Part shown: positions 1 through 64,000 of the stretch, in pieces | Layout of the letters: every line of letters begins with the position of its first letter | Position numbering within the stretch: the first letter of the stretch is position 1 | NCBI RefSeq assembly: GCF_000737325.1 | Contig: NZ_CP011125.1 | Span: 1,364,001-1,428,000, forward strand | Source of the DNA: Sandaracinus amylolyticus | GTDB taxonomy: Bacteria > Myxococcota_A > Polyangia > Polyangiales > Sandaracinaceae | Direction: 5' to 3' | Length of the DNA stretch: 64,000 bases | The notes under the pieces: model-generated | Database searches by the model: none | What the model was told of the DNA's origin: nothing | The model's input: only the letters and a program-made list of their open reading frames with translations | Position numbers and translations under genes: made by a program

Positions 1-1
1 C

Positions 2-253
2 GAGCTGACCGCGCCGTACATGCACGACGGCTCGATCGCGACGCTCGACGAGGTGCTCGATCACTACGCCGCGGGCGGACGCACCGTCGACGGCGGGCCG
101 AACGCCGGCGTCGGCGCGGAGAGCCCGCTCAAGAGCATCTTCCTGCACGGGTTCGAGCTGACGACGCAGGAGCGCGAGGACGTGCTCGCGTTCTTGCGCA
201 GCCTGACCGATCGCGAGGTGCTCACCGATCCGCGCTTCGCGGATCCGTTCTGA
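2..253 (+). CDS. Di-heme cytochrome c peroxidase-like protein, C-terminal end (partial)
   Basis: Only the last 83 residues are in the window; the gene begins upstream of base 1. The visible part carries the APYMHDGS segment followed by a [13 protein letters not shown] stretch. In the bacterial di-heme cytochrome c peroxidase/MauG superfamily this region holds the methionine that ligates the C-terminal heme, and the helix after it packs near the end of the protein. The frame ends with a short helix ([14 protein letters not shown]) that is also typical of these proteins. Members are periplasmic and reduce hydrogen peroxide or oxidise cofactors and proteins. Neither heme-binding CXXCH motif is visible because the N-terminal part is missing, so the exact subfamily is open. 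Confidence 0.8.
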
Positions 254-260
254 GTCATTT

Positions 261-299
261 CTGCGCGACGCCTACTTCTGCGCGATGCCTACTTCTGCG
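261..299. repeat. 17-bp tandem duplication at a stop codon
   Basis: A 17-bp unit, ctgcgcgaYgcctactt, occurs at 261-277 and 278-294, and the beginning of a third copy follows. The second copy contains the minus-strand stop codon (289-291) of the response regulator that ends here. A duplication of the last codons and the stop, outside the reading frame, is the simplest explanation. It has no obvious function. Confidence 0.8.
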
Positions 300-693
300 C
301 GACGATGTCGCGCAGGGTGCGCGCGAGGTCGAACGGATCGACCGGCTTGATCAGCACGCAGTCCCAGAGACGCTCTTCGTTCTCGCGCGCGCTCGTGTGC
401 CCGGTCATCGCGACCAGCGCGACGTGATCCGCGGTGCCCGTCGAGCGCAGCTTCCGCGCGAGGTCCTCGCCGCTCATCGCGCCGAGCGTCAGATCGATGA
501 TCGCAGCGCGCGGCGGCTCCGACTCCATCGCGTCGAGCGCGTCCTCGGCGCGCGCGAAGTCGCGGACGGCGAACCCCTGCAGCCGCAGCACCTCCGCAGC
601 GACCTCGCGCGTGTCGTCGTGGTCGTCGACGATGACGACGTCCATCGGAGCGCCGTCTTCGTTCTCCGTTCCGCCTGCCAAAGTATTCACCAT
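289..693 (-). CDS. Single-domain response regulator (CheY-like receiver)
   Basis: This 134-residue protein is a stand-alone receiver domain with no output domain. The acidic pocket is at D23-D24, the phospho-acceptor is D67 in AAIIDLTL, the switch threonine is T97 (VAMTG) and the conserved lysine is K116 (LIKP). Such proteins accept phosphate from a histidine kinase and act through protein contacts. The ATG at 693 is chosen because AAAGGACG sits 7 bases upstream; the first 16 residues precede the domain, and the internal ATG at 645 is an alternative. The next minus-strand gene upstream is a second receiver (737-1171), and a kinase is divergent at 1331, so the three may form one signalling unit. 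Confidence 0.9.
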   Translation of the reverse strand: MVNTLAGGTENEDGAPMDVVIVDDHDDTREVAAEVLRLQGFAVRDFARAEDALDAMESEPPRAAIIDLTLGAMSGEDLARKLRSTGTADHVALVAMTGHTSARENEERLWDCVLIKPVDPFDLARTLRDIVAQK

Positions 694-736
694 CTGGTCC
701 CGTCCTTTACCATCACAAGGGCACCGCGCCGCGCGC

Positions 737-1171
737 TCAGGTGCGGAACTCCTCCGCGTCGATGCTGATCGTCGCGTTGCGATCCTTCTTCCGCCGCGCC
801 ATCCGCAGCAGGCTCCGGATGCCGCGCTCGCTCACCGGCTTCGCCACGTGTCGATCGAAGCCCGCGCGCCGCGCCTCCTCGACGTCCTCCGGCTGCGCGT
901 AGCCGGACACCGCGATCAGCACCGGCGACTCCGCGCCGCGCGCCGCGCGCAGCTGGCGCGCGAGCTCGAACCCGTCGAGCTCCGGGAGCCCGAGGTCCAG
1001 CAGCGCGAGATCGAACGCCCCCGCGAGGCCCGCCGCGAGCCCGCTCCGTCCGTCGCGTCGGAGCGTGACCTCGTGGCCCCAGCGCTCGAGGAGCAGTGCG
1101 AGCATGTCGGCGATGTCCTCGTTGTCCTCGACGACCAGGACGCGGAGCGGCGAACGCGCGGTGCGAAGCAT
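737..1171 (-). CDS. Single-domain response regulator (CheY-like receiver)
   Basis: This 144-residue receiver has the VVEDNED acidic pocket near residues 14-19, phospho-acceptor D59 (ALLDLGLP), switch residue S89 (AVSG) and K111 (VAKP), followed by a basic Arg/Lys-rich tail and no output domain. The start at 1171 (MLRTARSPLRVLVVED) is placed just before the first strand of the fold; the open frame continues upstream only as arginine-rich, non-homologous sequence. It shares orientation with the receiver at 289-693 (43-bp gap) and is divergent from the kinase at 1331, its most likely phosphodonor. The receiver at the C-terminus of the kinase at 2419 is similar in type. Confidence 0.9.
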   Translation of the reverse strand: MLRTARSPLRVLVVEDNEDIADMLALLLERWGHEVTLRRDGRSGLAAGLAGAFDLALLDLGLPELDGFELARQLRAARGAESPVLIAVSGYAQPEDVEEARRAGFDRHVAKPVSERGIRSLLRMARRKKDRNATISIDAEEFRT

Positions 1172-1330
1172 GACGGCGGCCGACCTAGGTCCGGAGCACG
1201 TCGCGGCAACCCCGTGATCTCGCGGGAGATCTTTCCGCTCGCGCCGTCGCCTGACAATCCGAGCGCTTGGAGATTGTGGCGACTCGCGACGCGACGAGAT
1301 GGGCGGTCGCGTAACGCCCCTCACCCCCCC

Positions 1331-2287
1331 ATGCGACCCCGACTGCAATCATCGCCACGTCGTGAGCGCATCGAGTCCGGAGTCCATCCCGCCGCGCGTC
1401 GTACAGCGGCGGCGCGTGCGCGCCTCGAGCTCGCGCTCGGGTTGCTCGCGGAGGAGGACGGGATCGAGAGCGCCGAACAGGAGATCACGCTCGCGATCGA
1501 TCTCCTCTCGCGCGACCTCGGCACGATCGACGAGCTGCGCGCGCAGCTCGACGCGCGCGAGCGCGAGATCGACGAGGCGCGCCGCGAGGCCTCGCGCGCG
1601 AAGGCGCAGCTCCTCGCGATGGTCTCCCACGAGCTCCGCACACCGCTGAACGCGATGCTCGGCTACGCGTCGATGCTCTCTCACGGCGTCGGCGGCGCGC
1701 TCTCGCCGGAGCAGCAGCACAAGGCCGAGCGCATCGAGGCGAACGGGCGCGAGCTGCTCGGCGTCATCGAGCAGATGCTCGAGCTCGCCGCGCTCGACGC
1801 GGGCGCGATGACGGTGGAGCTGCAGGACCTCGATCTCGGGGCCACCGTGCGCGACGCGATCCGCAGCCTCGAGCCCTCGTCGTCGCGTCCCGATCTGCGC
1901 GTCGAGCTCGTGATCGACGCCACCGTGCCGCGCCTGCGTACCGATCCCGCGAAGCTCGCGAAGGTCGTGCGCTGTCTCGTGGGCAACGCGCTGAAGTTCA
2001 CGCGCGAGGGCGAGGTGCGCGTCGACGTCCGACGCGTGCTCCACGGTGCGAGCATCGCGGTGCGCGACACCGGAATCGGCATCGCGCCCGAGGAGCAGTC
2101 GCGCGTGTTCGATCCGTTCCACCAGGTCGACGGATCGCCGACGCGAACGGTCGGTGGGACCGGGCTCGGTCTCGCGAGCGCGCGTCGGCTCGCGCGCCTC
2201 CTCGGCGGCGACATCACGCTGGAGAGCGCGCTCGGCGAAGGCTCGACGTTCGTGGTGTGGCTCCCCGACGACGAAGCGCGGGGCTGA
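1331..2287 (+). CDS. Sensor histidine kinase, soluble
   Basis: This 318-residue kinase has an N-terminal helical, charged segment (about residues 25-95) likely to form a coiled coil, then a HisKA domain with the phospho-accepting H100 (MVSHELRTPLNAM), then an HATPase domain with N box (VGNALKFT), G1 box (RDTGIGIAPEEQS) and G2 box (GGTGLGLASARR). No membrane helix or recognisable sensor domain is present, so it may be cytoplasmic and controlled by partner proteins. The start at 1331 is the only ATG near the beginning of the conserved region, but no good ribosome binding site precedes it. The 159-bp gap to the divergent receiver at 1171 probably holds promoters for both directions. Confidence 0.88.
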   Translation: MRPRLQSSPRRERIESGVHPAARRTAAARARLELALGLLAEEDGIESAEQEITLAIDLLSRDLGTIDELRAQLDAREREIDEARREASRAKAQLLAMVSHELRTPLNAMLGYASMLSHGVGGALSPEQQHKAERIEANGRELLGVIEQMLELAALDAGAMTVELQDLDLGATVRDAIRSLEPSSSRPDLRVELVIDATVPRLRTDPAKLAKVVRCLVGNALKFTREGEVRVDVRRVLHGASIAVRDTGIGIAPEEQSRVFDPFHQVDGSPTRTVGGTGLGLASARRLARLLGGDITLESALGEGSTFVVWLPDDEARG

Positions 2288-2418
2288 TCCCTCGATCGGG
2301 CGATCGGGGGAAGGCCGCTACGTCGATCGCGGAATCTTGTGGACCCGCGCGCCGGCCCTAGGGTGCCCAAGGGGCGGCCGTGCGGCGCGAACGCGTGCGC
2401 GCGGTCGGGGGGAGTGCG

Positions 2419-4107
2419 ATGTCACGATCGCAGGGGGACGGTGGCCAACGGCTGCCGGGCGTGGACGCCGCTGGGCTCGCGACGCCGGAGAGGGGCGTCG
2501 CGCGTCTGCCGCGCTTCGCGCCGGCGGCGACGCGGAGCGATCCGCTGCGCTCGGAGATCCGGACGGCGTACTCCGACGGCGCCGACTGGCGGACGCGTCT
2601 CGAGGGCCTCCTCGCGGCGACGCCCAACCTCATCTGCGCGGTGCGCGGCGACGCGAACGAGATCGTGCTCGCGAGCGAGGCGGTGCAGCGCCTCGCGGGC
2701 GACCGCGTGCTCGTCGGTCGCGCGCTCGTCGACGCGCTGCCCGAGGTCGCGACCGACGAGGTGATCGCGGCGATCGACGATCTCCGTCGCACCGGACGCG
2801 AGCTGCATCGCTCCGAGGTCTCGGTGTGGATGCGCGACGAGACCGGCGCGATGACGCAGCGCTACTTCGATCTCGTCGGCCGCCCGATCCGCGCGCGGGA
2901 CGGCGGCGTCGACCTCGTCGCGATGTTCGCGCAGGACGTGACCGAGCTCGTGATCGCGCGGAAGACCGCGGAGTCCGCGAGCCGCGCGAAGGACGAGTTC
3001 CTCGCGATGCTGGGGCACGAGCTGCGCAACCCGCTCGCGCCCATCCGCACGGCGCTCGAGCTGCTCGCGCGGCGCGACGGCGGCACGGCGCGCCTCGAGC
3101 TCGAGGTGATCGGCCGTCAGGTCGAGCACCTCGTCGGGCTGGTCGACGACCTGCTCGACATCTCGCGGATCGATCGCGGCAAGATCGAGCTCCGCCGCGA
3201 GACGGTCGATCTCGCCGAGGTGATCGAGGCCGCGGTGGAGATGGCGGGCCCGCTGATCGCGAAGCGCGAGCAGGAGCTGCGCGTCGACGCGCCGGCGCGC
3301 GAGCTCTGGGTCGACGGAGATCGCGCGCGGCTCGTGCAGATCTTCGCGAACCTGATCACGAACGCGTCGAAGTACGGCGAGCCGCGCGGGTGCGTCGAGA
3401 TCGAGGCGAAGTACGAGCAGCGGCGCATCGCGGTGCGCGTGCGCGACGACGGCGCGGGGATCCCTTCCGAGCTCTTGCCGCGCATCTTCGATCTGTTCGA
3501 GCAGGGGCGTCGCACGCTCGATCGCTCGATGGGCGGGCTCGGTCTCGGGCTCGCGATCGTGCGGAGCCTCGTGCGCCTCCACGGCGGCGACGTGTCGGCC
3601 GCGAGCGAGGGCGTGGGCCGCGGATCCGAGTTCACCGTGCGGTTGCCCGCCGCCGACGAGCCGACCGAGCGCACCGCGGCGCCGGTGATGCGACGGGTGG
3701 AGGCGCCCACCACCGGCGCGGCGCGGCTGCGCGTGCTCGTCGTCGACGACAACGAGGACGCGGCCGATCTGATCGCGGTCGCGCTCGCGACCGAGGGCTA
3801 CGAGACCGCGACCGCGCACGACGGCGCGAGCGCGCTCGAGACCGCGGGGTGGTTCTCGCCGCACGTCGCGGTGCTCGATCTCGGCCTGCCGGTGATGGAC
3901 GGCTGCGAGCTCGCGCGGCGCCTGCGCGAGCTGCCGGAGCACGCGCTCGTGCGGCTCGTCGCGGTGACCGGCTTCGGGCACGACTCCGACCGACAGCGCG
4001 CGCGCGAGGCGGGGTTCGACGCGCACCTCTTGAAGCCGATCGAGCTCGACGATCTGTGCGACGCGATCGAGGGGCGCTCCGCGTTCGACAACCGCATCAC
4101 GCGCTGA
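2419..4107 (+). CDS. Hybrid histidine kinase: PAS-like, HisKA, HATPase, receiver
   Basis: This is a 562-residue soluble hybrid kinase. Residues about 55-185 form a PAS-like sensor region, followed by HisKA with H200 (MLGHELRNPL), an HATPase domain (NLITNASKYG; RDDGAGIPSELL; GGLGLGLAIV) and a C-terminal receiver with phospho-acceptor D487 (VLDLGLPVMDG) and a lysine in LLKP. The HisKA sequence AMLGHELRNPLAP is the form common in PAS-type hybrid kinases. The ATG at 2419 is preferred over a GTG at 2380 because GGGGGGAG lies a few bases upstream. It follows the kinase at 1331 in the same direction after 131 bp. The input signal cannot be read from sequence. Confidence 0.9.
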   Translation: MSRSQGDGGQRLPGVDAAGLATPERGVARLPRFAPAATRSDPLRSEIRTAYSDGADWRTRLEGLLAATPNLICAVRGDANEIVLASEAVQRLAGDRVLVGRALVDALPEVATDEVIAAIDDLRRTGRELHRSEVSVWMRDETGAMTQRYFDLVGRPIRARDGGVDLVAMFAQDVTELVIARKTAESASRAKDEFLAMLGHELRNPLAPIRTALELLARRDGGTARLELEVIGRQVEHLVGLVDDLLDISRIDRGKIELRRETVDLAEVIEAAVEMAGPLIAKREQELRVDAPARELWVDGDRARLVQIFANLITNASKYGEPRGCVEIEAKYEQRRIAVRVRDDGAGIPSELLPRIFDLFEQGRRTLDRSMGGLGLGLAIVRSLVRLHGGDVSAASEGVGRGSEFTVRLPAADEPTERTAAPVMRRVEAPTTGAARLRVLVVDDNEDAADLIAVALATEGYETATAHDGASALETAGWFSPHVAVLDLGLPVMDGCELARRLRELPEHALVRLVAVTGFGHDSDRQRAREAGFDAHLLKPIELDDLCDAIEGRSAFDNRITR

Positions 4108-4286
4108 TCGCGCGGCACAGGATCGCAGCGTGCACGACCGCGCTCGGAGGTCGACATTGCGCGAGCGCCCCGCGTCGAGGCCGCGCGCCGCGTAGGCCCG
4201 CGCGCGAGTGGTTGTCTCTCGTCGCTCCGCGCTCATGACCGCGGAGAGCGCGCGAGCTCGCGCCCTGTGTGGAACGAGGAGGCGAG

Positions 4287-5273
4287 GTGACGCGAGGCGC
4301 GCTGGGGACCGCGAGCGCCGCGCTCGTGCTCGCAGTCGGGTGCCGAGGGCCACAGTCGGCGCTCGATCCCGGAGGGCGCGAGGCGGCGCAGCTCGCCGAT
4401 CTGTTCTGGCTGATGACGTGGGGCAGCGCCGTCGTGTGGCTCGCGTCGGTCGGGCTCGCGGTGTACGCGGCGTACGTCCCGCGCGCGCCGATCTCGACCG
4501 ATGCCGCGAACCGCCTCGTCGTCGTGTTCGGCGCGGTGATCCCGACGCTCGTGCTCGGCGCGCTGCTCGTGCACGGCCTCGGGATGATCCCGGGCCTGCT
4601 CGCGCCCGCGCCGCGGGGTGCGCTGGAGATCGAGGTCGTCGGCGAGCAGTGGTGGTGGCGCGTGCGTCATCGCGACGCGGACGGCCGCATCGTCGAGAGC
4701 GCGAACGAGCTGCGCCTGCCCGCGGGCGTCCCGGTGCAGCTCTCGCTCGAGACGCGCGACGTCATCCACGCGTTCTGGATCCCCGCGCTCGGCGGCAAGG
4801 TCGACATGATCCCGGGGAGGCGCACGCAGCTGCGGCTCGAGCCCACGCGCCCCGGGGTCTATCGCGGAGTCTGCGCGGAGTACTGCGGCACGTCGCACAC
4901 GTGGATGGCGTTCGCCGCGATCGTCGAGACGCAGCGCGATCACGAGGCGTGGCTCGCGCACGAGCTCGGCGACGCGCTCGAGCCCACGACCGCGATCGCG
5001 CGCCGCGGCGCATCGCTGTTCCTCGAGAACGGGTGCAGCGCGTGCCACGCGATCCGGGGCACGGCCGCGGACGGAACGGTCGGCCCCGATCTCACGCACG
5101 TCGGGAGCCGCCACACGATCGGCGCGGGCCGTCTCGATCGCGGGCCCGAGGCGCTGCGGCGCTGGATCGCCGATCCCGAGCGGCTGAAGTCCGGCGTGCA
5201 CATGCCCGCGTTCGAGATGTTGCCGGGCGACGAGCTCGACGCGCTCGCCGCCTACCTGGAGAGCCTGCGATGA
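4287..5273 (+). CDS. ctaC: Cytochrome c oxidase subunit II with fused cytochrome c domain
   Basis: This 328-residue protein receives electrons for a caa3-type heme-copper oxidase. The N-terminus looks like a lipoprotein signal (LVLAVGC), followed by two membrane helices (about residues 35-60 and 75-95). The cupredoxin domain carries the CuA ligands H161, C196, C200, H204 and M207 (CAEYCGTSHTWM). A C-terminal cytochrome c domain has the heme site C250-C253-H254 and a later methionine candidate in VHMPAF. The GTG at 4287 is chosen because GAGGAGG lies 4-5 bases upstream; a GTG at 4269 has no such site. The stop overlaps the start of the next gene (ATGA). Confidence 0.95.
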   Translation: MTRGALGTASAALVLAVGCRGPQSALDPGGREAAQLADLFWLMTWGSAVVWLASVGLAVYAAYVPRAPISTDAANRLVVVFGAVIPTLVLGALLVHGLGMIPGLLAPAPRGALEIEVVGEQWWWRVRHRDADGRIVESANELRLPAGVPVQLSLETRDVIHAFWIPALGGKVDMIPGRRTQLRLEPTRPGVYRGVCAEYCGTSHTWMAFAAIVETQRDHEAWLAHELGDALEPTTAIARRGASLFLENGCSACHAIRGTAADGTVGPDLTHVGSRHTIGAGRLDRGPEALRRWIADPERLKSGVHMPAFEMLPGDELDALAAYLESLR

Positions 5274-7798
5274 CGGATCCCGCGCCGCTCCCCGACGCTC
5301 CGCCGGAGTCGCTCCGTCGCGCCCAGGAGGAGCGACTGCTCGCTGTGTGGAAATCGCCCGAGGGGCTCCGCTACTTCTCCGACGTCAACAACAGTCGAGT
5401 CGGTGTCTGGTACACCGCCGTCGCGTTCCTGTTCTTCTTCTTCGGCGGCGTGCTCGCGCTCCTGATGCGCATCCAGCTCGCGGTGTCGGAGAACGACTTC
5501 CTCTCTGCGGAGACCTACAACCAGACGTTCACCGTGCACGGCTCGGTGATGATGTTCCTCTTCGCGATTCCGATCTTCGAGGCGATCGCGGTGACGCTGA
5601 TGCCGCAGATGCTCGGCGCGCGCGATCTGCCGTTCCCGCGGCTCGCGGCGTTCGGATTCTGGTGCTTCGTGATCGGCGGTCTCTTCTTGAGCGGATCGAT
5701 CTTCTTCGACGCGGCGCCCCGCGGCGGCTGGTTCATGTATCCGCCGCTCACGTCGAGCTACCAACCGGACATCGGCGCCGACATCTGGCTGCTCGGATTC
5801 TCGTTCATCGAGGTCGCGGCGATCGCGTCGGCGGTGGAGCTGATCGTCGGTGCGCTCAAGTGCCGCCCTCCCGGGATGCGCATCCACCTCATTCCGCTCT
5901 ACGTCTGGTACACGCTCGTCGCGGCGGTGATGATCGTGTTCGCGTTCCCGCCGCTGATCACCGGGAGCATGCTGCTCGAGCTCGAGCGCGAATTCGACTG
6001 GCCGTTCTTCGACGCGAGCCGCGGGGGCGATCCGCTCCTCTGGCAGCACCTCTTCTGGCTCTTCGGCCATCCCGAGGTCTACATCATCTTCCTTCCGTCG
6101 ATTGCGCTCGTCGCGATGATCGTGCCGACGTTCGCGCGCAAACCGATGGTCGGATATGGGTGGATCGTCCTCGCCGCGATCGGGATCGGATTCCTGAGCT
6201 TCGGGCTCTGGGTCCACCACATGTACACGACCGGACTGCCGGGGATCTCGCTCGGCTTGTTCTCGGCGGCGTCGGCGGCAGTCGCGATCCCGACCGGCGT
6301 TCAATTCTTCTGCTTCGTCGCCACGCTGCTCGTCGGGCGCGTCGCGCGCTCGGTGCCGCTCCTCTGGGTGATCGGGAGCATGGCGATCTTCGTGTTCGGC
6401 GGGCTCACCGGCGTGATGCTCGCGCTCGCGCCCTTCGACTTCCAAGCGCACGACAGCTTCTTCGTCGTCGGGCACTTCCACTACGTGCTGATCGGAGGAG
6501 CGATCTTTCCGATCATCGCGGGGCTCTATTACTTCTATCCGATCGTCCGCGGAAAGATGCTCTCGGACCGACTGGGCACGATCGCATTCTGGCTCGCGTT
6601 CGTCGGATTCAACGTCGCATTCCTCCCGATGCACCTCTCCGGGATGCGCGGGATGCCACGGCGCGTGTTCACGTATCCCGCGGAGCTCGGGCTCGACGGG
6701 CTCAACATGGCGTCGACGATCGGCGCGTTCGTGCTCGCGGCGGGCCTCTTCGTCATCGCGTTCGACATGCTCCGTCCGCGCCGCAAGGAGCCCTACGCGC
6801 GGCGCAATCCGTGGGACGCGGGCACGCTCGAGTGGGTCCAGGAGATGCCCGGCAAGTCGTGGGGGATCCGATCGATCCCCGAGATCGACTCGCGCCATCC
6901 GATCTGGGATCAGCCGAACCTGATCCGCGACATCGACGAAGGTCGTTTCTATCTGCCCGACGCCGAGGAAGGTCTGCGCGAGACGCTCGTCACGTCGGTC
7001 ATCGACGCACGTCCGCTGCAGTGCCAGCGACTGCCCGGTCCGAGCTGGCTCCCGCTCGTCGCGGCGGTGACGCTCGGTGGGTTCTTCGTGCTCGGCACGT
7101 TCGCGCAGTGGGCGGCCGCGCTCGTGAGCCTCGTGCTCGCGGCGTGCGTGATCTGGCGCTGGCTGTGGGTCGGCACCGCGTGGAAGCCCGAGAAGGCGGA
7201 GAAGGACGTCGGGCTCGGCGTGCGACTGCCGATCTCGGTCTCGGGATCGCAGTCGGTCGGGTGGTGGGGACTGCTCGTCACGATGCTCGCGGACTTCACT
7301 GCGTTCGTGTCGATCGTGTTCGGCTATTTCTTCTTCTGGACCATCCACGAAGACTTCCCGCCTCCCAGCTCGGAGGGGCCCGGCGTGGCGTGGCCCGCGC
7401 TCGGCGCAGCGCTCGTGCTCGGCGCGTGGGCGCTCGTGGTGCTCTGCCGTCGCCTGCTCCGGCGCACGAGCGCGCGGACGTTCCACCTCGCGCTCCTCGG
7501 CGCGATCGCGCTCGCGGTGGCGAGCGTGCCCGCGTTGCTCGCCGGGCCCTACCTGAGCGGGCTCGATCCGACGCGCCACGCGTACGACGCGACGGTGTGG
7601 CTGCTCCTCGCGTGGACGGCGCTCCACGTCGTGCTCGGCGTGCTCATGCAGGTCCACTGTCTCGCGCGTCGGATCGTGGGGCACATGACGCCCGAGCACG
7701 ACATCGATCTCCACAACGTCGTGCTCTATTGGCACTTCACGGTCCTCACCGCCGTGATCACGGCGCTCGTGGTCGCCGGCTTCCCGAGCGTCGCATGA
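5270..7798 (+). CDS. ctaD: Cytochrome c oxidase subunit I-III fusion
   Basis: This 842-residue protein joins oxidase subunit I (about residues 1-560) to a subunit III-like part (about 610-842), as in some caa3 oxidases. It reduces oxygen to water in the membrane. Metal ligands are present: H90 and H404 for low-spin heme, H402 for the active-site heme, and H267, H316 and H317 for CuB, with the GHPEVY motif that contains E269 and the cross-linked tyrosine. D119 at the D-channel entrance is kept. However, the K-channel lysine (normally PTGVK) is Q345, and the asparagine pair after FPRL is alanine (A126, A127). GGAGAG precedes the start. The gene overlaps both neighbours by 4 bp. Confidence 0.95.
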   Translation: MTDPAPLPDAPPESLRRAQEERLLAVWKSPEGLRYFSDVNNSRVGVWYTAVAFLFFFFGGVLALLMRIQLAVSENDFLSAETYNQTFTVHGSVMMFLFAIPIFEAIAVTLMPQMLGARDLPFPRLAAFGFWCFVIGGLFLSGSIFFDAAPRGGWFMYPPLTSSYQPDIGADIWLLGFSFIEVAAIASAVELIVGALKCRPPGMRIHLIPLYVWYTLVAAVMIVFAFPPLITGSMLLELEREFDWPFFDASRGGDPLLWQHLFWLFGHPEVYIIFLPSIALVAMIVPTFARKPMVGYGWIVLAAIGIGFLSFGLWVHHMYTTGLPGISLGLFSAASAAVAIPTGVQFFCFVATLLVGRVARSVPLLWVIGSMAIFVFGGLTGVMLALAPFDFQAHDSFFVVGHFHYVLIGGAIFPIIAGLYYFYPIVRGKMLSDRLGTIAFWLAFVGFNVAFLPMHLSGMRGMPRRVFTYPAELGLDGLNMASTIGAFVLAAGLFVIAFDMLRPRRKEPYARRNPWDAGTLEWVQEMPGKSWGIRSIPEIDSRHPIWDQPNLIRDIDEGRFYLPDAEEGLRETLVTSVIDARPLQCQRLPGPSWLPLVAAVTLGGFFVLGTFAQWAAALVSLVLAACVIWRWLWVGTAWKPEKAEKDVGLGVRLPISVSGSQSVGWWGLLVTMLADFTAFVSIVFGYFFFWTIHEDFPPPSSEGPGVAWPALGAALVLGAWALVVLCRRLLRRTSARTFHLALLGAIALAVASVPALLAGPYLSGLDPTRHAYDATVWLLLAWTALHVVLGVLMQVHCLARRIVGHMTPEHDIDLHNVVLYWHFTVLTAVITALVVAGFPSVA

Positions 7799-8202
7799 GC
7801 GTCGCCGAGGAACACGAGAGCCGCTCCGAGGAGCGCGAGAGCCTGTGGAACCTCGTCGTCCCACCGGCGACCTGGGCCGCGCACTTCCTCGCGTCGTACA
7901 TCACGGCCGCGATCTGGTGCGCGAAGGTCGTGGGCCGCGCGGGATCGCTGTCGAGCGCGCGCACCGCGATCTTCGTGTACACCGCGGTCGCGCTGATCGT
8001 GCTCGTCGTGCTCGGCGCGCGCGGCTATCGGCGCCACGCGACCGGCGCGCCCCCCCACGGCGCTCGGCGCCATCACGACGAGGACACGGCGGAGTCGAGG
8101 CATCGCTTCCTCGGCCTCGCGACGTTCCTGCTCTCGGCGCTCGGCGTCGTCGCCGTCACGTACGCCGCGATCGCGGCGCTCGTCGTGGGGACGTGCCGGT
8201 GA
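7795..8202 (+). CDS. Small membrane protein of the oxidase operon
   Basis: I do not recognise a named family for this 135-residue protein. It has three predicted membrane helices, around residues 20-45, 58-80 and 108-132, separated by a short basic loop (RGYRRHATG) and a His/Arg-rich stretch. The N-terminal 15 residues are acidic and soluble. It overlaps the oxidase I-III fusion upstream and the CtaG-like gene downstream by 4 bp each, so it is translated with them. By position it could be an accessory or assembly subunit of the oxidase, comparable in place to subunit IV, although no sequence motif proves this. Confidence 0.75.
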   Translation: MSVAEEHESRSEERESLWNLVVPPATWAAHFLASYITAAIWCAKVVGRAGSLSSARTAIFVYTAVALIVLVVLGARGYRRHATGAPPHGARRHHDEDTAESRHRFLGLATFLLSALGVVAVTYAAIAALVVGTCR

Positions 8203-8819
8203 GCGGGCGCTCCGCGCTCGTGCTCGGGCTCGTCGTGCTCGCCGCGGTGTGGCTCGTGCCGCTCGCCGACGTGCTCCCGGGCCCATTCCTCGCGCACATG
8301 ACGATGCACATGGGCGTCGTCGCGGTCGCGGCGCCGCTGCTCGCGCTCGGCGTCGCGGGCACGCGCTTCGACCCGGTCCGCCGCGCGCCGCGCTGGCTCG
8401 CGCCGATCCCCGCGTCGTTCGGCGAGCTCGTCGTGGTGTGGGGCTGGCACGCGCCCGCGCTGCACCAGGTCGCGCGCGAGACCGCGCTCGGCTTCGCGCT
8501 CGAGCAGGGGAGCTTCCTCGCGACCGGCGTGTGGCTGTGGGCGTCGGCGCTCTGCGGCGACGAGCATCGCGCCGCGAGCCGCCGCGCGGTCGGCGTCGTC
8601 GCGCTGCTGCTCACGTCGATGCACATGACGCTGCTCGGCGCGCTGATCGCGCTCGCGCCGCGCCCCCTCTACGCGCATGCGTGCCACCGCGCGTCGTCGC
8701 TCACGCCCCTCGAGGACCAGCAGATCGGCGGCGCGATCATGCTCGCGGTCGGCGCGGCGTCGTACCTCGCGGGCGGGGTCGCGCTCTCCGCGCGGCTCGT
8801 GCGGGAGGCGCGGGCATGA
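8199..8819 (+). CDS. ctaG: CtaG-like cytochrome c oxidase assembly membrane protein
   Basis: This 206-residue integral membrane protein has several hydrophobic helices and many conserved-looking histidines (FLAHMTMHMG, VVWGWHAPALHQ, TSMHMTLLGA, YAHACH). This pattern matches the Bacillus-type CtaG family (caa3_CtaG), which helps build the CuB site of caa3 oxidases, rather than the Cox11 family that shares the symbol. The GTG at 8199 overlaps the previous stop (GTGA); another in-frame GTG lies two codons upstream. Membership in the oxidase operon supports a copper-delivery or assembly role. The assignment rests on helix and histidine pattern and context, since length and identity could not be measured. 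Confidence 0.82.
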   Translation: MSGRSALVLGLVVLAAVWLVPLADVLPGPFLAHMTMHMGVVAVAAPLLALGVAGTRFDPVRRAPRWLAPIPASFGELVVVWGWHAPALHQVARETALGFALEQGSFLATGVWLWASALCGDEHRAASRRAVGVVALLLTSMHMTLLGALIALAPRPLYAHACHRASSLTPLEDQQIGGAIMLAVGAASYLAGGVALSARLVREARA

Positions 8820-9952
8820 AGCGCGCGCTGCGCTGGACGCTCCGGGGCGCGGCGCTCGCCGTCGTGCTCGCGCTCGGCGGGTTCCTGCTCGCGCTCTCCG
8901 GGATCGTGCCGATCGGCGCGAGCGGAGGGCACTGGGCGATCACCGAGTGGATGCTGCAGTTCGGAAAGCGCCGCTCGATCGCGACCCACACGCTCTTCGC
9001 CGCTCCCGTCGAGCTCGGCGAGCCGTGGCTCGTGCTGAAAGGCGCCGGGCACTACGAGACCGGCTGTCGCCCCTGCCACGGCAGCCCCGATCTCCCGAGC
9101 CCGCGCATCGCGCGCGCGATGCTCCCGCGCCCGCCGTACCTGCCCGACGTGATCGCGGAGCGCGAGCCCGAGGAGCTCTTCTACGTCGTGAAGCACGGCC
9201 TCAAGTTCACCGGCATGCCCGCGTGGCCCGCGGCGCATCGCGACGACGAGGTGCGCGCGATGGTCGCGTTCCTGCTCGCGATGCCGGAGCTCGACGCCGC
9301 CGAGTACCTCGAGCTCGTCCACGGCGAAGCGACGCACGACACGACCGCGGCCGCGCTCCCCGATCTCGTCGAGTCCGCGCAGGTGCCCGACGTCGTCGCG
9401 CACAACTGCGCGCGCTGTCACGGGAACGACGGTCGCGGGCGCGGTCTTGCCGCGTTCCCCACGCTCGCGGGGCAGTCTCGCGAGTACCTCGAGCGCGCGC
9501 TCGACGCCTACGCGGAGGGCGATCGGCACAGCGGGATCATGCAGCCCGTCGCCGCCGATCTGACCCAGGCCGATCGTCACGCCGCGGCCGCGTACTACGC
9601 CGCGCTCGCTCCGGGCGCGCCGGTCGAGCACGCGGGGCCCGAGGAGCGCATCGCACGCGGCGCGGAGATCGCGCGCCGCGGCATCGCGGAGCGCGGAGCG
9701 CCTTCGTGCCGCGACTGCCACGGGCCCGCGGAGTGGGCGCGCAATCCCGCGTATCCGCGGCTCGCCGGTCAGTTCGCGGACTACCTCGCGCTCCAGCTCG
9801 AGCTCTTCCGATCGGGCCACCGCGGCGGATCGCGGTACTCGGAGCTCATGCACCACGTCGCGCCGCGGCTGACGCCCGAGGACATCCGCGACGTCGCGCT
9901 CTACTACGCCTCTCGCGACCCGTCGTCGGACGCGGCGCACGCGAGCGAGTGA
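8816..9952 (+). CDS. Tri-heme cytochrome c, membrane-anchored
   Basis: This 378-residue protein begins with a basic segment and one hydrophobic helix (about residues 10-32), probably an uncleaved anchor or signal. Three heme-binding motifs follow: CRPCH, CARCH and CRDCH. The last two lie in class I cytochrome c domains of the c4-like kind, each ending in a methionine-containing loop (GIMQPVAADLT and ELMHHVAPRLT). Each heme domain is about 100 residues. It is the last gene of the oxidase operon, overlapping the CtaG-like gene by 4 bp, and likely carries electrons from the quinol-oxidising complex to the oxidase. A nested hairpin right after the stop may end the transcript. Confidence 0.92.
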   Translation: MKRALRWTLRGAALAVVLALGGFLLALSGIVPIGASGGHWAITEWMLQFGKRRSIATHTLFAAPVELGEPWLVLKGAGHYETGCRPCHGSPDLPSPRIARAMLPRPPYLPDVIAEREPEELFYVVKHGLKFTGMPAWPAAHRDDEVRAMVAFLLAMPELDAAEYLELVHGEATHDTTAAALPDLVESAQVPDVVAHNCARCHGNDGRGRGLAAFPTLAGQSREYLERALDAYAEGDRHSGIMQPVAADLTQADRHAAAAYYAALAPGAPVEHAGPEERIARGAEIARRGIAERGAPSCRDCHGPAEWARNPAYPRLAGQFADYLALQLELFRSGHRGGSRYSELMHHVAPRLTPEDIRDVALYYASRDPSSDAAHASE

Positions 9953-9960
9953 GCCACGAC

Positions 9961-10012
9961 GCGCCCGAACGAGAGCAAGCGGGGCTGCGGCCCCGCGCGC
10001 AGCGTTCGGGGC
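9961..10012 (+). terminator. Nested hairpin after the oxidase operon
   Basis: An inner stem (gcgggg at 9979-9984 with ccccgc at 9991-9996) sits inside an outer stem (cccgaac at 9964-9970 with gttcggg at 10004-10010). It starts 9 bp after the cytochrome c stop codon. There is no T tract, so it is a candidate transcript end or 3-prime protecting structure, not a classical intrinsic terminator. Confidence 0.55.
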
Positions 10013-10030
10013 GGGTCGGTCGTCGAAGAG

Positions 10031-10515
10031 CCCCCACGCCCACGACCGCGTCGACGCCCACGATCACGTCGGCGATCTGCGCCGCGCGCGGCGTTGGGAA
10101 CGTGGTCGTGGTCGTGGTCGTGAGCGTGGTCGTGGTCGGCCTCTTCGCGGGGAACGGCCGCCCACGCCCACGACCACGTCGACGCCCACGATCACGTCGG
10201 CGATCTGCGCCGCGCGCGTCGTTGCGAACGTGGACGTGAGCGTGGTCGTGGTCGGCCTCTTCGCGGGGAACGGCCGCCCACGACCACGACCACGCCGACG
10301 CCCACGATCACGTCGGCGATCTGCGCCGCGCGCGTCGTTGCGAACGTGGACGTGGTCGTGGTCGTGAGCGTGGTCGTGGTCGTGAGCGTGGTCGTGGTCG
10401 GCCTCTTCGCGGGGAACGGCCGCCCACGCCCACGACCACGTCGACGCCCACGATCACGTCGGCGATCTGCGCCGCGCGCGGCGTTGGGGAACGTGGTCGT
10501 GGTCGGCTCTTCGGT
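10031..10515. repeat. Four-copy tandem repeat with internal inverted arms
   Basis: A marker gatcacgtcggcgatctgc occurs at 10062, 10190, 10306 and 10452, so the unit length varies (128, 116 and 146 bp). Each unit has a conserved half of about 60 bp and a variable half made of GTGGTC/GTGAGC steps that differ in number. The arms cgtggtcgtgg (for example 10125-10135) and ccacgaccacg (10168-10178) are complementary, and a ggcc...ggcc core lies between them, so each unit can form a hairpin. It fills the space between the convergent 3-prime ends at 9952 and 10546. Variable step number suggests slipped-strand instability. I see no credible gene in it. Confidence 0.85.
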
Positions 10516-10545
10516 CCGAACGGTCGACCACGACCTCCCGCGAGC

Positions 10546-10998
10546 TCAATGCGTCACGAACGTGCGGATCGGGATCGAGAGCCCGTCTCCCGGCGACGCG
10601 GTGATCTCCACACGACCCGCGTGCGGGCCCGGCTCCGCGCCCTGCAGCTCGAGCGCGACGAGGCGCTCCTCGCCGGGCAGCACGCGCTCCAGGCGCACCG
10701 AGAACGGCGAGCCCGGGCTCGGCTCGGGGATCATCGCGACCTGCTCGAACGACTGCGCGAGGTCGTCCGACAGCGCGATCTCCACGTCGCACGGCACGTC
10801 CGACGTGTTGCGCACCTCGATGTCGACCGGCGCGGCGTCGTCACCGCCGAGGTGCTCCGCCAGGTGGATGCGCGCTTCGATCGAGGGGCTGCGATAGACC
10901 GCGTCCGAGAGCGAGTGTCCGTGCAAGAGCTCCGCGAAGCCGAGCAGCGAGGCCATCACCACGAGCGGCGTACGCGCGCGCTCGACCAACCACTGCAT
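10546..10998 (-). CDS. Hypothetical protein with N-terminal helix and Ig-like domain
   Basis: This predicted 150-residue protein has a hydrophobic segment near the N-terminus (TPLVVMASLLGFAELLHG, about residues 10-27) and then an all-beta region. PVDIEVRNTSDVPCDVEIAL and LPGEERLVALELQG read like an immunoglobulin or DUF11-type fold in which alternating hydrophobics build strands. I recognise no catalytic motif. The start is uncertain: the ATG at 10998 is used, but a GTG at 11010 lies behind a weak GGTGGAAG. The long open frame further upstream is low-complexity and not protein-like. It is convergent with the oxidase operon and separated from it by the repeat block. Confidence 0.6.
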   Translation of the reverse strand: MQWLVERARTPLVVMASLLGFAELLHGHSLSDAVYRSPSIEARIHLAEHLGGDDAAPVDIEVRNTSDVPCDVEIALSDDLAQSFEQVAMIPEPSPGSPFSVRLERVLPGEERLVALELQGAEPGPHAGRVEITASPGDGLSIPIRTFVTH

Positions 10999-11299
10999 CA
11001 CGTCTCGCACGCTCGTCGCTTCCACCGCGCCACCCCTGAGGCCGCTCGAGCCAGCCTCGCTGCTGCCGCCCGGGGCGCTCGTCGCAAGCTCCACGCCATC
11101 GAGCCACGCGGCGCGCGCGCACCACGCGTGTCGTGTGGACGTGGCCACGCCCCTCCGCGAGCCCCACACGATCTGGGGCAACCTCGGACCGAGCGCGTGC
11201 GCGCACGTGACAGAGGTCCACGCGACGCGCTGCTCGGATCCCGGCGCCGTGGAGCTCCGATGCGCTGGTACCCGGGTTGCCTGGGGACGGCGCTCGGAC
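10999..11299. other. Intergenic region between divergent genes
   Basis: About 300 bp separate the Ig-like gene from the trehalohydrolase gene. Promoters for both are expected here. Open frames cross it on both strands but are arginine-, serine- and alanine-rich without family features. I found no clear palindrome, repeat or riboswitch-like element. Confidence 0.4.
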
Positions 11300-13030
11300 A
11301 TGGAACGCATGCAGCGCATCGCCTCGCTCGCGCCGACCGACCCGATGCCGCGACCCGGCGCGCACGTGGTCGAAGGAGGAGTCCGCTTCCGCGTGCCGAC
11401 GCACGCGAGCGACGTCTCGGTGGTGCTGGTCGCGCCCGACGGAACGCGTCGCATCCGCGCGCTCCCGCGCGTGAGAGACGGGCTGCACGAGGCCGTCGTC
11501 CCCGGGATCGGCGCGGGCACGCGCTACCTGCTGCGCATCGGCGATCGCGAGCTGCCCGATCCGTTCGCGCGCTCGCTCCCCGAGGGCCCGCGCGGCGCCG
11601 CCGAGGTGCTCGCGCCGCTCGCGCCGCGCGCGCCGCGGCGCCCTCTCGACATGGCCGGCGCGCCGGTGATCTACGAGCTCCACGTCGGCACGTTCACGCG
11701 CGAGGGCACGTTCGCGGCGGCGCGCGAGAAGCTGCCGCACCTCGCGGCGCTCGGCGTCGACGCGATCGAGCTGATGCCCGTCGCGAGCTTCCCCGGCGCG
11801 CGCGGCTGGGGCTACGACGGCGTCGCGCTGCTCGCGCCGCACGCGGCGTACGGCGCGCCCGAGGAGCTCGTGCGCTTCGTCGACGAGGCGCACCGGCTCG
11901 GGCTCTCGGTGCTGCTCGACGTCGTGCTCAACCACTTCGGGCCCGACGCGAACTGGCTGCCCGCGATCGATCCCTCGCTGTTCGACGAGGACGAGCCGAC
12001 GCCATGGGGCGCGGCGCCCCGCTTCGCGCATCCGGCGATGCGCGCGCTCGCGCGCGAGGTGCTGCGCCTGTACGTCGTCGAGTACGGCTTCGACGGGCTG
12101 CGCCTCGACGCGACGCACGCCATCGTCGATCGCACCGGGACCCACGTCATCGCGGAGCTCGCGCAGATCGCGCGCGGGCTCCCCGGGCCGCCGGTGTTGA
12201 TCGCGGAGGACGAGCGCCGCGATCCGATGCTCTTCGATCGGCTCCACCTCGACGGCACCTGGGCCGACGACTTCCACCACGCGGTCCACGTGCTGCTGAC
12301 CGGCGAGCGCGACGGCTACTACGCGCCCTACGAGCCGACGCTCTCCACGCTCGCCGACGTGCTGCGCGCAGGGTGGCGCGGCCCGGCGCGCAGCGATCGC
12401 GAGCGCTTCGTCTACTGCCTCGAGAACCACGACCAGACCGGCAACCGCGCGATGGGCGATCGCTTCTGGAGCCTCGCGCGCGAGGAGGACGCGCGCGCCG
12501 CGACGCTGCTGATGCTCTTCGCGCCGTCGAGCGTGCTGCTCTTCCAAGGCCAGGAGTGGGGCACGCGCGTCCCCTTCCTCTACTTCACCGATCACGAGCC
12601 CGAGCTCGGCGCGAAGGTCTCCGAGGGCCGGCGCTCGGAGTTCGCGCAGTTCCCGGCGTTCCGCGACCCCGCGTCGCGCGCGCGCATCCCGGACCCCCAG
12701 GACGAGCAGACGTTCCTGCGCGCGAAGGTCGACTGGAGCGAGCGAGAGCGCGCGCCGCACGACGCGATCCTCGCGCTCCATCGCGCGGCGCTGTCGCTGC
12801 GCAAGAGCGACCCCGTGCTGCGCGACGCGCGCGCGGAGTGGCAGGTCGCGCGGCACGGCGAGATGTTGATCGTCACGCGCGCGTCGCGCGGACAGCGCCG
12901 CGTGCTCGCGTGGAACCTCGGTCACGAGCCGCGCGACCTGCCCGCGGGGCGCGTGCTGCTCGCGTCGCGCGGCGACGCGGTGCAGGAGCGCCGGATTGCG
13001 CCGCGCTGCGCGGCGATCCTCGAGGGTTGA
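11300..13030 (+). CDS. treZ: Malto-oligosyltrehalose trehalohydrolase
   Basis: This 576-residue GH13 enzyme releases trehalose from maltooligosyl-trehalose. An N-terminal beta domain (about residues 15-100) precedes the catalytic barrel, which opens with VIYELHVGTFTREGTF. Catalytic residues are D270 (nucleophile, GLRLDATHA), E303 (acid/base, VLIAEDERR) and D378 (LENHDQTGNR). The sequence FQGQEWGTRVPFLYFTDHEPEL is characteristic of TreZ rather than of glycogen branching enzyme. Possible starts are ATG at 11300 and 11309; the former is used. TreY, which makes the substrate, is not adjacent, so it must lie elsewhere if the pathway works. A sugar O-acetyltransferase gene is convergent downstream. 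Confidence 0.92.
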   Translation: MERMQRIASLAPTDPMPRPGAHVVEGGVRFRVPTHASDVSVVLVAPDGTRRIRALPRVRDGLHEAVVPGIGAGTRYLLRIGDRELPDPFARSLPEGPRGAAEVLAPLAPRAPRRPLDMAGAPVIYELHVGTFTREGTFAAAREKLPHLAALGVDAIELMPVASFPGARGWGYDGVALLAPHAAYGAPEELVRFVDEAHRLGLSVLLDVVLNHFGPDANWLPAIDPSLFDEDEPTPWGAAPRFAHPAMRALAREVLRLYVVEYGFDGLRLDATHAIVDRTGTHVIAELAQIARGLPGPPVLIAEDERRDPMLFDRLHLDGTWADDFHHAVHVLLTGERDGYYAPYEPTLSTLADVLRAGWRGPARSDRERFVYCLENHDQTGNRAMGDRFWSLAREEDARAATLLMLFAPSSVLLFQGQEWGTRVPFLYFTDHEPELGAKVSEGRRSEFAQFPAFRDPASRARIPDPQDEQTFLRAKVDWSERERAPHDAILALHRAALSLRKSDPVLRDARAEWQVARHGEMLIVTRASRGQRRVLAWNLGHEPRDLPAGRVLLASRGDAVQERRIAPRCAAILEG

Positions 13031-13035
13031 TTCGA

Positions 13036-13593
13036 TCACTCGGTGATCGCGCGGATGACGCGGCAGGGGTTCCCTGCCGCGAGCACGCCCTCGGGCACGT
13101 CGCGCGTGACGATGCTGCCCGCGCCGATCACCGCGCGCGACCCGATCCGCACGCCGGGCAGGATGATCGCGCCGCCGCCGACCCACACGTCGGCGCCGAT
13201 CTCGATCGGCTTGCCGTACTCCTTCACGCGCCGCTCCGCGGCGTTCAGCGGGTGCAGCGGCGTGAGGATCTGGACCGCGGGGCCGAACATCGTGAAGTCC
13301 CCGATCGTCACGCGGCAGACGTCGAGCACCACGCAATTGAAATTGAAGTAAACGCGCTCGCCGAGCTCGATGTTCGCCCCGTAGTCGCAGTAGAACGGCG
13401 GCTGCATCCACACGCTGTCGCCGCCGCGGCCGAACAGATCGCGCAGGATCGCGCGGCGCGCGTCGACCTCGCGCTCGCGGGTGGCGTTGAGGGCCTGACA
13501 GAGATCGCGCGCGCGCTCGCGCGTCGCGACGAGCTCGGGGTCGAGCGCGTCGTAGCGCTCACCGGCCAGCATCTTCTCGCGCTCGGACGTCAT
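13036..13593 (-). CDS. maa: Maltose/galactoside O-acetyltransferase-like (left-handed beta helix)
   Basis: This 185-residue protein has the usual length of the Maa/LacA/NodL group. An N-terminal helical region (MTSEREKMLAGERYDALD) is followed by hexapeptide repeats of a left-handed beta helix (IGDFTMFGP, IGADVWVGGGAIILPGVRIG, IGAGSIVTRDVPEGVLAAGNP). The catalytic histidine is expected in TPLHPLNA. It acetylates a sugar hydroxyl using acetyl-CoA in the cytoplasm. The ATG at 13593 fits the family N-terminus; the frame stays open to 14028 only because it runs through the 42-bp repeat array, giving an arginine-rich non-homologous extension. It is convergent with treZ (6-bp gap). Confidence 0.9.
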   Translation of the reverse strand: MTSEREKMLAGERYDALDPELVATRERARDLCQALNATREREVDARRAILRDLFGRGGDSVWMQPPFYCDYGANIELGERVYFNFNCVVLDVCRVTIGDFTMFGPAVQILTPLHPLNAAERRVKEYGKPIEIGADVWVGGGAIILPGVRIGSRAVIGAGSIVTRDVPEGVLAAGNPCRVIRAITE

Positions 13594-13683
13594 CCGAGAC
13601 CGGCATCGGCCCGACGCCCGCGACCACAAGCGCGTCGATCGTGCGCCACGCCTCGCCGCATCGGGTCGCCGGCGCGGCGCGAG

Positions 13684-14029
13684 GGTCGAGACCATCGCCG
13701 CGCTGCGTCGACGGCGCGGCGCGAGGGTCGCGACCGCGCGAGCGCGACGTCGACGGCGATGATCGAGGGTCGAGACCTCGGGCGCGCTGCGTCGACCGCG
13801 CAGCGCGAGGGTCGCGACCGCGCGACGGCGACGTCGATCGCGGCGACCGAGGGTCGAGACCGTCGGGGTGCGGCGTCGACGGCGCAGCGCGACGGTGCCG
13901 ACCCTCACGCGCCTCGTTCGACGGCGCCGGGCGAGGGTGATCACCGTCCCGACGCGCCGTCGATCGAGGGCCGAGACGGTGAAGACCCTCCGCGCCCGCC
14001 GTCGACGGCGTAGCGGGAGGGTCTTCACC
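13684..14029. repeat. 42-bp periodic palindrome array, nine sites
   Basis: Ten-base sites of the form GGTNNNNACC start at 13684, 13726, 13768, 13810, 13852, 13894, 13936, 13978 and 14020, exactly 42 bp apart. Two are ggtcgcgacc and one is ggtgatcacc, which are perfect palindromes; the others have symmetric outer halves. A second motif, GTCGAC or a one-base variant, lies halfway between them at 13707, 13749, 13791, 13833, 13875, 13917, 13959 and 14001, also 42 bp apart. Motif centres therefore alternate about every 21 bp, or two helical turns. The array sits between two minus-strand genes, upstream of the Maa-type gene. A protein-binding array or structured RNA are both possible. Confidence 0.9.
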
Positions 14030-14053
14030 CCGAAAACGTGGGAAAAACCGCGC

Positions 14054-14851
14054 TCAGACCTCGGGGATGGGGTCGCTCGGCGGCGGGCCTGCGGGCTCGG
14101 GCGCGGCGGGCCCGGGCGGGCCTGCGGGCCGCGTCGCGGGCTCCGCGCGCTGCTGCGACGCGCGGAACGCGTCGATCGGCGCGAGCGCCTTGCGCAGCCG
14201 CGGGTGGTTCTCGGGGTTGCTCGGCGGGTGCTCGGCGAACAGCGCGAACACGTACTCCTGGACGGCCACCTGCAGCGCGCGCAGCGGCTCGCGCACGCCG
14301 ACCGTCGCGGCGTCGGCGGCCTCGGTGATCCGGAGCGCCTCTCCGTACGACGCGTGCGCGCGACGGATGAACGCGAGGTACGGCGCGCCGACGAGGCGAT
14401 CGAGCTCGGCCCCGAGCCCGTCGGCGTCGATCTGCGCGAGCAGGCGGTCGGCGTGCGCCCACTGGCTCGTGTACGTGAGCTGGGTGAAGGCGAGCCCGTC
14501 GGGGAAGACGCGCTCGAGCATCGCGCGAGCGCGCGTCGCGCGCGCGTCGTCGGCGGGCGTGCCGGTGATGAGCGTGATCGACTCGAGCGCCCAATTCAGC
14601 GCTCGCCACGACGCATCGGCCACGGCGTCGAAGGCGCGGCGATCGGGATCGCCGATCTTCACGCGCGCGGTCCACGCGTCGCGCAGCGCGATGACCGACG
14701 CGCGCAGCGCGCGTGCGCTGGCGCGGACGCGTGAGTCGCGCGACGCGTCGGTCGGGACCGCGGCGAGGACCGCGACGCCCAGCGAGTACGCGCCGGGCAC
14801 GTCGGTGGCCGGAGCGCGGGTGTAGAGGTTCGGATCGAATTCGGTGGTCAC
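14054..14851 (-). CDS. Hypothetical helical protein
   Basis: I do not recognise this 265-residue protein. It is predicted to be mostly alpha-helical, with alternating alanine/arginine-rich helices over residues 30-220 (for example ASWRALNWALESITL and LFAEHPPSNPENHPRLRKAL), and ends in a proline- and glycine-rich tail of about 30 residues. No signal peptide or membrane helix is evident, so it is probably cytoplasmic. The GTG at 14851 is preferred because a GGGAGG-type site lies 8 bases upstream; a TTG at 14857 is too close to that site. The 42-bp palindrome array follows its stop codon. Confidence 0.75.
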   Translation of the reverse strand: MTTEFDPNLYTRAPATDVPGAYSLGVAVLAAVPTDASRDSRVRASARALRASVIALRDAWTARVKIGDPDRRAFDAVADASWRALNWALESITLITGTPADDARATRARAMLERVFPDGLAFTQLTYTSQWAHADRLLAQIDADGLGAELDRLVGAPYLAFIRRAHASYGEALRITEAADAATVGVREPLRALQVAVQEYVFALFAEHPPSNPENHPRLRKALAPIDAFRASQQRAEPATRPAGPPGPAAPEPAGPPPSDPIPEV

Positions 14852-14976
14852 GAGCAATGCCTCCCTCGCGCGGGAGCATCGCTGGCCGGAGCGCGCGCGA
14901 CCATGTCCGCAACGTCGGGGCAGACGCGCGCGCGATGGCGCGACTACGTTCGAGCGTCTCGACCGGAGGAAACGAG

Positions 14977-15465
14977 ATGGCGACCAAGGCGAAGAGCGCG
15001 ATCCCCGAGGGCTATCACAGCGTCACGCCGTACTTGATCGTGAAGGGCGCCGCGAAGGCGATCGAGTGGTACGCGCGCGCGCTCGGCGCGAACGAGCTGT
15101 ACCGGATGGACGGTCCGGGGGGCAGCATCGTCCATGCGGAGATCCAGATCGGCGACTCGCGCGTGATGCTCGCCGACGAGTCGCCGGAGATGGGCGCGAC
15201 CGCGCCGGGATCGCTGGGCGGCACGCCGGTCGGGCTGATGCTCTACGTGACCGACGTGGACGCGGTGTTCGCGCGGGCGGTGAAGGAAGGCGCGAAGCAG
15301 GAGCGTCCGGTCGCGGATCAGTTCTACGGCGATCGCATGGGCTCGATGGTCGATCCGTTCGGCCACAAGTGGACGATCGGCACCCACGTGGAGGACGTCT
15401 CGCCCGAAGAGATGGAGGCGCGCCACCGCGAGTTCATGGCGAAGATGGGGCAGGGCAAGAAGTGA
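14977..15465 (+). CDS. VOC family (PhnB/glyoxalase-like) protein
   Basis: This 162-residue protein has the vicinal oxygen chelate fold of the PhnB type: HSVTPYLIVKGAAKAIEWY opens the first beta-alpha-beta module, GDSRVMLADE closes its strand set, and YGDRMGSMVDPFGHKWTIGTH ends the second. Family members bind a metal or act as small-molecule binding proteins, and the natural substrate is often unknown. The start at 14977 follows GGAGGA by 6 bases. A perfect 14-bp hairpin follows the stop codon, so the gene is probably monocistronic. The function beyond the fold cannot be set from sequence. Confidence 0.9.
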   Translation: MATKAKSAIPEGYHSVTPYLIVKGAAKAIEWYARALGANELYRMDGPGGSIVHAEIQIGDSRVMLADESPEMGATAPGSLGGTPVGLMLYVTDVDAVFARAVKEGAKQERPVADQFYGDRMGSMVDPFGHKWTIGTHVEDVSPEEMEARHREFMAKMGQGKK

Positions 15466-15469
15466 AACG

Positions 15470-15500
15470 GAAGAGGCCCGACCGCTGGTCGGGCCTCTTC
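15470..15500. terminator. Perfect 14-bp hairpin terminator
   Basis: Arms gaagaggcccgacc (15470-15483) and ggtcgggcctcttc (15487-15500) are perfectly complementary around the 3-base loop gct. It lies 4 bp after the VOC gene stop and 41 bp before the convergent gene ends at 15542, so it can serve both directions. The arm ends, cttc and gaag, give only a weak T run. Confidence 0.85.
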
Positions 15501-15541
15501 GCTGTCCGCTCGACGACGCGTGCGCGACCCGTCGTTGCGCG

Positions 15542-15898
15542 CTACGCGCGCCGCCGCTCGGCGGCCTTCGCGAGCGCGTCGACGCTCTCGAGATAGACCG
15601 CCGCCGCGCTGCGCTCTTCTTCGCTCCCGAGCCGCGCGCACGACCAGCGCGCGTGCGCTCGGCACGTCGCGTCGATCGCCTCGCGCAGCGCGGGCGAGTC
15701 CACGTGGCGTGCGGTGCGCGCGAGGTCGACCAGCGTGCGGTCGATGTCGTCGAGCAGATCCTCGAGGCGCGCCTCGGCGCGACGCCCGGAGAGCAGCTGG
15801 CGCGCGGCGTGGTCGATCTCGCCCTGGATCTCCAGGAGGCGCTCCACCAACCGGCGGGCGCGGTGATCAGCCAGCGGGATCAGTGCGGCGAGGGCCAC
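15542..15898 (-). CDS. Small hypothetical helical protein
   Basis: I do not recognise this 118-residue protein. It is rich in Ala, Arg, Leu, Asp and Glu and looks fully helical, with amphipathic stretches such as RRLVERLLEIQGEIDHAARQ and LEDLLDDIDRTLVDLART suited to a helical bundle or coiled coil. Two cysteines (ATCRAHARWSCARLG) lie near residues 80-90. No signal peptide is seen, although the first 12 residues are hydrophobic. The GTG at 15898 is preceded by a modest AGGTG. It is downstream of the SDR gene at 15963 in the same direction (64-bp gap) and might be co-transcribed with it. Confidence 0.65.
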   Translation of the reverse strand: MALAALIPLADHRARRLVERLLEIQGEIDHAARQLLSGRRAEARLEDLLDDIDRTLVDLARTARHVDSPALREAIDATCRAHARWSCARLGSEEERSAAAVYLESVDALAKAAERRRA

Positions 15899-15962
15899 GC
15901 TCGAAGCACCTAGTCCCAGTGTGCGCGATCACGAGGGGCCATTTCGTGTCCGTGTCGATTCT

Positions 15963-16859
15963 TCATCCGAGCGGCAGCCCACCCGTGACACCCAGGATCT
16001 CCCCGTTCACGAACCGTCCCTCGTCGCTCGCGAGGAACACGAACGCGGGCGCGAGCTCCGCGGGCTGCGCGGGCCGCTCCATCGGGTTGTCCTTGCCGTC
16101 CTGGCGCACCTTCTCCGCGTCGAACGACTGCGGGATGATCGGCGTCCACACCGGCCCCGGCGCGACGCAGTTCACGCGGATGCCGCGGCCGATCAGCTCC
16201 TTCGCGAGCCCCTTCGTGAAGCTCACGATCGCGCCCTTCGTCGCGGCGTAGTCGAGGATCGCGGCGCTCGGCTGGTACGCCTGGATCGACGCGACGTTGA
16301 TGACCGATCCACCCGCCGCGAGGTGCGTGAGCGCGGCGCGCACGAGGTGGAACATCGCGAGGATGTTCACCTGGAACGTGTGGGTGACGCGCTCGGGATC
16401 GAGCTCCTCGAACGACTGCACCGCCTTGCCCTGGAACGCGGCGTTGTTGACCAGGAGGTCGAGCCCGCCGAGCCCGTGCGCCGCATCGCGCACCACGCGC
16501 TCGCAGGTCGCGGGATCGGAGAGGTCCGCCTCGATCGCGATCGCCTTGCGCCCCGCCGCCTCGACGACGCGCAGCGTCTCGTCGGCGTCGGGCTTCTCCG
16601 CGGGCAGGTACGTGAACGCGACGTCCGCGCCCTCGCGCGCGAACGCGAGCGCGACCGCGCGCCCGATGCCGCTGTCGCCGCCGGTGATCAGCGCGCGCCG
16701 CCCGGCGAGCCGGCCGAAGCCGACGTAGGTCTCTTCGCCGAAGTCCGGCTTGGTGCGCATCGCCGCCTCGAGGCCGGGATGCGGCTGCGTCTTCTCGTCG
16801 AAGGGAGGCTTCTTGCCCGCGTGGCGCGGGTCGACGTGCGGGGTGGTCTGGGTCGCCAT
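15963..16859 (-). CDS. SDR family oxidoreductase, stress-protein 39 type
   Basis: This 298-residue short-chain dehydrogenase belongs to the group with a 50-residue N-terminal extension (PFDEKTQPHPGLEAAMRTKP) seen in the general stress protein 39/YhdF/YghA enzymes. The NAD(P) site is ITGGDSGIGRAVALAFA, followed by LVNNAA, the catalytic S (NVASIQAY) and YxxxK (DYAATKGA). Residues after the first beta strand favour NADP, but this is not certain. The substrate is unknown. The ATG at 16859 is used; a TTG six codons upstream is the alternative. The gene is divergent from the charged protein at 17040, and both might belong to a stress regulon. Confidence 0.9.
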   Translation of the reverse strand: MATQTTPHVDPRHAGKKPPFDEKTQPHPGLEAAMRTKPDFGEETYVGFGRLAGRRALITGGDSGIGRAVALAFAREGADVAFTYLPAEKPDADETLRVVEAAGRKAIAIEADLSDPATCERVVRDAAHGLGGLDLLVNNAAFQGKAVQSFEELDPERVTHTFQVNILAMFHLVRAALTHLAAGGSVINVASIQAYQPSAAILDYAATKGAIVSFTKGLAKELIGRGIRVNCVAPGPVWTPIIPQSFDAEKVRQDGKDNPMERPAQPAELAPAFVFLASDEGRFVNGEILGVTGGLPLG

Positions 16860-17039
16860 GGGCGGACGCGGCTGCAACGGGTGCGCCCGACGTGAAACGT
16901 CTCTGGCGTGCGCTGCGGGCGCGACGACGTGCCTCGCGGATGTCGTGGATCGCCACGTCTTCGAACGCAGGACGGGCGCGCATCGTCACGGAGCGAGGAG
17001 GCACGCACGGTGCAGTCGATGTGCTCGGAGGTAACGAGC

Positions 17040-17570
17040 ATGGCGACGCGTGGGAACCGACCGAGGGATCCGGCTGCGACCAAGGGAGGAGTCCGCGGGA
17101 CGCACGGGCTCGGCGACGCGCCGCGGGAGAGCGACGAGCTTCATCCCGTGGCCGCGCAGGGCGGCACCGCGAGCCGCACCGGCGGCAGCACGCGCGGTGG
17201 GACCGCGAGCCGCAGCCATCTCGGGATGCGCAGCGAGGCGCCGCAGAAGGGCGGCGTGAAGGGAGAGAACGAGAACGTGAGCGACGAGAGCGTGGGTGAG
17301 GAGCGCGAGTTCGAGCTGTCGAACGCGATGGCCGATCTCGAGACTGCGGACGAGCGCGCGGAGCGCCGCGAGCGCGAGGCGAACGAGGCTCGCGAGAGCG
17401 AGCGGCGCGCGGCGGAGGAGGAGATCCTCGGCGACGCACGGTTCGACGAGGAAGAGCGGCGCGACCGCAACCTCGACACCGTGAAGACGCACGGGCCCGG
17501 ACCGAAGGACGCGGGCAAGGGCACCGCGCTGAAGAAGCACCTCGACGAGCACGGGATCGAGAGGCGCTGA
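17040..17570 (+). CDS. Hypothetical disordered, highly charged protein
   Basis: I do not recognise this 176-residue protein. The first 70 residues are low in hydrophobics with a short internal repeat (GGTASRTGGSTRGGTASR), typical of intrinsic disorder. Residues about 85-150 are dense in Glu and Arg (DERAERREREANEARESERR), suggesting a long charged helix or coiled coil. The tail is rich in Lys, Gly and Asp. No membrane or signal segment is present. The ATG at 17040 follows GGAGGT by 7 bases, which is a strong start. Divergence from a stress-type SDR suggests, but does not show, a protective or desiccation-related role. A 16-bp hairpin follows the stop. Confidence 0.8.
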   Translation: MATRGNRPRDPAATKGGVRGTHGLGDAPRESDELHPVAAQGGTASRTGGSTRGGTASRSHLGMRSEAPQKGGVKGENENVSDESVGEEREFELSNAMADLETADERAERREREANEARESERRAAEEEILGDARFDEEERRDRNLDTVKTHGPGPKDAGKGTALKKHLDEHGIERR

Positions 17571-17577
17571 GCGAGAT

Positions 17578-17619
17578 GCGCTGCACGCATGGGTCGTGAC
17601 GGGCCCATGCGTGCAGCGC
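17578..17619. terminator. Perfect 16-bp hairpin, bidirectional terminator
   Basis: Arms gcgctgcacgcatggg (17578-17593) and cccatgcgtgcagcgc (17604-17619) pair perfectly around a 10-base loop. The hairpin lies exactly between the convergent genes that end at 17570 and 17631, which supports use in both directions. No T tract follows. Confidence 0.85.
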
Positions 17620-17630
17620 GTGGCGCTCCT

Positions 17631-19160
17631 CTAGAGCATGCGGGTCAGGCGCGCGCGGAGCGCGTCCGAGGCGGAGGCGAGCCGCGCGCGCTCGTCACCG
17701 CCGCACGCGTCGCGCGCCATCGCGAGCCACGCGGCGCGGAACGCGAGGTACGCGATCGTCCAGGAGGGCACGCGGGCGCGCGCGTCGTGATCGCCGGTCG
17801 CGCGCACGTAGCGATCGAGCAGCGCGGTGGTGTGGGCGTCGTCGAGATCCCACTCGACGATCGCGCCCGCGAGGTCCCAGGCGACGTCGCACGGGCCCGG
17901 GAAGAAGTGGTCGTCGCCGTGCGCGATCGCGTCGACCTTCTGGAGCGATCCGTCGGGCGCGACGATCCACTCGTGCGGGGCGAGGTGGCCGTCGGCGATC
18001 ACCGGGCGCGCGAGCGGGAGCGCGATGGTGCGATCGAGATGGAGCAGCGCGCGGAGGTTGTCCGCGGTGGCGCGCTCGAGCGCCGAGACGTGGTCGAGCG
18101 CGGCGGGCGCGACCTCGAGGCGCGCGGCGATCGCGCGGGCGATCGCATCGAGCGGCGGGTCGTCGCGCGCCGAGAGCGGACGACCGGGCGCGCGCTCCCA
18201 GCGCACGAAGCCGTCGGGGAGGCGCTGCAGGCGCGGTGAGATGCCGAGCGACGCGAGCGCCTCGCCGCGCGCGCACGCGTCGTCGCCGAAGCACGCGAGG
18301 CCCTCGTACTTCAGCACGGATCCGTCGCGCGCGAGGTGCTTGCGGCGCTCCATCGCGGGCCAGCTCGGGGGCCACGGCGCGCTCGGATCGAGCATCGACG
18401 CGCGCCACGCGCCGGCGGAGATCTCGTCGCGCGCGCCCTCGGGCGTGACGCGGGTCGGCGACGCGACCACGACGCGCAGCGCGCGCCAGCGCGCGGCCGC
18501 GCTCGGCGCGCAGAGGCGATCGACGTCGGGCGCGTGGCTCGCGACGAGGATCACGCGATCGCGCGGGGCGCCCGCGGCGACGAGCGCGTCGGCGGCGGCG
18601 AGGAACGACGAGCCGCTCAGCCCGGGGCCCTCGTCGATCACCAGCGCGACGCCGGTCGATGCGGCGTGGGCCGCGACGTCGGGATCGAGCGTCGCGCGGC
18701 GATCGAAGGGATGCCCGGTCGGGCGCACCGTCGCGCGGATCACGCGGCTGCCCCGCGCGCGCAGCGCGGCAGCGGCGATCGCGGAGAGTGTCGTGCCGAT
18801 GGTGCGGATGCCGAGCACGAGCGCGGGCACGCCGGGCGGCACCGCGCGCGTCGCGGCGTGCGCGTACTCGAGCGGATGGATCGCGTAGTAGGCGAAGCCT
18901 TCCGGCACCGAGGCGCGGGCACGATCGACGCGCGGCGAGGGCAGGGGCGGGGCGACGACGCGCGTGCCCGCGATCACCGCGTCGGCGGCGGCATCGGTCC
19001 AGGCGATCGCGTCGCGCGCGGCGGGATCGCCGGCGTCGAGCAGCGCGCACTCGAGCTCGCCGGCGCGCAGCAGGGTGTCGATCGGATCACGCGACGCGGC
19101 GAGCGCGCGCAGGCGGGCGTGCACGTCGATCTCACGCTTTCCGTCGCGGAACACGTGCAC
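17631..19160 (-). CDS. Phosphoribosyltransferase-like domain fused to a kinase-like domain
   Basis: This 509-residue protein appears to have two parts. The N-terminal half (about residues 95-250) has a phosphoribosyltransferase-like core; VIDEGPGLSGSSFL matches the PRPP-binding loop pattern of two acidic residues followed by a small-residue turn. The C-terminal half (about 275-500) resembles aminoglycoside/choline kinase folds: LKYEGLA as a possible ATP-lysine strand, IADGHLAPHEW in the catalytic-loop position and HFFPGPCDVAWDLAGAI in the metal-binding position. The catalytic-loop Asp/Asn pattern is degenerate, so activity is uncertain. The GTG at 19160 is preceded by GAGGAG. The closest general analogy is phosphoribosyltransferase proteins of tellurite-resistance type biosynthetic loci. 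Confidence 0.7.
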   Translation of the reverse strand: MHVFRDGKREIDVHARLRALAASRDPIDTLLRAGELECALLDAGDPAARDAIAWTDAAADAVIAGTRVVAPPLPSPRVDRARASVPEGFAYYAIHPLEYAHAATRAVPPGVPALVLGIRTIGTTLSAIAAAALRARGSRVIRATVRPTGHPFDRRATLDPDVAAHAASTGVALVIDEGPGLSGSSFLAAADALVAAGAPRDRVILVASHAPDVDRLCAPSAAARWRALRVVVASPTRVTPEGARDEISAGAWRASMLDPSAPWPPSWPAMERRKHLARDGSVLKYEGLACFGDDACARGEALASLGISPRLQRLPDGFVRWERAPGRPLSARDDPPLDAIARAIAARLEVAPAALDHVSALERATADNLRALLHLDRTIALPLARPVIADGHLAPHEWIVAPDGSLQKVDAIAHGDDHFFPGPCDVAWDLAGAIVEWDLDDAHTTALLDRYVRATGDHDARARVPSWTIAYLAFRAAWLAMARDACGGDERARLASASDALRARLTRML

Positions 19161-19425
19161 TCGGGACTCTCCTCACGGGTCGCAAATCGCTCCCAATTCC
19201 GCTGGTTTTCGCGACCTCCGTGCCCGGCGCTCTTTGCGCGCACGGCCGCGGTGCCGAAACAGGTGTGAGACGGCTCGTGATCCCGACATCGATGCCAGCC
19301 AGCACCCGATCGCCCAGGCGCAGGATGCGAGGGTCGTCTCCGGGGCACTTGGGAACACCACGAACGGGGATCGAGATCGGCGTGCTGGCGAGACTCGCGG
19401 AACGTGGTTCCGCGTCGAGGTACTC

Positions 19426-20259
19426 GTGAACGCCACTGCACCGCGACATCGAATCCTCGCCGTCGATCTCGACGGCACGCTGTTGAAGGACGACCGCACC
19501 GTGGCGCCCGAGGATCTCGCCGCGATCCGCGAGGCACGCGCCGCGGGCGTGTACGTCACGATCGTCACCGGGCGCATCGCGTCGGGCGCGCTCCCGACCG
19601 CGCGCGAGGTCGGCATCGACACACCGATCGTGTGCGCGGATGGTGCGCAGCTGGTGCAGCCGGCGACGGGCGAGCTGATCGCGCGCAAGAGCCTTCCCGG
19701 CAAGGCGACACGCGCTGCGCTCACGGTGTTCTCCGATCGGAGGCTCACGCCCTTCGTGCTCACGCACGAGGCGATCCACGCGCGGCGAGGCGCGGAGTCG
19801 CTCGCGCCGTGGGTGATCGGGTGGTCGCCCGAGCTGCGGCTGCACGCGCCCGAGGAGCTCGCGTGGCCCGAGCTGCGCGACGTGGCGATCGTGCTCGGCA
19901 TCGGGAACCGCGACGTCGCGGGCAACGCGCTCGACGAGCTCGGGCAGTCGCTACCGCCGTCGGCGGGCGCCGTCGCGTTCCCGATGGGGAGCGACGAGGT
20001 GTGGGGCGTGCGCGTGCAGGCGCGCGGCTGCACCAAGAGCGCGGGCTTGTCGGCGCTCGCGGCGCGCCTCGGCGTGCGCCGCACGGACGTCGCGTACGTG
20101 GGCGACTGGTACAACGACATCTCGGCGTTCGCGTGGGCGGGTCGCTCGTTCGCGATGGGGCACGCGCCGCAGGACGTGAAGCGCCACGCGAACGAGGTGC
20201 TGCGCGCGACGAGCGAGAGCGGCGGCGGCGTCGCCGAGGTGGTGCACCGCTGGCTGTGA
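19426..20259 (+). CDS. HAD-superfamily hydrolase, Cof type
   Basis: This 277-residue HAD phosphatase has motif I AVDLDGTLLKDD with the nucleophile and acid aspartates, motif II TGR, a lysine in the CTKSAGLSAL segment and motif IV VGDWYNDISAF. The cap between motifs II and III is of the C2 type found in Cof/YbiV-like enzymes, which dephosphorylate sugar phosphates and related small molecules in the cytoplasm. The GTG at 19426 has GAGGT a few bases upstream. In motif IV a W-Y-N arrangement replaces the usual N-x-x-D spacing, but both acidic positions are present. It lies convergent to the first glycan cluster with only 7 bp between stops. Confidence 0.88.
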   Translation: MNATAPRHRILAVDLDGTLLKDDRTVAPEDLAAIREARAAGVYVTIVTGRIASGALPTAREVGIDTPIVCADGAQLVQPATGELIARKSLPGKATRAALTVFSDRRLTPFVLTHEAIHARRGAESLAPWVIGWSPELRLHAPEELAWPELRDVAIVLGIGNRDVAGNALDELGQSLPPSAGAVAFPMGSDEVWGVRVQARGCTKSAGLSALAARLGVRRTDVAYVGDWYNDISAFAWAGRSFAMGHAPQDVKRHANEVLRATSESGGGVAEVVHRWL

Positions 20260-20266
20260 CGCGCGC

Positions 20267-21277
20267 TCACGGCTCGATGCGCACGCGTCGCAGCACGCGA
20301 TCGCGCGCGCCCCACTGGTACTTGTAGGGCTCGGCTCCGCGGAGGAAGTCGAAGTCGCGCACGCCGTCGCGCGCGAGGCGCTCGACGATCTCGGCGATGA
20401 GCACGACCAGCGGGCTCGAGCGCGCGAGCGCGGGATCGAATCCGCCGAGGTAGAGCCCGGCCCACGCGCGCTCGCGCAGCACGAGGTACGACGCCGCGAG
20501 CGCGCCGTGCGCGCGCAGCGACCAGAGCTCCGCGCGTCCTTCGCGCACCAGCGCGGGGACGGCCTCGTCGAGGAACGCGTGGCGTCCGGTGAGCGCGCCG
20601 GGCTCGCCGCGCGCGGCCCAGCGTGCCTCGTGGTTCGCGCGCCACGCGCGGAGCGCCTCGTCCACCGCCTCGTCCACGTGGTGCTCGCGCGCGACCTCGG
20701 GCACGATCGACTCGCGCGCGGCGCGCCGGCGATCGTAACGAACGCGGCGCGCCCACGACGCGGAGAGCACGTCGTCGAGCGTCTCCGCGCCCTCGGGCCA
20801 CGCGAGGACGGGCGAGACCGAGAGCGCGTCGTCGACGATCACGCGACCGGCGTGACCGGCGCGCGCGGCCGCGAGCAGCGGCGAGCCGTCCGCGAGCTCG
20901 TGCAGCTCGAGCACGCGCCACTCGGCGCGACGCGCCGACACCGCCTCGAGCGCGGCGCGGGCGACGTCGTGCTCGCGCGCGATCACGTCGAGCGCGTCGC
21001 TCGGGCCGGTGCCTGCGAGCGCCCACGTGCCGGGCTCGCTCTCGAGCTCGGCGAGCGGAAGGAGGCCCACGAGCGCGCGCCCGCGACGCACCACGACGAC
21101 GCGCGCACGCTGTCCGAGGTGCCGCAGCGCGGGGATCACCCACGCGGGGCGCTGGAACGGCGTGGACCACGGGCACGCATCGCAGAGCGCGTCCCACTCG
21201 CGCGCGAGCGCGGCGAGCGCGTCCACGTCGTCGATCCACGTCGCGCGCAACGCGGGCTCGGCGGGCGCGAGCTCCAT
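20267..21277 (-). CDS. BioF2-type GNAT acyltransferase
   Basis: This 336-residue protein fits the BioF2-like/CelD-type double-GNAT family, often found in polysaccharide loci. An N-terminal segment resembles a first GNAT half (STPFQRPAWVIPALRHLG; VVVRRGRALVGLLPL), and the C-terminal half holds SYLVLRERAWAGLYLGGFDP and the closing DFDFLRGAEPYKYQWGARDR, a characteristic ending. Such enzymes transfer acyl or aminoacyl groups to sugars or peptides. The ATG at 21277 is used; upstream sequence in the frame is arginine-rich and non-homologous. It is the most downstream gene of a minus-strand cluster and is separated from the glycosyltransferase before it by 1 bp. Confidence 0.85.
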   Translation of the reverse strand: MELAPAEPALRATWIDDVDALAALAREWDALCDACPWSTPFQRPAWVIPALRHLGQRARVVVVRRGRALVGLLPLAELESEPGTWALAGTGPSDALDVIAREHDVARAALEAVSARRAEWRVLELHELADGSPLLAAARAGHAGRVIVDDALSVSPVLAWPEGAETLDDVLSASWARRVRYDRRRAARESIVPEVAREHHVDEAVDEALRAWRANHEARWAARGEPGALTGRHAFLDEAVPALVREGRAELWSLRAHGALAASYLVLRERAWAGLYLGGFDPALARSSPLVVLIAEIVERLARDGVRDFDFLRGAEPYKYQWGARDRVLRRVRIEP

Positions 21278-21278
21278 C

Positions 21279-22331
21279 TCACGCGGCACGCTCGCCCTCG
21301 CGGCCCGACGCGATCCGCGCGAGCAGATCGACCCAGCGCGCGCTCGTGCGGGCGAGATCGAAGCGCGCCTCCGCCGCGGCGCGGCACGCGCGGGGATCGA
21401 TCTCGTGCACGCGCGCGATCGCGTCGCCCATCGCGTGCGCATCGCGCACGAGGAGCCCGGTGCGCCCGTCCTCGACGACGTCGGCGAGCGCGCCGTTCGG
21501 ATACGCGATCACCGGCGTCGCGGACGCGAGCGCCTCCATCGCGACGAGCGAGCTCGTCTCCGCGACGAGGCTCGGGACGAGCACGCAGCGCGCGCCCGCG
21601 AGCAGACGTCGCTTCCGCGCGCCCTGCACCGGACCGAGCCAGCGCACGCCGCGGCCGAGCTCGGGCGCGATCACGTCGCGGAAGTGGCGCTCGTGCGCGT
21701 CGTAGGGGAACACCGCGCCCGCGATCAGCAGCGGCACGGAGGCGTGCCGCGCGGCGGCGATCGCGGCCGGCAGGTTCTTCTCGGGGCAGACCCGACCGAG
21801 CGCGAGCGCGTAGCCGTGCTTGTGCGTGCGCGGCGCGTAGCGCGCGAGGTCGATCCCGTTCTCGACGACGCGCACCGGGACGCCGCTCGGGACGTCCGCC
21901 GCCTGCGAGCGCGAGACGCACACGAGGTGCACGTTCGTTCGCGCCGCCGCGCGCTCGAGCGTTCCCGGCGCGTAGAACGAGATCGGCATGTGGAGGACCA
22001 CGACCGTCGGCACGGTGGTCGCCGGCAGCGTCGCCTCGAAGTCGAGCCCGTGCGCGATCACGACGTCGATCGTGAACGTCGCGAGCGCGTACTCCGCGGC
22101 GCGCCGGCTCGCGTCGATCGCACGGTGCCGCGCGGCGTCGTCGATGACCGCGGGCACGGGCGGTGTCGCGACGAGCGCGCCCTCGACGTGCGATCCCGCG
22201 GGCGCGACCACGATCGAGCCCTGACCCGCGCGCACCAGCGCCGCGTCGAGCTGCGCGAGCACCACCTCCGCGCCGCCGACCGCGTCGGCGTTCACCGGCG
22301 CGAGCGCGTACGAGATCGAGAGCACGTTCAC
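21279..22331 (-). CDS. GT4-type glycosyltransferase
   Basis: This 350-residue glycosyltransferase has a GT-B fold. The N-terminal domain contains YALAPVNADAVGGAEVVLAQL, with the glycine-rich acceptor loop expected near the start. The C-terminal donor-binding domain contains ALGRVCPEKNLPAAI and the EX7E-like segment (VAETSSLVAMEALASATPVIA), which bind a nucleotide sugar. It presumably adds a sugar to a lipid- or sugar-linked acceptor in the cytoplasm. The GTG at 22331 overlaps the stop of the PIG-L gene, so the two are translationally coupled. Donor and acceptor are not readable from sequence. Confidence 0.92.
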   Translation of the reverse strand: MNVLSISYALAPVNADAVGGAEVVLAQLDAALVRAGQGSIVVAPAGSHVEGALVATPPVPAVIDDAARHRAIDASRRAAEYALATFTIDVVIAHGLDFEATLPATTVPTVVVLHMPISFYAPGTLERAAARTNVHLVCVSRSQAADVPSGVPVRVVENGIDLARYAPRTHKHGYALALGRVCPEKNLPAAIAAARHASVPLLIAGAVFPYDAHERHFRDVIAPELGRGVRWLGPVQGARKRRLLAGARCVLVPSLVAETSSLVAMEALASATPVIAYPNGALADVVEDGRTGLLVRDAHAMGDAIARVHEIDPRACRAAAEARFDLARTSARWVDLLARIASGREGERAA

Positions 22332-23152
22332 GGCAGCACCGTCTGCACACCGAGGGCCGACGCCGCGCGCGCGACCCGCGCGCGGAACGCCGCGCCGTCG
22401 AGCCTCCAGCGATGCTGCTCGTAGTAGAGCGTCCCTTCGTGCGGCGGCGCGCCGAAGTCCTCGATCGCCACCGGACGGAACAGCTCTCCGTCGGGCTCGA
22501 GCGCGCGCAGCACCTCGCGCTGCGAGACGAAGCGATCGAGCGCGCGGTGCTTGCGCGCTCGTTCCTCGTGCGTAGGCGCGCGCGCCCTCCTTCGTGCGTC
22601 GGTGGGGCGCGGCAGGAGCCCGCGCGCGATGCGCTCGCCCGGCGCGGCGTGGTACGAGGCCATCTCGGCGAGCGCGGGGCGCGGCACGTCCTCGGGCAAC
22701 AGATCGAGAGCCGCGCGCACGGCGAACGCGGCGGCATCGTGATCGGGGTGACCTCCCTCGTACGCGTGCGTGATCACGAGCGCAGGTCGCTGGTGCGCGA
22801 TCACCCGCGCGATCTCGCGTGCGAGGTCGGGCAGCGCGTCCGCGGCCTCCTGATCGCGCACCCCGAGCGCGCTGCGCCGTGTGCGCTCGAGGCCGAGCTC
22901 GGCGAGCGCCTCGTCGAGCTCCCGAGCGCGCAGCGCGGCGTACGCCTCGCGCGTGTCGCAGCCCGCGTTGCGCGCGAACCACGGGTCGACGGGCGCTCCG
23001 TCGGTGAGGTGCACGAGGTGCAGGTGATCGCCGCGATCCGCGAGGCAGAGCCCCGCGAAGGCGGTCTCGTCGTCGGGATGCGCCACCACCGCGCAGACCC
23101 CGGCGATCGGAGCGCCGCGCACGAGCGCGTCGAGCAGCGCGTCGACCGGCAT
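22328..23152 (-). CDS. PIG-L family deacetylase
   Basis: This 274-residue protein has the zinc-site signature AHPDDE near residue 25 and the downstream HPDHD motif (THAYEGGHPDHDAA), which define the PIG-L/LmbE family. These metal-dependent enzymes remove N-acetyl groups from GlcNAc-containing intermediates in glycolipid, mycothiol/bacillithiol and natural-product pathways. Residues 200-240 form a basic, helical insert after the active-site core. It overlaps the glycosyltransferase by 4 bp and follows the nucleotidyltransferase by 3 bp, so it probably deacetylates a product of this cluster. Start chosen at ATG 23152. Confidence 0.93.
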   Translation of the reverse strand: MPVDALLDALVRGAPIAGVCAVVAHPDDETAFAGLCLADRGDHLHLVHLTDGAPVDPWFARNAGCDTREAYAALRARELDEALAELGLERTRRSALGVRDQEAADALPDLAREIARVIAHQRPALVITHAYEGGHPDHDAAAFAVRAALDLLPEDVPRPALAEMASYHAAPGERIARGLLPRPTDARRRARAPTHEERARKHRALDRFVSQREVLRALEPDGELFRPVAIEDFGAPPHEGTLYYEQHRWRLDGAAFRARVARAASALGVQTVLP

Positions 23153-23155
23153 CCG

Positions 23156-23947
23156 TCAGCGCGTCGCCGCGAGGCCGGGCACGCGCGCCGACGCGGCGAA
23201 GGGACGCGGCGCGCCCTCGCGCGCGCGGCCGTCGAGCAGCCGCTGCGCGTCGCGATAGCCGTGCAGCGTGCCCACGTCCACGTAGCCCGTCCCTGCGTGC
23301 ACCGCGCGCGCACGACCTCCGCGCGCGAGCCACTCGTTGACGAGCGTGCCCACGTACGGATCGCCGCGATCCGGCTCCTGCCACAGCGTGTGCAGCTCCG
23401 AGAGCACGCGCCCCGGCATCTTGAACGCGCCCCAGATCCACCGGCTCGACGCGTCGGCGCGCTTCACCTGGATCTCGCGCACGGCGCCGCTCTCGTCGCT
23501 CACCACCGCGTCGAAGTGCTGCGGCTCGTCGACCGGGAAGCACAGGAACGAGAGCTCGTCGTCGGGCAGCGCGCGCAGCGCGTTCTCGGGGAACCACACC
23601 GTGTCGGGCAGCCCGACGATCACCGGCTCGTCGTCGGAGATCAGCGGGAGCGACTGGAAGATCGCGTCGCAGAGCCCCTTGGGCTCGGGCTGCACGACGT
23701 AGCAGACCGGCGCGCCACCGACGCGGCCTCCGTAGTACTCGACGATGTCGCTCTTGCCGGGCGAGATGACGAAGCAGATCTTCGTCGCGCCCCCGATCAT
23801 CATGCGCTCGACGAGGTACTCGCTCACGGCGCGCGGGCGCTCGATCCCGCCCTCGAGGCGGCTGCCGACCGGCAGGAGCTCCTTCGAGAACGCGAGCGGC
23901 TGGATGCGGCTGCCGAGGCCGGCGGCGGGCACGATTCCCCAGGTCAT
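23156..23947 (-). CDS. Sugar-phosphate nucleotidyltransferase
   Basis: This 263-residue enzyme belongs to the NTP_transferase family. It opens with the phosphate-binding motif IVPAAGLGSRIQPLAFSKELLPV, where the usual TPK before ELLPV is replaced by FSK while the lysine is kept. GLPDTVWFP provides the metal-binding aspartate, and YVDVGTLHGY closes the core. It should activate a sugar-1-phosphate to an NDP-sugar for the neighbouring glycosyltransferases; closest relatives are glucose-1-phosphate thymidylyl- or uridylyltransferases. It is 3 bp from the PIG-L gene and preceded by a 67-bp gap to the CgeB-like gene, all on the minus strand. Confidence 0.9.
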   Translation of the reverse strand: MTWGIVPAAGLGSRIQPLAFSKELLPVGSRLEGGIERPRAVSEYLVERMMIGGATKICFVISPGKSDIVEYYGGRVGGAPVCYVVQPEPKGLCDAIFQSLPLISDDEPVIVGLPDTVWFPENALRALPDDELSFLCFPVDEPQHFDAVVSDESGAVREIQVKRADASSRWIWGAFKMPGRVLSELHTLWQEPDRGDPYVGTLVNEWLARGGRARAVHAGTGYVDVGTLHGYRDAQRLLDGRAREGAPRPFAASARVPGLAATR

Positions 23948-24014
23948 CGATCCTCCTCGGTGAGCGCGCTCGCGCGCCCGTGGTGTCGATGCGTGAGCAC
24001 GCGAGGGCCGCGCG

Positions 24015-25130
24015 TCACGCCCCGGCGGCGCGTCGTTCGTCCGGCGCCGCGTGCACGATCGGCCTGCGCGCCTCCTCGAGACGCGCGATCAGCTCGCGCG
24101 CGCGGTTCGTGGCGGTGTGCTCGGCGAGCGTCCGCTCTCTCGCGCGACGCGCGATGCGCGCGAGCTCTTCGCGCGGTCGCTCGATCGCGCAGATCGCGTC
24201 GTCGCTGTCCTCCGCGACGAGGATCTCCGAGCCCGGCGTGTAGAAGTCCTCGAGCCCGGCGAACTCGTCGCTGAGCACCGGGACGCCGCACGCGGCGGCC
24301 TCGAAGAGCCGCCCCGACGGGCACCAGCCCATCTCCTTCATCGGTCCGCGCGTGACGCTCAGCGTGAGCGGCGAGCTCGCGTAGAACGCGGGATGGAGCG
24401 GCGGCGGGACGTGCGCGACGTACCAGATGTTCGAGCGCCAGGGGAACCCCTCGGGGTACATCGAGCCGCCGATCACGAGCTTCAGATCGGGGCGCGCGCG
24501 CGCCGGCGCGAGGAAGAGCGCGTCGAGCGCGGCCTGACGATCCGCGGCGTACGTGCCGAGGTACGAGAAGTCGCCCTTCCACTCGCGGCGCGGCGGTGCA
24601 GGCGCGTGCACCTCGGGATCGACGCTGCCGTAGAGCGGGGCGACGCGGCGCGCGCCGAGCTCGCGACGGAGCGCGTCGAGCGCGCGACCGCCGGTGTAGC
24701 TCAGCACGAGATCGAACCCGCCGAGGCCCTGCGCCGGAAGGTACGGGACGGGCTCGCCCGCGTGCAGGCGCTCGAGCGTGACCGGCGTGTCGAGATCGTA
24801 GAACGCGCGCACGCTCGCGCTCGACGCGAGCACGCGCTCGCAGAGCAGCGCGCCCTCGGGGCAGTACGACGTGACCATGGCGACGTCGCAGTCGCGCAGG
24901 TGATTGCGGATCTGCGTCTCGACGTGCGCGAGCTCGGCGTAGAGCACGAGCCGGCTGCGCCCGGTGAGCTTGTCGACGTCGCGGTGCTGCGCGTAGTACG
25001 GGACGTCCTTCTCGAAGAAGACGACCTCGTGCCCCATCGCGTCGAGCGCGCGCACGAGGCCACGCCAGAGCGTCGCGTGTCCGTTGCCCCACGCGCTCGA
25101 GATCGAGAGCCCGAAGACGACGATCTTCAT
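24015..25130 (-). CDS. CgeB-like glycosyltransferase
   Basis: This 371-residue protein resembles the CgeB/Glyco_trans_1_4 group. It starts with KIVVFGLSISSAWGNGHAT, and later has AFYDLDTPVTLERL, SYLGTYAADRQAALD and a C-terminal donor-site region ending in GRLFEAAACGVPVLSDEF. These are GT-B enzymes that use a nucleotide sugar. It is clearly paralogous to the gene at 47296-48399 in the second glycan cluster, sharing WGNGHAT, DTPVTL and YLGTY at matching places. It overlaps the upstream metallo-beta-lactamase gene by 4 bp. It probably acts in the same pathway as the PIG-L and GT4 enzymes. Confidence 0.88.
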   Translation of the reverse strand: MKIVVFGLSISSAWGNGHATLWRGLVRALDAMGHEVVFFEKDVPYYAQHRDVDKLTGRSRLVLYAELAHVETQIRNHLRDCDVAMVTSYCPEGALLCERVLASSASVRAFYDLDTPVTLERLHAGEPVPYLPAQGLGGFDLVLSYTGGRALDALRRELGARRVAPLYGSVDPEVHAPAPPRREWKGDFSYLGTYAADRQAALDALFLAPARARPDLKLVIGGSMYPEGFPWRSNIWYVAHVPPPLHPAFYASSPLTLSVTRGPMKEMGWCPSGRLFEAAACGVPVLSDEFAGLEDFYTPGSEILVAEDSDDAICAIERPREELARIARRARERTLAEHTATNRARELIARLEEARRPIVHAAPDERRAAGA

Positions 25131-25993
25131 CGGCGCGCCTCCAGGCGATCCGCGCCGCGGCGGCGCGCAGCCGCCTTGGGCATGCGCGCGAGCTCGACGG
25201 GATCGTGCGCGCAGAAGACGTCGACGCGATCGGCGTGATCGAGCACGAGCTTGCGCAGTCGATCCTGGTTGCCGAGGCGCGCCTCGCGGTCGGCGTCCAT
25301 CAGCGCCTCGTAGGCGAGCAGCGCGGGCGGGCAGTGCGGCTCGCGCGGGTCGATCTCGCCGTGGAAGAAGTACGCGTCGCCCGCGTGAAGGCGCCAGCGG
25401 CCCGCCGACTCGAACGCGATGCCGCAGTGACCCGGTGTGTGCCCGAAGAGCGGGATCATGAGGATCTCGGGCGGCAGACCCTCGAGCTCGCGCACCGCCT
25501 CGAACCCGAACCACGCGTCGCCGCGCGTCTCGTAGAGCACCCAGTCGGGCCCGTGCGACCACTGCGCGGGTCGATACCGTCGATGGCCCATGCGCGTCGT
25601 GCGCTCCATCGCGGCGTCGTGCTCGGTCGCGTAGACGTGCACGCGCGCGTGGGGGAAGTCGGCGAGCCCACCCGCGTGATCGAAGTCGAGGTGCGTGACG
25701 ACGACGTCGCGGATGTCGCGCGGATCGAAGCCCAGCGCGCGGATGCGCGAGTGCGCGGTCTCGTCGAGCGAGAGCCGCGGCTGGAGCAGCGAGCGCATGA
25801 CGCGCGACATCCGATCGGGGTGCTGCACGTCCGAGCGCCCGAGCCCGGTGTCGACGAGCACGAGACGATCGGGGAGCTCGAGCAGGACGCAGTGACAGAC
25901 GATGTCGGCGCGATCCGCCAGCGGGCCCGAGCCCTGGATCAGTCGACGTCCTCGCGGGCACATCGTGCCTGCGGCGAAGTGGTGCGCGCGCAT
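25127..25993 (-). CDS. Metallo-beta-lactamase-fold hydrolase
   Basis: This 288-residue protein has the metal motif THLDFDHAGG, later FGHTPGHCG, a bridging aspartate in LHAGDAYFF and a terminal AHDPVELA. The arrangement resembles N-acyl homoserine lactonases and related lactonases of the fold (the HxDxDH form is typical of that group). It could cleave a lactone or thioester, and quorum-quenching activity is possible but not shown. The ATG at 25993 is the best start because the upstream frame is not conserved-looking. It is the first gene of the minus-strand cluster, overlapping the CgeB-like gene by 4 bp. Confidence 0.87.
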   Translation of the reverse strand: MRAHHFAAGTMCPRGRRLIQGSGPLADRADIVCHCVLLELPDRLVLVDTGLGRSDVQHPDRMSRVMRSLLQPRLSLDETAHSRIRALGFDPRDIRDVVVTHLDFDHAGGLADFPHARVHVYATEHDAAMERTTRMGHRRYRPAQWSHGPDWVLYETRGDAWFGFEAVRELEGLPPEILMIPLFGHTPGHCGIAFESAGRWRLHAGDAYFFHGEIDPREPHCPPALLAYEALMDADREARLGNQDRLRKLVLDHADRVDVFCAHDPVELARMPKAAARRRGADRLEARR

Positions 25994-26208
25994 CGGAGCG
26001 CGGCGTGGTGCAGCGCTCGTGCCCTCGTGCCCCGCAGACCGACTCGCGGTGAATACGTCGCGCGCGCGCCCCACGTGAGGCATCTCTGCACATACCCGAA
26101 CTGCACGATCACGCGGAATTGCCCGCAAACATGGGCGAGTGCTGCAGGCGTGAGCTGCGAGCCGAGGCGCGTCGTGCCGGGCATGCGCGTTGCGACGTCG
26201 GCGCCCCC

Positions 26209-27174
26209 ATGCAGCAGCGAGTCGTTGGCTGTTCCGCGGGCTCGTCGCGACGGCGCGTGCTCTCCGAGCTCACCCTCCAGATCGAAGGCACTGCGCACGT
26301 CGAGCTCGCATCGCTCGAGCGCGACTTCGCGAGCGTGAAGGTGTCGGTCGTGCGCGTCCCGGCGACGCGCGGTGCGAGCCTCGCGGAGCCCGACGTCGAC
26401 TACGACGCGTGGGTGTCGCCGCGCTTCGACTTCTGGGCGTTCGATCGCCGCGTCGACGCGGCGGTGGAGGCCGGACGGCCGCTCGTCGCGCGCGCGCCGG
26501 CGCGCCACGCGGTGCGCTTCGCGAGCGAGGTGCTCACGCGCGCCCAGCGCTGCATCGAGCGTCGCAACGCGGCGAGCGCGACCGAGCGGTTCGACCGCAT
26601 CCTCGATGCGCACGCGGCGCTGCACGATCTGTCGCGCCCGCTGGTGCGCGCCGATCTCGATCACGCGCGCGATGCGTGGCAGTGGGCGCTCCGGCTCGAT
26701 CCGGGCGCGAGCGAGGCCTGCCAGATCGCGGCGCTGCTCCACGACGTCGAGCGGCTCGAGAGCGAGGCCGACGCGCGCATCGAGCAGCACGCGCCGGACT
26801 ACCGCGCGTACAAAGAGGCGCACGCGCGCGCCGGCGCGCCGCGCGCGGCGGCGATCGTCCTCGCGGCGGGCGGCAGCGAAGCGCTCGCGCGCGAGGTCGC
26901 GGAGCTCGTCGAGAACAGCGAGACCCCCGGTGCGTCGCGCGAGGTGCGGCTGATCAACGACGCCGACGCGATGAGCTTCTTCTCGCTGAACAGCCCGGGG
27001 TTCGTGGACTACTTCGGCACGACGCACGCGCGGAAGAAGGTCGCGTACACGATCGCGCGCATGAGCGCGCGTGCGCTCTCGGAGCTGCCGAAGGTGCGGC
27101 TCCGCCCGGACGTCGCGCAGCTGGTCGCCGAGGTGATCGACGCGCCGTTCCGCGCGGTCGAAGCGACGGGCTGA
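26209..27174 (+). CDS. HD-like/DUF4202-like protein, function unknown
   Basis: This 321-residue protein has an N-terminal beta-rich half without known motifs and a C-terminal helical half (about residues 140-310). The latter contains DLDHARDAWQWAL, IAALLHDVERLESEAD and LINDADAMSFFSLNSPGF. The HD and NDAD elements look like the metal ligands of an HD-type phosphohydrolase, and the arrangement reminds me of DUF4202 proteins. No signal peptide is present. The start is uncertain: ATG 26209 is given, but no ribosome binding site is convincing and a GTG at 26257 is possible. It is divergent from the lactonase-like gene, with about 215 bp between. Confidence 0.7.
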   Translation: MQQRVVGCSAGSSRRRVLSELTLQIEGTAHVELASLERDFASVKVSVVRVPATRGASLAEPDVDYDAWVSPRFDFWAFDRRVDAAVEAGRPLVARAPARHAVRFASEVLTRAQRCIERRNAASATERFDRILDAHAALHDLSRPLVRADLDHARDAWQWALRLDPGASEACQIAALLHDVERLESEADARIEQHAPDYRAYKEAHARAGAPRAAAIVLAAGGSEALAREVAELVENSETPGASREVRLINDADAMSFFSLNSPGFVDYFGTTHARKKVAYTIARMSARALSELPKVRLRPDVAQLVAEVIDAPFRAVEATG

Positions 27175-27279
27175 GCGCGCGCGTCCCCGCCAGCGGATCG
27201 CCGCATCGGGGGATTTCGCGACGCGCTGCCATCTCCGATGCTCGCTCCACTCGAATGCACGCATTCGGGTCGGAGCGAC

Positions 27280-28605
27280 ATGACCCTGACGATCCTGGTC
27301 CACGGCACCGCCGACCCCGCCGCGAGCTATCTGACGTGGGCGCCGGCCCCGCTGACGCTGGCGCTTGCCGAGAGCGCGCCGCGCGCTGTGCGCGTGCGCA
27401 GCGAGTCGGCGCCCGGCGGAGGACGACTGCAGTTCCGCATCGCGCCGAGCGTCCCGCTCGCCGACGTGGTCGACGTCACGCTCCCTCCGAACGCGGGGCT
27501 CGTCGCGCTCGAGGTCGCGGGCAAGTTCCCGCATCCGAGCACGAGCGATCGCGACGTCGCGATCGTCGTCGAGGATCGCGCGACGGGCGCGGAGCTCGGC
27601 CGCAAGCCGGTGATGGTGCGCGTCCGGAAGAACGCGAACGACCTGAGCGCGAGCGAGCGCGATCGATTCCTGTCCGCGCTGGTCCGCCTCAACATGCCGG
27701 ACGCGAGCGGGGTCGTTCCGTTCCTCGACATCCAGAACATGCACACGGAGCTGACGGATCCCGAGATCCATCAGCGCTCGTCGTTCCTGCCGTGGCACCG
27801 CGCGTTCATCTTGGATCTCGAGCGCCGACTCCAGCGCATCGATCCGAGCGTCGCAGTGCCGTATTGGCGGTTCGATCTCCCCGCGCCGAACGTGTTCACG
27901 CGCGACTTCGTCGGTGTGCCGCTCAGCAGCGGAGTCGTCGACTTCACGGCGACGAACCCGCTCGTGAACTGGCGCAATCGACTCGCAGGCTCGGGGAACC
28001 CTCGAGTGCGTCGCTACAACATCGCTCGGGTGCGCGACCCGGCGGGCGAGGTCCGGCTCGTGCCGTTCGATCCGAGGACGCAGCGCGCGGCCGCCATCAG
28101 CAACGGACAGGACGACACGATCAACCTCGGCAAGCCGCCGGGGTCCGCCACCCACCGATTCGACGACTTCGGCGTGATGGAGATCGACCCGCACGGCGCC
28201 GCGCACGTGAGCTTCATCGGGCAGATCGCGTTCCCCTCGACCGCGCCCGCCGACCCGCTCTTCTTCATGCTCCACTGCAACGTCGATCGCCTGTGGGCTC
28301 GCTGGCAGTGGCTCGCGAAACGACACTCGAGCTCGCAAGTCGAGTCCTATCCGCACGTCGGAGATGGAGATCCCGCGCTCGGCGGGCAGGGTGGAATCGG
28401 CGACTACACGCGCGACACGATGTGGCCGTGGAACGGCGCCGTAACGCCGCCGCGACCGGGCACCGCGCCGGGCGGTCCGTTTCCGACGCTCGCGCATCTC
28501 GGTCCGTCCGCGACTCCGACCGTCGGCGCCATGCTCGACTACCAAGGCCTCCTCGGCGGCGTCGGGCTCGGCTTCTCCTATTCGGACATCCCCTACGAAT
28601 CCTGA
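27280..28605 (+). CDS. Tyrosinase family copper enzyme
   Basis: This 441-residue protein has an N-terminal beta domain (about residues 1-120) followed by a tyrosinase domain. All six type-3 copper ligands are visible: CuA H155, H164 and H173 (NMHTEL, EIHQRSSFLPWH), and CuB H305, H309 and H332 (PHGAAH, LHCNVDRLW). It should oxidise phenols to catechols or quinones; which substrates is unknown. There is no signal peptide, so secretion is not supported. The ATG at 27280 has GGAG close upstream; an ATG at 27238 is an alternative. It is followed by a HEAT protein and a SCO-containing fusion, which suggests a dedicated copper-loading unit. Confidence 0.92.
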   Translation: MTLTILVHGTADPAASYLTWAPAPLTLALAESAPRAVRVRSESAPGGGRLQFRIAPSVPLADVVDVTLPPNAGLVALEVAGKFPHPSTSDRDVAIVVEDRATGAELGRKPVMVRVRKNANDLSASERDRFLSALVRLNMPDASGVVPFLDIQNMHTELTDPEIHQRSSFLPWHRAFILDLERRLQRIDPSVAVPYWRFDLPAPNVFTRDFVGVPLSSGVVDFTATNPLVNWRNRLAGSGNPRVRRYNIARVRDPAGEVRLVPFDPRTQRAAAISNGQDDTINLGKPPGSATHRFDDFGVMEIDPHGAAHVSFIGQIAFPSTAPADPLFFMLHCNVDRLWARWQWLAKRHSSSQVESYPHVGDGDPALGGQGGIGDYTRDTMWPWNGAVTPPRPGTAPGGPFPTLAHLGPSATPTVGAMLDYQGLLGGVGLGFSYSDIPYES

Positions 28606-28613
28606 GCATCGCC

Positions 28614-29585
28614 ATGTCGAAATACCGAGACGAACAGCTCGCACAGCTCGAGGTCGTGCGTCGCCATCGCGAGCAGGCCGTGGCGCGCTTCTTCGACGCG
28701 ACACTGCCGGAGGCGACGCGGCTCGAGTCCGCGCCGTCGACCGGCACGTTCGCCGGCGACGACGAGATCGCGCGCGCGATCGCGCTCTTCCGCGACGGCA
28801 CCGCGAGCCCGCTCCTGCGCGCCGCTGCGCTGAACGGCCTCAGCACGCGGCTGCTGCGCGACGACGCGCTGCTCCGCGAGATCCTCGGCGTGCTCGAGGA
28901 CACGAGCGCGCCGTCGCAGCTGCGCCACGCCGCGCTCTTCGCGATGCAGAGCCTGCACTTCGGCTCGTCGGTCCTCGCAGCAGTGCGCCCTCGCTACAAG
29001 AACGCGCTGCGCGGACTGCTCGACGACGCCGACGCGCTCCTGCGGCAGTTCGCGGCGGAGTATCTCGCCCTCGACAAGGACGAGTACGTGCAGCGCCGAC
29101 TGCTCGACGGACTGCGCGAGCCGGGCCGCGCGATCGTCGCGCCCGAGCTCGCGATCCAGTACCTCGCGAACGATCTCCACTCCGACGTCGTGCCGCTGCT
29201 GCGGGAGATCGCGATGCGACCGCCGAGCGCGGCGGCGAAGAAAGAGGCGCTGCGCAACCTCGCGATCGATCCGGAGTCGAAGGCGCTGCTGGCCGAGCGC
29301 GTCCGCGACGACGCCGAAGATCCCGAGATCCGCCACGTGTGCGCCGTCGCGCTGTTCCAGCTCGACCCCGCGCTCGCGGCGCAGCTCGCGAAGGAGATCG
29401 TGGTGAACGACGCGGCGGACGACGAGCTGCGCGCGGCGCTCCTCAACACGCTCGAGCATCTCTGCCCGCCCGATGCCTCCGAGGACGGCGAGTTCCGCGC
29501 GCGCGTCGCGGCGATCGCCGGTGCGAGCACGTCCGCGCCGCTCCAGCGCATGGCGCGCGGCTATCGCGATCGTCACCGGCCGTAG
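28614..29585 (+). CDS. HEAT-repeat protein
   Basis: This 323-residue protein begins with a basic helical segment (QLEVVRRHREQAVARFFDA) and continues as repeated helix pairs from about residue 45 to 300 (LLRAAALNGLSTRLL, SQLRHAALFAMQSL, ALLRQFAAEYLAL, EIRHVCAVALFQLDP, ELRAALLNTLEHL). These are HEAT or PBS-lyase-like repeats that build a curved scaffold for protein contacts. No catalytic residues or signal peptide are seen. It starts 8 bp after the tyrosinase stop and is followed by the SCO fusion after 2 bp. A role as a partner or chaperone of the tyrosinase fits the order but is inference. Confidence 0.88.
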   Translation: MSKYRDEQLAQLEVVRRHREQAVARFFDATLPEATRLESAPSTGTFAGDDEIARAIALFRDGTASPLLRAAALNGLSTRLLRDDALLREILGVLEDTSAPSQLRHAALFAMQSLHFGSSVLAAVRPRYKNALRGLLDDADALLRQFAAEYLALDKDEYVQRRLLDGLREPGRAIVAPELAIQYLANDLHSDVVPLLREIAMRPPSAAAKKEALRNLAIDPESKALLAERVRDDAEDPEIRHVCAVALFQLDPALAAQLAKEIVVNDAADDELRAALLNTLEHLCPPDASEDGEFRARVAAIAGASTSAPLQRMARGYRDRHRP

Positions 29586-29587
29586 CG

Positions 29588-31000
29588 ATGGCGCTCGGTC
29601 CCGAGGCGAGCGAGGCGGAGGTCCGCTCTCGGATCGACGCGAGCTCACAGGACGCCGATCGCGGGACGGCGTTCTTGCTCTCGCTGCTCGACGAGGCCGC
29701 GTCGGTGCACGAAGGGCGCGGCACGCGGCAGGTCACGCGCATCCGCGGGTACGTGCTGCTCGCGCTCGCTCGTCGGGGCACGCCCGAAGAAGCGCTGCCG
29801 TACGTCCTCGAGGAGCTCGAGAGCGGGCGCGACGCCTATCTCGTCGCGGCTGCGGCGCGTGCCGTCGTCGGGCTCGCGCGACCCTCGGCGGCGCTCGCCG
29901 AGCCGCTGCGCAGCGCGCTCCGTAACATTCGCCAGCGGGACGACGCGCTCGACCTCGATCGCTATCAGATCGAAGGCGCGCTCCCGCGGTTCACCACGGC
30001 GTGCGAGGAGATCGAGCGCGCGCTCGCCGACCTCGCGGCGCGAGCTGCGGACCCGCCGGACGACGGCTGTTGTCGAGCGCCGAGCGCGATGCGCGACGAG
30101 CGCGACGTGGCGCGCGACCCCACGCGGCTCGACGGGATCCGCGCGACGGATCAGAGCGGTGCCGAGCTCGATCTCGGCGCGCATCTCCGCGGCGCAGTGT
30201 CGATCGTCGCGTTCTTCTACACGCGCTGCGAGAACCCGAACAAGTGCTCGCTCACGATCTCGCGCCTCGCCGGGCTGCAGCGCGCGCTGCGCGCCGCGGG
30301 GCTCGGAGAGTCCGTGCGCGTGTCGGCGATCTCCTACGACCCGTCGCACGACACGCCCGCGCTCCTGAAGACGTACGGCGCGAGCCGGGGCTTCGTGTTC
30401 GACGGCTCGAATCGGTTCCTGCGCGTCGACCCGGAGCGCTTCGACGAGGTCGCCCGTCATCTCCGCCTCGGCGTCGGGTACGCGGGATCGATCGTCAACC
30501 GACATCGCATCGAGCTCTACGTGCTGGACGCTCGTGGGCGCGTCGTCGCGAGCTTCCAGCGGCTGCGCTGGGACGACGCCGAGGTCCTCGCATGCGTGGA
30601 GCGCGCTCGCGCCGATCGATCGCGACGATGGACGCGTCCCGCCGCGTCGATCGGGCTCTCGATGCTGGTCGCGCTCGTCCCGAAATGTCCCGCGTGTTGG
30701 CTCGGCTACGCGGGCCTCTTCGGCGGTGTCGGCGTCGGCGCGCTGCCGTACCTGCCGTGGCTCCTGCCCGCGCTCGCGACGCTCTTGGTCGTGCACCTCG
30801 CCGTGCTCGAGCGCGTCACCCGCGCGGCGAAGGGCCGCGAGCTCGCGCTGCTCGCGGGCGTCGGGGGCACGGTGACGATCCTGCTCGGACGCGCGCTCGA
30901 CGCGCCCGCGCCGTGGCTCTACGTCGGCGCGGCGCTCGTGGGGCTCGCGTCGTTCCTCGCGTCGACCCAGCGGGCGCGAACGTTCGCGCTCGCGCGCTGA
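29588..31000 (+). CDS. HEAT-SCO-membrane (MerC-like) fusion protein
   Basis: This 470-residue protein has three parts. Residues about 1-150 are helical repeats; 170-335 form an SCO1/SenC thioredoxin-like copper chaperone domain, with cysteines C214 and C220 (TRCENPNKC) and the ISYDPSHDTP loop. The usual SCO site is CXXXC, so this spacing is longer (CX5C). Residues about 345-465 form three membrane helices, the first carrying C367-C370 (CPACW), reminiscent of MerC/mercury or copper-transport membrane proteins. Together it could move or reduce copper at the membrane. It is the last gene of the tyrosinase unit, 4 bp from the convergent porin gene. Confidence 0.85.
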   Translation: MALGPEASEAEVRSRIDASSQDADRGTAFLLSLLDEAASVHEGRGTRQVTRIRGYVLLALARRGTPEEALPYVLEELESGRDAYLVAAAARAVVGLARPSAALAEPLRSALRNIRQRDDALDLDRYQIEGALPRFTTACEEIERALADLAARAADPPDDGCCRAPSAMRDERDVARDPTRLDGIRATDQSGAELDLGAHLRGAVSIVAFFYTRCENPNKCSLTISRLAGLQRALRAAGLGESVRVSAISYDPSHDTPALLKTYGASRGFVFDGSNRFLRVDPERFDEVARHLRLGVGYAGSIVNRHRIELYVLDARGRVVASFQRLRWDDAEVLACVERARADRSRRWTRPAASIGLSMLVALVPKCPACWLGYAGLFGGVGVGALPYLPWLLPALATLLVVHLAVLERVTRAAKGRELALLAGVGGTVTILLGRALDAPAPWLYVGAALVGLASFLASTQRARTFALAR

Positions 31001-31003
31001 CGA

Positions 31004-32263
31004 TCAGAACGCGAGCTGGGTCTGCAGCGTCCCGCTGTGGATCGTCGCGCGTGCCGTCTCGTGCTGGCGCTCGTCGGTCGTGTTCGCGTACCGCAGCTGC
31101 AGCTTCAAGTGGTTCCCGAGCGCGTAGAAGTCGATCAGTCCTTCGACGACGCGCAGCACGTCGCCCGCGGTCGCGAGGTCGGGATCGACGACGCTCACGC
31201 GCGCTGCGACGTCGAGATACGGCCGGAAGAACATCCACGCGAGGTGCGCGTACCCGCCGATCGCGTCGCGTGTCGTGCCGTCGACGAGCGTCGCGTCGCG
31301 GTAGTAGATCTCGGCCTGGAACGCGAGCGTCTCCCACTGCGCTGCGACGTCGGCGCCGAGCGTGCGCTGGTGCTCGATGCCGAGCGTCGCGGTGGTCGGA
31401 AGCCCGGTGGTCGCGTCGACGCGCGGCTCGGTGCGCGTGATCTCACCGAGGTATCCGTTCACGCCGATCGAGACGCGGAACGGCACGTGCGCGGCGAGGG
31501 CCGGCGTCTCGTCGAGCGCGACACGCCCGAGCGGGCTCGCGACGAGGCGCGCCATGTAGAGCATCTCGTCGTCGTCGTTGCCGCCCTGATCGATGCGGTT
31601 TCCGTTGAAGACGCCGACGTCGTACTCGAACAAACCGTCGAAGGGCGTGCCGAAGATCATCGCGCCGGTGTCGCGGTCGGCGCGGAAGGCGTCGTTCGCG
31701 ATCGAGAAGTCGGGGAAGAGCAGGCGCGGGACGGGCGTGGTGAACGTGCGCGAGAAGGGCGTGAGGAATTGGCCGACGCGGAGGCCGATCGCTTCGTGCG
31801 GCTGGACGTCGATCTGGAGATCGAGCAGGCGCGCGCCCGTCCCGGCGAGCTCGGCCTGCACGACATAGCGGATCCACGGCGCGAGCACGGTGCCGCGCAG
31901 CTGCGGGCGCACCATCCGGACGATGAATTCGCTCTCGCGCGCGGGATCGGGCGTCGACGAGAGCTGGTAGCGAACCTGCACGAGCAGCCCGATCTGCAGC
32001 GAGAACGAGCGATCGGCGTTGCGCACGAACGCCCCTTCGTCGGGCGAGAAGCCGAGCTCCACGCCCGGCGCGGTGGCGTGGAGCGTGAGCGGGTCGCTCG
32101 GTGGCGGCGCCGGGACCGCGCTCGCGGGCTCGACGTGATCGCGAGCGAGGGAGGGATCTCGCGGCGCTGGTGCGGCGACCGGCACCTGCTGCGCGGACGC
32201 GGGGCGGACCGGGACCGACGACGCCAGCACGAACGCCAGCGCGAACGAGACTCGCGTGAGCAT
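31004..32263 (-). CDS. Phosphate-selective porin-like outer membrane protein
   Basis: This 419-residue protein has a signal peptide (MLTRVSFALAFVLASSVPVRPASA) that ends near residue 25 and a proline-rich linker. The rest alternates beta-strand patterns typical of OprO/OprP porins: FSLQIGLLVQVRYQL at the first strand, RMVRPQLRGTVL, GLRVGQFLTPFSRTF and a C-terminal aromatic end (LQTQLAF), which is the outer-membrane insertion signal. It probably forms a channel for anions or small solutes. Substrate preference cannot be read here. It is convergent with the copper unit and upstream of the DAB-type locus in the same direction. Confidence 0.88.
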   Translation of the reverse strand: MLTRVSFALAFVLASSVPVRPASAQQVPVAAPAPRDPSLARDHVEPASAVPAPPPSDPLTLHATAPGVELGFSPDEGAFVRNADRSFSLQIGLLVQVRYQLSSTPDPARESEFIVRMVRPQLRGTVLAPWIRYVVQAELAGTGARLLDLQIDVQPHEAIGLRVGQFLTPFSRTFTTPVPRLLFPDFSIANDAFRADRDTGAMIFGTPFDGLFEYDVGVFNGNRIDQGGNDDDEMLYMARLVASPLGRVALDETPALAAHVPFRVSIGVNGYLGEITRTEPRVDATTGLPTTATLGIEHQRTLGADVAAQWETLAFQAEIYYRDATLVDGTTRDAIGGYAHLAWMFFRPYLDVAARVSVVDPDLATAGDVLRVVEGLIDFYALGNHLKLQLRYANTTDERQHETARATIHSGTLQTQLAF

Positions 32264-32324
32264 GGGTTCCTCGGACGGAGTGACGCCGTCGCACGCGACG
32301 GACGGGACCGCAGCGGAGCGGAGC

Positions 32325-33818
32325 TCAGTGAGGCGCGTCGATCGTCGGCGCGTCGGGCCCGGCGTGCTCGCTCGCGATCGCGAGCGCGCGCACGGCGTCG
32401 GCGCGCAGCGCGAGCAGCGGCGCGGGCGCGACGCCCGAGACGACGCCGATCGCGATGGCCGCGAGGACCACGACGCGCTCGCGCGCGACGAGGTCGCGCA
32501 CCTCGGGCCCGACGAGGCGCGGCTCGCGCGCCGCGCCGTAGAACGTGGTGAAGAACGCGCGCAGCAGCGTGATGCCGTTGAGCACGGTCACGACGAGCAA
32601 CACCGTCGCGACGAAAGGATGCCCGTCGAGCAGCCCGTGCAGCAGCAGATCCTCCGCGACGTACTGGAGCGATCCCGGCAGGCCGATTGCGGCGAGCGCG
32701 AGCAGGAAGAACGCGGCCGCCATGCGCGGGAAGCGAGCAGCGAGGCCGCCGAGACGACGCATCTCCGTCGTGCCGCAGCGCGCGCCGATCGCGCCGGCGA
32801 TCACGAGCATGCCCGCGGTGGTGATCGCGACCGCGACCATCTGCAGCATCGCGCCGTGCACGCTGTTCGAGTCGACCTCCGCGAGCCCGACCAGCACGAG
32901 CCCGAGCTGGCTCGTCACGACGAACCCGAGCATGCGCCGCATGTCGTGCTGCGAGAGCGCGACGAACGCGTTGTAGAGCGCGCTCACGAGCGCGAGCCCC
33001 GCGAGCAGCGGGAGATCGGCGCGCGCCGCTTCGGGCAGCAGCGGGATCATCAGGCGCGCGACCAGGAACGCGCCGAGGTGCGTGCCCGCGATCATCGTCG
33101 CGATGCCGATCGGGCCGCGCTCGATCAGCACCGGCATCCACGAGTGGAACGGCGTGATCGCCTTGCGGATCAGCACGGCGAGCGCGAGCAGCACGAACAC
33201 GACGTGCTGGCCCGATGGAGGCATCGGGGCCGCCGACGCGTTCGCGAGATCGAAGGGCAGCGCGGCGCCCGCGCTCGCGCGCGACACCCCGATCACGATC
33301 GCGGCGGCGACGATCGGGAGCGAGCCGAGCACGAGGTACACGTCGACCATGCGCGCGAGCTCGATGCGACGCGCGCGGTGCAGCTCCATCGCGCCCGGCA
33401 CCAGGCATGCGATCCAGAACGCCGTGAGCAGCAGCACGTCGAGCGCGAGGTACACGCCGAGCGTCATCGAGAGCGTGAGCAGCACCGCGACCGACGACCC
33501 GCGGCGCGTCTCCTCGCGCGGCGCCGCGACGAGCACGCCGAGCGCGAGCAGCGACGCGAGCGGCAGGAAGGGCGCGGCGAGCCCGTCGACGCCGAGGTGC
33601 CAACGCGCGCCGACGAGCGGGACGGACGGCCCGAGCTCGACGAGGTGCGCGCCCGGCGTGCGCGCGAAGGAGAGCGCGATCGCAGAGGCGAGCGTGAAGG
33701 TCGCGGCGGCGACGAGGATCGACGCGACGCGCGCGGAGCGCTCGTCGCGGATCACAGGCAGCGCGAGCGCGCCCAGCGCGGGCAGCGCGATCAGGATCGT
33801 CAGCACCGGCGCGCTCAC
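32325..33818 (-). CDS. NuoM-like antiporter-type membrane subunit of the DAB locus
   Basis: This 497-residue protein has about 14 hydrophobic helices and belongs to the proton-conducting membrane transporter (NuoL/M/N and Mrp) family, closest in type to NuoM. Key landmarks are LIRKAITPFHSWMPVLIERGP, which holds the conserved lysine and the HSW segment, and YNAFVALSQHDMRRMLGFVVTSQLG, with a second conserved lysine/arginine region. The GTG at 33818 overlaps the DabB stop by 4 bp, so it is translated with DabB. Most described DAB operons have a single such subunit, so this extra one is notable. It may form part of a two-channel complex. Confidence 0.88.
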   Translation of the reverse strand: MSAPVLTILIALPALGALALPVIRDERSARVASILVAAATFTLASAIALSFARTPGAHLVELGPSVPLVGARWHLGVDGLAAPFLPLASLLALGVLVAAPREETRRGSSVAVLLTLSMTLGVYLALDVLLLTAFWIACLVPGAMELHRARRIELARMVDVYLVLGSLPIVAAAIVIGVSRASAGAALPFDLANASAAPMPPSGQHVVFVLLALAVLIRKAITPFHSWMPVLIERGPIGIATMIAGTHLGAFLVARLMIPLLPEAARADLPLLAGLALVSALYNAFVALSQHDMRRMLGFVVTSQLGLVLVGLAEVDSNSVHGAMLQMVAVAITTAGMLVIAGAIGARCGTTEMRRLGGLAARFPRMAAAFFLLALAAIGLPGSLQYVAEDLLLHGLLDGHPFVATVLLVVTVLNGITLLRAFFTTFYGAAREPRLVGPEVRDLVARERVVVLAAIAIGVVSGVAPAPLLALRADAVRALAIASEHAGPDAPTIDAPH

Positions 33819-35224
33819 GGCAGCGGCTCCTCGTGCGAGCGCGGGCTCGCGGACACGGACAGCGGCTCGACTGGCTCGCTCGCGCGCGTCCAACCGCTCA
33901 GCGCCGCGACGCCGTGGCGCTCGACGCGATCGAGCGCGCGCGACGCGCGCATCACCGGCTCGACGACGAAGCGCGCGAGGATCTCGTCGACGAAGAAGCG
34001 GCGCAGCGCGAGGTGCTGCAGCCACGCGAGCGTCGTCGCCGGGAGCATGCGCGCCCAGAGGCTCGGTCGCGGCGCCGGGGTCGTCGCGAGCGCGGCGCGG
34101 ATCTCCTGCGCGTCGCGCAGCGCCGAGGGCGTGCGCAGCAGCTGCAGCAGGCGCAGGAACGCGTGCGCGACCATGTGCACCAGCGCCCACGTCCAGAGGT
34201 GCAGGCCGATCTCGACGAGCATCAACCCGACCTGCGTGATGGTCGCGTACGCGAGCAGGCTCTTCGCGTCGCTCTGGGTGCGCGCCACCATCGTCGCGTG
34301 CACCGCGGTGAGCGCGCCCACGATCGCGACCGCGGCGGACGCGACGGGCGACGCCTCGAGCAGCGGCGCGGAGCGCAGGAGCAGGTACACACCGGCGTGG
34401 ACCGAGAGCGCGCCATAGAAGAGCGCGCTCGAAGGAGTGGGCCCTTCCATCGCGCGCGGCAGCCATCCTCCGAGCGGCAGCTGCGCGGACTTGCCGAGCA
34501 CCGCGAGGAGCAGGAGGAGCCCGATCGTCGTCGCGCTCGCGATGCCGTGCGCGTGATGCAGCCCGTGCGCGCCGCCGGCGAACGCGTCCGCGAGCTCCGC
34601 CGAGCCCGCCGCTTGGTGCAGCAGGATTCCGGCGACGAGCAGCCCGACGTCGGCGACGCGGTACGTGATCATCGCGCGCACCGCGCCGCCGACCGGACCG
34701 CTGCGATGCGAGAAGAACGCGATCAGCAGCACCGACGCGAGCCCGACGAGCTCCCACCCGACGAAGAGCAGGTCGTAGCTCCCCGCGAGCACGAGCACGT
34801 GCATGCCCGTGGTGAAGACACAGAGCAGCAGGAAGAAGCGCGCGTATCCGGGCTCGCGGTGCAGGTAGCGGATCGAGAAGCGCGCGACGAGGAAGCAGAC
34901 GACGTTCGTGACGAGCGTCAACGTCAGCGAGAGCGCGTCGAGCAGCGCGCCGATCGTGAACGCGTGGCCGGGCACTGCGAACCACGTCGCGAGGTGCACG
35001 TCGCGCGCGGTCGCGCCGAGCGCGATCCACCCGCCGGTCAGCACGACCGAGAGCACGGTCGAGAGGCCGATCGACCACGACACGAGGCGCCCGATCGTCG
35101 CCTCGCTCGGCGCGCGTCGCGCGAGCATCGCGAGGCCGAGCACGCCTCCGGCGATCGCGGGTAGCGCCACGACGAGCGCGAGCGCGACGCGGAGCTCCGA
35201 CAGCGTCGGTGCGACCAGATCCAT
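33815..35224 (-). CDS. dabB: DabB, NuoL-like membrane subunit of the DAB inorganic carbon accumulation complex
   Basis: This 469-residue integral membrane protein is a NuoL-type transporter with about 13-14 helices. FVGWELVGLASVLLIAFFS and LLAVLGKSAQLPLGGWLPRAMEGPTPSSALFYG carry the glutamate and lysine positions that conduct protons in this family. In the DAB system the DabB subunit provides the ion gradient coupling and DabA holds the zinc site. The ATG at 35224 overlaps the DabA stop by a single base (ATGA). The C-terminus is shorter than NuoL and lacks the long amphipathic helix. The gene order dabA-dabB-nuoM-like matches DAB-type operons with one extra gene. Confidence 0.92.
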   Translation of the reverse strand: MDLVAPTLSELRVALALVVALPAIAGGVLGLAMLARRAPSEATIGRLVSWSIGLSTVLSVVLTGGWIALGATARDVHLATWFAVPGHAFTIGALLDALSLTLTLVTNVVCFLVARFSIRYLHREPGYARFFLLLCVFTTGMHVLVLAGSYDLLFVGWELVGLASVLLIAFFSHRSGPVGGAVRAMITYRVADVGLLVAGILLHQAAGSAELADAFAGGAHGLHHAHGIASATTIGLLLLLAVLGKSAQLPLGGWLPRAMEGPTPSSALFYGALSVHAGVYLLLRSAPLLEASPVASAAVAIVGALTAVHATMVARTQSDAKSLLAYATITQVGLMLVEIGLHLWTWALVHMVAHAFLRLLQLLRTPSALRDAQEIRAALATTPAPRPSLWARMLPATTLAWLQHLALRRFFVDEILARFVVEPVMRASRALDRVERHGVAALSGWTRASEPVEPLSVSASPRSHEEPLP

Positions 35225-38200
35225 CACGTTCCTCGTGCTGCGCTCGCGCGCTCGATGCGCGCCGGCGGCACGAAGCCGCTCCGTCCTTCGTACCAGTCCA
35301 TCGCCCGCCTCACGACCGGCAGCGCGGTCGCATCGTGCTCGAACGGCGCGAATCCGTCGGGCCCGAGGCACGAGATCACGCGCGTCGTCGGATCGAGACA
35401 AGCGAGCCGCACCCAGCCGCGCGTCACGAGCTCCTTCACCTCGGGCTGCCGCTCCGCGATGCCGAGCACGACGTCGGGGCTCGCTTCGATCACGCAGAGA
35501 AGACGGACGGGCTCGTGCACCTCGGTCATCTGTCGCGGCAGACCCGTGCGCAGATCGCCCGTCGTCCCCTCCATCACGCCGAGCAGGCCCGCGAGGTTGT
35601 GCGGCAGCTTCGTGCCCGCGCCCCAGCGCTCGTCGTCGACGGTCGAGAAGTAGTACTCGAGGCTGATGCTCGCCCCGACGGGCACGACGGCCGCGAGGAT
35701 GCGCTCCAGCACGGTGCCGCGCGCGTCGTCCTGCGTCGGATCGTAGGAGACGAGGAACGCGCGGCGATCGAGGAAGAGCCCGCGGCTCAGCGAACGCCGG
35801 CCGACGATGCACGCAGCGTTCGTCGCGTGGCCGAGCTCGGGGCGCGCCTGGCTCAGATCGACGGACCGCTCCTCGACGTGCGCGAGCGCAGCCTCGGGAT
35901 CGAGGCGCAGCGGCGCGTGCTCGAAGCGGCGGCAGCGCTCGTGCGCCGAGAGCGCACGCGCGGTGTCGAGAGCGCGCTGCAGCGCAGCGAGCTCCGCGCG
36001 GAGGGCCGCAGGCACGCGCTCGACGTCGAAGAGCGTGATTCCGTCCGTCGTGGTGTCGTGCAGGCCCCCGAGGAACCACGTGCTCTCGGGGATGTCGATG
36101 CCCCGCGCGCGCAGCGCCTCGCGCACCGCGGGCTCGTTCGCCATCGCGGCGAAGGCGCGCGCGTTGGGCCCGCCGTTGCGACCTCCACACGCGCCGCAGT
36201 CGTACGCGGACTGGTGCGGGTTGTTCACGGTGCTCGCGCCGTGCCCGAGCAGGACGACGAGCGGCGCGAAGTCTCGCGTCAGGCCGAGGCTCACGAGCGT
36301 CCCGGCGACCCGATCGGCGCGCTCGGCGAGCGTGAACCCGAGCGCGTTCGGTGCGTGCTCGTGATGATGGTGCTCCTGCTGCAGCGCGAGAGCGGTGCGC
36401 GGACCGGGCAGCAGCCAGCGCTCGACGCGCTCCACCGCGCGATGCGCGAGACGTGGGAAGAGCACGCGCGCCGCGAGCGGAAGGGCCGCGAGCAGACCGA
36501 CCAGCGGCGTCAGCGCAGCGCCGCGCGCCATCGATCGCGACGCGTCGGCGATCTCGTGACGGAGCCACGCGATCCACGCGCGCAGTCGCCGGCGGCGTTC
36601 CGACGCGGGCGCGTGCTCCGCGAGCGGATGTTCTTCGACGCGATGCGACGGCTGCACGACCACCGGGCACAGCGGCGTCAGCGTCGGATCGTCGAGCCCG
36701 CGGTACTGCATCGCGACCCCGAAGAACCCCGCGACACCGAACGTCACGTGATCGGGCCCGAGCGCCTCGAAGTGCCGGCGAATCCCTTCTTCGCGATCGT
36801 CGATGCAGAACGCGAGCTGGAAGCGCGGCGCCCCGGACGCGAGATCCGCGGGACGCGCGACGTTGTCCGCGAGCGCACCGAGCACCTCGCGCGCGTGGTG
36901 GTGCTCGAACGCCTCGTGCAGCACGCGCCGGCGCGTCATCGCGTCGAACTCGTCGAGCGCCGCGAGGATCCGCGCGGTCTGATCCGCGCCCGCGAGCAGC
37001 AGCGCGGGCGCCGCGATCCCCGCGAGCTGACACAGCTGGAAGAGCCGCCACGCGCCCTCGTGCGCGTTCCGTCGCTCGTCGCGCCTCCTGGTGCGCCGCA
37101 CCGTCTCCGGCAGTCGCGCGATCGGTCCGCGATGTCCGATCGCGCGCGCCGACTCGCGCAGGCACTCGAGATCGAGCACCAGCCGGATCGCGAGCAGCTC
37201 GCGCAGCGACGCGCGCGGATCCCGCTCCACGCGCTCGAGGCGCGCGACCATCCCGCTCCAGCCCGACAGCACGAGCAGCACGCGCGCGACGTGGTCGTGC
37301 CACGCGTCGTGCGCGACGCCGAGCTCCTCCAGGCACGACGTGATCAGCGCGTTCGTCGACAACTCGGCGCTGGCATCGAGGCGACGCGACACCGCGCGCA
37401 GCCACGGCGGCAGGAGCGCCGGAGCGACGCCGAGGTGCGCGCGGTACGAGGCGCGCAGCCCCGCGTCGCGACCCGTCATCGGCCAGCGGGCCATGCCGCG
37501 ATCGAGGAACGCGCCGAGGAAGCGCACCAGCTCGCCGTTCGCCGGGATCGCGGGATCGGGCGCGCCGATCGCGACCATCAGATCGCGCAGCGTGCGATCG
37601 TGACCGACGCGCGCGAGCAGCGTCTCTCGCTCGCGATCCTCGCTCTCCGGTGCGAGCGCACGGCACGCCGCCCACAACGTCTCGACCGCTGCGCGCTCGG
37701 GATCCCGCGCGAGCTCCGCGCGAATCGCGGCCACCCGCACGACGGGCGCGAGCACGCGATCGATCGACGCCTCGTCGCGCGCATCGAGCGAGACGAGCCA
37801 GCTCCTCGTCGTCGCGATCACGCGCGCTCGCACGTCGCTCGGCACGTCCTCGCGGAAGCGATGCGTCGCGCCGAGCTCGTCGCTCGCCCACCGCAGCCCC
37901 TGCGCGGACGCCGCGTCCACGCCGTGGCGCAGCACGAGGCGCTCGAGCTCGCGTCGGGAGATCCACACGAGCCGCTCGTCGGGCACACGGCGCGCGCGCG
38001 ACGCGAGCGCGCGCTCGACGTCGCGATCGTCGATGCGTCCGTCGCGCCATGCTCTGCGATACGCGTCCTCCGCCAGGTAGCCCTCGGCGTCGTGCGTCTC
38101 GTGCGCGGCCGCGATCGCGTCGTGGAACTCGAGGTGCTGCAGCGCGTGCAGCGTGTTGTGATGGACGAAGTCGCCGATGGGCGCCTGCGCAGGGAGGAGA

Positions 38201-38277
38201 TGCGCGGCGTGCTCGAGGGCGTCGTCGATCAGGGCGTCGAGATCCGGGAGAGGCCGCGGGCCCGAGGGAGCGCTCAC
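35224..38277 (-). CDS. dabA: DabA, zinc-containing subunit of the DAB inorganic carbon pump (DUF2309)
   Basis: This 1017-residue protein belongs to DUF2309, the catalytic-type subunit of the DAB complex that hydrates or captures CO2 and drives uptake. The expected zinc-site residues are present as C491 and D493 (FCIDDREEG), H679 (LLGHGAS) and C694 (YDCGACGG); their relative spacing (2 and 15) equals that of the characterised Halothiobacillus DabA site as I recall it. The GTG at 38277 is preferred because AAGGGGG lies 5 bases upstream; an ATG at 38295 is possible. The first 35 residues contain PIGDFVHHNTLHALQHLEF. The gene is divergent from the SulP transporter. Confidence 0.94.
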   Translation of the reverse strand: MSAPSGPRPLPDLDALIDDALEHAAHLLPAQAPIGDFVHHNTLHALQHLEFHDAIAAAHETHDAEGYLAEDAYRRAWRDGRIDDRDVERALASRARRVPDERLVWISRRELERLVLRHGVDAASAQGLRWASDELGATHRFREDVPSDVRARVIATTRSWLVSLDARDEASIDRVLAPVVRVAAIRAELARDPERAAVETLWAACRALAPESEDRERETLLARVGHDRTLRDLMVAIGAPDPAIPANGELVRFLGAFLDRGMARWPMTGRDAGLRASYRAHLGVAPALLPPWLRAVSRRLDASAELSTNALITSCLEELGVAHDAWHDHVARVLLVLSGWSGMVARLERVERDPRASLRELLAIRLVLDLECLRESARAIGHRGPIARLPETVRRTRRRDERRNAHEGAWRLFQLCQLAGIAAPALLLAGADQTARILAALDEFDAMTRRRVLHEAFEHHHAREVLGALADNVARPADLASGAPRFQLAFCIDDREEGIRRHFEALGPDHVTFGVAGFFGVAMQYRGLDDPTLTPLCPVVVQPSHRVEEHPLAEHAPASERRRRLRAWIAWLRHEIADASRSMARGAALTPLVGLLAALPLAARVLFPRLAHRAVERVERWLLPGPRTALALQQEHHHHEHAPNALGFTLAERADRVAGTLVSLGLTRDFAPLVVLLGHGASTVNNPHQSAYDCGACGGRNGGPNARAFAAMANEPAVREALRARGIDIPESTWFLGGLHDTTTDGITLFDVERVPAALRAELAALQRALDTARALSAHERCRRFEHAPLRLDPEAALAHVEERSVDLSQARPELGHATNAACIVGRRSLSRGLFLDRRAFLVSYDPTQDDARGTVLERILAAVVPVGASISLEYYFSTVDDERWGAGTKLPHNLAGLLGVMEGTTGDLRTGLPRQMTEVHEPVRLLCVIEASPDVVLGIAERQPEVKELVTRGWVRLACLDPTTRVISCLGPDGFAPFEHDATALPVVRRAMDWYEGRSGFVPPARIERASAARGT

Positions 38278-38349
38278 GTTCGCCCCCTTCAGCATCGACC
38301 GTGCCCGCGCGTTTGCTCGTGTTCTCTGCGGGATCGCGAGGACGCTCTC

Positions 38350-38382
38350 GGGGAGATCCTCCCCCGCGGGGAGATCCTCCCC
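38350..38382. promoter_or_regulatory. Paired 15-bp direct repeats between dabA and the SulP gene
   Basis: The sequence ggggagatcctcccc occurs at 38350-38364 and again at 38368-38382, 18 bp apart. Each copy is a near-palindrome with GGGGAG and CTCCCC ends. The site is 73 bp upstream of the dabA GTG and 86 bp upstream of the SulP ATG, so one regulator could bind there and control both. Which regulator is unknown. Confidence 0.65.
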
Positions 38383-38468
38383 GGGAGCTTCTCCTCCGAG
38401 CGACGCGCATCTACACGGGTTCGTTGCAGATCTCGCCGTGGCACGAGCGCTGCTCGGCGCCGCGTCGC

Positions 38469-40085
38469 ATGCACACGAGAGCACCCGCCGAAGGGCTCGC
38501 AGGGCTTCGCGAGACGTGGCGCGCGGACGTCGTCTCCGGCTTCCTCGTCTTCTTGATCGCGTTACCGCTGTGCCTCGGCATCTCGATGGCGAGCGGGTTC
38601 CCGCCGGTCGCGGGGATCCTCACCGCGATCGTCGGAGGCGTCGTCGCGACGTTCTTCGGCAGCGCGCCGCTGACGATCAAAGGTCCGGCCGCGGGCCTCA
38701 TCGTGATCGCGCTCGGCGCCGTGCAGGACCTCGGCGGCGGCGATCCGATCCTCGGCTACCGCCGCGCGCTCGCGACGATCGTCATCGCGGGCGTCATCCA
38801 AGTCGTCTTCTCGCTCGTCCGCGCCGGCGCGCTCGGCGATCTCTTCCCGTCGTCGGTCGTGCACGGGATGCTCGCCGCGATCGGCGTGATCATCATCGCG
38901 AAGCAGGTCCACGTCATGCTCGGCGTGCCCGGCGTGAGCGGTGAGCCGCTCGAGCTCCTCGCGCGCATCCCCGCGAGCATCGCGTCGATGAACCCCGAGA
39001 TCGTCGTGATCGGGACGCTCTCGCTGATCGTGCTCTTCGGCATGCCGATGCTGCCGTGGTCGTGGACGAAGAAGATCCCGCCGCCGCTCGTCGTCGTCGT
39101 GCTCGCGATGTCGCTCGCCTCGTACTTCGACCTCGGGCACGAGCACCACTACCACGTCGCGTCGCACGACTACGTGGTCGGCCCGAGCTTCCTCGTGCGC
39201 CTGCCCGGGAGCCTCCTCTCCGCGATCACGCTCCCCGACTTCTCGAGCGCGTTCGACGCGACGTCGATCCGCTACGTCGTGATGTTCGCGCTCGTCGGCT
39301 CGATCGAGTCGCTGCTCAGCGCGAAGGCGGTCGACTCGCTCGACCCGCTGAAGCGCCGGAGCGATCTCGATCGCGACCTGCTCGCGACCGGCATCGGCAA
39401 CGTGATCGCGGGGATGATCGGCGGGCTGCCGATGATCTCCGAGATCGTCCGCAGCTCGGCGAACGTGAACAACGGAGCGCGCACCCGCCTCGCGAACTTC
39501 TCGCACGGCGTGTTCCTGCTGCTCTTCGTGTCCGTCGCGCCGTGGCTGCTGCAGCGGATCCCGCTCGCCGCGCTCGCCGCGATGCTCGTCTACACCGGCC
39601 TGCGTCTCGCCTCGCCGCAGGAGCTCGCGAGGACGTGGCGCATCGGGCGCGAGCAGATGGTCATCTTCGGCGCGACGCTGCTGGTCACGCTCGCCACCGA
39701 TCTGCTGGTCGGCGTGCTCGCCGGCATCCTCGTGAAGACCGCGCTGCACTGGCGCAACGGGATGCCGCTGCGGAACGTGCTCCGCCCTCACGTCGAGGTG
39801 ATCGAGGACGGCGAGGTCACGACGTTGCGCATCGCCCAGGCCGCGGTCTTCTCGAACTTCCTCACGATCAAGCGGCACCTCGCGCAGGTCCCGGCGCAGC
39901 GCTCGGTCGTGATCGATCTCTCGGGCACGCACATCGTCGATCACACGGTGATGGAGCGCCTGCACGAGCTGATGGACGAGTGGAACCTCGTCGGGCGGCA
40001 GCTCGAGGTGATCGGGCTCGACGCGCACCGAGGGCTCTCCGAGCATCCGCTCGCGGCACGGAAGAAGGCGCTGGAGGTCGCATGA
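38469..40085 (+). CDS. SulP family anion transporter with STAS domain
   Basis: This 538-residue protein has about 12 membrane helices in residues 20-425, including the SulP landmarks GFPPVAGILTAIVGGVVATFFGS (near helix 1-2) and the TIRGPAAG-like loop (LTIKGPAAGLIV). A C-terminal STAS-type domain (about 430-535) contains VVIDLSGTHIVDHTVMERLHEL. SulP proteins carry sulfate, bicarbonate and other anions; the cyanobacterial BicA is a bicarbonate example. Its position, divergent from DabA and with a shared repeat-containing promoter, supports bicarbonate as substrate, but this is inference. The ATG at 38469 fits the family; upstream frame is not conserved. Confidence 0.92.
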   Translation: MHTRAPAEGLAGLRETWRADVVSGFLVFLIALPLCLGISMASGFPPVAGILTAIVGGVVATFFGSAPLTIKGPAAGLIVIALGAVQDLGGGDPILGYRRALATIVIAGVIQVVFSLVRAGALGDLFPSSVVHGMLAAIGVIIIAKQVHVMLGVPGVSGEPLELLARIPASIASMNPEIVVIGTLSLIVLFGMPMLPWSWTKKIPPPLVVVVLAMSLASYFDLGHEHHYHVASHDYVVGPSFLVRLPGSLLSAITLPDFSSAFDATSIRYVVMFALVGSIESLLSAKAVDSLDPLKRRSDLDRDLLATGIGNVIAGMIGGLPMISEIVRSSANVNNGARTRLANFSHGVFLLLFVSVAPWLLQRIPLAALAAMLVYTGLRLASPQELARTWRIGREQMVIFGATLLVTLATDLLVGVLAGILVKTALHWRNGMPLRNVLRPHVEVIEDGEVTTLRIAQAAVFSNFLTIKRHLAQVPAQRSVVIDLSGTHIVDHTVMERLHELMDEWNLVGRQLEVIGLDAHRGLSEHPLAARKKALEVA

Positions 40086-40663
40086 CCAGCCAGAGCTCGC
40101 TCGTCGTCGGCATCGACTTCCGCGCCGCGTCGGCGCGCGCGCTGGGACACGCGCTCGCGATGCTGCGCAAGGGATGCGCGTCGCAGGTGCACGTCGTTCA
40201 CGTGCTCCCGCCCGAGCTCGCTCGCGACGAGGCGCTGCTCCACGCCGTGCCCGAGGCGATCGCCGACGTCGTCGCGCAGATGGGCGCGCGCGCGCCGAGC
40301 CGCCCGACCTGGGCCCACGTCCGCGCCGGCCGCGTGCGTCCCGAGCTGCGGCGGCTCGCGTTCGACCTCGGCGCCGACACGATCGTGCTCGGCGCGCGCC
40401 CGCAGCCTCGCGTCGCGCGCGGCGTGTCCGCGCAGGTCGTCGACGATCCGTACGCGCCGTTCTCGGTGCTCGTCGCGGGCGATCACCTCGAGCTCGACGC
40501 GCGCGGGCTCGTGGCCCGGCGCTGCGTCGCGTGCGAAGCGATCCGCCGCACGCCCGACGTCACCTGGCCGTGGTGCGTCGATCACCGTCCTCTCGGGGCC
40601 GGCCTGCCTCGGCGCCTCGACGCGCCGGACGCGTCCGATGGCCTCGGCCGCGTCGTCCACTGA
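40082..40663 (+). CDS. UspA-like protein with C-terminal cysteine/histidine motif
   Basis: This 193-residue protein has a universal stress protein-like core in residues 5-140 (SLVVGIDFRAASARALGHAL at the first strand, VHVVHVLPPEL, FDLGADTIVLGARP). The usual ATP loop G-2x-G-9x-G is not clear. A C-terminal tail adds CVAC, then 13 residues, then CVDH, a possible zinc-binding CxxC-CxxH pair, followed by a proline- and glycine-rich end. It overlaps the SulP stop by 4 bp (ATGA), so it is made with the transporter and may sense or regulate it. The stop codon abuts the convergent kinase gene. Confidence 0.82.
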   Translation: MTSQSSLVVGIDFRAASARALGHALAMLRKGCASQVHVVHVLPPELARDEALLHAVPEAIADVVAQMGARAPSRPTWAHVRAGRVRPELRRLAFDLGADTIVLGARPQPRVARGVSAQVVDDPYAPFSVLVAGDHLELDARGLVARRCVACEAIRRTPDVTWPWCVDHRPLGAGLPRRLDAPDASDGLGRVVH

Positions 40664-42109
40664 TCAGCGCTCGTAGCGCGGCAGGAACACCTCGAATTTG
40701 CTCCCACGCCCCGGCTCGCTCTCGACCGCGATCCATCCGCCGTGCTCGCGCACGATGCCCTCGACGACCGGCAGCCCGATCCCCGTGCCTTCGCCTTCGC
40801 CCTTGCGCGTGAAGAACGGCTCGAACAGGTGCGGCAGGTCCTCGGGCGCGATGCCGGTGCCGGTGTCCACGACCGCGACCGACACGTACCGTCCGCCCTT
40901 CGCGTGCACACCCTCGGGAGGCGTGGCGTCGCGCTGGTCGACGACGAGGTGGACGCGCCCGCCCTCGGGCATCGCCTGCAGCGCGTTGTTGATGAGGTTC
41001 GTGAGCACCTGGAGGATCTGCTGCGCGTCGGCGCGCACGCTCGCGTCGGGCGCGCGCGTCTCCACGTCGATCGTCGCGCGCTGGCGTCGCGCGAGCGGCG
41101 CGAGCGTGTCCGCCGCGTGCCGCGCGATCTCCGCGACGACGTGGGGCGCGGGCTGCGTGCTCTTGCGTCGCGCGAAGTCGAGCAGGTCGCGGATGATCCG
41201 AGCCATCCGGCTCGCCTGCTCGAGCACCGTGCGCGCGCTCGATCGCGCATCGTCGGGCACCCGATCGTCCTGCTCGATGATCCGCGCGTATCCCGACACG
41301 ACGTTGAGCGGCGTCCCGAGCTCGTGCGCGAGCGCCGACGCGAGCTGTCCGACCGTGCGCAGCCGATCGGCATGGCGGAGCTGCTCGAGCGCGGCGACGC
41401 GCTCGGCATCGGCCTCCTCGATGCGCTTGCGCGCGTCCTGCAGCCGCTCCGCCATGTGGTTCATCTCGCCGGCGAGGATCCCGACCTCGCCGGCCTTCGT
41501 CGCGAGCTCCGAGCGCGCGTCGAGATCTCCGCCGCCGATGCGCCGCGCGAGCAGCGCGAGCCGCCCGAGCGGACGACCGACGAGCCACCGCACGAGGCCC
41601 CACGTGACCAGCGCCTCGAGCATCGCCAGCGTGAGCGCCTGCATGATCAGCGACCACCACCCGATCCGCTCGAGCAGCTCGTTCACCGCCTGCGGCTCCG
41701 CGAGCTCGATCGCGATCCCGCCTGTCTGCTCGAGCGGGATGTACGTGAGGACCTCTTCGCCGTGCACGCCCACGACCACCGCTCCGCGCGAGAGCGGCGC
41801 GATCTCGCGCGCCGGCAGCGCGGGCGGGCGCAGGCCGGGGTGCCCGTCGAGCGAGACGAGGCGCGCGACGATGTGCGCGGCCGCGACCTCCTCGCGATCG
41901 AGCATCCGCCGCGCTTCGTCGAGCGGATCGGCGCTGGTGTGGTCGCGCGTGATCGCCGCGTGCAATGCGTGCGCGAAGAAGCGACGATCGCGGAGCGTGA
42001 CCTCGAGCAGGAGGCGCTGCTCCTCCTGCACGCGCAGGATGACGCCCACGACGAGCACGGTGGACATCGTGACGAGCAGCGTGAGCCAGAGACGGGTGGC
42101 GATCTGCAT
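40664..42109 (-). CDS. Membrane sensor histidine kinase, NtrB-like
   Basis: This 481-residue kinase has two membrane helices (about residues 5-28 and 150-175) around a periplasmic sensor loop of roughly 120 residues. A HAMP-like segment ([18 protein letters not shown]) follows, then a long coiled coil, HisKA with H262 ([16 protein letters not shown]) and an HATPase domain ([33 protein letters not shown]). The HELGTPLN form is typical of NtrB/AtoS-type kinases that pair with sigma-54 regulators. The divergent NtrC-type regulator begins only 36 bp away, which supports a cognate pair. ATG 42109 is preferred over 42133 because it starts at the first helix. Confidence 0.9.
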
Positions 42110-42145
42110 GCGACTGGATCCGACTGTTACCATCCCGGCGGCCCC

Positions 42146-43546
42146 ATGACTGCAAGCCACTCACGCGTGCTGTGCGTCGAGGACGATCCGGCGATGGGCG
42201 CGCTCCTCGTGAAGGAGCTCGGGCGCCGCGGGTTCGGCGTGCGCCACGTCCGGAGCGCGAACGACGCGCTCGCCGCCGTCGAGGTCGAGGACTACGACGC
42301 CGTCGTGTCCGACGTGCGGCTCGGCGGCATGACCGGCCTCGAGCTATGCGAGCGGCTCGTCGCGCGACGTCCCGAGCTCCCGGTGATCCTGATCACCGCG
42401 TTCGGCGATCTCGACACCGCGATCGCCGCGATCCGCGCCGGCGCACACGACTTCCTGCCCAAGCCGTTCGAGCTCGAGGAGCTCGCGATCCGCGTCACGC
42501 GCGCCGCCGAGCTCCGTGCGCTGCGCGCCGAGGTGCGACGGCTGCGCGAGGGCATCGTCACGCCCGCGGGCATCGAGGAGATGATCGGTGAGCACGCGAC
42601 GATGCAGCGCGTGGTCGCGATGATCCAGCGCGTCGCGAGCTCGGAGGCGCCGGTGCTGATCGCGGGCGAGACCGGCACCGGGAAGGAGCTGGTCGCGCGT
42701 GCGCTCCACGCGCGCAGCCCCCGCGCTGCGGGTCCGTTCGTCGCGGTGAATTGCGCGGCGCTGCCCGAGGCGCTGCTCGAGAGCGAGCTCTTCGGGCACA
42801 CCAAGGGCGCGTTCACCGACGCGCGCGCGCCGCGCGCCGGGCTCTTCGTCGAAGCGAGCGGAGGCACGCTGTTCCTCGACGAGATCGCGGAGATGCCGCT
42901 CGCGCTCCAGGCGAAGCTCCTGCGCGCGCTCCAGGAGCACACGGTGCGGCCGGTGGGCAGCGACCGCGAGGTCGCGTTCGACGCGCGCATCGTGAGCGCG
43001 ACGCATCGTGATCTCGAGTCGCGCGTCGCCGACGGCGAGTTCCGCGACGATCTCTACTACCGCCTCAACGTGCTCCAGGTGCGCCTGCCCGCGCTGCGCG
43101 AGCGTGGCTCCGACGTGCTCCTGATCGCGAACCACGCGCTCAAGCGCATCGCGCAGCGCAGCGGCAAGCCGGTGCGCGGCATCGCGCCCGAGGCGGCGCG
43201 CAAGCTCCTCGCGTACGACTGGCCGGGCAACGTGCGCGAGCTGATGAACGCGATGGAGCGCGCGGTCGCGCTCGCCGAGTACGACGACGTCACGGTCGCG
43301 GACCTGCCCGAGAAGATCCAGGCGTTCACGCGCTCGCACGTGCTCGTCGCGGCCGACGATCCCAACGAGCTCCTGCCGCTCGACGAGATCGAGCGCCGCT
43401 ACATCCTGCGCGTGATCGAGGCGGTCGGCGGCAACCGCACGCGTGCCGCGGAGATCCTCAAGGTCGACCGCAAGACGCTCTACACGAAGCTGAAGAGCTA
43501 CGGCTGGCGTCCGAGCGATCCGCCGCTCGGCGCGCCGCCGACGTGA
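42146..43546 (+). CDS. Sigma-54-dependent response regulator (NtrC family)
   Basis: This 466-residue protein has a receiver (residues 5-120, phospho-acceptor D56 in VVSDVRLGG), a central AAA+ domain (about 145-380) with Walker A GETGTGKE, the sigma-54 contact loop GAFTDA and Walker [13 protein letters not shown], and a C-terminal Fis-type helix-turn-helix ([20 protein letters not shown]). It should activate transcription from sigma-54 promoters when phosphorylated. The loop GAFTDA differs from the consensus GAFTGA at one position; GAFTDA variants occur in the family but can alter sigma-54 contact. It is divergent from the kinase at 42109, its likely partner. Confidence 0.93.
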
Positions 43547-43550
43547 TCGA

Positions 43551-44240
43551 TCACGCGCGCTCCTCGTGCGCCGGCGGGACGTCGGCGAACGCGTAGCGCT
43601 GGAACCACGAAGGAAACGCGCGCACCAGCGCGCGCGGTCCCTCGATCGTCAGCGCGCCCGACGCGAGCGCGCGACGCCACGCGCGGTCGCCGCGCCACCA
43701 CTCGATCAGCGTGCGGCGATCGCTGCGCACGCAGATCTCGACGTCGAGCCCGGGATTGTCGTCGCAGAGGCTCACCTCGCCGCGCCGGAGCAGCAGGTAG
43801 TGCACGCGCCGTCGCGCCGGCACGTCGGTGAGCTCGAAGCGCACCACCACCGGCTCGTCGGGCAGCGCGTCCTCGTCCACTCGGCGCTGCACGTCCCAGA
43901 GGAGCGGCGCCTCGTCGAGCTCGTCGGCATCGAGCGGACCTCGCACCCAGCGCTGTCCCCACACGCCGAGCGAGCGCACCACCTCCGCGAGCTCCTCGCC
44001 CGCGCGCGTGAGCCGGTAGCTCGGCGTCGCGTCGGGGCCATCGCGCACGATCACACCCGCGTCGGTGAGCGCGCGCAGCCGCTCGCTGAGCATCGTGCGC
44101 GAGATCCGCGGAATTCCTCGGCGGATCTCGCCGAATCGACGGCTGCCCATCAAGAGCTCGCGCACGACGAGCAAGGTCCAGCGCTCGCCCACGAGCTCGA
44201 GCGATCGCGCGATCGCGCAGAACTGTCCGTATCGCTGCAC
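43551..44240 (-). CDS. HxlR-type transcriptional regulator with SCP2-like C-terminal domain
   Basis: This 229-residue protein has an HxlR winged helix over residues 1-95: a cysteine near the start (QFCAIARSLELVGERWTLLVVRELLMGSRRF), RISRTMLSERLRALTDAG and a wing with YRLTRAGEEL. The single cysteine at about residue 8 is the position used for redox sensing in some family members. The C-terminal 110 residues resemble a sterol-carrier-like domain (DVEICVRSDRRTLIEWWRGDRAWRRA). It likely binds a palindrome in the 86-bp gap to the divergent thioesterase gene and may regulate it. The start at 44240 begins with the family N-terminus. Confidence 0.88.
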   Translation of the reverse strand: MQRYGQFCAIARSLELVGERWTLLVVRELLMGSRRFGEIRRGIPRISRTMLSERLRALTDAGVIVRDGPDATPSYRLTRAGEELAEVVRSLGVWGQRWVRGPLDADELDEAPLLWDVQRRVDEDALPDEPVVVRFELTDVPARRRVHYLLLRRGEVSLCDDNPGLDVEICVRSDRRTLIEWWRGDRAWRRALASGALTIEGPRALVRAFPSWFQRYAFADVPPAHEERA

Positions 44241-44326
44241 GCTGCGAGCGTACGACGCCGCGCGGCGGGCGACCGGTCCGGATTCCGTACTGGTTCGTGC
44301 CCGCGTCGCGACGCACGTCTGACCGC

Positions 44327-44827
44327 ATGCAGGACATGCGCTCTCGCACCACGACCTGGATCGATCCGCGCGCGAGCGCGGCGGCGCACGAAGGGCTGAG
44401 CGGGCTCGCGTGGCTCGAGGCGATCGTCGCGGGGCGCATCCCGCAGCCGCCGATCTCCGCGACGCTCGACTTCGTGATCGTCGAGGCGCGCCACGGCTTC
44501 GCCGCGTTCGAGGGAACGCCCGGCGAGCACGTGCTGAACCCGATGGGCTCGGTGCACGGCGGATACGCGTGCACGCTGCTCGACTCGGCGCTCGGGAGCG
44601 CGGTCATGAGCGTGCTCGACGCCGGCACGGCGTACGGGACCGTGCAGATCGGCGTGCACCTGGTGCGGCCGATCGGCGTCGAGACGGGCCGCGTGCGGTG
44701 CGAAGCACGCATCGTGCACCGCGGGCGCGCGCTCGCGACGGCGAGCGGCGAGCTCGTCGATCGCGAGGGAAGGGTGCTCGCCCACGGCACCACCACGTGC
44801 GCGCTCTTCCCGCGCGCGCGATCCTGA
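44327..44827 (+). CDS. PaaI-type hotdog thioesterase
   Basis: This 166-residue protein matches the PaaI/YbgC hotdog fold: PPISATLDFVIVEARHG forms the first strands, NPMGSVHGGYACTLLDSALG carries the active-site helix (HGG and D), and MSVLDAGTAYGTVQIGVHLVRPI continues the sheet. It hydrolyses an acyl- or aryl-CoA thioester in the cytoplasm; the substrate is not evident. Starts at 44327 and 44336 are both possible, and the former is listed. It is divergent from the HxlR regulator and the next gene follows after 60 bp. HxlR regulators next to small thioesterases suggest control by aromatic or oxidative signals. Confidence 0.87.
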   Translation: MQDMRSRTTTWIDPRASAAAHEGLSGLAWLEAIVAGRIPQPPISATLDFVIVEARHGFAAFEGTPGEHVLNPMGSVHGGYACTLLDSALGSAVMSVLDAGTAYGTVQIGVHLVRPIGVETGRVRCEARIVHRGRALATASGELVDREGRVLAHGTTTCALFPRARS

Positions 44828-44887
44828 ACGGTTCGGTCGCAACGCCCGGAGTGCGACGCGCCGGGAGCGTCTCCAGAGTCCGCCGAC

Positions 44888-45559
44888 ATGCTCGACAACC
44901 CGACCTGGTCCGCGCTCACGACGGAGCAGTCGCACCTCGCGCTGCGGCACGAGGATGCGGCGCGCTTTCCACCCGCGGTGACGACGCTCGCCGGCGCGCG
45001 CGACGAAGCCGCGCTCGATGCGCTCGCACGAGCGCTCTCACCCGGCGAGATCGTCGGCGTGTTCGCGGCCGGGTCGCTCGTGCGCCCGAGGCTGCTGGTC
45101 GAGATCGACGGTGCGCCGCTCGTGCAGATGGTGCACGAGCTGCCCGCGCCGGAGCCCGCCTCCGACGTCGAGATCCTGGGCGCGTCCGACGTGCCCGCGA
45201 TGCTCGCGCTGGCCGAGCGGACGCGTCCCGGCCCGTTCGGTCCGCGCACCGTCGAGCTCGGCACGTTCCTCGGCGTTCGTGACGTCGGCGGGCGGCTCGT
45301 CGCCATGGCCGGCCAGCGGCTGCGCCTGCCGGGCACGATCGAGATCAGCGCGGTCTGCACCGATCCCGCGCACGCGGGGCGCGGCCTCGCTGCGCGGCTG
45401 ATCACCGAGCAGCTCGCGCGCATCCACGGCGCGGGCGCGTCGGCGTTCCTCCACGTCCGCGCCGACAACGCGCGCGCGATCGCGCTCTACGAGCGCCTCG
45501 GGTTCCGCACGCGCCGTCGCTTCCGATATCTCGTGCTGCGCCGCGCCGATCAGGCGTAG
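44888..45559 (+). CDS. GNAT-family N-acetyltransferase
   Basis: This 223-residue protein has a GNAT core in residues 110-215: LGTFLGVRDVGGRLVAMAGQRL, then the acetyl-CoA site TDPAHAGRGLAARLITEQL and the terminal RADNARAIALYERLGFRTRR. The first 100 residues form a second, degenerate GNAT-like half, as in FR47-like proteins. It acetylates an amine; substrate unknown. The ATG at 44888 is used. Its 3-prime end overlaps the convergent glycoside hydrolase gene by 10 bp. Confidence 0.9.
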   Translation: MLDNPTWSALTTEQSHLALRHEDAARFPPAVTTLAGARDEAALDALARALSPGEIVGVFAAGSLVRPRLLVEIDGAPLVQMVHELPAPEPASDVEILGASDVPAMLALAERTRPGPFGPRTVELGTFLGVRDVGGRLVAMAGQRLRLPGTIEISAVCTDPAHAGRGLAARLITEQLARIHGAGASAFLHVRADNARAIALYERLGFRTRRRFRYLVLRRADQA

Positions 45560-46434
45560 CGCCGCACCATGCGCGCGCAGAAGTCCGCGAACTCCGCGGG
45601 ATCCTTCGGCGGGCTGGTGTGATCGTCGCGCTGTCCGCGCGAGCCCGGCGTGAAGCAGAACGTGATGGTCGTCTCGAAACCTTCGAGCGCCTTCATCTGC
45701 TTGTCGAACCACTGCTCCCAATTCGGACGGTGGGAGTCCGCCCACGAGAGACCGGTGCGCAGGTGCTTGACGCCGAGCTCTCTCAGCCACTTCACCGCGG
45801 GCTCGAGCCGGTGATCCTCGAAGTGGAACCACTGGCAGATCCCGAGGTCCGGCGTGAGCGTGTGGAAGTGCTTCAGCGCGCGCTTCGGAGTGCCGTCCTC
45901 GCGCAAGAGGCCCATGTAGAAGTGGCGGTAATAGCTCGACCCTTCCGCCTCGCGATGGCGCGTCGTCGCGGGCCACGCGCGCGGCAGATCGTAGAGCGAG
46001 TACCAGTGGATCCGCTCCACCTTCCCGCGCAGCAGCTCGGCAGTGCGCACGAGCCCGAACTCCTGCACTTCCTCGGCACCGAACGTCGAGACTCCGACCT
46101 CGCTGACCCAGAGGCGCTTGTCCGTGACCGCGCGGATCTCGGCGAGCTTGTCGGGCCACTCGTGGATCTGCCAGTGGTTCCAGTCGAGCGGAAACCCGTG
46201 CACGGCGATGACGTCGACCGCGTCGACGACTCCCTCGCTCGCCATCGTCCGGATGAAGTTCGGATCGATCGGAGAGATGCCGCCCAGCACCTTGGGCAGC
46301 GAGGGGCGCTCGGCGCGGATCGCGCTCGCGGCCATCCTCGTCATCATCGCGAATTGCTTCCAGCCCGGATCCATCTGGAAGTCCCAGTGAGAGAGGTTGT
46401 TGGGCTCGTTCCAGATCATCACCGCTTCGATCAC
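45550..46434 (-). CDS. Glycoside hydrolase (GH39-like), circularly permuted barrel candidate
   Basis: This 294-residue protein carries GH clan-A motifs but in an unusual order. It begins directly at the strand with the acid/base glutamate (MIWNEPNN, E10), continues through strands 5-7 with the nucleophile E112 (LWVSEVGVST), and only after strand 8 (HWYSLYD) and its helix shows sequences that normally form strands 1-3 (ICQWFHFED; LGVKHLRTGLSWAD; ETTITFCFTPG), ending with DPAEFADFCARMVRRYA, the segment that usually precedes WNEP. The order is thus beta4-8 then beta1-3. The GTG at 46434 overlaps the methyltransferase stop; no in-frame extension looks like a missing N-terminus. Confidence 0.85.
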   Translation of the reverse strand: MIEAVMIWNEPNNLSHWDFQMDPGWKQFAMMTRMAASAIRAERPSLPKVLGGISPIDPNFIRTMASEGVVDAVDVIAVHGFPLDWNHWQIHEWPDKLAEIRAVTDKRLWVSEVGVSTFGAEEVQEFGLVRTAELLRGKVERIHWYSLYDLPRAWPATTRHREAEGSSYYRHFYMGLLREDGTPKRALKHFHTLTPDLGICQWFHFEDHRLEPAVKWLRELGVKHLRTGLSWADSHRPNWEQWFDKQMKALEGFETTITFCFTPGSRGQRDDHTSPPKDPAEFADFCARMVRRYA

Positions 46435-47270
46435 GCGGCACCTCCCTGCGAACCGTCCTCGCTCGTGTGCTCCGGGACCCGCACGCTGCGATGCACCACC
46501 CACTCGCCCGACTCGCGCGCTCGCCGCCCCTTGCGGCACACGTACACCTCGGGCTCGGGGTGACCGACGATCGTGAACCCGGTGCTGCGCAGCATCGCCT
46601 CCACGCACGCACGGTTCGGGATCCACCAGTTCGTCGGATCCTGCGAGTACTTCCGCTCGACGAAGTGCATCTTCGGATATCCGGGATCGTCGAAGATCTC
46701 GCGCTCGACGAACGGATAGTCCTCCTCGAGATCCTTCACCTGATCACTGCCGCGCTGCAGGCTCTGGAAGAGCAGCAGATCGCCGACGACGTGCTCGTGC
46801 AACAGATCGAGCGCGAGCAGCGGGTGGCGCAGGTGATAGAGCACGCCCATGAAGATCACGAGATCGAATCGCTCTCCGATCGCGCCGACCTCGTAGACGC
46901 TGCGCTTCTGGAACTCGACGTCGAGCCCCGTCAGATCGGCAGCGAGCCGTGCCTGCGCGAGATATCGATCGTCGCTGTCGATCCCGACCACGCGCGACGC
47001 CCCACGGCGCTTCATCTCGAAGCTGTAGAACCCCGCGTTGCACCCGACGTCGAGCACGCTGCGGCCCGTGAGATCGTCGGGAATCGCGTGGGCGAACCCC
47101 GCGAATTTCACCCGCGGATAGTCACCCAGGAAGTGCTCCGGCGCGGTCATCACGCCGGCGAGCTCCATGTTGTGGAACCACGGGCCGAGCTCGCGGATGC
47201 GCCGCTCTGCCTCCGCGCGCGACACCTCGCTCTGGGCGCGTCGCGCCGTCCGTTCGGTCTGCATCGACAT
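46431..47270 (-). CDS. SAM-dependent methyltransferase of the glycan cluster
   Basis: This 279-residue class I methyltransferase has an N-terminal region (RIRELGPWFHNMELAGVMTAPEHF) that resembles the TIGR04290/Rta_06860-type family as I recall it. The SAM site is GRSVLDVGCNAGFYSFEM with the acidic residue in VVGIDSDD, followed by FDLVIFMGVLYHL. The C-terminal part (WWIPNRACVEAML) is family-like. It probably methylates a sugar or glycan intermediate in the cytoplasm. It lies between a CgeB-like glycosyltransferase and the permuted glycoside hydrolase, overlapping the latter by 4 bp. The start at 47270 has an alternative two codons later. Confidence 0.9.
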   Translation of the reverse strand: MSMQTERTARRAQSEVSRAEAERRIRELGPWFHNMELAGVMTAPEHFLGDYPRVKFAGFAHAIPDDLTGRSVLDVGCNAGFYSFEMKRRGASRVVGIDSDDRYLAQARLAADLTGLDVEFQKRSVYEVGAIGERFDLVIFMGVLYHLRHPLLALDLLHEHVVGDLLLFQSLQRGSDQVKDLEEDYPFVEREIFDDPGYPKMHFVERKYSQDPTNWWIPNRACVEAMLRSTGFTIVGHPEPEVYVCRKGRRARESGEWVVHRSVRVPEHTSEDGSQGGAA

Positions 47271-47295
47271 CGTCGGCCCCTCTCGTCGTGGAAGA

Positions 47296-48399
47296 TCAGG
47301 CGGTCGCGGACGTGGTGCGCGCGCGCGCGTCGAGGATCTCGCGCGTGAGGCGCTCGACCGTCTCGGCGCGGTGCGCGGCGGTGTGCTCCGCGAGCACGCG
47401 GTCGCGCGCTCGCTCGCCGATGCGGCGGCGCTGCTCCTCGCCCATCCCCTGCAGGATCGCGAGCGACTCCTCGGTGCTGCGTGCGACGAGGATCTCCTCG
47501 CCGGGCACGAAGAAGGTCTCGAGCCCCGGCCACTCGTCGCTGACGATCGGCACCGCGCACGCCGCGGCCTCGAAGAGGCGCACGCTCGGCGAAAAACCCG
47601 CCTCGATCATGTCGCGACGCGTGACGTTCAGCGTGAAGCGCTGCGCGTTGTAGTAGGCGCGATGCTCGCGCGGCGCGAGGTGGATCTCGCGGCCGACGTT
47701 CGCCGGCCAGCGGATCGCATCCGGGTACTGCGGCCCAGCGACGTGGAAGCGTCCTTGTCGCCAGCGGCGCGCGGGCTCGAGCAGCAGGCGCTCCAGCGTC
47801 GGCTGTCGATCGTCGCTGTAGGTGCCGAGATATCCCATGTCCCAGCGGACTCCGGCATCGGGATCGGGCGCGTACAGACCGGGATCCACCGAGCAGTGGA
47901 GCGCCTCCGCGCGCTTGGCGCCCCAGCGCTTCTCGAGCACGCGCAGCGTCGGCCCGCCGGTGAACGAGAGATAGAGATCGAATTCCGGGATGAGCGACGG
48001 AGTCAGATACTCCTCTTCGCCGCGTGCCAGTCGCGCCAGCGTCACCGGCGTATCGATGTCGTAGAACGCGACCGCGCCGCGCGCGGTGCGGGTCGCCCAG
48101 CGGCCGACCTCGATCCCCTCCGGGACGTACGAGCCCACGACGACCAGATCGGCGTCGCGCACTTCGCGCGCATACGCCGAGCGCAGCTCCTCGAGCGAGC
48201 GATAGAGGCGCGTCGTGCAGTAGGGCGGCTCGGGCATGTCCCGGTTCGCCGCGTAGAAGTCGAGATCACGCTCGAGGAAGAGCACGCGGTGACCGCGCGC
48301 CGCGAGCTCGCGCACCAGCCCGCGATAGGTCGTCGCATGCCCGTTGCCCCACGAGCTCGTGATCGAGAGGCCGAGGAACACGTAGTCGAACGCGCTCAC
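47296..48399 (-). CDS. CgeB-like glycosyltransferase
   Basis: This 367-residue protein is a GT-B fold glycosyltransferase of the CgeB group. It contains FLGLSITSSWGNGHATTYRG, FYDIDTPVTLARL, GYLGTYSDDRQPTL and a C-terminal donor-site region around RLFEAAACAVPIVSDEW. It is a paralogue of the gene at 24015-25130 (same motifs in the same order), which ties the two glycan clusters together. The GTG at 48399 overlaps the stop of the next CgeB-like gene upstream (GTGA). The substrate is not evident. Confidence 0.88.
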   Translation of the reverse strand: MSAFDYVFLGLSITSSWGNGHATTYRGLVRELAARGHRVLFLERDLDFYAANRDMPEPPYCTTRLYRSLEELRSAYAREVRDADLVVVGSYVPEGIEVGRWATRTARGAVAFYDIDTPVTLARLARGEEEYLTPSLIPEFDLYLSFTGGPTLRVLEKRWGAKRAEALHCSVDPGLYAPDPDAGVRWDMGYLGTYSDDRQPTLERLLLEPARRWRQGRFHVAGPQYPDAIRWPANVGREIHLAPREHRAYYNAQRFTLNVTRRDMIEAGFSPSVRLFEAAACAVPIVSDEWPGLETFFVPGEEILVARSTEESLAILQGMGEEQRRRIGERARDRVLAEHTAAHRAETVERLTREILDARARTTSATA

Positions 48400-49529
48400 G
48401 TCGCTGCTCCCAAGCTCACCGGGGCTGCGATTCCGCGCTCGGTCGCGAGGCCCTGCACGAGCGCGCGCTCGACCTGCTCGGCGCGCTGCGCGTACGTGTG
48501 GTGCGCGATCACGCGCCTGCGCGCGGCCTCGCCGATCGCGCGCGCACGCGCTTCGTCGAGGCGGCGGACGTGCTCCGCGACCTCGTCTCCGTCCTTCGCG
48601 ACCAGCACCTCGCGCTCCGGCTCGAGGAAGAGCTCGATGCCCTCCCACGCGTCGGTGATCAGGCACGCGGCCGCGCCCGCCGCTTCGAACACGCGCGTCG
48701 CCGGCGAGAACCCGACGTTCGCCATGCTGTCGCGCGCGACGTTGAGCACCGCGAGGCACGACGCGTTGAACGCGTTGTGATCCGCGGTGTAGACGTGGCC
48801 GACCTTGATCACGTTCGGCGTCACGTGCTTGTCGCCCCAGCCATTGCCGCCGAGGACGAACCGGCGCTCGGGGGACGTCGACGCAGGGCGCAGGAAGAAC
48901 TCCTCGATGCGGCGCTCGCGATCGGGCAGTCGATTCGCGAGCAGGCCGAGATCACCGCGGAAGCGCGCGTCCGGCGTGCCGGGGAAGTGCGTGTCGGGAT
49001 CGAGCGCGTTGTAGATCGGCAGACAAGCGCGCGCGCCGAGCGCGAGATACCGGCGCACGACGGGATCGCCGCCGCCGTAGGTGAACACCGCGTCGTAGCG
49101 CGGCAGCGCGCTGCGGAACGGATCGCGGGTGTCGCCCTCGATGCGATCCAGCGTCGCCGCCGCGTCGACGTCCCAGAAGATCGCGAGCTGTCCCGGGCGC
49201 CGCACCTCCGGGACGCCGGCCTCGAGCAGCGCGTCGTACACGCCGACGCCGCTCGCCTTCACGATGACGTCCGCGTGCTGCGCCGCGATCGTCAGCTGTC
49301 GCAGCGCGTCGCGCTCGTCGTCGCCGCGATAGACCACCACGCGGCACCACGGCGGATCGTCGATGTCGCGATGCTTCTGGCGATCGTAGGCGTCGGGCTC
49401 GTAGAACGTGACGCGGTGTCCGCGGGCCGCGAGCGCGCGCACGATGCCGCGGTAGTAGGTCGCCGCGCCGTTCCAGTACGCGGAGACGATGCTCGATCCG
49501 AAGAAGGCGATGTCGAGAGAGGCAGTCAT
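48396..49529 (-). CDS. CgeB-like glycosyltransferase
   Basis: This 377-residue protein belongs to the CgeB group but is more distant from its neighbour: FFGSSIVSAYWNGAATYYRG at the N-terminus (WNGAAT in place of WGNGHAT), FWDVDAAATLDRI where others have DTPVTL, GLLANRLPDRERRIEE in place of YLGTY, and TRVFEAAGAAACLITDAWEG in the donor-site region. The divergence in the donor-site and acceptor segments suggests a different sugar. The ATG at 49529 overlaps the upstream stop by 4 bp, part of a chain of overlapping glycosyltransferases. Confidence 0.85.
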   Translation of the reverse strand: MTASLDIAFFGSSIVSAYWNGAATYYRGIVRALAARGHRVTFYEPDAYDRQKHRDIDDPPWCRVVVYRGDDERDALRQLTIAAQHADVIVKASGVGVYDALLEAGVPEVRRPGQLAIFWDVDAAATLDRIEGDTRDPFRSALPRYDAVFTYGGGDPVVRRYLALGARACLPIYNALDPDTHFPGTPDARFRGDLGLLANRLPDRERRIEEFFLRPASTSPERRFVLGGNGWGDKHVTPNVIKVGHVYTADHNAFNASCLAVLNVARDSMANVGFSPATRVFEAAGAAACLITDAWEGIELFLEPEREVLVAKDGDEVAEHVRRLDEARARAIGEAARRRVIAHHTYAQRAEQVERALVQGLATERGIAAPVSLGAAT

Positions 49530-50647
49530 ACCGGCTGGGTCTCCAAGGGCGCCCGCTGCTCGCGCCGGATGCGATCGACGATGGCGAGGAGCTCGTCCGC
49601 GCGATGCGCGCAGGTGTGTCGGGACAGGACTCGCTCGCGGCCCGCGCGCGCGAGCGACGCCGCGAGCGCCGAGTCGGAGAGGATCCGCTGCAGGTGCGCG
49701 GACATCTCCGCGCCGTTCTGCGCGAAGAGGAAGTCCTGGCCGCGCCGGAAGAGACCCTCGGTGTCGCGCCACGGCGCGCTCACGAGCGGAATGCCGCACG
49801 CCATCGCCTCGAACGGGCGGATCGTCGGAATCCCCCTCAGCCGCTCGGCATAGGGGCGACGCGGCACGTGCACCGTGACCCGCGCCTTCGCGAACGCCTC
49901 GGGCACGCGGTAGTTCGGGAGCCACCCGCCGTACTCCACGCCTGCGTCGTGCAGCGCGGCGAGCGCGCGCTCGGGATAACGCACTCCGTGCACACGGGCG
50001 CGCAGTCCGAGGCGCTTCACCGGGCCCAGCAGGAACTCGTGCAGCTCTTCTTCGCGCTCGTCGTCGCCCCAGTTTCCGATCCACACGAGATCGAGCTCTT
50101 TTTCGATCTCGGGGCGCGGCACGAACACCCGCGCATCCGCGGCCTCGTGGAAGACGAACGCGCGCTTGGCCCACTTGTGCTGCAGATACAGATCACGAAT
50201 CACCGCGCCGAACGCGAGCACGGCGTCGTAGTGCTGCAGATCGTATCGCGCCATCGACTCCACCTCGGTCACCGAGCGATGGTGGGTGTCGTGGAAGAGC
50301 AGCGTGTATCCGAATCGCGCCTTCGCCTCGCCGAGCCGTCGCACCAGCTCGTGATCGCTCCACTCGTGGACGATGACGACGTCGGCATTCCCGACCGCGG
50401 CGTCGAGATCGAGCCCCCGCAGATCGTATCGAGTGCAGTCGAGCGCGGGATAGACCTCTCCGACCGCAGCGAGCGGCGCTTCGCCGTGATCGCGGACGAG
50501 GTTCTCGAGGCTCCACGCGTCGTGTGGCTCCCAGACCTTCACGTCGTGTCCGCGCGACGCGAGCTCGGTCACGAGGCCGCGCAGGAAGTGCGCATTGCCG
50601 TGGTTCCAGTCGGACAGGAGTGAGTGACAGAAGAGCGCTATGCGCAT
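49526..50647 (-). CDS. CgeB/GT4-like glycosyltransferase
   Basis: This 373-residue glycosyltransferase has FCHSLLSDWNHGNAHFLRGL at the start (again the glycine-rich N-terminal loop of this group), LDLVWIGNWGDDEREEEL around the linker, and a C-terminal donor site IRPFEAMACGIPLVSAPW. The order of features matches the other two CgeB-like proteins, though sequence drift is large. It overlaps the upstream gene's 3-prime end by 10 bp and the downstream gene by 4 bp. It should transfer one sugar in the glycan made by this operon; donor and acceptor are unknown. Confidence 0.85.
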   Translation of the reverse strand: MRIALFCHSLLSDWNHGNAHFLRGLVTELASRGHDVKVWEPHDAWSLENLVRDHGEAPLAAVGEVYPALDCTRYDLRGLDLDAAVGNADVVIVHEWSDHELVRRLGEAKARFGYTLLFHDTHHRSVTEVESMARYDLQHYDAVLAFGAVIRDLYLQHKWAKRAFVFHEAADARVFVPRPEIEKELDLVWIGNWGDDEREEELHEFLLGPVKRLGLRARVHGVRYPERALAALHDAGVEYGGWLPNYRVPEAFAKARVTVHVPRRPYAERLRGIPTIRPFEAMACGIPLVSAPWRDTEGLFRRGQDFLFAQNGAEMSAHLQRILSDSALAASLARAGRERVLSRHTCAHRADELLAIVDRIRREQRAPLETQPV

Positions 50648-51759
50648 GAGGCAGCCCTTCGAGCGCGCCGGGTGAGCAGCGCGGAGTAGAGGTCGAGGTA
50701 CGAGTCGGCCATCACGTCGGGCCGGGCGAGCTCCAGCGCGCGACGGCGCGCGCGGAGAGCGAGATCCGCGCGCACCGTCGGCGCGTCGATCAGGCCCTCG
50801 ATCGCGATGCGGAGCGCGACGGGATCGTCGGGATCGACGTATCGCGCGGCATCGCCCCAGATCTCGCGCAGCGAGGGCACGTCGCCGAGGACCAGCGCGC
50901 ACCCCGAGAGCGCCGCCTCGAGCGCCGAGAGCCCGAACGGCTCGTATCGCGCGGGCAAGGCGTAGATCGCGGCGCGCGACATCCACGACGCGATCTCGTC
51001 GGGTGTCAGCACCCCGAGCGACGTCGCGCCGCGGAACGTCACGCGCTCTCCGTCCGGCCCGACGTCGCTCCCCGCGATCACCACGTCCCACGGGAGATCG
51101 CCCGCGATCGCATCGAGCGACGCGACGTTCTTCGCCTCGTCCCACAAGCGTCCTGCTGCGAGCACGAGCGGCTCCTTCGCGTCCGCGGGCGCGTAGCGCG
51201 TCGGATCGATCGCGTTGGCGATCACGCGCGCGCGCCGCTGATGCGCGCGCGCGGGATCGTGCTCCGCGAGGAACGCGTCGAGCATCGCGCGCGTGGGCGC
51301 CGCGATCGCGTCCGCGCCGGCGAGGCCGTCGCGCACTGCCGCGCGGTATCGATCCCAGTCGCTCGGTGCAGCCTCGCGCTTGCACGCGCGCCACCACGTG
51401 CAGACACAGGAGTGCGCGACCATCAACACCGGCGCTTCGAAGCGAAGCGCGCAGTGGGAGAATCCATTGACGTGCACCACGTCGGGCGCGACCACGCGCT
51501 CGAGCGCCAGCAGCCACTGGCCCGCGGACTCGACGTCGGCCCACGGATCTGGCGCCCACTCCAGAGCGAACGCGCCCTCGTGGAGATCGACGATGCTCTC
51601 CGCAGCTGCGCGCTGCGCGTTCGTCGGCGGCGGGCCCATCACCGCGAGCGTGGTGCGCACGGCGCGGGCGGAGAGCGCACGAGCGAGGTCGAGCGCGTAC
51701 GTCCACACGCCGCCGACCGCGTCGGCCGTCATCAGGACGCGCTCCGGGCGTGTGTTCAT
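50638..51759 (-). CDS. GT4-type glycosyltransferase
   Basis: This 373-residue enzyme is a classical GT4: MTADAVGGVWTYALDLARAL at the N-terminus contains the glycine-rich loop, VLAAGRLWDEAKNVASLDAI starts the donor domain and ALPARYEPFGLSALEAALSGCALVLGD is the EX7E donor site with the two glutamates. It differs from the three CgeB-like enzymes in fold details and is likely to use a common donor such as UDP- or GDP-sugar. The ATG at 51759 overlaps the radical SAM stop by 4 bp. It is the fourth glycosyltransferase of the operon. Confidence 0.92.
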   Translation of the reverse strand: MNTRPERVLMTADAVGGVWTYALDLARALSARAVRTTLAVMGPPPTNAQRAAAESIVDLHEGAFALEWAPDPWADVESAGQWLLALERVVAPDVVHVNGFSHCALRFEAPVLMVAHSCVCTWWRACKREAAPSDWDRYRAAVRDGLAGADAIAAPTRAMLDAFLAEHDPARAHQRRARVIANAIDPTRYAPADAKEPLVLAAGRLWDEAKNVASLDAIAGDLPWDVVIAGSDVGPDGERVTFRGATSLGVLTPDEIASWMSRAAIYALPARYEPFGLSALEAALSGCALVLGDVPSLREIWGDAARYVDPDDPVALRIAIEGLIDAPTVRADLALRARRRALELARPDVMADSYLDLYSALLTRRARRAASCA

Positions 51760-53057
51760 GCGCCCTCGAGCTCCGGCCGCTCGAGCTCGCCGATCCGGCG
51801 CGGCTGCGCGTCCTGGATCTCGCTCATCCGGCCGAACTCGTTCAGGTAGTGATCGACCGCGCGCTCCCACGCTTCGTCGTCGGGCGCGCCCCAGCGAATG
51901 CCGTACTCGGGCGAACCGGGATACGGAAAGAGCGGCACCGGATCGTTCGCCCAGACTCCGTGGCTGCGAAGGTGATCGCGCCAACGGCGCACGTCGTCCG
52001 CATGATCGGCGCGCGAGTCGAGCAGATTGGCCTGCACGAACGCGACGCTCTTCTTCGCGTGCACGAGCAGCGCGCTCAGCTCGTCGGTGCTGAGCTTGCA
52101 CTTCTTCTGCAGCAGCGAGCGCCCCTCGGGCGTGATGCTCTCGATACCGGCCTCGATCGACACGCACCCCGCCATCCCGAGCAGGTCGAGCTGCGGCTCG
52201 CTCCAGTTGTCGACCCGGAGCTGCACGCCGAACGCGACGTCGCGCTCCGCGATCCCGCGCAGCAGCGCTTCGTCGGGCAGGAAGATCTCGTCGACGAAAT
52301 AGACGTACTCGACGCCGCGCTCGATCATGGCGTCGAGCTCCGCGAGCACCACGTCGAGCGGGCGCTTGCGATATTTGTCGCGGTAATTCTCCTTCGCGCA
52401 GAACGTGCACTTGTACGGGCACCCGCGCGACGCCTCGAGCTCGCCGCCGGGCTTCTCGGGCTCGCGGTCGAAGCGGTGATGATGGTGCGCGTGTCGCGCG
52501 AGGAGCGCGGGATCCCACGTGAGCGCGGGGAGCGACTTCATGTCGCTCGCGTGTGGCGCGCCCTGCACGACGACGTCGCCCGACACGCGATGGGCGATCG
52601 ACGCAATCGAGCCCCATTGCGCGCGATCCTTCTCGACCAGCTCGGGCACGATCTCCTCGCACTCGCCGAGGATCACCGCGTCCACGCCGAGCTTGCGCAG
52701 CGCCGCGCGAGGCGTCGTCGAGCAGTGCGGACCGGCGGCGAGCATCCGTCCGCCGACCTCGCGCAGCGCGCGCACGGTGCGCATCGGGATCGCGAGCTCG
52801 GGCGGCGCGCAGCGCCAGAACAAATAGCTCGGCGCGGTCACGACGAGCGTCGCGTCCGGCGCGAACGCGGCGACGCGCTCCTTCATCGCGTCGAGCGTGA
52901 GCCCCTCGAGCTGTCCGTCGACCAGCAGAGCCTGGTGCCCGCGGGCCTCGAGGACCGCTCGCGTGTACCCCAGCTCGAGCGGCAGGTGCGGTGATCGGCA
53001 CCCGAAATAGATGCTGCCTTCGAAGCTCCAGGGCGGATTGACGAGCGCGACTTTCAT
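51756..53057 (-). CDS. B12-binding-domain radical SAM protein
   Basis: This 433-residue protein has an N-terminal cobalamin-binding-like Rossmann domain (residues 1-140; KVALVNPPWSF, DAVILGECEEIVPEL) and a radical SAM domain with the 4Fe-4S cluster cysteines C213, C217 and C220 (CPYKCTFC). The classical DxHxxG cobalamin ligand is not visible, so cobalamin may bind base-off or not at all. In glycan and natural product clusters such enzymes methylate or rearrange unactivated carbons. A hairpin in the 108-bp gap upstream may modulate expression. It overlaps the GT4 gene by 4 bp. Confidence 0.9.
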   Translation of the reverse strand: MKVALVNPPWSFEGSIYFGCRSPHLPLELGYTRAVLEARGHQALLVDGQLEGLTLDAMKERVAAFAPDATLVVTAPSYLFWRCAPPELAIPMRTVRALREVGGRMLAAGPHCSTTPRAALRKLGVDAVILGECEEIVPELVEKDRAQWGSIASIAHRVSGDVVVQGAPHASDMKSLPALTWDPALLARHAHHHHRFDREPEKPGGELEASRGCPYKCTFCAKENYRDKYRKRPLDVVLAELDAMIERGVEYVYFVDEIFLPDEALLRGIAERDVAFGVQLRVDNWSEPQLDLLGMAGCVSIEAGIESITPEGRSLLQKKCKLSTDELSALLVHAKKSVAFVQANLLDSRADHADDVRRWRDHLRSHGVWANDPVPLFPYPGSPEYGIRWGAPDDEAWERAVDHYLNEFGRMSEIQDAQPRRIGELERPELEGA

Positions 53058-53098
53058 TCGACGCCTCGGGCGTGGATGTCGGACGAGAGAGACTCGAA

Positions 53099-53130
53099 GA
53101 CAGGCACCTTCGCAATCGAAGATGCCTGTC
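53099..53130. promoter_or_regulatory. Intra-operon hairpin before the radical SAM gene
   Basis: Arms gacaggcaccttcg (53099-53112) and cgaagatgcctgtc (53117-53130) pair with one mismatch around the loop caat. It lies in the only sizeable gap (108 bp) of the second glycan operon, between the epimerase stop (53166) and the radical SAM start (53057). It could be an RNA processing site, attenuator or mRNA-stabilising element. Confidence 0.6.
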
Positions 53131-53165
53131 TCGGGAGGAACCTCGAGAAGAACGACGCCGGATCG

Positions 53166-54326
53166 CTACTCTGCGACTCCGTCGATCGCGGGGTGGACCG
53201 CCGCCTGACGGCGCGAGGGATCGCGCAGCCACGCGAACAGCCGCTCGACGCCCTGTCGGACGTCGGTCCGCGGGCGCCACCCGATCGCACCCGCGAGCTT
53301 GCGCGGATCGCTGACGTACCAGCGCTGATCGCCGATGCGGACGGGGGCGTGCTTCACGTCGGGGCGCTTGCCGCCGAGCTCGCGCACCAGCTCGAGCAGC
53401 TCGACCAGGCTGATGGTGTTCTCGGGCCCGCCGCCCACGTTGAACGCTTGTCCGCGCACCAGCTCCAGCTGATCGAGCGCGCCGAGCATCGCATTCACGA
53501 GATCGTCGACGAACAGGACGTCACGCACCTGCATGCCGTCGCCGTAGAGGACGATCGGCTCGCCGCGCAGCGCGCGGATCAGGAAGTGGGCGACCCAGCC
53601 CTGATCTTCGGTGCCGAACTGCCGCGGCCCGTAGATGCAGCTCATCCGGAACACGACGCTCGGCAGTCCGTAGCTGCGCGACCAGTCGAGCACCATCTGG
53701 TCCGCGGCGCCCTTGCTGCAGCCATACGGAGAGTGGAAGTCGAGCGCGCGCGCCTCGCCGATGCCGGTCGAGGAGAGCGCGGTGTCGACCGGCATCCAGC
53801 GACTGCCACGCAGCTCGAGCGGCACGTCGGAGAGCGAGCCGTAGACCTTGTTCGTCGACGTGAAGAGGACCGGAATCTCCTTGCCCCGCGCGCGCACTGC
53901 CTCGAGCACGTTCAGCGTGCCGCGCGCGTTCACGTCGAAGTCCGCGATCGGATCGAGGAGGCTCGTCGTGACCGCGACCTGCGCCGCGAAGTGGAACACA
54001 CGATCGGCGCGCGCGATCACGCGGCGTACGGCGCTCGCGTCCCGCACGTCGCCGACGACCAGCGACACCCGCCGTCCGTGCTGCTCGCGCAGCCACTGCG
54101 CGTTGAGCTGCACGTTGCCGCGCGCGAGGTTGTCGAAGAGCACCACCTCGCCGCCCGCGCCCGCGATCGCGTTCGCGAGGTTCGCACCGATGAACCCGGC
54201 GCCTCCGGTGATCACCGTCACGCCCTCGGGCACCGGCACCGCCGACCGCGCGACACGCACGCTCGATCGCGATGCGTGCCCGTTGCCGTGCGACTTCCCG
54301 TTCCCGTTTCCGTTCTTCGCGGTCAC
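53166..54326 (-). CDS. NAD-dependent epimerase/dehydratase (extended SDR)
   Basis: This 386-residue protein begins with an asparagine/glycine-rich, probably disordered N-terminal 40 residues (KNGNGNGKSHGNGH), then the NAD-binding core VTVITGGAGFIGANLANA, with the catalytic threonine/serine in LFTSTNKVYG and YxxxK in FHSPYGCSKGAADQ. It resembles CDP-paratose 2-epimerase and UDP-glucose 4-epimerase-type enzymes, which change sugar stereochemistry of an NDP-sugar. It overlaps the other epimerase by 4 bp (GTGA), so the two are co-translated. The exact sugar is unknown. Confidence 0.9.
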   Translation of the reverse strand: MTAKNGNGNGKSHGNGHASRSSVRVARSAVPVPEGVTVITGGAGFIGANLANAIAGAGGEVVLFDNLARGNVQLNAQWLREQHGRRVSLVVGDVRDASAVRRVIARADRVFHFAAQVAVTTSLLDPIADFDVNARGTLNVLEAVRARGKEIPVLFTSTNKVYGSLSDVPLELRGSRWMPVDTALSSTGIGEARALDFHSPYGCSKGAADQMVLDWSRSYGLPSVVFRMSCIYGPRQFGTEDQGWVAHFLIRALRGEPIVLYGDGMQVRDVLFVDDLVNAMLGALDQLELVRGQAFNVGGGPENTISLVELLELVRELGGKRPDVKHAPVRIGDQRWYVSDPRKLAGAIGWRPRTDVRQGVERLFAWLRDPSRRQAAVHPAIDGVAE

Positions 54327-55438
54327 AGCGTCAGCCCCCGCGCCGAGAGCTCCGCCTTCGCCTCGAGGACCGCGTCCTTCGCGCTCTTTCCCTCGAGCCA
54401 TCCCGCGAGCTCGCGCAGCCCCGCTTCGAGGCTCACGCGCGGCTCGTATCCGAGCGTCTTGCGCGCGAGCGCGATGTCCGCGACGCAGTGGCGGATGTCG
54501 CCCTTGCGGTACTGACCGGTGATCTCGGGGTCGACGCGTTTGCCCACCGCGTCGGCGACGCGCGCCGCGATCTCCGACACGGTGTACGCGTTGCCCGAGC
54601 CGACGTTGATCGCGGAGTCCACCGCCTGCTCGCGCTCCATCGCGAGCACACACGCCTGTGCGACGTCGTGCACGCTGACGAAGTCGCGGCGCTGCTTTCC
54701 ATCTTCGAAGATCATCGGCGCCTTGTCGTTCAAGAGGCGCGACGAGAAGATCGCGAGCACGCCCGTGTACGGATTCGAGAGCGCCTGTCGCGGCCCATAG
54801 ACGTTGAAGAAGCGGAGCGCGACCGTCGGAATGCCGTAGGCCCTCCCGATGATCAGGCTCATTCGCTCCTGGTCGTACTTCGAGAGGGCGTAGACCGACT
54901 CGAGCGCAGGAATCTTGTCCTCGTGGGTCGCCACCGGGACGAGGACGTTCCCGCGCGCGTCGCGGAGCTCCCAGTCCCGCCGCTCGAGCTGCGCGAGGGA
55001 GCGCGACTGGCCGGGCACGATCGATCCGTCGACACGCTCGTAGAGACCCTCGCCGTAGATGCTCATGCTCGACGCGACGATCACGCGCCGAGGAGGTCGC
55101 TGCGCGAGCACCTCCATCAGGACCGAAGTCCCGACGTTGTTCACCGAGGTGTAGTCCTCGATTCGATACATGCTCTGGCCGACGCCGACCAGCGCCGCGA
55201 AGTGATAGACGACGTCGATTCCGCGACAGGCCTTCTCGACCGCGGCGCGATCGCGGACGTCACCGATGATCAGCTCGACGTCGCGCGAGAGATACTCCGG
55301 CCGCTTCTGGGAAGGTCCGTGGACCTGCGGGTGGAGGCAGTCGAGCACACGGACGCGGTGACCTTTCGCGAGGAGCGCGTCGGCGACGTGGGATCCGATG
55401 AATCCCGCGCCACCGGTGATGAGGACGTTCTCTCCCAT
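54323..55438 (-). CDS. NAD-dependent epimerase/dehydratase (extended SDR)
   Basis: This 371-residue protein has NVLITGGAGFIGSHVADAL, followed by a serine in IVASSMSIYGEGL, the YxxxK catalytic pair (VYALSKYDQERM) and an FFNVYGPRQA substrate-site segment. The family interconverts NDP-sugars. An insertion after the catalytic serine (LERRDWELRDARGN) is also present in WbpP-like/dTDP-glucose-related enzymes of similar type. It is the first gene of the second glycan operon; a 248-bp gap upstream should contain the promoter. ATG 55438 is chosen, with a GTG at 55447 possible. Confidence 0.9.
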   Translation of the reverse strand: MGENVLITGGAGFIGSHVADALLAKGHRVRVLDCLHPQVHGPSQKRPEYLSRDVELIIGDVRDRAAVEKACRGIDVVYHFAALVGVGQSMYRIEDYTSVNNVGTSVLMEVLAQRPPRRVIVASSMSIYGEGLYERVDGSIVPGQSRSLAQLERRDWELRDARGNVLVPVATHEDKIPALESVYALSKYDQERMSLIIGRAYGIPTVALRFFNVYGPRQALSNPYTGVLAIFSSRLLNDKAPMIFEDGKQRRDFVSVHDVAQACVLAMEREQAVDSAINVGSGNAYTVSEIAARVADAVGKRVDPEITGQYRKGDIRHCVADIALARKTLGYEPRVSLEAGLRELAGWLEGKSAKDAVLEAKAELSARGLTL

Positions 55439-55686
55439 CGCGAACACCGCCGTAGGGTGAGGGAGCCAGAGTGGCTCGTTGAGATGCGCCGGGTCGCGGA
55501 CTGCTGCGCTCCGGAAGGTCCAGTGTTGTTTGCGACAGTGATGCCACTCCGTGGGTGCGCGATGCGACAGCGATCGTTCTACTTAGCCGGTTCTCGACAT
55601 CCGCTCTCGCCGCCTGCTCGCCACGCGTGTGACATTTCGCCTCCACAACGCGCGCCCGTTTCGGGCGCACCGCGCCACGTGCGGAG

Positions 55687-57000
55687 TCAGTCGTAGTACT
55701 CGTGACCGAGGTGCGAGATCACCTCTTCACCGCGGAGCCAGCGAAGCGTGTTCTTCAGCTTCTTCAGCTGGATGAAGAGGTCGTGCTCGGGCTTCAGGCC
55801 CGGCGCAGCCATCGGGCTCTTGAAGTAGAAGCCGAGCCACTCCTGGATTCCGGAGAGCCCAGCGCGCTGCGCGAGATCGAGGAACAGCGCGAGATCGAGC
55901 ACCAGCGGCGCGGCGAGGATCGAGTCACGACACAGGAAATCGACCTTCATCTGCATCGGATATCCGAGCCATCCGAACAGATCGATGTTGTCCCAGCCTT
56001 CTTTCGCGTCGCCTCGCGGCGGGTAGTACTCGATTCGGACCTTGTGATAGAGGTCGCCGTAGAGCGCTTTGTGACGCTCGGGCTCCAGCACGCCCTCGAG
56101 CACGCCGAGCTTCGTCGCTTCCTTGCAGCGGAACGAGTCGGGATCGTCGAGCACCTCGCCGTCGCGATTGCCGAGGATGTTCGTCGAGAACCAGCCGCGG
56201 ATGCCGAGCATGCGCGCCTTCAGCCCGGGCGCGACGATCGTCTTCATCAGCGTCTGCCCGGTCTTGAAGTCCTTGCCCGCGATCGGCACACCGCACTCTC
56301 GCGCGAGCGCGACCGCCGCAGGAAAATCGACCATCGCGTTGGGCGCGCCGTTCGCGATCGGCACGCGCTCTTTGATCAGCGCCCACGCGTAGAGCTGCGA
56401 CGCGGGGATCGCCGCGTCGTCCTCGAGCAGCGCGCGCTCGAATCCGTCGATCGTCTGATGAGCGCCGTTGATCGTCGGCAGGACCTCGGTCGATCCACAC
56501 CAGATCGCGACACACCGCGAGACGCCGGTGCGAGCGCGGAATTCGCGCACGTCCTGGCGGATCTGCTCGACGAGCTCCGCCTTGTGACGCGCCTTCTTCA
56601 CGTGCGTTCCCTGCAGGCGCTTCACGTGGCGCGGGTCGAACGCGCCCGGCATCGGCACGACGCGCGCGAGCTCGTCCTTGACGGCGTCGAGGTGCTCGCG
56701 CGAGAGCACGGCCGCGTGCTCGGCGGTCTCGAGCGCGTTCTCCGGGAAGATGTCCCAGCCACCGAACTCGAGATCGCCGAGCTGCGCGAGCGGCAGGAAT
56801 TCCTGCAGCGTCGGCACCCGATGATCGGTGCGTTTCCCGAGCCGGATCGTCCCCATCTGCGTGAGCGATCCGATCGGCGCTGCGAGCCCGCGCCGCGCGA
56901 GCATCGTGCCCGCGACGAAGGTGGTCGCGACCGCGCCCATGCCGGGCAGCAGCACTCCGAGCTTGCCCTCTGCGTTCGGGATCGAGTCGGGTTTCTTCAT
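55687..57000 (-). CDS. Myo-inositol-1-phosphate synthase-like protein
   Basis: This 437-residue protein resembles inositol-3-phosphate synthases: LGVLLPGMGAVATTFVAGTMLAR is the NAD-binding site, and the conserved segments AIWCGSTE, VPIAGKDFKTGQTLMKTI and FSTNILGNRDG (catalytic lysine region) follow. It would convert glucose-6-phosphate to inositol phosphate. The C-terminal region ends in a tyrosine/aspartate motif (GHEYYD). Product inositol could feed phospholipids or a glycoconjugate. Its start overlaps the stop of the lycopene-cyclase-domain gene by 4 bp, so the two are translationally coupled. Confidence 0.9.
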   Translation of the reverse strand: MKKPDSIPNAEGKLGVLLPGMGAVATTFVAGTMLARRGLAAPIGSLTQMGTIRLGKRTDHRVPTLQEFLPLAQLGDLEFGGWDIFPENALETAEHAAVLSREHLDAVKDELARVVPMPGAFDPRHVKRLQGTHVKKARHKAELVEQIRQDVREFRARTGVSRCVAIWCGSTEVLPTINGAHQTIDGFERALLEDDAAIPASQLYAWALIKERVPIANGAPNAMVDFPAAVALARECGVPIAGKDFKTGQTLMKTIVAPGLKARMLGIRGWFSTNILGNRDGEVLDDPDSFRCKEATKLGVLEGVLEPERHKALYGDLYHKVRIEYYPPRGDAKEGWDNIDLFGWLGYPMQMKVDFLCRDSILAAPLVLDLALFLDLAQRAGLSGIQEWLGFYFKSPMAAPGLKPEHDLFIQLKKLKNTLRWLRGEEVISHLGHEYYD

Positions 57001-57734
57001 CGTGAGCCGGCGTGGGCAGCACGCTGCGTGCCCGGTTCCGACGCCGCACGAACGAGTCGATCGCCGCGCGCAAAAGGCACGATCGCGGACGCCGAGAGCC
57101 CGGACGCTGCGCCGTAGAGCAGCTCTTCGAGAGGGACTCCGAGCACGAAGACTGCGCTCAGCTCTCGAGTTCTCCACACGCTGTGGAAAACGTGTGGATC
57201 GACGATCGCGAGAGCCAGACAGGCACTCTGATACACGACCATCGTGATCAGTGCGCCTGCGATCGAGGGCACGATGAGGTCGGGACGAGCGAGCCAGACG
57301 CTCGCGCCCGCGGCGACCATCGCGATCAACGCTGCATAGATCGCCGGCACGCCCGCGATCACGAGCGCGCTCGTCACCACGACGGCGACGGCGCCGGGGA
57401 CGAGCAGGCGCCGGAGCACGGCGGTAGCGCTCCGAGAGAGCTCGCCGATCGGTGCCGGCGTCGCGCGCGCGACCACCGGGTACGACGCGACCGACGCGGC
57501 CGCGAGCGCGGTCACGAAGAGCACGTCCTCGATGCCGAACCCGATGCGGTCGGCGAGGTCGAAGAGGAACGCGGGCCGCCAGTACTCCGGATAGAAGAGC
57601 GGCTCGGTCAGCGCGAACGGCAGCGAGAGCAGCGCCGCGAAGCGGATCGACGCGCGCAGATCGCGGCGCACGAGGTACGCGAGCGCGCCCGGGATCGCGA
57701 GCACGAGCGCGAGGAACAAGAACGCGTGACGCAC
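56997..57734 (-). CDS. Lycopene-cyclase-domain membrane protein
   Basis: This 245-residue membrane protein has about seven hydrophobic helices and the features of CrtYc/CrtYd-type (CarR-like) lycopene cyclase domains: PEYWRPAFLF near helix 2-3 and the FVLGVPLEELLYG signature near the C-terminus. These are found fused or single in carotenoid genes of actinobacteria and myxobacteria, and related domains occur in lipid pathways with prenyl donors. Only one domain is present, so a second half may be absent or encoded elsewhere. The GTG at 57734 has GGGAG at the expected distance. Coupling to the inositol phosphate synthase-like gene hints at a lipid-inositol product. Confidence 0.85.
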   Translation of the reverse strand: MRHAFLFLALVLAIPGALAYLVRRDLRASIRFAALLSLPFALTEPLFYPEYWRPAFLFDLADRIGFGIEDVLFVTALAAASVASYPVVARATPAPIGELSRSATAVLRRLLVPGAVAVVVTSALVIAGVPAIYAALIAMVAAGASVWLARPDLIVPSIAGALITMVVYQSACLALAIVDPHVFHSVWRTRELSAVFVLGVPLEELLYGAASGLSASAIVPFARGDRLVRAASEPGTQRAAHAGSR

Positions 57735-57804
57735 ACTGCGACTCCCGGCAGGAGGGGCATTCCTGGCCCTCCTCGGAGAGCTGCGGCGAGACGGAGCGAG
57801 CAGC

Positions 57805-57863
57805 GCGCCAGCCTCGGGGACGTGAGCGCCAACCTCGGGGCGACGAGAGCGCCAGCCTTGGGC
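57805..57863. promoter_or_regulatory. Three 15-bp direct repeats upstream of the cyclase operon
   Basis: Near-identical copies read gcgccagcctcgggg (57805-57819), gcgccaacctcgggg (57826-57840) and gcgccagccttgggc (57849-57863). Starts are 21 and 23 bp apart, about two helical turns, so a protein could bind all three on one face. They lie 71-129 bp upstream of the lycopene-cyclase-domain gene on the minus strand. A regulator is expected but not identified. Confidence 0.65.
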
Positions 57864-57905
57864 GGCATGGGCACAAGCCCAGCACGCGGCTCGAGCGCAG
57901 TGGGT

Positions 57906-57956
57906 GTCGGCGGCGCGCGCGGTCCGAGGGAGCGACGTTCCGCGCGCGCCGCCGAC
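57906..57956. repeat. Perfect 17-bp inverted repeat in a divergent intergenic region
   Basis: Arms gtcggcggcgcgcgcgg (57906-57922) and ccgcgcgcgccgccgac (57940-57956) are exact complements with a 17-base spacer. Both neighbouring genes are divergent, so a classical terminator is unexpected here. It may insulate the two promoters or belong to a small RNA or cruciform-forming regulator site. Confidence 0.8.
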
Positions 57957-58191
57957 TGCCCTCCTCCTAGGCGCCACCCAGAAGGTCACAAGAGGCGGCA
58001 GGATCTTTTTCCACGTGGCGCCGGTGTACGTCCCGAAACGACTCCAGCGAGGCCCATCGCGTCGCGCGCCGTTCGAGCCGCTCTGCCTCGCTGCGACTCG
58101 ACGCCTCGCCCGCCCTGGCACGCGGATCGAATGTCCAGCCCGGGATCGTAACGGCGCTCCGCGGCACGCACGCAGGAGCCGGAGGAACGTC

Positions 58192-60225
58192 ATGGCGACG
58201 CAGACGACGAGCCCTGGGCAGCGCTTCGTGGATCGCCGCGACGCGGGGCGTCGCCTCGCGGCGCTGATCGACCGTTCGGTGTCCGGCGAGCGCGTGGTGC
58301 TCGCGCTTCCGCGCGGCGGCGTGCCGGTCGGGTTCGACGTCGCACGGGCGCTCGGCGCGCCGCTCGACGTGCTCGTCGTGCGGAAGCTCGGCGTGCCCGG
58401 GCACGAGGAGCTCGCGATGGGCGCGATCGCGTCCGGCGGTGTGCGCGTCCTGAACGACGACGTGCTGCTTCTCGCGGGCGTGCGCGACGAGGACCTCGCC
58501 GAGGTCACCGAGCGCGAGCGCCACGAGCTCGAGCGGCGCGAGCGCGAGTACCGCGGCGATCGCCCGCCTGTCTCGGTCACGGGCCGACACGCGATCGTCG
58601 TCGACGATGGCCTCGCGACCGGCGCGACCATGCGTGCCGCGGTGACGGCGCTGCGCATGCGCGGCCCGGCGAGCATCACCGTGGCCGTGCCGGTCGGGTC
58701 GCAAGAGGCGCTGCGCGCGATGCGCGAGATCGCCGACGACGTCGTGTGCGTGATGGCGCCGTACTGGTTCCGCGCGGTGGGCGAGTGGTACGACGACTTC
58801 GGGGCGACCGAGGACGACGAGGTTCGCACGCTGCTCGCGCAGGCCGCTCCGCCGCGGCAGAAGCCGCAGGCCGCACGCGTGACGTCGTCCGATCCGCTCG
58901 CGACGTTGATCGCGCGCCACGCGCATCCGTGGCGCGGCGAGACGGCAGACTTCGCGCCGCTCGCGCCGCTGGTGCGCACCGCGCGCGTCGTGCTGATCGG
59001 CGAGTCGACGCACGGCACGCACGAGCACTACGCGGAGCGCGTCCGGCTCACGAAGTGGCTGATCGAAGAGCACGGCTTCACCGACGTCGCCGCGGAAGCG
59101 GACTGGCCCGACGCGTGGCGCGTCCACCGGTTCGTGCGCGGTGAGGAGGAGGACGCCGACGCCGAAGCGGCGCTCGGAGACTTCGAGCGATTTCCTCGCT
59201 GGATGTGGCGCAACCTCGTGATGCGCGACTTCGTTTCCTGGCTGCGCGCCCACGACGACGCGCTGCGACCCGAGGATCGCGTCGGCTTCTACGGGCTCGA
59301 CCTCTACAGCCTCCACCGCTCGATGGACGCGGTGGTGCGCTATCTCGATCGCGTCGATCGCGACGCAGCAGCGCGCGCCCGCGATCGTTATGCGTGCTTC
59401 GACGCGTTCGGCGACGACCCGCAGCGCTACGGGTACGCGACCGGCGTGCGCGGCGCCGACACGTGCGAGGCCGAGGTCGTCGAGCAGCTGCGAGAGCTGC
59501 AGGCGCGCGCGACGACCGGCGCGCGCGTCGGCCCGTTCGCGGCCGACGATCGCTTCTTCGCCGAGCAGAACGCGCGCCTCGCGCGCAACGCCGAGGCCTA
59601 CTACCGCTCGATGTACCGCGGCGCGATCTCGTCGTGGAACCTGCGCGATCGGCACATGGGCGAGACCCTCGACGCGCTCCTCGAGCACCTCTCGCGACGG
59701 CGCGGGCGCGAGGCGCGCATCGTCGTGTGGGCGCACAACTCGCACCTCGGCGACGCGCGCGCGACGCACATGGGCTGGACCGGCGAGCTCAACCTCGGTC
59801 AGCTCGCGCGCGAGCGCTACGGAGATCGCGCGCTCTTGATCGGCCAGACGACGCACCACGGCACCGTGTCGGCGGCCAGCGACTGGGGCGGCGAGGTCGA
59901 GCGCAAGCGCGTCCGGCCGGGCCTCGAGGGCAGCTACGAGGCGCTGCTGTCCTCCGCGCTGGGCGACGGAGTCGGCCGCGCGCTGCTCGTTCTGCGCGGT
60001 GGTGGAGAGCTCACGCAGGCCCTGCGCCCGCAGCGGCTCGAGCGCGCGATCGGCGTGATCTATCGGCCCGAGAGCGAACGGCGCAGCCACTACTTCGGCG
60101 CGCGCCTCGCCGATCAGTTCGACGTCGTGCTCCACCTCGACGAGACGCGCGCGCTCGAGCCGCTCGATCGCATCGCGGGATGGGACGAGGAGGACGCGCC
60201 GGAGACCTATCCGACCGGCCTCTGA
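58192..60225 (+). CDS. Phosphoribosyltransferase fused to an erythromycin esterase-type domain
   Basis: This 677-residue protein has an N-terminal phosphoribosyltransferase domain (residues about 1-215) with the PRPP-binding loop VVDDGLATGAT (D138 and D139) and a C-terminal erythromycin esterase family domain (about 235-670). The latter holds E271 and H274 of GESTHGTHEHY and later VVWAHNSHLGDARATH. The PRT half resembles uracil/hypoxanthine-type enzymes in loop form but lacks other clear substrate motifs. The EreA-type half can open macrolide lactones in resistance proteins; in others its role is unknown. The ATG at 58192 follows GGAGG. Both parts may act on one small molecule. Confidence 0.9.
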   Translation: MATQTTSPGQRFVDRRDAGRRLAALIDRSVSGERVVLALPRGGVPVGFDVARALGAPLDVLVVRKLGVPGHEELAMGAIASGGVRVLNDDVLLLAGVRDEDLAEVTERERHELERREREYRGDRPPVSVTGRHAIVVDDGLATGATMRAAVTALRMRGPASITVAVPVGSQEALRAMREIADDVVCVMAPYWFRAVGEWYDDFGATEDDEVRTLLAQAAPPRQKPQAARVTSSDPLATLIARHAHPWRGETADFAPLAPLVRTARVVLIGESTHGTHEHYAERVRLTKWLIEEHGFTDVAAEADWPDAWRVHRFVRGEEEDADAEAALGDFERFPRWMWRNLVMRDFVSWLRAHDDALRPEDRVGFYGLDLYSLHRSMDAVVRYLDRVDRDAAARARDRYACFDAFGDDPQRYGYATGVRGADTCEAEVVEQLRELQARATTGARVGPFAADDRFFAEQNARLARNAEAYYRSMYRGAISSWNLRDRHMGETLDALLEHLSRRRGREARIVVWAHNSHLGDARATHMGWTGELNLGQLARERYGDRALLIGQTTHHGTVSAASDWGGEVERKRVRPGLEGSYEALLSSALGDGVGRALLVLRGGGELTQALRPQRLERAIGVIYRPESERRSHYFGARLADQFDVVLHLDETRALEPLDRIAGWDEEDAPETYPTGL

Positions 60226-60241
60226 CGCCGCCGCGCGCGAG

Positions 60242-62434
60242 TCAGCGCTTCGCGACCAGCTCGGCGACCGTCGCGAGCAGGGTCTCGGGCGCGATCGGCT
60301 TCACGAGGTGGCGATCGAACCCCGACTCGAGCGAGCGCACGCGATCCTCGTCGCGCGCGTACGCCGTGAGCGCGATCGCGGGCGTCCGTGCGCGCGAGGC
60401 GGCGCGCTGCTGCGAGCGGATGCGCCGCACCATCGAGTGCCCGTCCTCGCCGGGCAGCCCGACGTCCGACACCAGCACGTCGAACGTGTCCTCGACGAAC
60501 GCCTCCATCGCGGCGCGCGCGTTGCCGCAGCCGCGCGCGATCGCGCCGTGATCCTCGAGCAGCGAGACGACGAGCTCGCGCGCGTCCGGCTCGTCCTCGA
60601 CGACCAGCACTCTCACGCCGCTCAGATCGACGCGCGGTCCCAGCACCGCCGCGGTCTTGCCGCTCGCCTTGCGCCGCGTCGCGGCGGTGCGCGTCGATGC
60701 GATCGGGAGGCGCACGGTGAACGTGCTGCCGCGTCCGAGCCCTTCGCTGCGCGCGTCGATCGTCCCGCCGTGCTGCTCGACGATGCTGCGCGCGATCGCG
60801 AGCCCCAGGCCGAGCCCGCCGTGTCGCCGCGCGAAGCTCCCGTCGGCCTGCCGGAAGCGCTCGAACACGTAGGGCAGGAACTCCGCGGAGATCCCCTCGC
60901 CGCGATCCGACACCGAGAGCGAGAGCATGCCCTCGCTCTCGCGCTGCACCGCGAGCCACACGCGCCCTCCGGCCGGAGAGAACTTGATCGCGTTCGTGAG
61001 CAGGTTCGTGACCACCTGCTGCAGTCGCTCGGCGTCGCCGCGCACCGCGCCCGCGTCGTCGAGCGCGGTCACGACGTCGACCGATCGTTGCTCCGCGAGC
61101 GGGCGCACCGAGTCGAGCGCGAGCGCGGCGATGCGCGCGAGGTCGACGGGGGCGGTGCTCATCCGCAGCTTCCCCGAGAGGATGCGGCCGACGTCGAGCA
61201 GATCCGAGATGAGCCGCGTCTGCGCGTCGGTGTTGCGCTCGATGACGTCGAGCGCGTGCGCGTGCTTCTCCTCGGGCAGCGTCCCGGCGCGCAGCAGGCG
61301 CACCCAGCCCTTGATCGCGTTCAGCGGCGTGCGCAGCTCGTGCGAGATCGTCGCGAGGAACTCGTCCTTGAGGCGGTTCGCGTGCTCGGCGCGCGCGCGC
61401 TCGATGCGCTGCTCGTCGAGGAGGATCACGCGCTCCATCGCGAGCGACGAGTGATGCGCGAGCGCGCCGAACGACGCGAGCGCGTCGTGGGTGAGCCGGC
61501 CGGGCTCGGTGAAGGTCGCGATGTACGCGCCGATCACGCGCTCTCCCGCGCGCAGCGGCATCGCGACGAGCGCCTCGGTGTCGCGCCCCACGCTCGCCGC
61601 GAGAGCGGGATACCGCGCGACGTACTCCTCGCGCTGCGCGATCACGACCGGCCACCCGCTTCGCGCGACCTCGCAGACCGGGAGATCGCGATCGAGGCGC
61701 ACCCGCTGGTACTCGTCGAACGCGACGCCGGGGTAGTGCACGTCGATGCAGCGAAGGATCTCGCCGTCGAGCGGCTCCGCGATCCACACCGCGCTCCGCG
61801 TCGCGCCGAGCGACGCCGTCGCGTGCCGCACGATCGTCCGCGCGACGTCCTCGCGCGCCAGCGCCGCCGCGAGCTCGGCGGCGAGCTCGTACGTCTGCAG
61901 CGCGCTCTGACGCGCGCGCTTCTCGGCTTCGAACGACGTCGCGCGGCACAGCGCGAGCGCGCAGTGGCGTGACAGCAGGATCAAGAACGCGCGCTCGTCC
62001 TCGTCGATCACGTGCTCTCTGCGGAACGAGAGCACGAACGCGCCGAGCGCGTCGCCGTCGGTGACGAGCGGCACGCACGCCGCCGCGAACGGTCCGACGT
62101 CGCGCCGCGTCGAGAGCAGCCGCTCCGCGTCGGGATAACGCGCGGCCAGCTCGGCGCGCGACACGATCAGCACCGGCTCGCGCCGACGCATCGCATCCGC
62201 GAGCGGGAGCTCCGCGTCGATGCGCATCGTCGCGAAGGGAGCGACGACGTCCTCGCGCGCGGCGTCCTGGGCGACGACGCGCAGCTGCGCGCCTTCGACG
62301 AGCCACATCACCGCCGCGTCCGCGGCGACCGCGTACCGCGCGTGCAGCAGCACGAGGCGCGTGATGTCGTCGATCGACGCCGCGCCCGCGAGCGCAGCGG
62401 TGACGTCGAGCAGGCGATCGCGGAGCGCCGTCAC
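60242..62434 (-). CDS. Hybrid histidine kinase: two GAF-like domains, HisKA, HATPase, receiver
   Basis: This 730-residue kinase has two GAF-like sensor regions (about residues 20-160 and 185-330), a HisKA domain with H365 (TISHELRTPLNAIKGW), an HATPase domain (NLLTNAIKFS; VSDRGEGISAEFL; GGLGLGLAIA) and a C-terminal receiver with phospho-acceptor D657 (VLVSDVGLPGEDG) and a lysine in LVKP. GAF domains can bind cyclic nucleotides, heme or other small ligands, and bilin binding is possible only if a cysteine is in place, which I do not see. The GTG at 62434 is used. The gene is convergent with the fusion gene at 58192. Confidence 0.9.
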   Translation of the reverse strand: MTALRDRLLDVTAALAGAASIDDITRLVLLHARYAVAADAAVMWLVEGAQLRVVAQDAAREDVVAPFATMRIDAELPLADAMRRREPVLIVSRAELAARYPDAERLLSTRRDVGPFAAACVPLVTDGDALGAFVLSFRREHVIDEDERAFLILLSRHCALALCRATSFEAEKRARQSALQTYELAAELAAALAREDVARTIVRHATASLGATRSAVWIAEPLDGEILRCIDVHYPGVAFDEYQRVRLDRDLPVCEVARSGWPVVIAQREEYVARYPALAASVGRDTEALVAMPLRAGERVIGAYIATFTEPGRLTHDALASFGALAHHSSLAMERVILLDEQRIERARAEHANRLKDEFLATISHELRTPLNAIKGWVRLLRAGTLPEEKHAHALDVIERNTDAQTRLISDLLDVGRILSGKLRMSTAPVDLARIAALALDSVRPLAEQRSVDVVTALDDAGAVRGDAERLQQVVTNLLTNAIKFSPAGGRVWLAVQRESEGMLSLSVSDRGEGISAEFLPYVFERFRQADGSFARRHGGLGLGLAIARSIVEQHGGTIDARSEGLGRGSTFTVRLPIASTRTAATRRKASGKTAAVLGPRVDLSGVRVLVVEDEPDARELVVSLLEDHGAIARGCGNARAAMEAFVEDTFDVLVSDVGLPGEDGHSMVRRIRSQQRAASRARTPAIALTAYARDEDRVRSLESGFDRHLVKPIAPETLLATVAELVAKR

Positions 62435-62545
62435 GGCTGCAGCATACCCAGCTCGCGTGCTGTGCGATGCACCCCTTCGGTGTGCGCCCGCGTTTGCGGA
62501 TCCGCTCGCTCCGCGCGAGAGTCGCGCCGCGCGAGGAGGACGACG

Positions 62546-63403
62546 ATGACGCGAGATCTCGAAGGCATGCGTGCGGTGATCACGGGCGCGAACACCGGCA
62601 TCGGCCGCGCGACTGCGATCGAGCTCGCGAAGCGGGGCGCCGCGGTGACGATCGCATCGCGCTCCGAGGACAAGACACGCCCCGTGATCGACGAGATCAC
62701 GCGCGCGGGCGGACGCGCCGACTTCGTCGCGCTCGAGCTCGCGGATCTCGCGTCGGTGCGTCGCTGCGCCGACGTGCTGCGCACGCGCGACGAGCCGATC
62801 GACGTGCTCGTCGACAACGCGGGGCTCGCCGGCCAACGCGGTCTCACCGCGCAGGGCTTCGAGCTGACGTTCGGCGTGAACCACCTCGGCCACTTCCTGC
62901 TCAGCACCGCGCTGCTCCCGCTGATCGAGCGCGCGTCGGTGCGTCGCGCGCCCGCGCGCATCGTCGTGGTGTCGAGCGTCGGGCACTACCGCGCGAAGGG
63001 CATCGACTGGGACGCGCTGCGTCGCCCCGCGGCGACGGTCACCGGGCTGCCCGAGTACCAGGTGAGCAAGCTATGCAACGTGCTCTTCGCGAAGGAGCTC
63101 GCACGTCGGCTCGGCGAGGGCCGCGTGCACACCTACGCGCTGCACCCCGGCGTGATCGCGTCCGACGTGTGGCGCTCCGTGCCGTGGCCGATCCGTCCGC
63201 TGATCACGCGCTTCATGCGCTCGACGGACGAGGGCGCGGAGACCTCGCTCCACTGCGCGACGTCGCCCGAGTGCGCGTCGCACACGGGCCGCTACTACGA
63301 CGCCTGTCGCGAGAAGGAGCCGAGCGCGCGCTCGAACGACGCCGCGCTCGCGCGCGAGCTGTGGGCGCGCAGCGAGACGTGGGTCGCCGACTTCGCGCGG
63401 TGA
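62546..63403 (+). CDS. SDR family oxidoreductase, retinol dehydrogenase-like
   Basis: This 285-residue short-chain dehydrogenase has the coenzyme site ITGANTGIGRATAIEL, the DNAG-type motif LVDNAGLAG, a catalytic serine in VVVSSVGHY and YxxxK in EYQVSKLCN. SRSEDK after the second strand favours NADP because of the basic residues. It resembles the group with mammalian retinol dehydrogenase-like bacterial proteins; the substrate may be a lipophilic alcohol. The ATG at 62546 follows GAGGAGGA by 6 bases. It is divergent from the kinase at 62434 with a 111-bp gap. Confidence 0.9.
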   Translation: MTRDLEGMRAVITGANTGIGRATAIELAKRGAAVTIASRSEDKTRPVIDEITRAGGRADFVALELADLASVRRCADVLRTRDEPIDVLVDNAGLAGQRGLTAQGFELTFGVNHLGHFLLSTALLPLIERASVRRAPARIVVVSSVGHYRAKGIDWDALRRPAATVTGLPEYQVSKLCNVLFAKELARRLGEGRVHTYALHPGVIASDVWRSVPWPIRPLITRFMRSTDEGAETSLHCATSPECASHTGRYYDACREKEPSARSNDAALARELWARSETWVADFAR

Positions 63404-63406
63404 CGA

Positions 63407-64000
63407 TCACGTCCCTGCGGGCTCGAGCGGCCCGCCGGGGCCACCGCCGCCCGGCCCGCGCCGAGTGCGCTCGAGGAGCTCGCGCAGGAACTCGCGGCCG
63501 CGCCGGCGACCGAACGCGCGCTCGAGGCTCTCGAGCAGCTCGGCGCTCTCCGGGCGCGACTGCGCGTTGCGTAGCGCCTCCGTGAGCGCGACGATCGCGG
63601 CTTCGCGGCGCTGTGCCTGCGCTTCCTGGGCGCGGGCGCGCGCGCTCGTGTGGACCTGCCACGCGACGAGCGCGAGCAGCGCGAGCACCGCCAGCACGAG
63701 CACGATCTGCAGCGTGTTCGTGCCCTCGTCGGCCGCGTCCTGAAGTCGCGTCAGGACGGTGTCGGTCTGCGGGTTCTCGCGCTCGATCTGCTCGAACGCG
63801 TCCTGGACGCCGAGCACCATCTCGCGCGAGAGCGTGCGCGTCGTGACCGCGATCGCGGCCTGCGTCTGGGGATCTTGGAGCGCCTCGGCGAGCGCGGCGC
63901 GCATCGCAGGGCCGAGCTCGTCGCGCATCGCGACGGCGAGCGCGACCGCGCTCTCCTGCGCGACCCGCGCGACCGCCGCCGCGATCGCCTGCGTGCTCTC
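63407..64000 (-). CDS. Hypothetical membrane protein (incomplete at window end)
   Basis: The frame remains open to the edge of the window, so the N-terminus is missing. The visible part has an N-terminal helical region rich in Ala, Gln and Glu, one membrane helix (LQIVLVLAVLALLALVAWQVH), and a C-terminal helix-rich, basic region with a proline- and glycine-rich end. I do not recognise the family. An ATG at 63928 exists, but frame use upstream without a stop (ESTQAIAAAVARVAQESAV) suggests that the gene starts earlier. The stop is 3 bp after the stop of the SDR gene (convergent). Confidence 0.75.
   Translation of the reverse strand, partial: ESTQAIAAAVARVAQESAVALAVAMRDELGPAMRAALAEALQDPQTQAAIAVTTRTLSREMVLGVQDAFEQIERENPQTDTVLTRLQDAADEGTNTLQIVLVLAVLALLALVAWQVHTSARARAQEAQAQRREAAIVALTEALRNAQSRPESAELLESLERAFGRRRGREFLRELLERTRRGPGGGGPGGPLEPAGT

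Follow-up and report, generated by a model that had tools for sequence, protein, structure and literature searches.

The DNA between a maltose acetyltransferase-type gene and a gene of a protein family that we call P3, in the chromosome of Sandaracinus amylolyticus, carries a tandem array of two alternating palindromic sites, which is one member of an apparently undescribed class of 41-43 bp repeat arrays in predatory soil bacteria. The property that this class keeps is its spacing, not its sequence. The array was found in a stretch of 64,000 nucleotides (the window) from a host genome of 10,327,335 bp in one contig, and its features are collected in Table 1. In our preferred reading, to which we give a probability of about 0.5, the array is a putative double-stranded-DNA binding platform phased by the helix and belongs to a class that is maintained in Polyangia with the genes of P3 and of a second family, P4. 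The window array itself is real and is conserved. It can be regarded as a variant of phased DNA-site arrays, and there is a fair chance that it represents a new class of element. Among open-access papers, no relevant report of such arrays in myxobacteria was found.

Table 1. Features of the array and of its two flanking genes (window positions).
Feature	Positions	Strand	Details
Maltose/galactoside O-acetyltransferase-type gene (Maa-type; Mac + hexapeptide)	13036..13593	-	gene start lies some 90 bp past the array
Degenerate left end of the array	13653..13683	.	where the tandem-repeat call starts
Array, nine A sites (GGTN4ACC)	13684..14029	.	starts 13684, 13726, 13768, 13810, 13852, 13894, 13936, 13978, 14020
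B sites (GTCGAC, GTCGAT or TTCGAC)	13707..14006	.	centres 13709.5 + 42n, halfway between A sites
Last unit, a long and almost perfect inverted repeat (GGTGAAGACCCTCC ... GGAGGGTCTTCACC)	13976..14031	.	centred on GTCGAC at 14001
P3-family gene (267 aa; all-helical with an acidic/proline-rich tail)	14054..14857	-	gene class carrying such arrays

A preliminary description of this DNA had reported nine A sites repeated at an exact 42 bp period with zero indels, and this was confirmed for the whole series (13684 + 42n up to 14020). The window contains 25 GGTN4ACC sequences, nine of which form this one chain, with no second chain of even two; in 200 shuffled windows, the longest in-phase chain had a length of 2. 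The GTCGAC-like motifs said to lie midway were found as GTCGA[C/T] at 13707, 13749, 13791, 13833, 13875, 13959 and 14001, the eighth B position (about 13917) being occupied by the TTCGAC variant, and the distance between A and B dyad centres, given earlier as about 21 bp, is exactly 21.0 bp. The eight full units have a mean divergence of 34% without any indel, and columns 14-19 and 31-42 of the unit are variable. The array occupies the interval between the stop of the minus-strand P3 gene (14054) and the start of the acetyltransferase-type gene (13593). Within the host genome the array is essentially unique in sequence, and further genomic copies were rejected, all other matches being GC-rich background. 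A second tandem hairpin array, with units of 116/146 bp rich in CGTGGTCGTGG and its complement, lies elsewhere in the window (10033-10505) between convergent genes.

The symmetry of the A sites had been taken as selected, on the basis of perfect palindromes. These do occur (GGTCGCGACC twice and GGTGATCACC once), but at only three of the nine sites, and the two arms of an A site pair no better with each other than with the arms of different sites (p 0.79), so that the A sites do not carry this claim. For the dyads centred on GTCGAC, own arms pair better than arms of different sites when arms of 26 bases are compared (p 0.006). Recent duplication, which had been discounted, is visible at the left end of the array: units there show 6-8 differences when one unit is skipped, against 11-13 between neighbours, an 84-bp superperiod from which we conclude that local duplication also contributed to the window array. 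The same superperiod could be produced by a function-free minisatellite, in which slippage and template-switch quasi-palindrome repair, with no selection acting, generate inverted tandem repeats and make them more perfect; template switching alone can yield paired arm changes like those around GTCGAC, and several hairpin arrays of other periods are present in the host genome. Such an origin is nevertheless improbable in view of the zero indels at 34% divergence and, as described below, of a fixed 41-43 bp period that holds for unrelated sequences and in different families of the Polyangia, of a strong linkage to two gene families and of the conservation of orthologous arrays. Nor is the window array an isolated minisatellite, being one of many arrays with a period of 41-43 bp.

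About 21 tandem arrays with a period of 41-43 bp were found in 2.46 Mb of the host genome. If only arrays of 100 bp or longer are counted in this DNA, periods of 41, 42 and 43 bp are represented by 10, 7 and 4 arrays, respectively (a few of these 21 overlap coding sequence), and periods of 37, 38, 40, 44, 46 and 47 bp by none; many of the remaining periods are multiples of three, as coding repeats would give. The 41-43 bp arrays are mostly intergenic and their sequences are unrelated to one another. They often have a common plan, in which two alternating two-fold-symmetric sites lie about 20.5-21 bp, or two helical turns, apart. Using consensus units and mechanically chosen centres, we counted ten arrays whose two dyads each scored above shuffled sequences (p up to 0.05); the centres are 20-21 bp apart in eight of them, for an expected proportion of 2/13 (binomial p about 1e-5); two clear palindromes are absent from some arrays of the class. 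Several arrays have an exact core, GGGTCNGACCC, in common, of which the genome contains 52 copies (0 for the reversed control); nearly all of the occurrences listed are inside arrays, and all 40 spacings measured between such sites are 40-43 bp, with a mean of 41.7 and an sd of 0.8. The longest array by motif, at C1:2052626-2053343 of the host contig, has 18 GGGTCGGACCC sites spaced 40-43 bp. Arrays of period 45, 56, 69 and 43 at C1:610361, 746090, 765197 and 797142 have CTCAACCACGGTCGG or its complement in common and form a separate dispersed repeat family, and an 84-bp hairpin repeat with five copies of 97% identity lies directly 3' of a gene end in another locus (L092:350-760).

Since 42 bp correspond to 14 codons, the array might encode a repetitive extension of the Maa protein or of another frame, and the Maa frame is in fact open across it (330 codons). 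However, variation is equal across the three codon phases (0.73, 0.69 and 0.82 bits), the units of many sister arrays measure 41 or 43 bp and Maa homology begins only at 13593, all of which makes this explanation extremely improbable; a coding role of the window array was rejected for any frame because of the lack of a codon-phase signal.

The arrays are linked to the P3 and P4 genes. An array lies within 450 bp of 38 of the 46 P3/P4 loci in Sandaracinaceae, as against 4 of 73 control loci, with a Fisher p of about 1e-18 that is too small because the loci are partly related. Some P loci show no array by the repeat finder, and a few of the 38 arrays were detected only at a doubled period of 82-85 bp. 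For nine known P genes in the surveyed host DNA, the repeat finder gave an array in eight cases, and the ninth (a P3 gene at 3072243; L207) has upstream of it, at C1:3071870-3071945, a minimal X-Y-X array consisting of a perfect 20-bp palindrome, GATCGCTAACGTTAGCGATC, flanked by two copies of AACAGATCTCTGTT. In other families of Polyangia, 11 of the 28 loci with P4 homologues have an array, always of period 41-43. In orthologues from a second Sandaracinus, the motif is retained while its copy number differs, and conservation of orthologous arrays is seen in two pairs of loci (L150/L151 and L156/L158). Array similarity follows protein similarity for P4 (Mantel r 0.32, a value reached by 0 of 2000 permutations) and, weakly, for P3 (p 0.05). 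The earlier emphasis had been on the Maa-type gene; the comparison shows that the gene on the other side, then called hypothetical, is the associated one, and the Maa-type gene is probably an unrelated neighbour.

Thirty-three of the 38 P-linked arrays in Sandaracinaceae are upstream of their gene and five are downstream, the window array being among the latter and hence in the less common arrangement. Its last unit, the long inverted repeat, lies 23-24 bp past the stop codon of the P3 gene and is a possible hairpin or terminator. An expansion of transcription terminators or of 3'-end hairpin buffers between genes would agree with this position and with that of several orphan arrays (those without a P gene) and some P-linked ones, which lie between convergent genes. 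It is improbable as well, given the 33 arrays located upstream, the absence of a T-tract after the window hairpin and the fact that it leaves the period and the half-unit dyads unexplained.

The families themselves have no Pfam, NCBIfam or PADLOC assignment and contain no recognised DNA-binding domain, and the majority of their members are acidic. A P4 protein encoded beside another array has 310 aa. The AlphaFold2 model of P3, built with six sequences, is all-helical (pLDDT 77, pTM 0.48), and fold searches with P3 returned generic helix-bundle matches, none of them confident. Profile comparison detected no homology between P3 and P4 (probability 2.8%), so a mode of binding shared by the two would be an assumption. 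The two families have a PIPTPGPIGDGPF-type C-terminal tail in common though their bodies are not detectably homologous; one P3 member (L191) ends in the P4-type PIPTPGPIGDGPF tail, as do L155 and L158. There are 13 P3 matches in the host genome and 12 P4 matches in a relative. Among 193 Polyangia genomes, P4 homologues occur in 33 and P3 homologues in 37, and both occur together in 21 genomes for 6.3 expected, an excess to which shared ancestry contributes. A profile search of genome contigs with a P3 sub-alignment retrieved one Sandaracinaceae MAG only, and the viral contigs searched gave no relatives. A lead to DUF6261 was abandoned, being one weak match on which the literature gave nothing useful. 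A gene for a HerA/FtsK/TrwB-like ATPase is located 3' of P4 in several loci (L150:2434-3930, and also L151, L156-L159, L161, L171 and L175), which suggests that array, P4 and DNA translocase gene form an operon; since this gene often follows P4, a role in DNA transactions is plausible.

The preliminary description had left open whether the array acts as DNA or as a structured RNA. If it were an RNA array, its units would be transcribed and processed to stem-loop RNAs of about 42 nt bound by the P protein, in a manner similar to the dual-repeat or stem-loop arrays of TIGR-Tas or to the RNA antitoxins of type III systems. The TIGR-Tas layout (PMC12045711) is similar in that the array adjoins a single gene on its upstream or downstream side, in a sequence constant within a locus and different between loci and in the two alternating pseudo-symmetric repeats per unit; moreover, the P protein is all-helical. 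RNA structure prediction, one of the checks suggested earlier, gave the two strands of the window array much better folds than shuffled sequences (z -5.7 and -6.2), but any palindromic DNA does likewise. Other results speak against RNA. Over 52 dyad sites read on the gene strand, G-T mismatches (148) are as numerous as A-C mismatches (155). Covariation, which had also been proposed as a check, is absent between the arms of these 52 sites, own-unit arms matching no better than other-unit arms (z -1.0), and symmetry is maintained through the dyad centres, at positions that would be an unconstrained loop in RNA. No Rfam family was matched at the gathering cut-off (best score 20.7 bits, 40 being required), and membership in a known structured RNA was rejected for want of a covariance-model match above that score. 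In addition, units are near-identical in some arrays and hence have no unique spacers, the Nop and ToxN families are absent among the protein matches, and free RNA would not be expected to keep to a period of close to four DNA turns. The equality of mismatches, the lack of arm covariation, the central symmetry and the lack of an Rfam match together favour double-stranded, two-fold-symmetric DNA sites over RNA hairpins, and we hold an RNA array to be unlikely. The DNA-level options of the preliminary description (dimers bound to one helix face at an operator or a chromosome-organising site) are for their part supported by the wider class, through the 41-43 bp period shared by arrays of unrelated sequence and the recurrence, in other arrays, of dyads half a unit (about 20.5-21 bp) apart.

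Phased centromere, iteron and multi-operator arrays, of which plasmid ParR/parC centromeres and replication iterons are examples, are the known systems that the window array would most resemble in its working, its sites being candidate binding sites. The likeness lies in the tandem whole-turn spacing, the use of one DNA face and the adjoining gene, and whole-turn phasing with little tolerance is found here as well (spacings of 40-43 bp, with about 20.5-21 bp between dyads). In contrast to those arrays, the motif differs from locus to locus at a fixed period, two different palindromes alternate, the arrays are chromosomal with many per genome, and neither a partition gene nor a known DNA-binding fold was found. 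Type III toxin-antitoxin systems, such as ToxIN, CptIN and TenpIN, also have short direct repeats beside one gene, but the present arrays are often 60-440 bp away and sometimes downstream, the protein is all-helical and there is no RNA signature; membership was rejected, as no family of ToxN/CptN/TenpN type was found in Pfam, NCBIfam or PADLOC. REP/BIME elements are dispersed palindromes with the same sequence in many genome copies and, like the arrays, occur as clustered inverted repeats, in many cases at 3' ends; here there is no single dispersed sequence, that of the window array being essentially unique, and this assignment was rejected too. The closest layout is that of TIGR-Tas, with units of about 36 nt made of unique 9-nt spacers and conserved repeats of 8-12 nt, and with a Nop protein (PMC12045711). 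In both cases an array is placed up- or downstream of one gene, each unit contains two alternating pseudo-symmetric repeats, and sequences are conserved within, not between, loci (PMC12045711). The arrays described here differ by units of 41-43 instead of 36 nt, by a symmetry that is DNA-like and not RNA-like, and by having as a rule no 9-nt hypervariable spacers, the segments between palindromes being common to the units in most arrays. Pfam scans at E 1 gave no Nop match; the fold search gave no confident match of any kind, and the lack of a Nop fold in its listing carries no weight. TIGR-Tas membership, considered for the layout, was dropped because unit length and spacers do not fit. The comparison carries a warning that TIGR-like or toxin-antitoxin-like layouts can occur on DNA without an RNA signature.

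Some orphan arrays have motifs in common with P-linked arrays at 17-18 of 18 bp, as in the pairs 8147942 and 3330104 (GATGGGTCCGACCCATC), L155 and 3262338 (GAATCTCGGAGATTC), and 8118075 and 1560152; none of 150 shuffled comparisons reached 17 of 18 bp. For some orphan arrays, there was no matching P-linked array among those examined. An array between 3' ends cannot be a promoter operator of its neighbours and, since several are found between convergent 3' ends, promoter operators are not a general explanation.

The period, the half-unit dyads, the linkage, the co-inheritance, the motif sharing and the DNA-like symmetry are computed properties of these loci, and we infer that protein binding is the cause of the phasing. 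In the putative binding platform, alternating two-fold-symmetric sites about two turns apart would bring all dyads to one side of the helix, where a dimeric protein could load side by side and build a short filament on one DNA face. Joint inheritance of gene and array makes the adjacent P protein a natural first choice as the binder, and this role would fall to it or to a partner. Each array would carry a motif of its own that is passed on together with the P gene, and the orphan arrays that reuse P-linked motifs would be candidate trans sites. The output would be autoregulation and/or chromosome architecture, and not ordinary promoter control.

More tentatively, and with some doubt on our part, the P3 and P4 genes and their arrays could represent a new class of genetic element, with diversifying helical proteins that each have a private phased palindromic array and sometimes orphan targets, some P4 genes lying beside a HerA-like DNA-translocase gene; they might serve Polyangia as a locus-specific system for chromosome organisation, segregation or defence. 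A fixed period combined with a freely changing sequence suggests that selection acts on geometry. If P3 and P4 read the arrays, they would offer a large untouched set of pairs of protein and DNA site for studying how DNA-recognition specificity diversifies, as well as a means to study the organisation of large bacterial chromosomes.

Follow-up and report, generated by a model that had tools for sequence, protein, structure and literature searches.

A natural circular permutant of a glycosidase-type barrel in a putative oligosaccharide operon of Sandaracinus amylolyticus

The window, by which we mean the whole 64,000-nucleotide stretch of Sandaracinus amylolyticus DNA that was analysed (contig NZ_CP011125.1, positions 1,364,001 to 1,428,000), contains a run of minus-strand genes whose final member encodes a 294-residue protein, here called GHp (45550–46434, minus strand). 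The run begins with a myo-inositol-1-phosphate synthase (55687–57000; Pfam PF07994, 6.1e-92, and PF01658, 8.5e-30) and continues with two NAD-dependent epimerases/dehydratases recognised by Pfam, EPI2 (54323–55447) and EPI1 (53166–54326, start uncertain), followed by a B12-binding radical SAM protein of the TIGR04295 family (51756–53057; NCBIfam, 687 bits against a cut-off of 400). Four glycosyltransferases, also recognised by Pfam, come next: one of the Glyco_trans_1_4 / Glycos_transf_1 type (d, 50638–51759, likely start ATG 51759) and three of the Glyco_trans_1_2 type (c, 49526–50647, likely start ATG 50647; b, 48396–49529, likely start ATG 49529; a, 47296–48399, likely start GTG 48399). A methyltransferase of the TIGR04290 family (46431–47270; NCBIfam, 390.8 bits against a cut-off of 300) directly precedes GHp. 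Beyond the 3′ side of GHp lie a plus-strand GNAT acetyltransferase gene, which overlaps the 3′ end of GHp by ten bases, a plus-strand thioesterase gene and a minus-strand gene for an HxlR regulator.

The GTG start of GHp at 46434 has GGGAGG just 5′ of it and overlaps the TGA of the methyltransferase gene by 4 nt, an arrangement in which the two genes would be translationally coupled. The protein falls into two blocks, assigned from an AlphaFold2 model, sequence matches and invariant residues. The first (residues 1–194, 45853–46434) holds strands 4–8, with WNEPN (E10) at the protein start and WVSEVG (E112) next, exactly where an earlier sequence-only reading had placed these motifs; the second (residues 195–294, 45553–45852) holds strands 1–3 and helix 3, which normally come first. 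That reading had assigned strands 1–3 to the last 90 residues (205–294): it was right about what the block is, and too narrow about its extent, which is about 195–294 and includes helix 3. None of the NCBIfam models matched window GHp. Public records annotate proteins of this kind as ‘beta-xylosidase’, ‘glycosyl hydrolase’ or ‘hypothetical protein’ (for example, Azospirillum WP_237906641.1), and we saw no mention of permutation in those records. The genome of the window organism (one contig, 10.3 Mb) contains one match to the GHp family.

The strand order 4–8 followed by 1–3 had been interpreted as a natural circular permutation and not a truncation, and comparison of the sequence in native and swapped orders, together with the eight strands of the predicted model, bears this out. 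When compared by phmmer with PslG (PDB 5bx9, 4zn2), which we take to be a GH39 enzyme, the single GHp sequence in native order gave E=0.018, in an alignment whose two pieces are swapped and of which one lacks significance by itself; with the blocks swapped it gave 3.6e-8, in one stretch crossing the junction between the old C-terminus and N-terminus. A native-order profile of all 81 members aligned with PslG in two swapped pieces, query 197–293 on chain 21–128 (0.8 alone) and query 2–167 on chain 131–304 (0.01 alone), for a combined 5e-7. A rotated 12-member profile matched in one stretch (query 7–285, chain 25–319) at E=1.7e-12; its members came from 22 rotated rows, of which two mis-cut ones were left out and 12 of the remaining 20 used.

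The same behaviour was seen against a profile of order-normal sister barrels, described below, that was built from eight of 14 sisters (G009, L069, L010, L009, L037 and L100 were left out). The best single match of window GHp rose from 128.6 bits in native order to 209.9 bits at the best cut, where it covers positions 10–293 of the profile, and the best score among 200 shuffled sequences was 4.4. Scanning all 294 rotation positions placed the optimum cut at 184–197, all within 3 bits of the peak, and rotation raised the sister-profile score in 81 of 81 GHp sequences, each by at least 69 bits. BLASTP of window GHp against the sister in genome G150 returned swapped pieces, one with 36% identity (193 residues) and one with 43% (101 residues); the latter piece pairs the last block with sister strands 1–3, so that this block is not an unrelated domain. 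At the new joint, exactly 13 residues lie between K184 and G198 in all 81 GHp sequences. Rotated at a single point, as the sequence-only reading had proposed to check, GHp gives one continuous full-length match that spans the junction, the mark of a circular permutant, and we regard the permutation itself as well established.

Pfam models respond far less clearly. For the two commonest families, the scores of window GHp went from 17.5 to 19.8 bits (Glyco_hydro_cc) and from 15.2 to 16.7 bits (Glyco_hydro_53) on rotation, all below cut-off, and the matched stretch barely enters strands 1–3. A doubled copy of GHp reached 28.3 bits with the GH53 model, above the cut-off; we dropped this value because both copies contribute to it and the match barely extends into strands 1–3. 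Normal-order profiles under-score permuted enzymes like GHp. The kinship with GH39 that had been suggested from the sequence stands as far as similarity to PslG goes, and fails at the level of the Pfam model: Glyco_hydro_39 (PF01229) matched weakly in two of 12 rotated sequences (best 0.0032) and in one of 81 native ones (0.073), and left window GHp unmatched. The rotated GHp profile also matched beta-xylosidase chains weakly (0.028–0.59).

An AlphaFold2 model of GHp, computed with the 81-member alignment (pLDDT 91, pTM 0.90), contains all eight strands, with no sign of an incomplete barrel. Strands 4–8 are predicted at residues 2–7, 48–53, 75–80, 107–113 and 141–145, strands 1–3 at 197–200, 224–230 and 254–260, and the last helix (279–293) corresponds to helix 3. 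Judged by its end-to-end alignment with TIM barrels (best Z 13.3 over 219 residues at 4.1 Å, to a designed barrel), the barrel appears complete. Enzymes of clan GH-A, the 4/7 superfamily, have a (beta/alpha)8 barrel with an Asn-Glu acid/base on strand 4 and a Glu nucleophile on strand 7, and work by retaining double displacement. GHp is predicted to have such a barrel, and it has glutamates at both places: N9-E10 directly follows the strand at 2–7 (strand 4), and E112 lies at the end of the strand at 107–113 (strand 7). Both glutamates, like many aromatic and His residues, are the same in every one of the 81 GHp sequences; on the rotated-profile alignment the two glutamates pair with PslG glutamates that are 111 residues apart. 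Excerpts of PMC11912335 give Glu165 as the acid/base and Glu276 as the nucleophile of PslG, thus also 111 residues apart. From this alignment, we infer that E10 would be the acid/base of GHp and E112 its nucleophile.

Sequential fold searches with the GHp model, good as it is, singled out no glycosidase. In one such search a radical SAM enzyme came first, at an rmsd of 13.3, and the matches mixed GH99, GH5, GH10, GH26, GH53 and other barrels, including a single GH39-like chain (8uwt, 146 columns); the other gave Z of about 12–13 for many unrelated barrels, and PslG was absent among its best 50 rows. The missing glycosidase top match is expected for a permutant in a sequential search, but it is no proof of permutation. 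By contrast, an order-normal sister yielded a poor model (pLDDT 65, five sequences), and yet for this model Foldseek placed PslG first in normal order (E=9.2e-9) and VIA-align also placed PslG first (Z 18.6, 3.4 Å over 235 residues), with GH1 enzymes within one Z unit.

A contig scan found 505 stretches with relatives of GHp, from which the best 80, ranked against the native-order query, were kept. These share 69–77% identity with window GHp, and all 80 show the permuted order, a uniformity that is partly selected, as ranking by native-order match favours close, permuted relatives. In 62 of the 80, a methyltransferase like that of the window lies on the same strand at −100 to 400 bases upstream, an operon context of the kind in which the sequence-only reading had proposed to look for orthologues. 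Labels among these best 80 of 505 loci include Myxococcota, Acidobacteria, Deltaproteobacteria, Desulfarculales, Nitrospirae, Opitutus, Verrucomicrobia, Planctomycetota, Armatimonadetes, Chloroflexi, Gemmatimonadales, Dyadobacter and other Proteobacteria. Permuted copies also occur on plasmid records of Sinorhizobium, Ensifer, Roseomonas, Azospirillum and Paracoccus.

An unpermuted relative of the barrel exists in related gene clusters. The swapped profile was run against 282 genomes from the phylum of the window organism, with at most eight candidates scored in each, so that all counts are lower bounds. At least 28 of the 282 genomes gave matches at 1e-5, and at least two of these, the window's own genome and G009, had the split pattern of the permuted gene. 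Contiguous normal-order matches were strong in G150 (E=1.3e-65) and weaker in G009 (2.4e-22), where the sister lies on a different contig from the permuted gene; the remainder were weak and PslG-like. A 693-residue fusion protein of G150 carries the barrel at its N-terminus and, as its remaining part, EPI1, the epimerase that stands without a barrel in the window. Besides this barrel-EPI1 fusion, the G150 cluster contains EPI2, four glycosyltransferases and a methyltransferase resembling that of the window. The search of the G150 genome gave no permuted gene, and among 57 genomes of its class, searched at 1e-15, G150 itself was the only one with a strong sister. By phmmer against the PDB, the G150 sister matches PslG weakly (E=0.039).

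Fusions of this kind were also seen in Rhizobium etli p42b, Tistrella, Geminicoccaceae, Agrobacterium, Paracoccus and Xanthomonas plasmids, and the fused sister co-occurs with the permuted gene in loci L067, L069, L019, L010 and L009. Among the 80 loci, 22 extend far enough to show EPI1 with its preceding 1000 bases; three of these 22 (L019, L067, L069) have a barrel insert of about 1 kb between EPI2 and EPI1. The sisters, of about 660–690 residues (for example, Rhizobium etli WP_011427519.1), resemble GHp in residing in related gene clusters with similar glycosyltransferases and mostly the methyltransferase; unlike GHp, they have strand order 1–8, are fused to an epimerase, and in five of 14 have lost at least one catalytic glutamate. 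The pair is intact in the other nine. All the changed sisters (G009, L019, L010, L009, L037) come from genomes or loci where GHp is present too, and two near-identical Dyadobacter loci contain both forms with their pairs intact. Thus, a sister glutamate is changed in five of the seven genomes or loci with both forms, compared to none of the seven in which the normal form alone was seen, the latter being G150, where the whole genome was searched, and six plasmids, where the search covered the plasmid collection and not the chromosomes. Beside the permuted gene in L037, the sister match is weak and relic-like, so diverged that its alignment is unsure.

Taking these data jointly, we consider it very probable that GHp represents a clan GH-A-type (beta/alpha)8 glycosidase, related to PslG/GH39, that has been circularly permuted in nature. 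The strand order, the predicted eight-strand barrel, the invariant pair of glutamates, the wide distribution and the existence of a normal-order sister family joined to the operon's epimerase are computed results. We infer the substrate and role from the gene neighbourhood and from PslG, and GHp is most likely a cytosolic retaining beta-glycosidase acting on that oligosaccharide. Its N-terminus is strand 4, and no hydrophobic N-terminal segment was found in GHp (the highest 19-residue hydropathy is 1.2, at residue 60); the protein should therefore be cytosolic. PslG is linked to the membrane or periplasm, and its location may therefore not carry over to GHp. The operon product is predicted, from the gene content, to be an oligosaccharide assembled from nucleotide sugars and methylated, with a supply of inositol. 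The gene for PslG lies among those for the Psl glycosyltransferases, and on this analogy GHp would trim, release or transglycosylate the oligosaccharide built by the operon's glycosyltransferases. A UDP-glucuronate decarboxylase-like gene is present in eight of the 80 loci as well as in L092, L096 and L098–L102; such decarboxylases make UDP-xylose, and a xylose-containing substrate of GHp is only a lead.

The alternative that GHp is a broken or split gene, its N-terminal half lying upstream in another frame or lost through a sequencing error and its last 100 residues being a remnant or part of another gene, is hardly credible. A longer open frame (358 aa) does exist upstream of GHp in the window, and long upstream open frames accompany many homologues too. 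Against this, an ATG, GTG or TTG is found at the window start position in 74 of the 80 homologues and one codon earlier in five, giving a start codon at or next to the shared position in 79 of 80 (L015 has CTG there); a purine-rich 4-mer resembling a ribosome site, by a loose pattern, precedes the start in 70. In 11 of the 80 an in-frame stop lies within five codons before the start, which speaks against the hidden N-terminal half that the sequence-only reading had named as a danger, and the methyltransferase gene occupies the space just upstream in most loci. We counted start codons in place of the seven residues before WNEP, as that spacing is true by construction in proteins cut at the query's first residue. 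A relic of strands 1–3 upstream of the start, hinted at by tblastn extensions in about 14 loci, was rejected: the in-frame alignments in the six loci inspected are low-complexity noise, two of them with an internal stop. The ends of the GHp gene are conserved, among homologues whose uniformity is partly selected, and are not a gene-calling artefact. GHp could also be a non-catalytic barrel, a pseudoenzyme or a sugar-binding scaffold in a biosynthetic complex. The loss of catalytic glutamates among the sisters indicates that a non-catalytic role of the barrel may exist in this pathway, but the invariance of both glutamates and of many aromatic and His residues across GHp makes this quite improbable for the permuted form, and we retain the reading of GHp as a probably active glycosidase.

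The origin of the permutation was addressed with a tree of 44 of 82 permuted sequences (swapped), 12 of 14 sisters (L037 and L100 dropped) and seven PslG-like outgroup rows, in which GHp forms one clade (99/96), the sisters form one clade (99/95) and the outgroup is separate (100/100). As each form is one clade, the tree fits a single permutation event. It has long branches, including the outgroup and the G009 sister, so that rooting between the GHp and sister clades is less certain; of the two conclusions, one origin for the permuted clade is safer than the sister-group rooting. Most simply, the permutation would have arisen once: the barrel would have been duplicated and fused, after which a new start and a new stop came into use. 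A short linker of constant length connects the former N and C termini, and the chain begins and ends within the helix 3–strand 4 loop, which gives strands 4–8 and then 1–3. Open frames of at least 60 aa, scanned in six frames with a profile, gave no tandem-duplicated intermediate in the loci searched; a candidate in L072, one alignment running past a stop, was noise. Fission and refusion, in which two half-barrel genes were joined in opposite order with no tandem duplication, would give the same end product and is compatible with the missing intermediate, but the loci searched showed no separate half-barrel genes either, and we consider this route unlikely. The reverse direction, with the permuted order ancestral to the epimerase-fused normal-order clade, is very unlikely: the two clades are sisters, and the tree alone leaves them unordered, but PslG and the outgroup rows match in normal order, and with PslG-type relatives in this state the normal order is parsimoniously taken as ancestral. 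Returning to a single permutation of a normal-order barrel, the pattern of catalytic pairs suggests, short of proof, a takeover by the permuted copy. We tentatively put forward, as a possible history, that one duplicate of the ancestral barrel became permuted, was coupled with the methyltransferase and assumed catalysis as GHp, whereas the other, still in normal order and fused to the epimerase, has been decaying into a pseudoenzyme beside it. If so, this would be a natural clan GH-A permutation with an ancestor-type copy still present.

Among known systems, PslG is the closest parallel. Homology to GHp extends over nearly the whole barrel after rotation, and the catalytic glutamates are at matching places; PslG differs in its normal strand order, its chain of about 415 residues, its different operon and its action on Psl. 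PslG is an endo-beta-glucosidase of the Psl exopolysaccharide operon and, like GHp, belongs to a cluster for glycan biosynthesis (abstract of PMC11912335). In the open-licence literature, we found no permuted GH39 or clan GH-A enzyme, no paper on a TIGR04290/TIGR04295 oligosaccharide operon and no article linking CgeB, beta-xylosidase and inositol synthase. Most studied circular permutants are laboratory-made, whereas GHp is a natural permutant that is widespread and strongly conserved, with an unpermuted sister in the same operon type and sometimes in the same genome, so that the origin, folding cost and advantage of a TIM barrel permutation become directly testable. GHp also marks a conserved oligosaccharide operon (TIGR04290/TIGR04295). 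GH39 barrels run from strand 1 to strand 8, in contrast to the order 4–8, 1–3 of GHp, which has its counterpart in another clan. GH70 is the textbook case of a permuted glycosidase barrel, and in the literature found on permuted barrels the glycosidases are, going by titles and abstracts, those of GH70. According to excerpts of PMC11046441 and PMC11299179, GH70 glucansucrases have a permuted barrel with helix 3, strands 4–8 and then strands 1–3, and a permuted GH13 enzyme is also mentioned (PMC11299179). GH70 enzymes belong to clan GH-H and are extracellular, multidomain alpha-glucan enzymes, unlike GHp, and helix 3 starts the GH70 chain but lies at the C-terminus of GHp, which by similarity falls with GH39 and clan GH-A; GH13 and GH70 are not among the families in the filtered Pfam lists for native or rotated GHp, lists that a remote link could escape. 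The cut is nonetheless at nearly the same place in both, giving about strands 4 to 8 and then 1 to 3, and its recurrence in a different clan suggests that the junction between strands 3 and 4 may be a favoured place for glycosidase barrels to reopen.

Comparing sequences of the order-normal barrel (strands 1–8), which forms an N-terminal domain fused to the NAD-dependent epimerase, we found that one or both catalytic glutamates are gone at five loci: L009 (5–715), L010 (3–788), L019 (3030–3968), L093 in genome G009, and L037 (1–813), the last a weak, relic-like match so diverged that its alignment is unsure. Because of this loss, the barrel at these loci looks like a pseudoenzyme domain kept on a sugar epimerase. 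In the Xanthomonas sacchari plasmid locus (L100), the order-normal barrel is apparently frameshifted at the start of the 9189–11087 gene, its N-terminal part being found in a different frame.

Some permuted members carry an extended tail at the new C-terminus (e.g. L036, 130–1173); at least 5 residues follow the position of Y293 in 14 of the 81 proteins and at least 11 in 11, with a maximum of 55. On Sinorhizobium meliloti pSymB (L095), the permuted gene (10001–10963) is flanked by genes for a polysaccharide pyruvyl transferase and for a protein resembling coenzyme F420 hydrogenase, with DNA resembling inositol synthase and phosphatase directly upstream; no methyltransferase match at ≥45% identity was found in this locus.

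The operon at window positions 45550–57000 (minus strand) is conserved in related loci across many phyla and plasmids, with variable composition. It comprises a TIGR04290 methyltransferase, a TIGR04295 B12 radical SAM protein, four glycosyltransferases and two epimerases, frequently joined by inositol-1-phosphate synthase or UDP-glucuronate decarboxylase; no paper mentioning TIGR04290 or TIGR04295 by name was found in the open-licence PMC literature. At L092 (17015–18070) in genome G150, a gene resembling UDP-glucuronate decarboxylase comes after the methyltransferase. The presence of this gene in the cluster further hints at a xylose-type sugar in the pathway, and it shares 48% identity with its R. 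etli counterpart.
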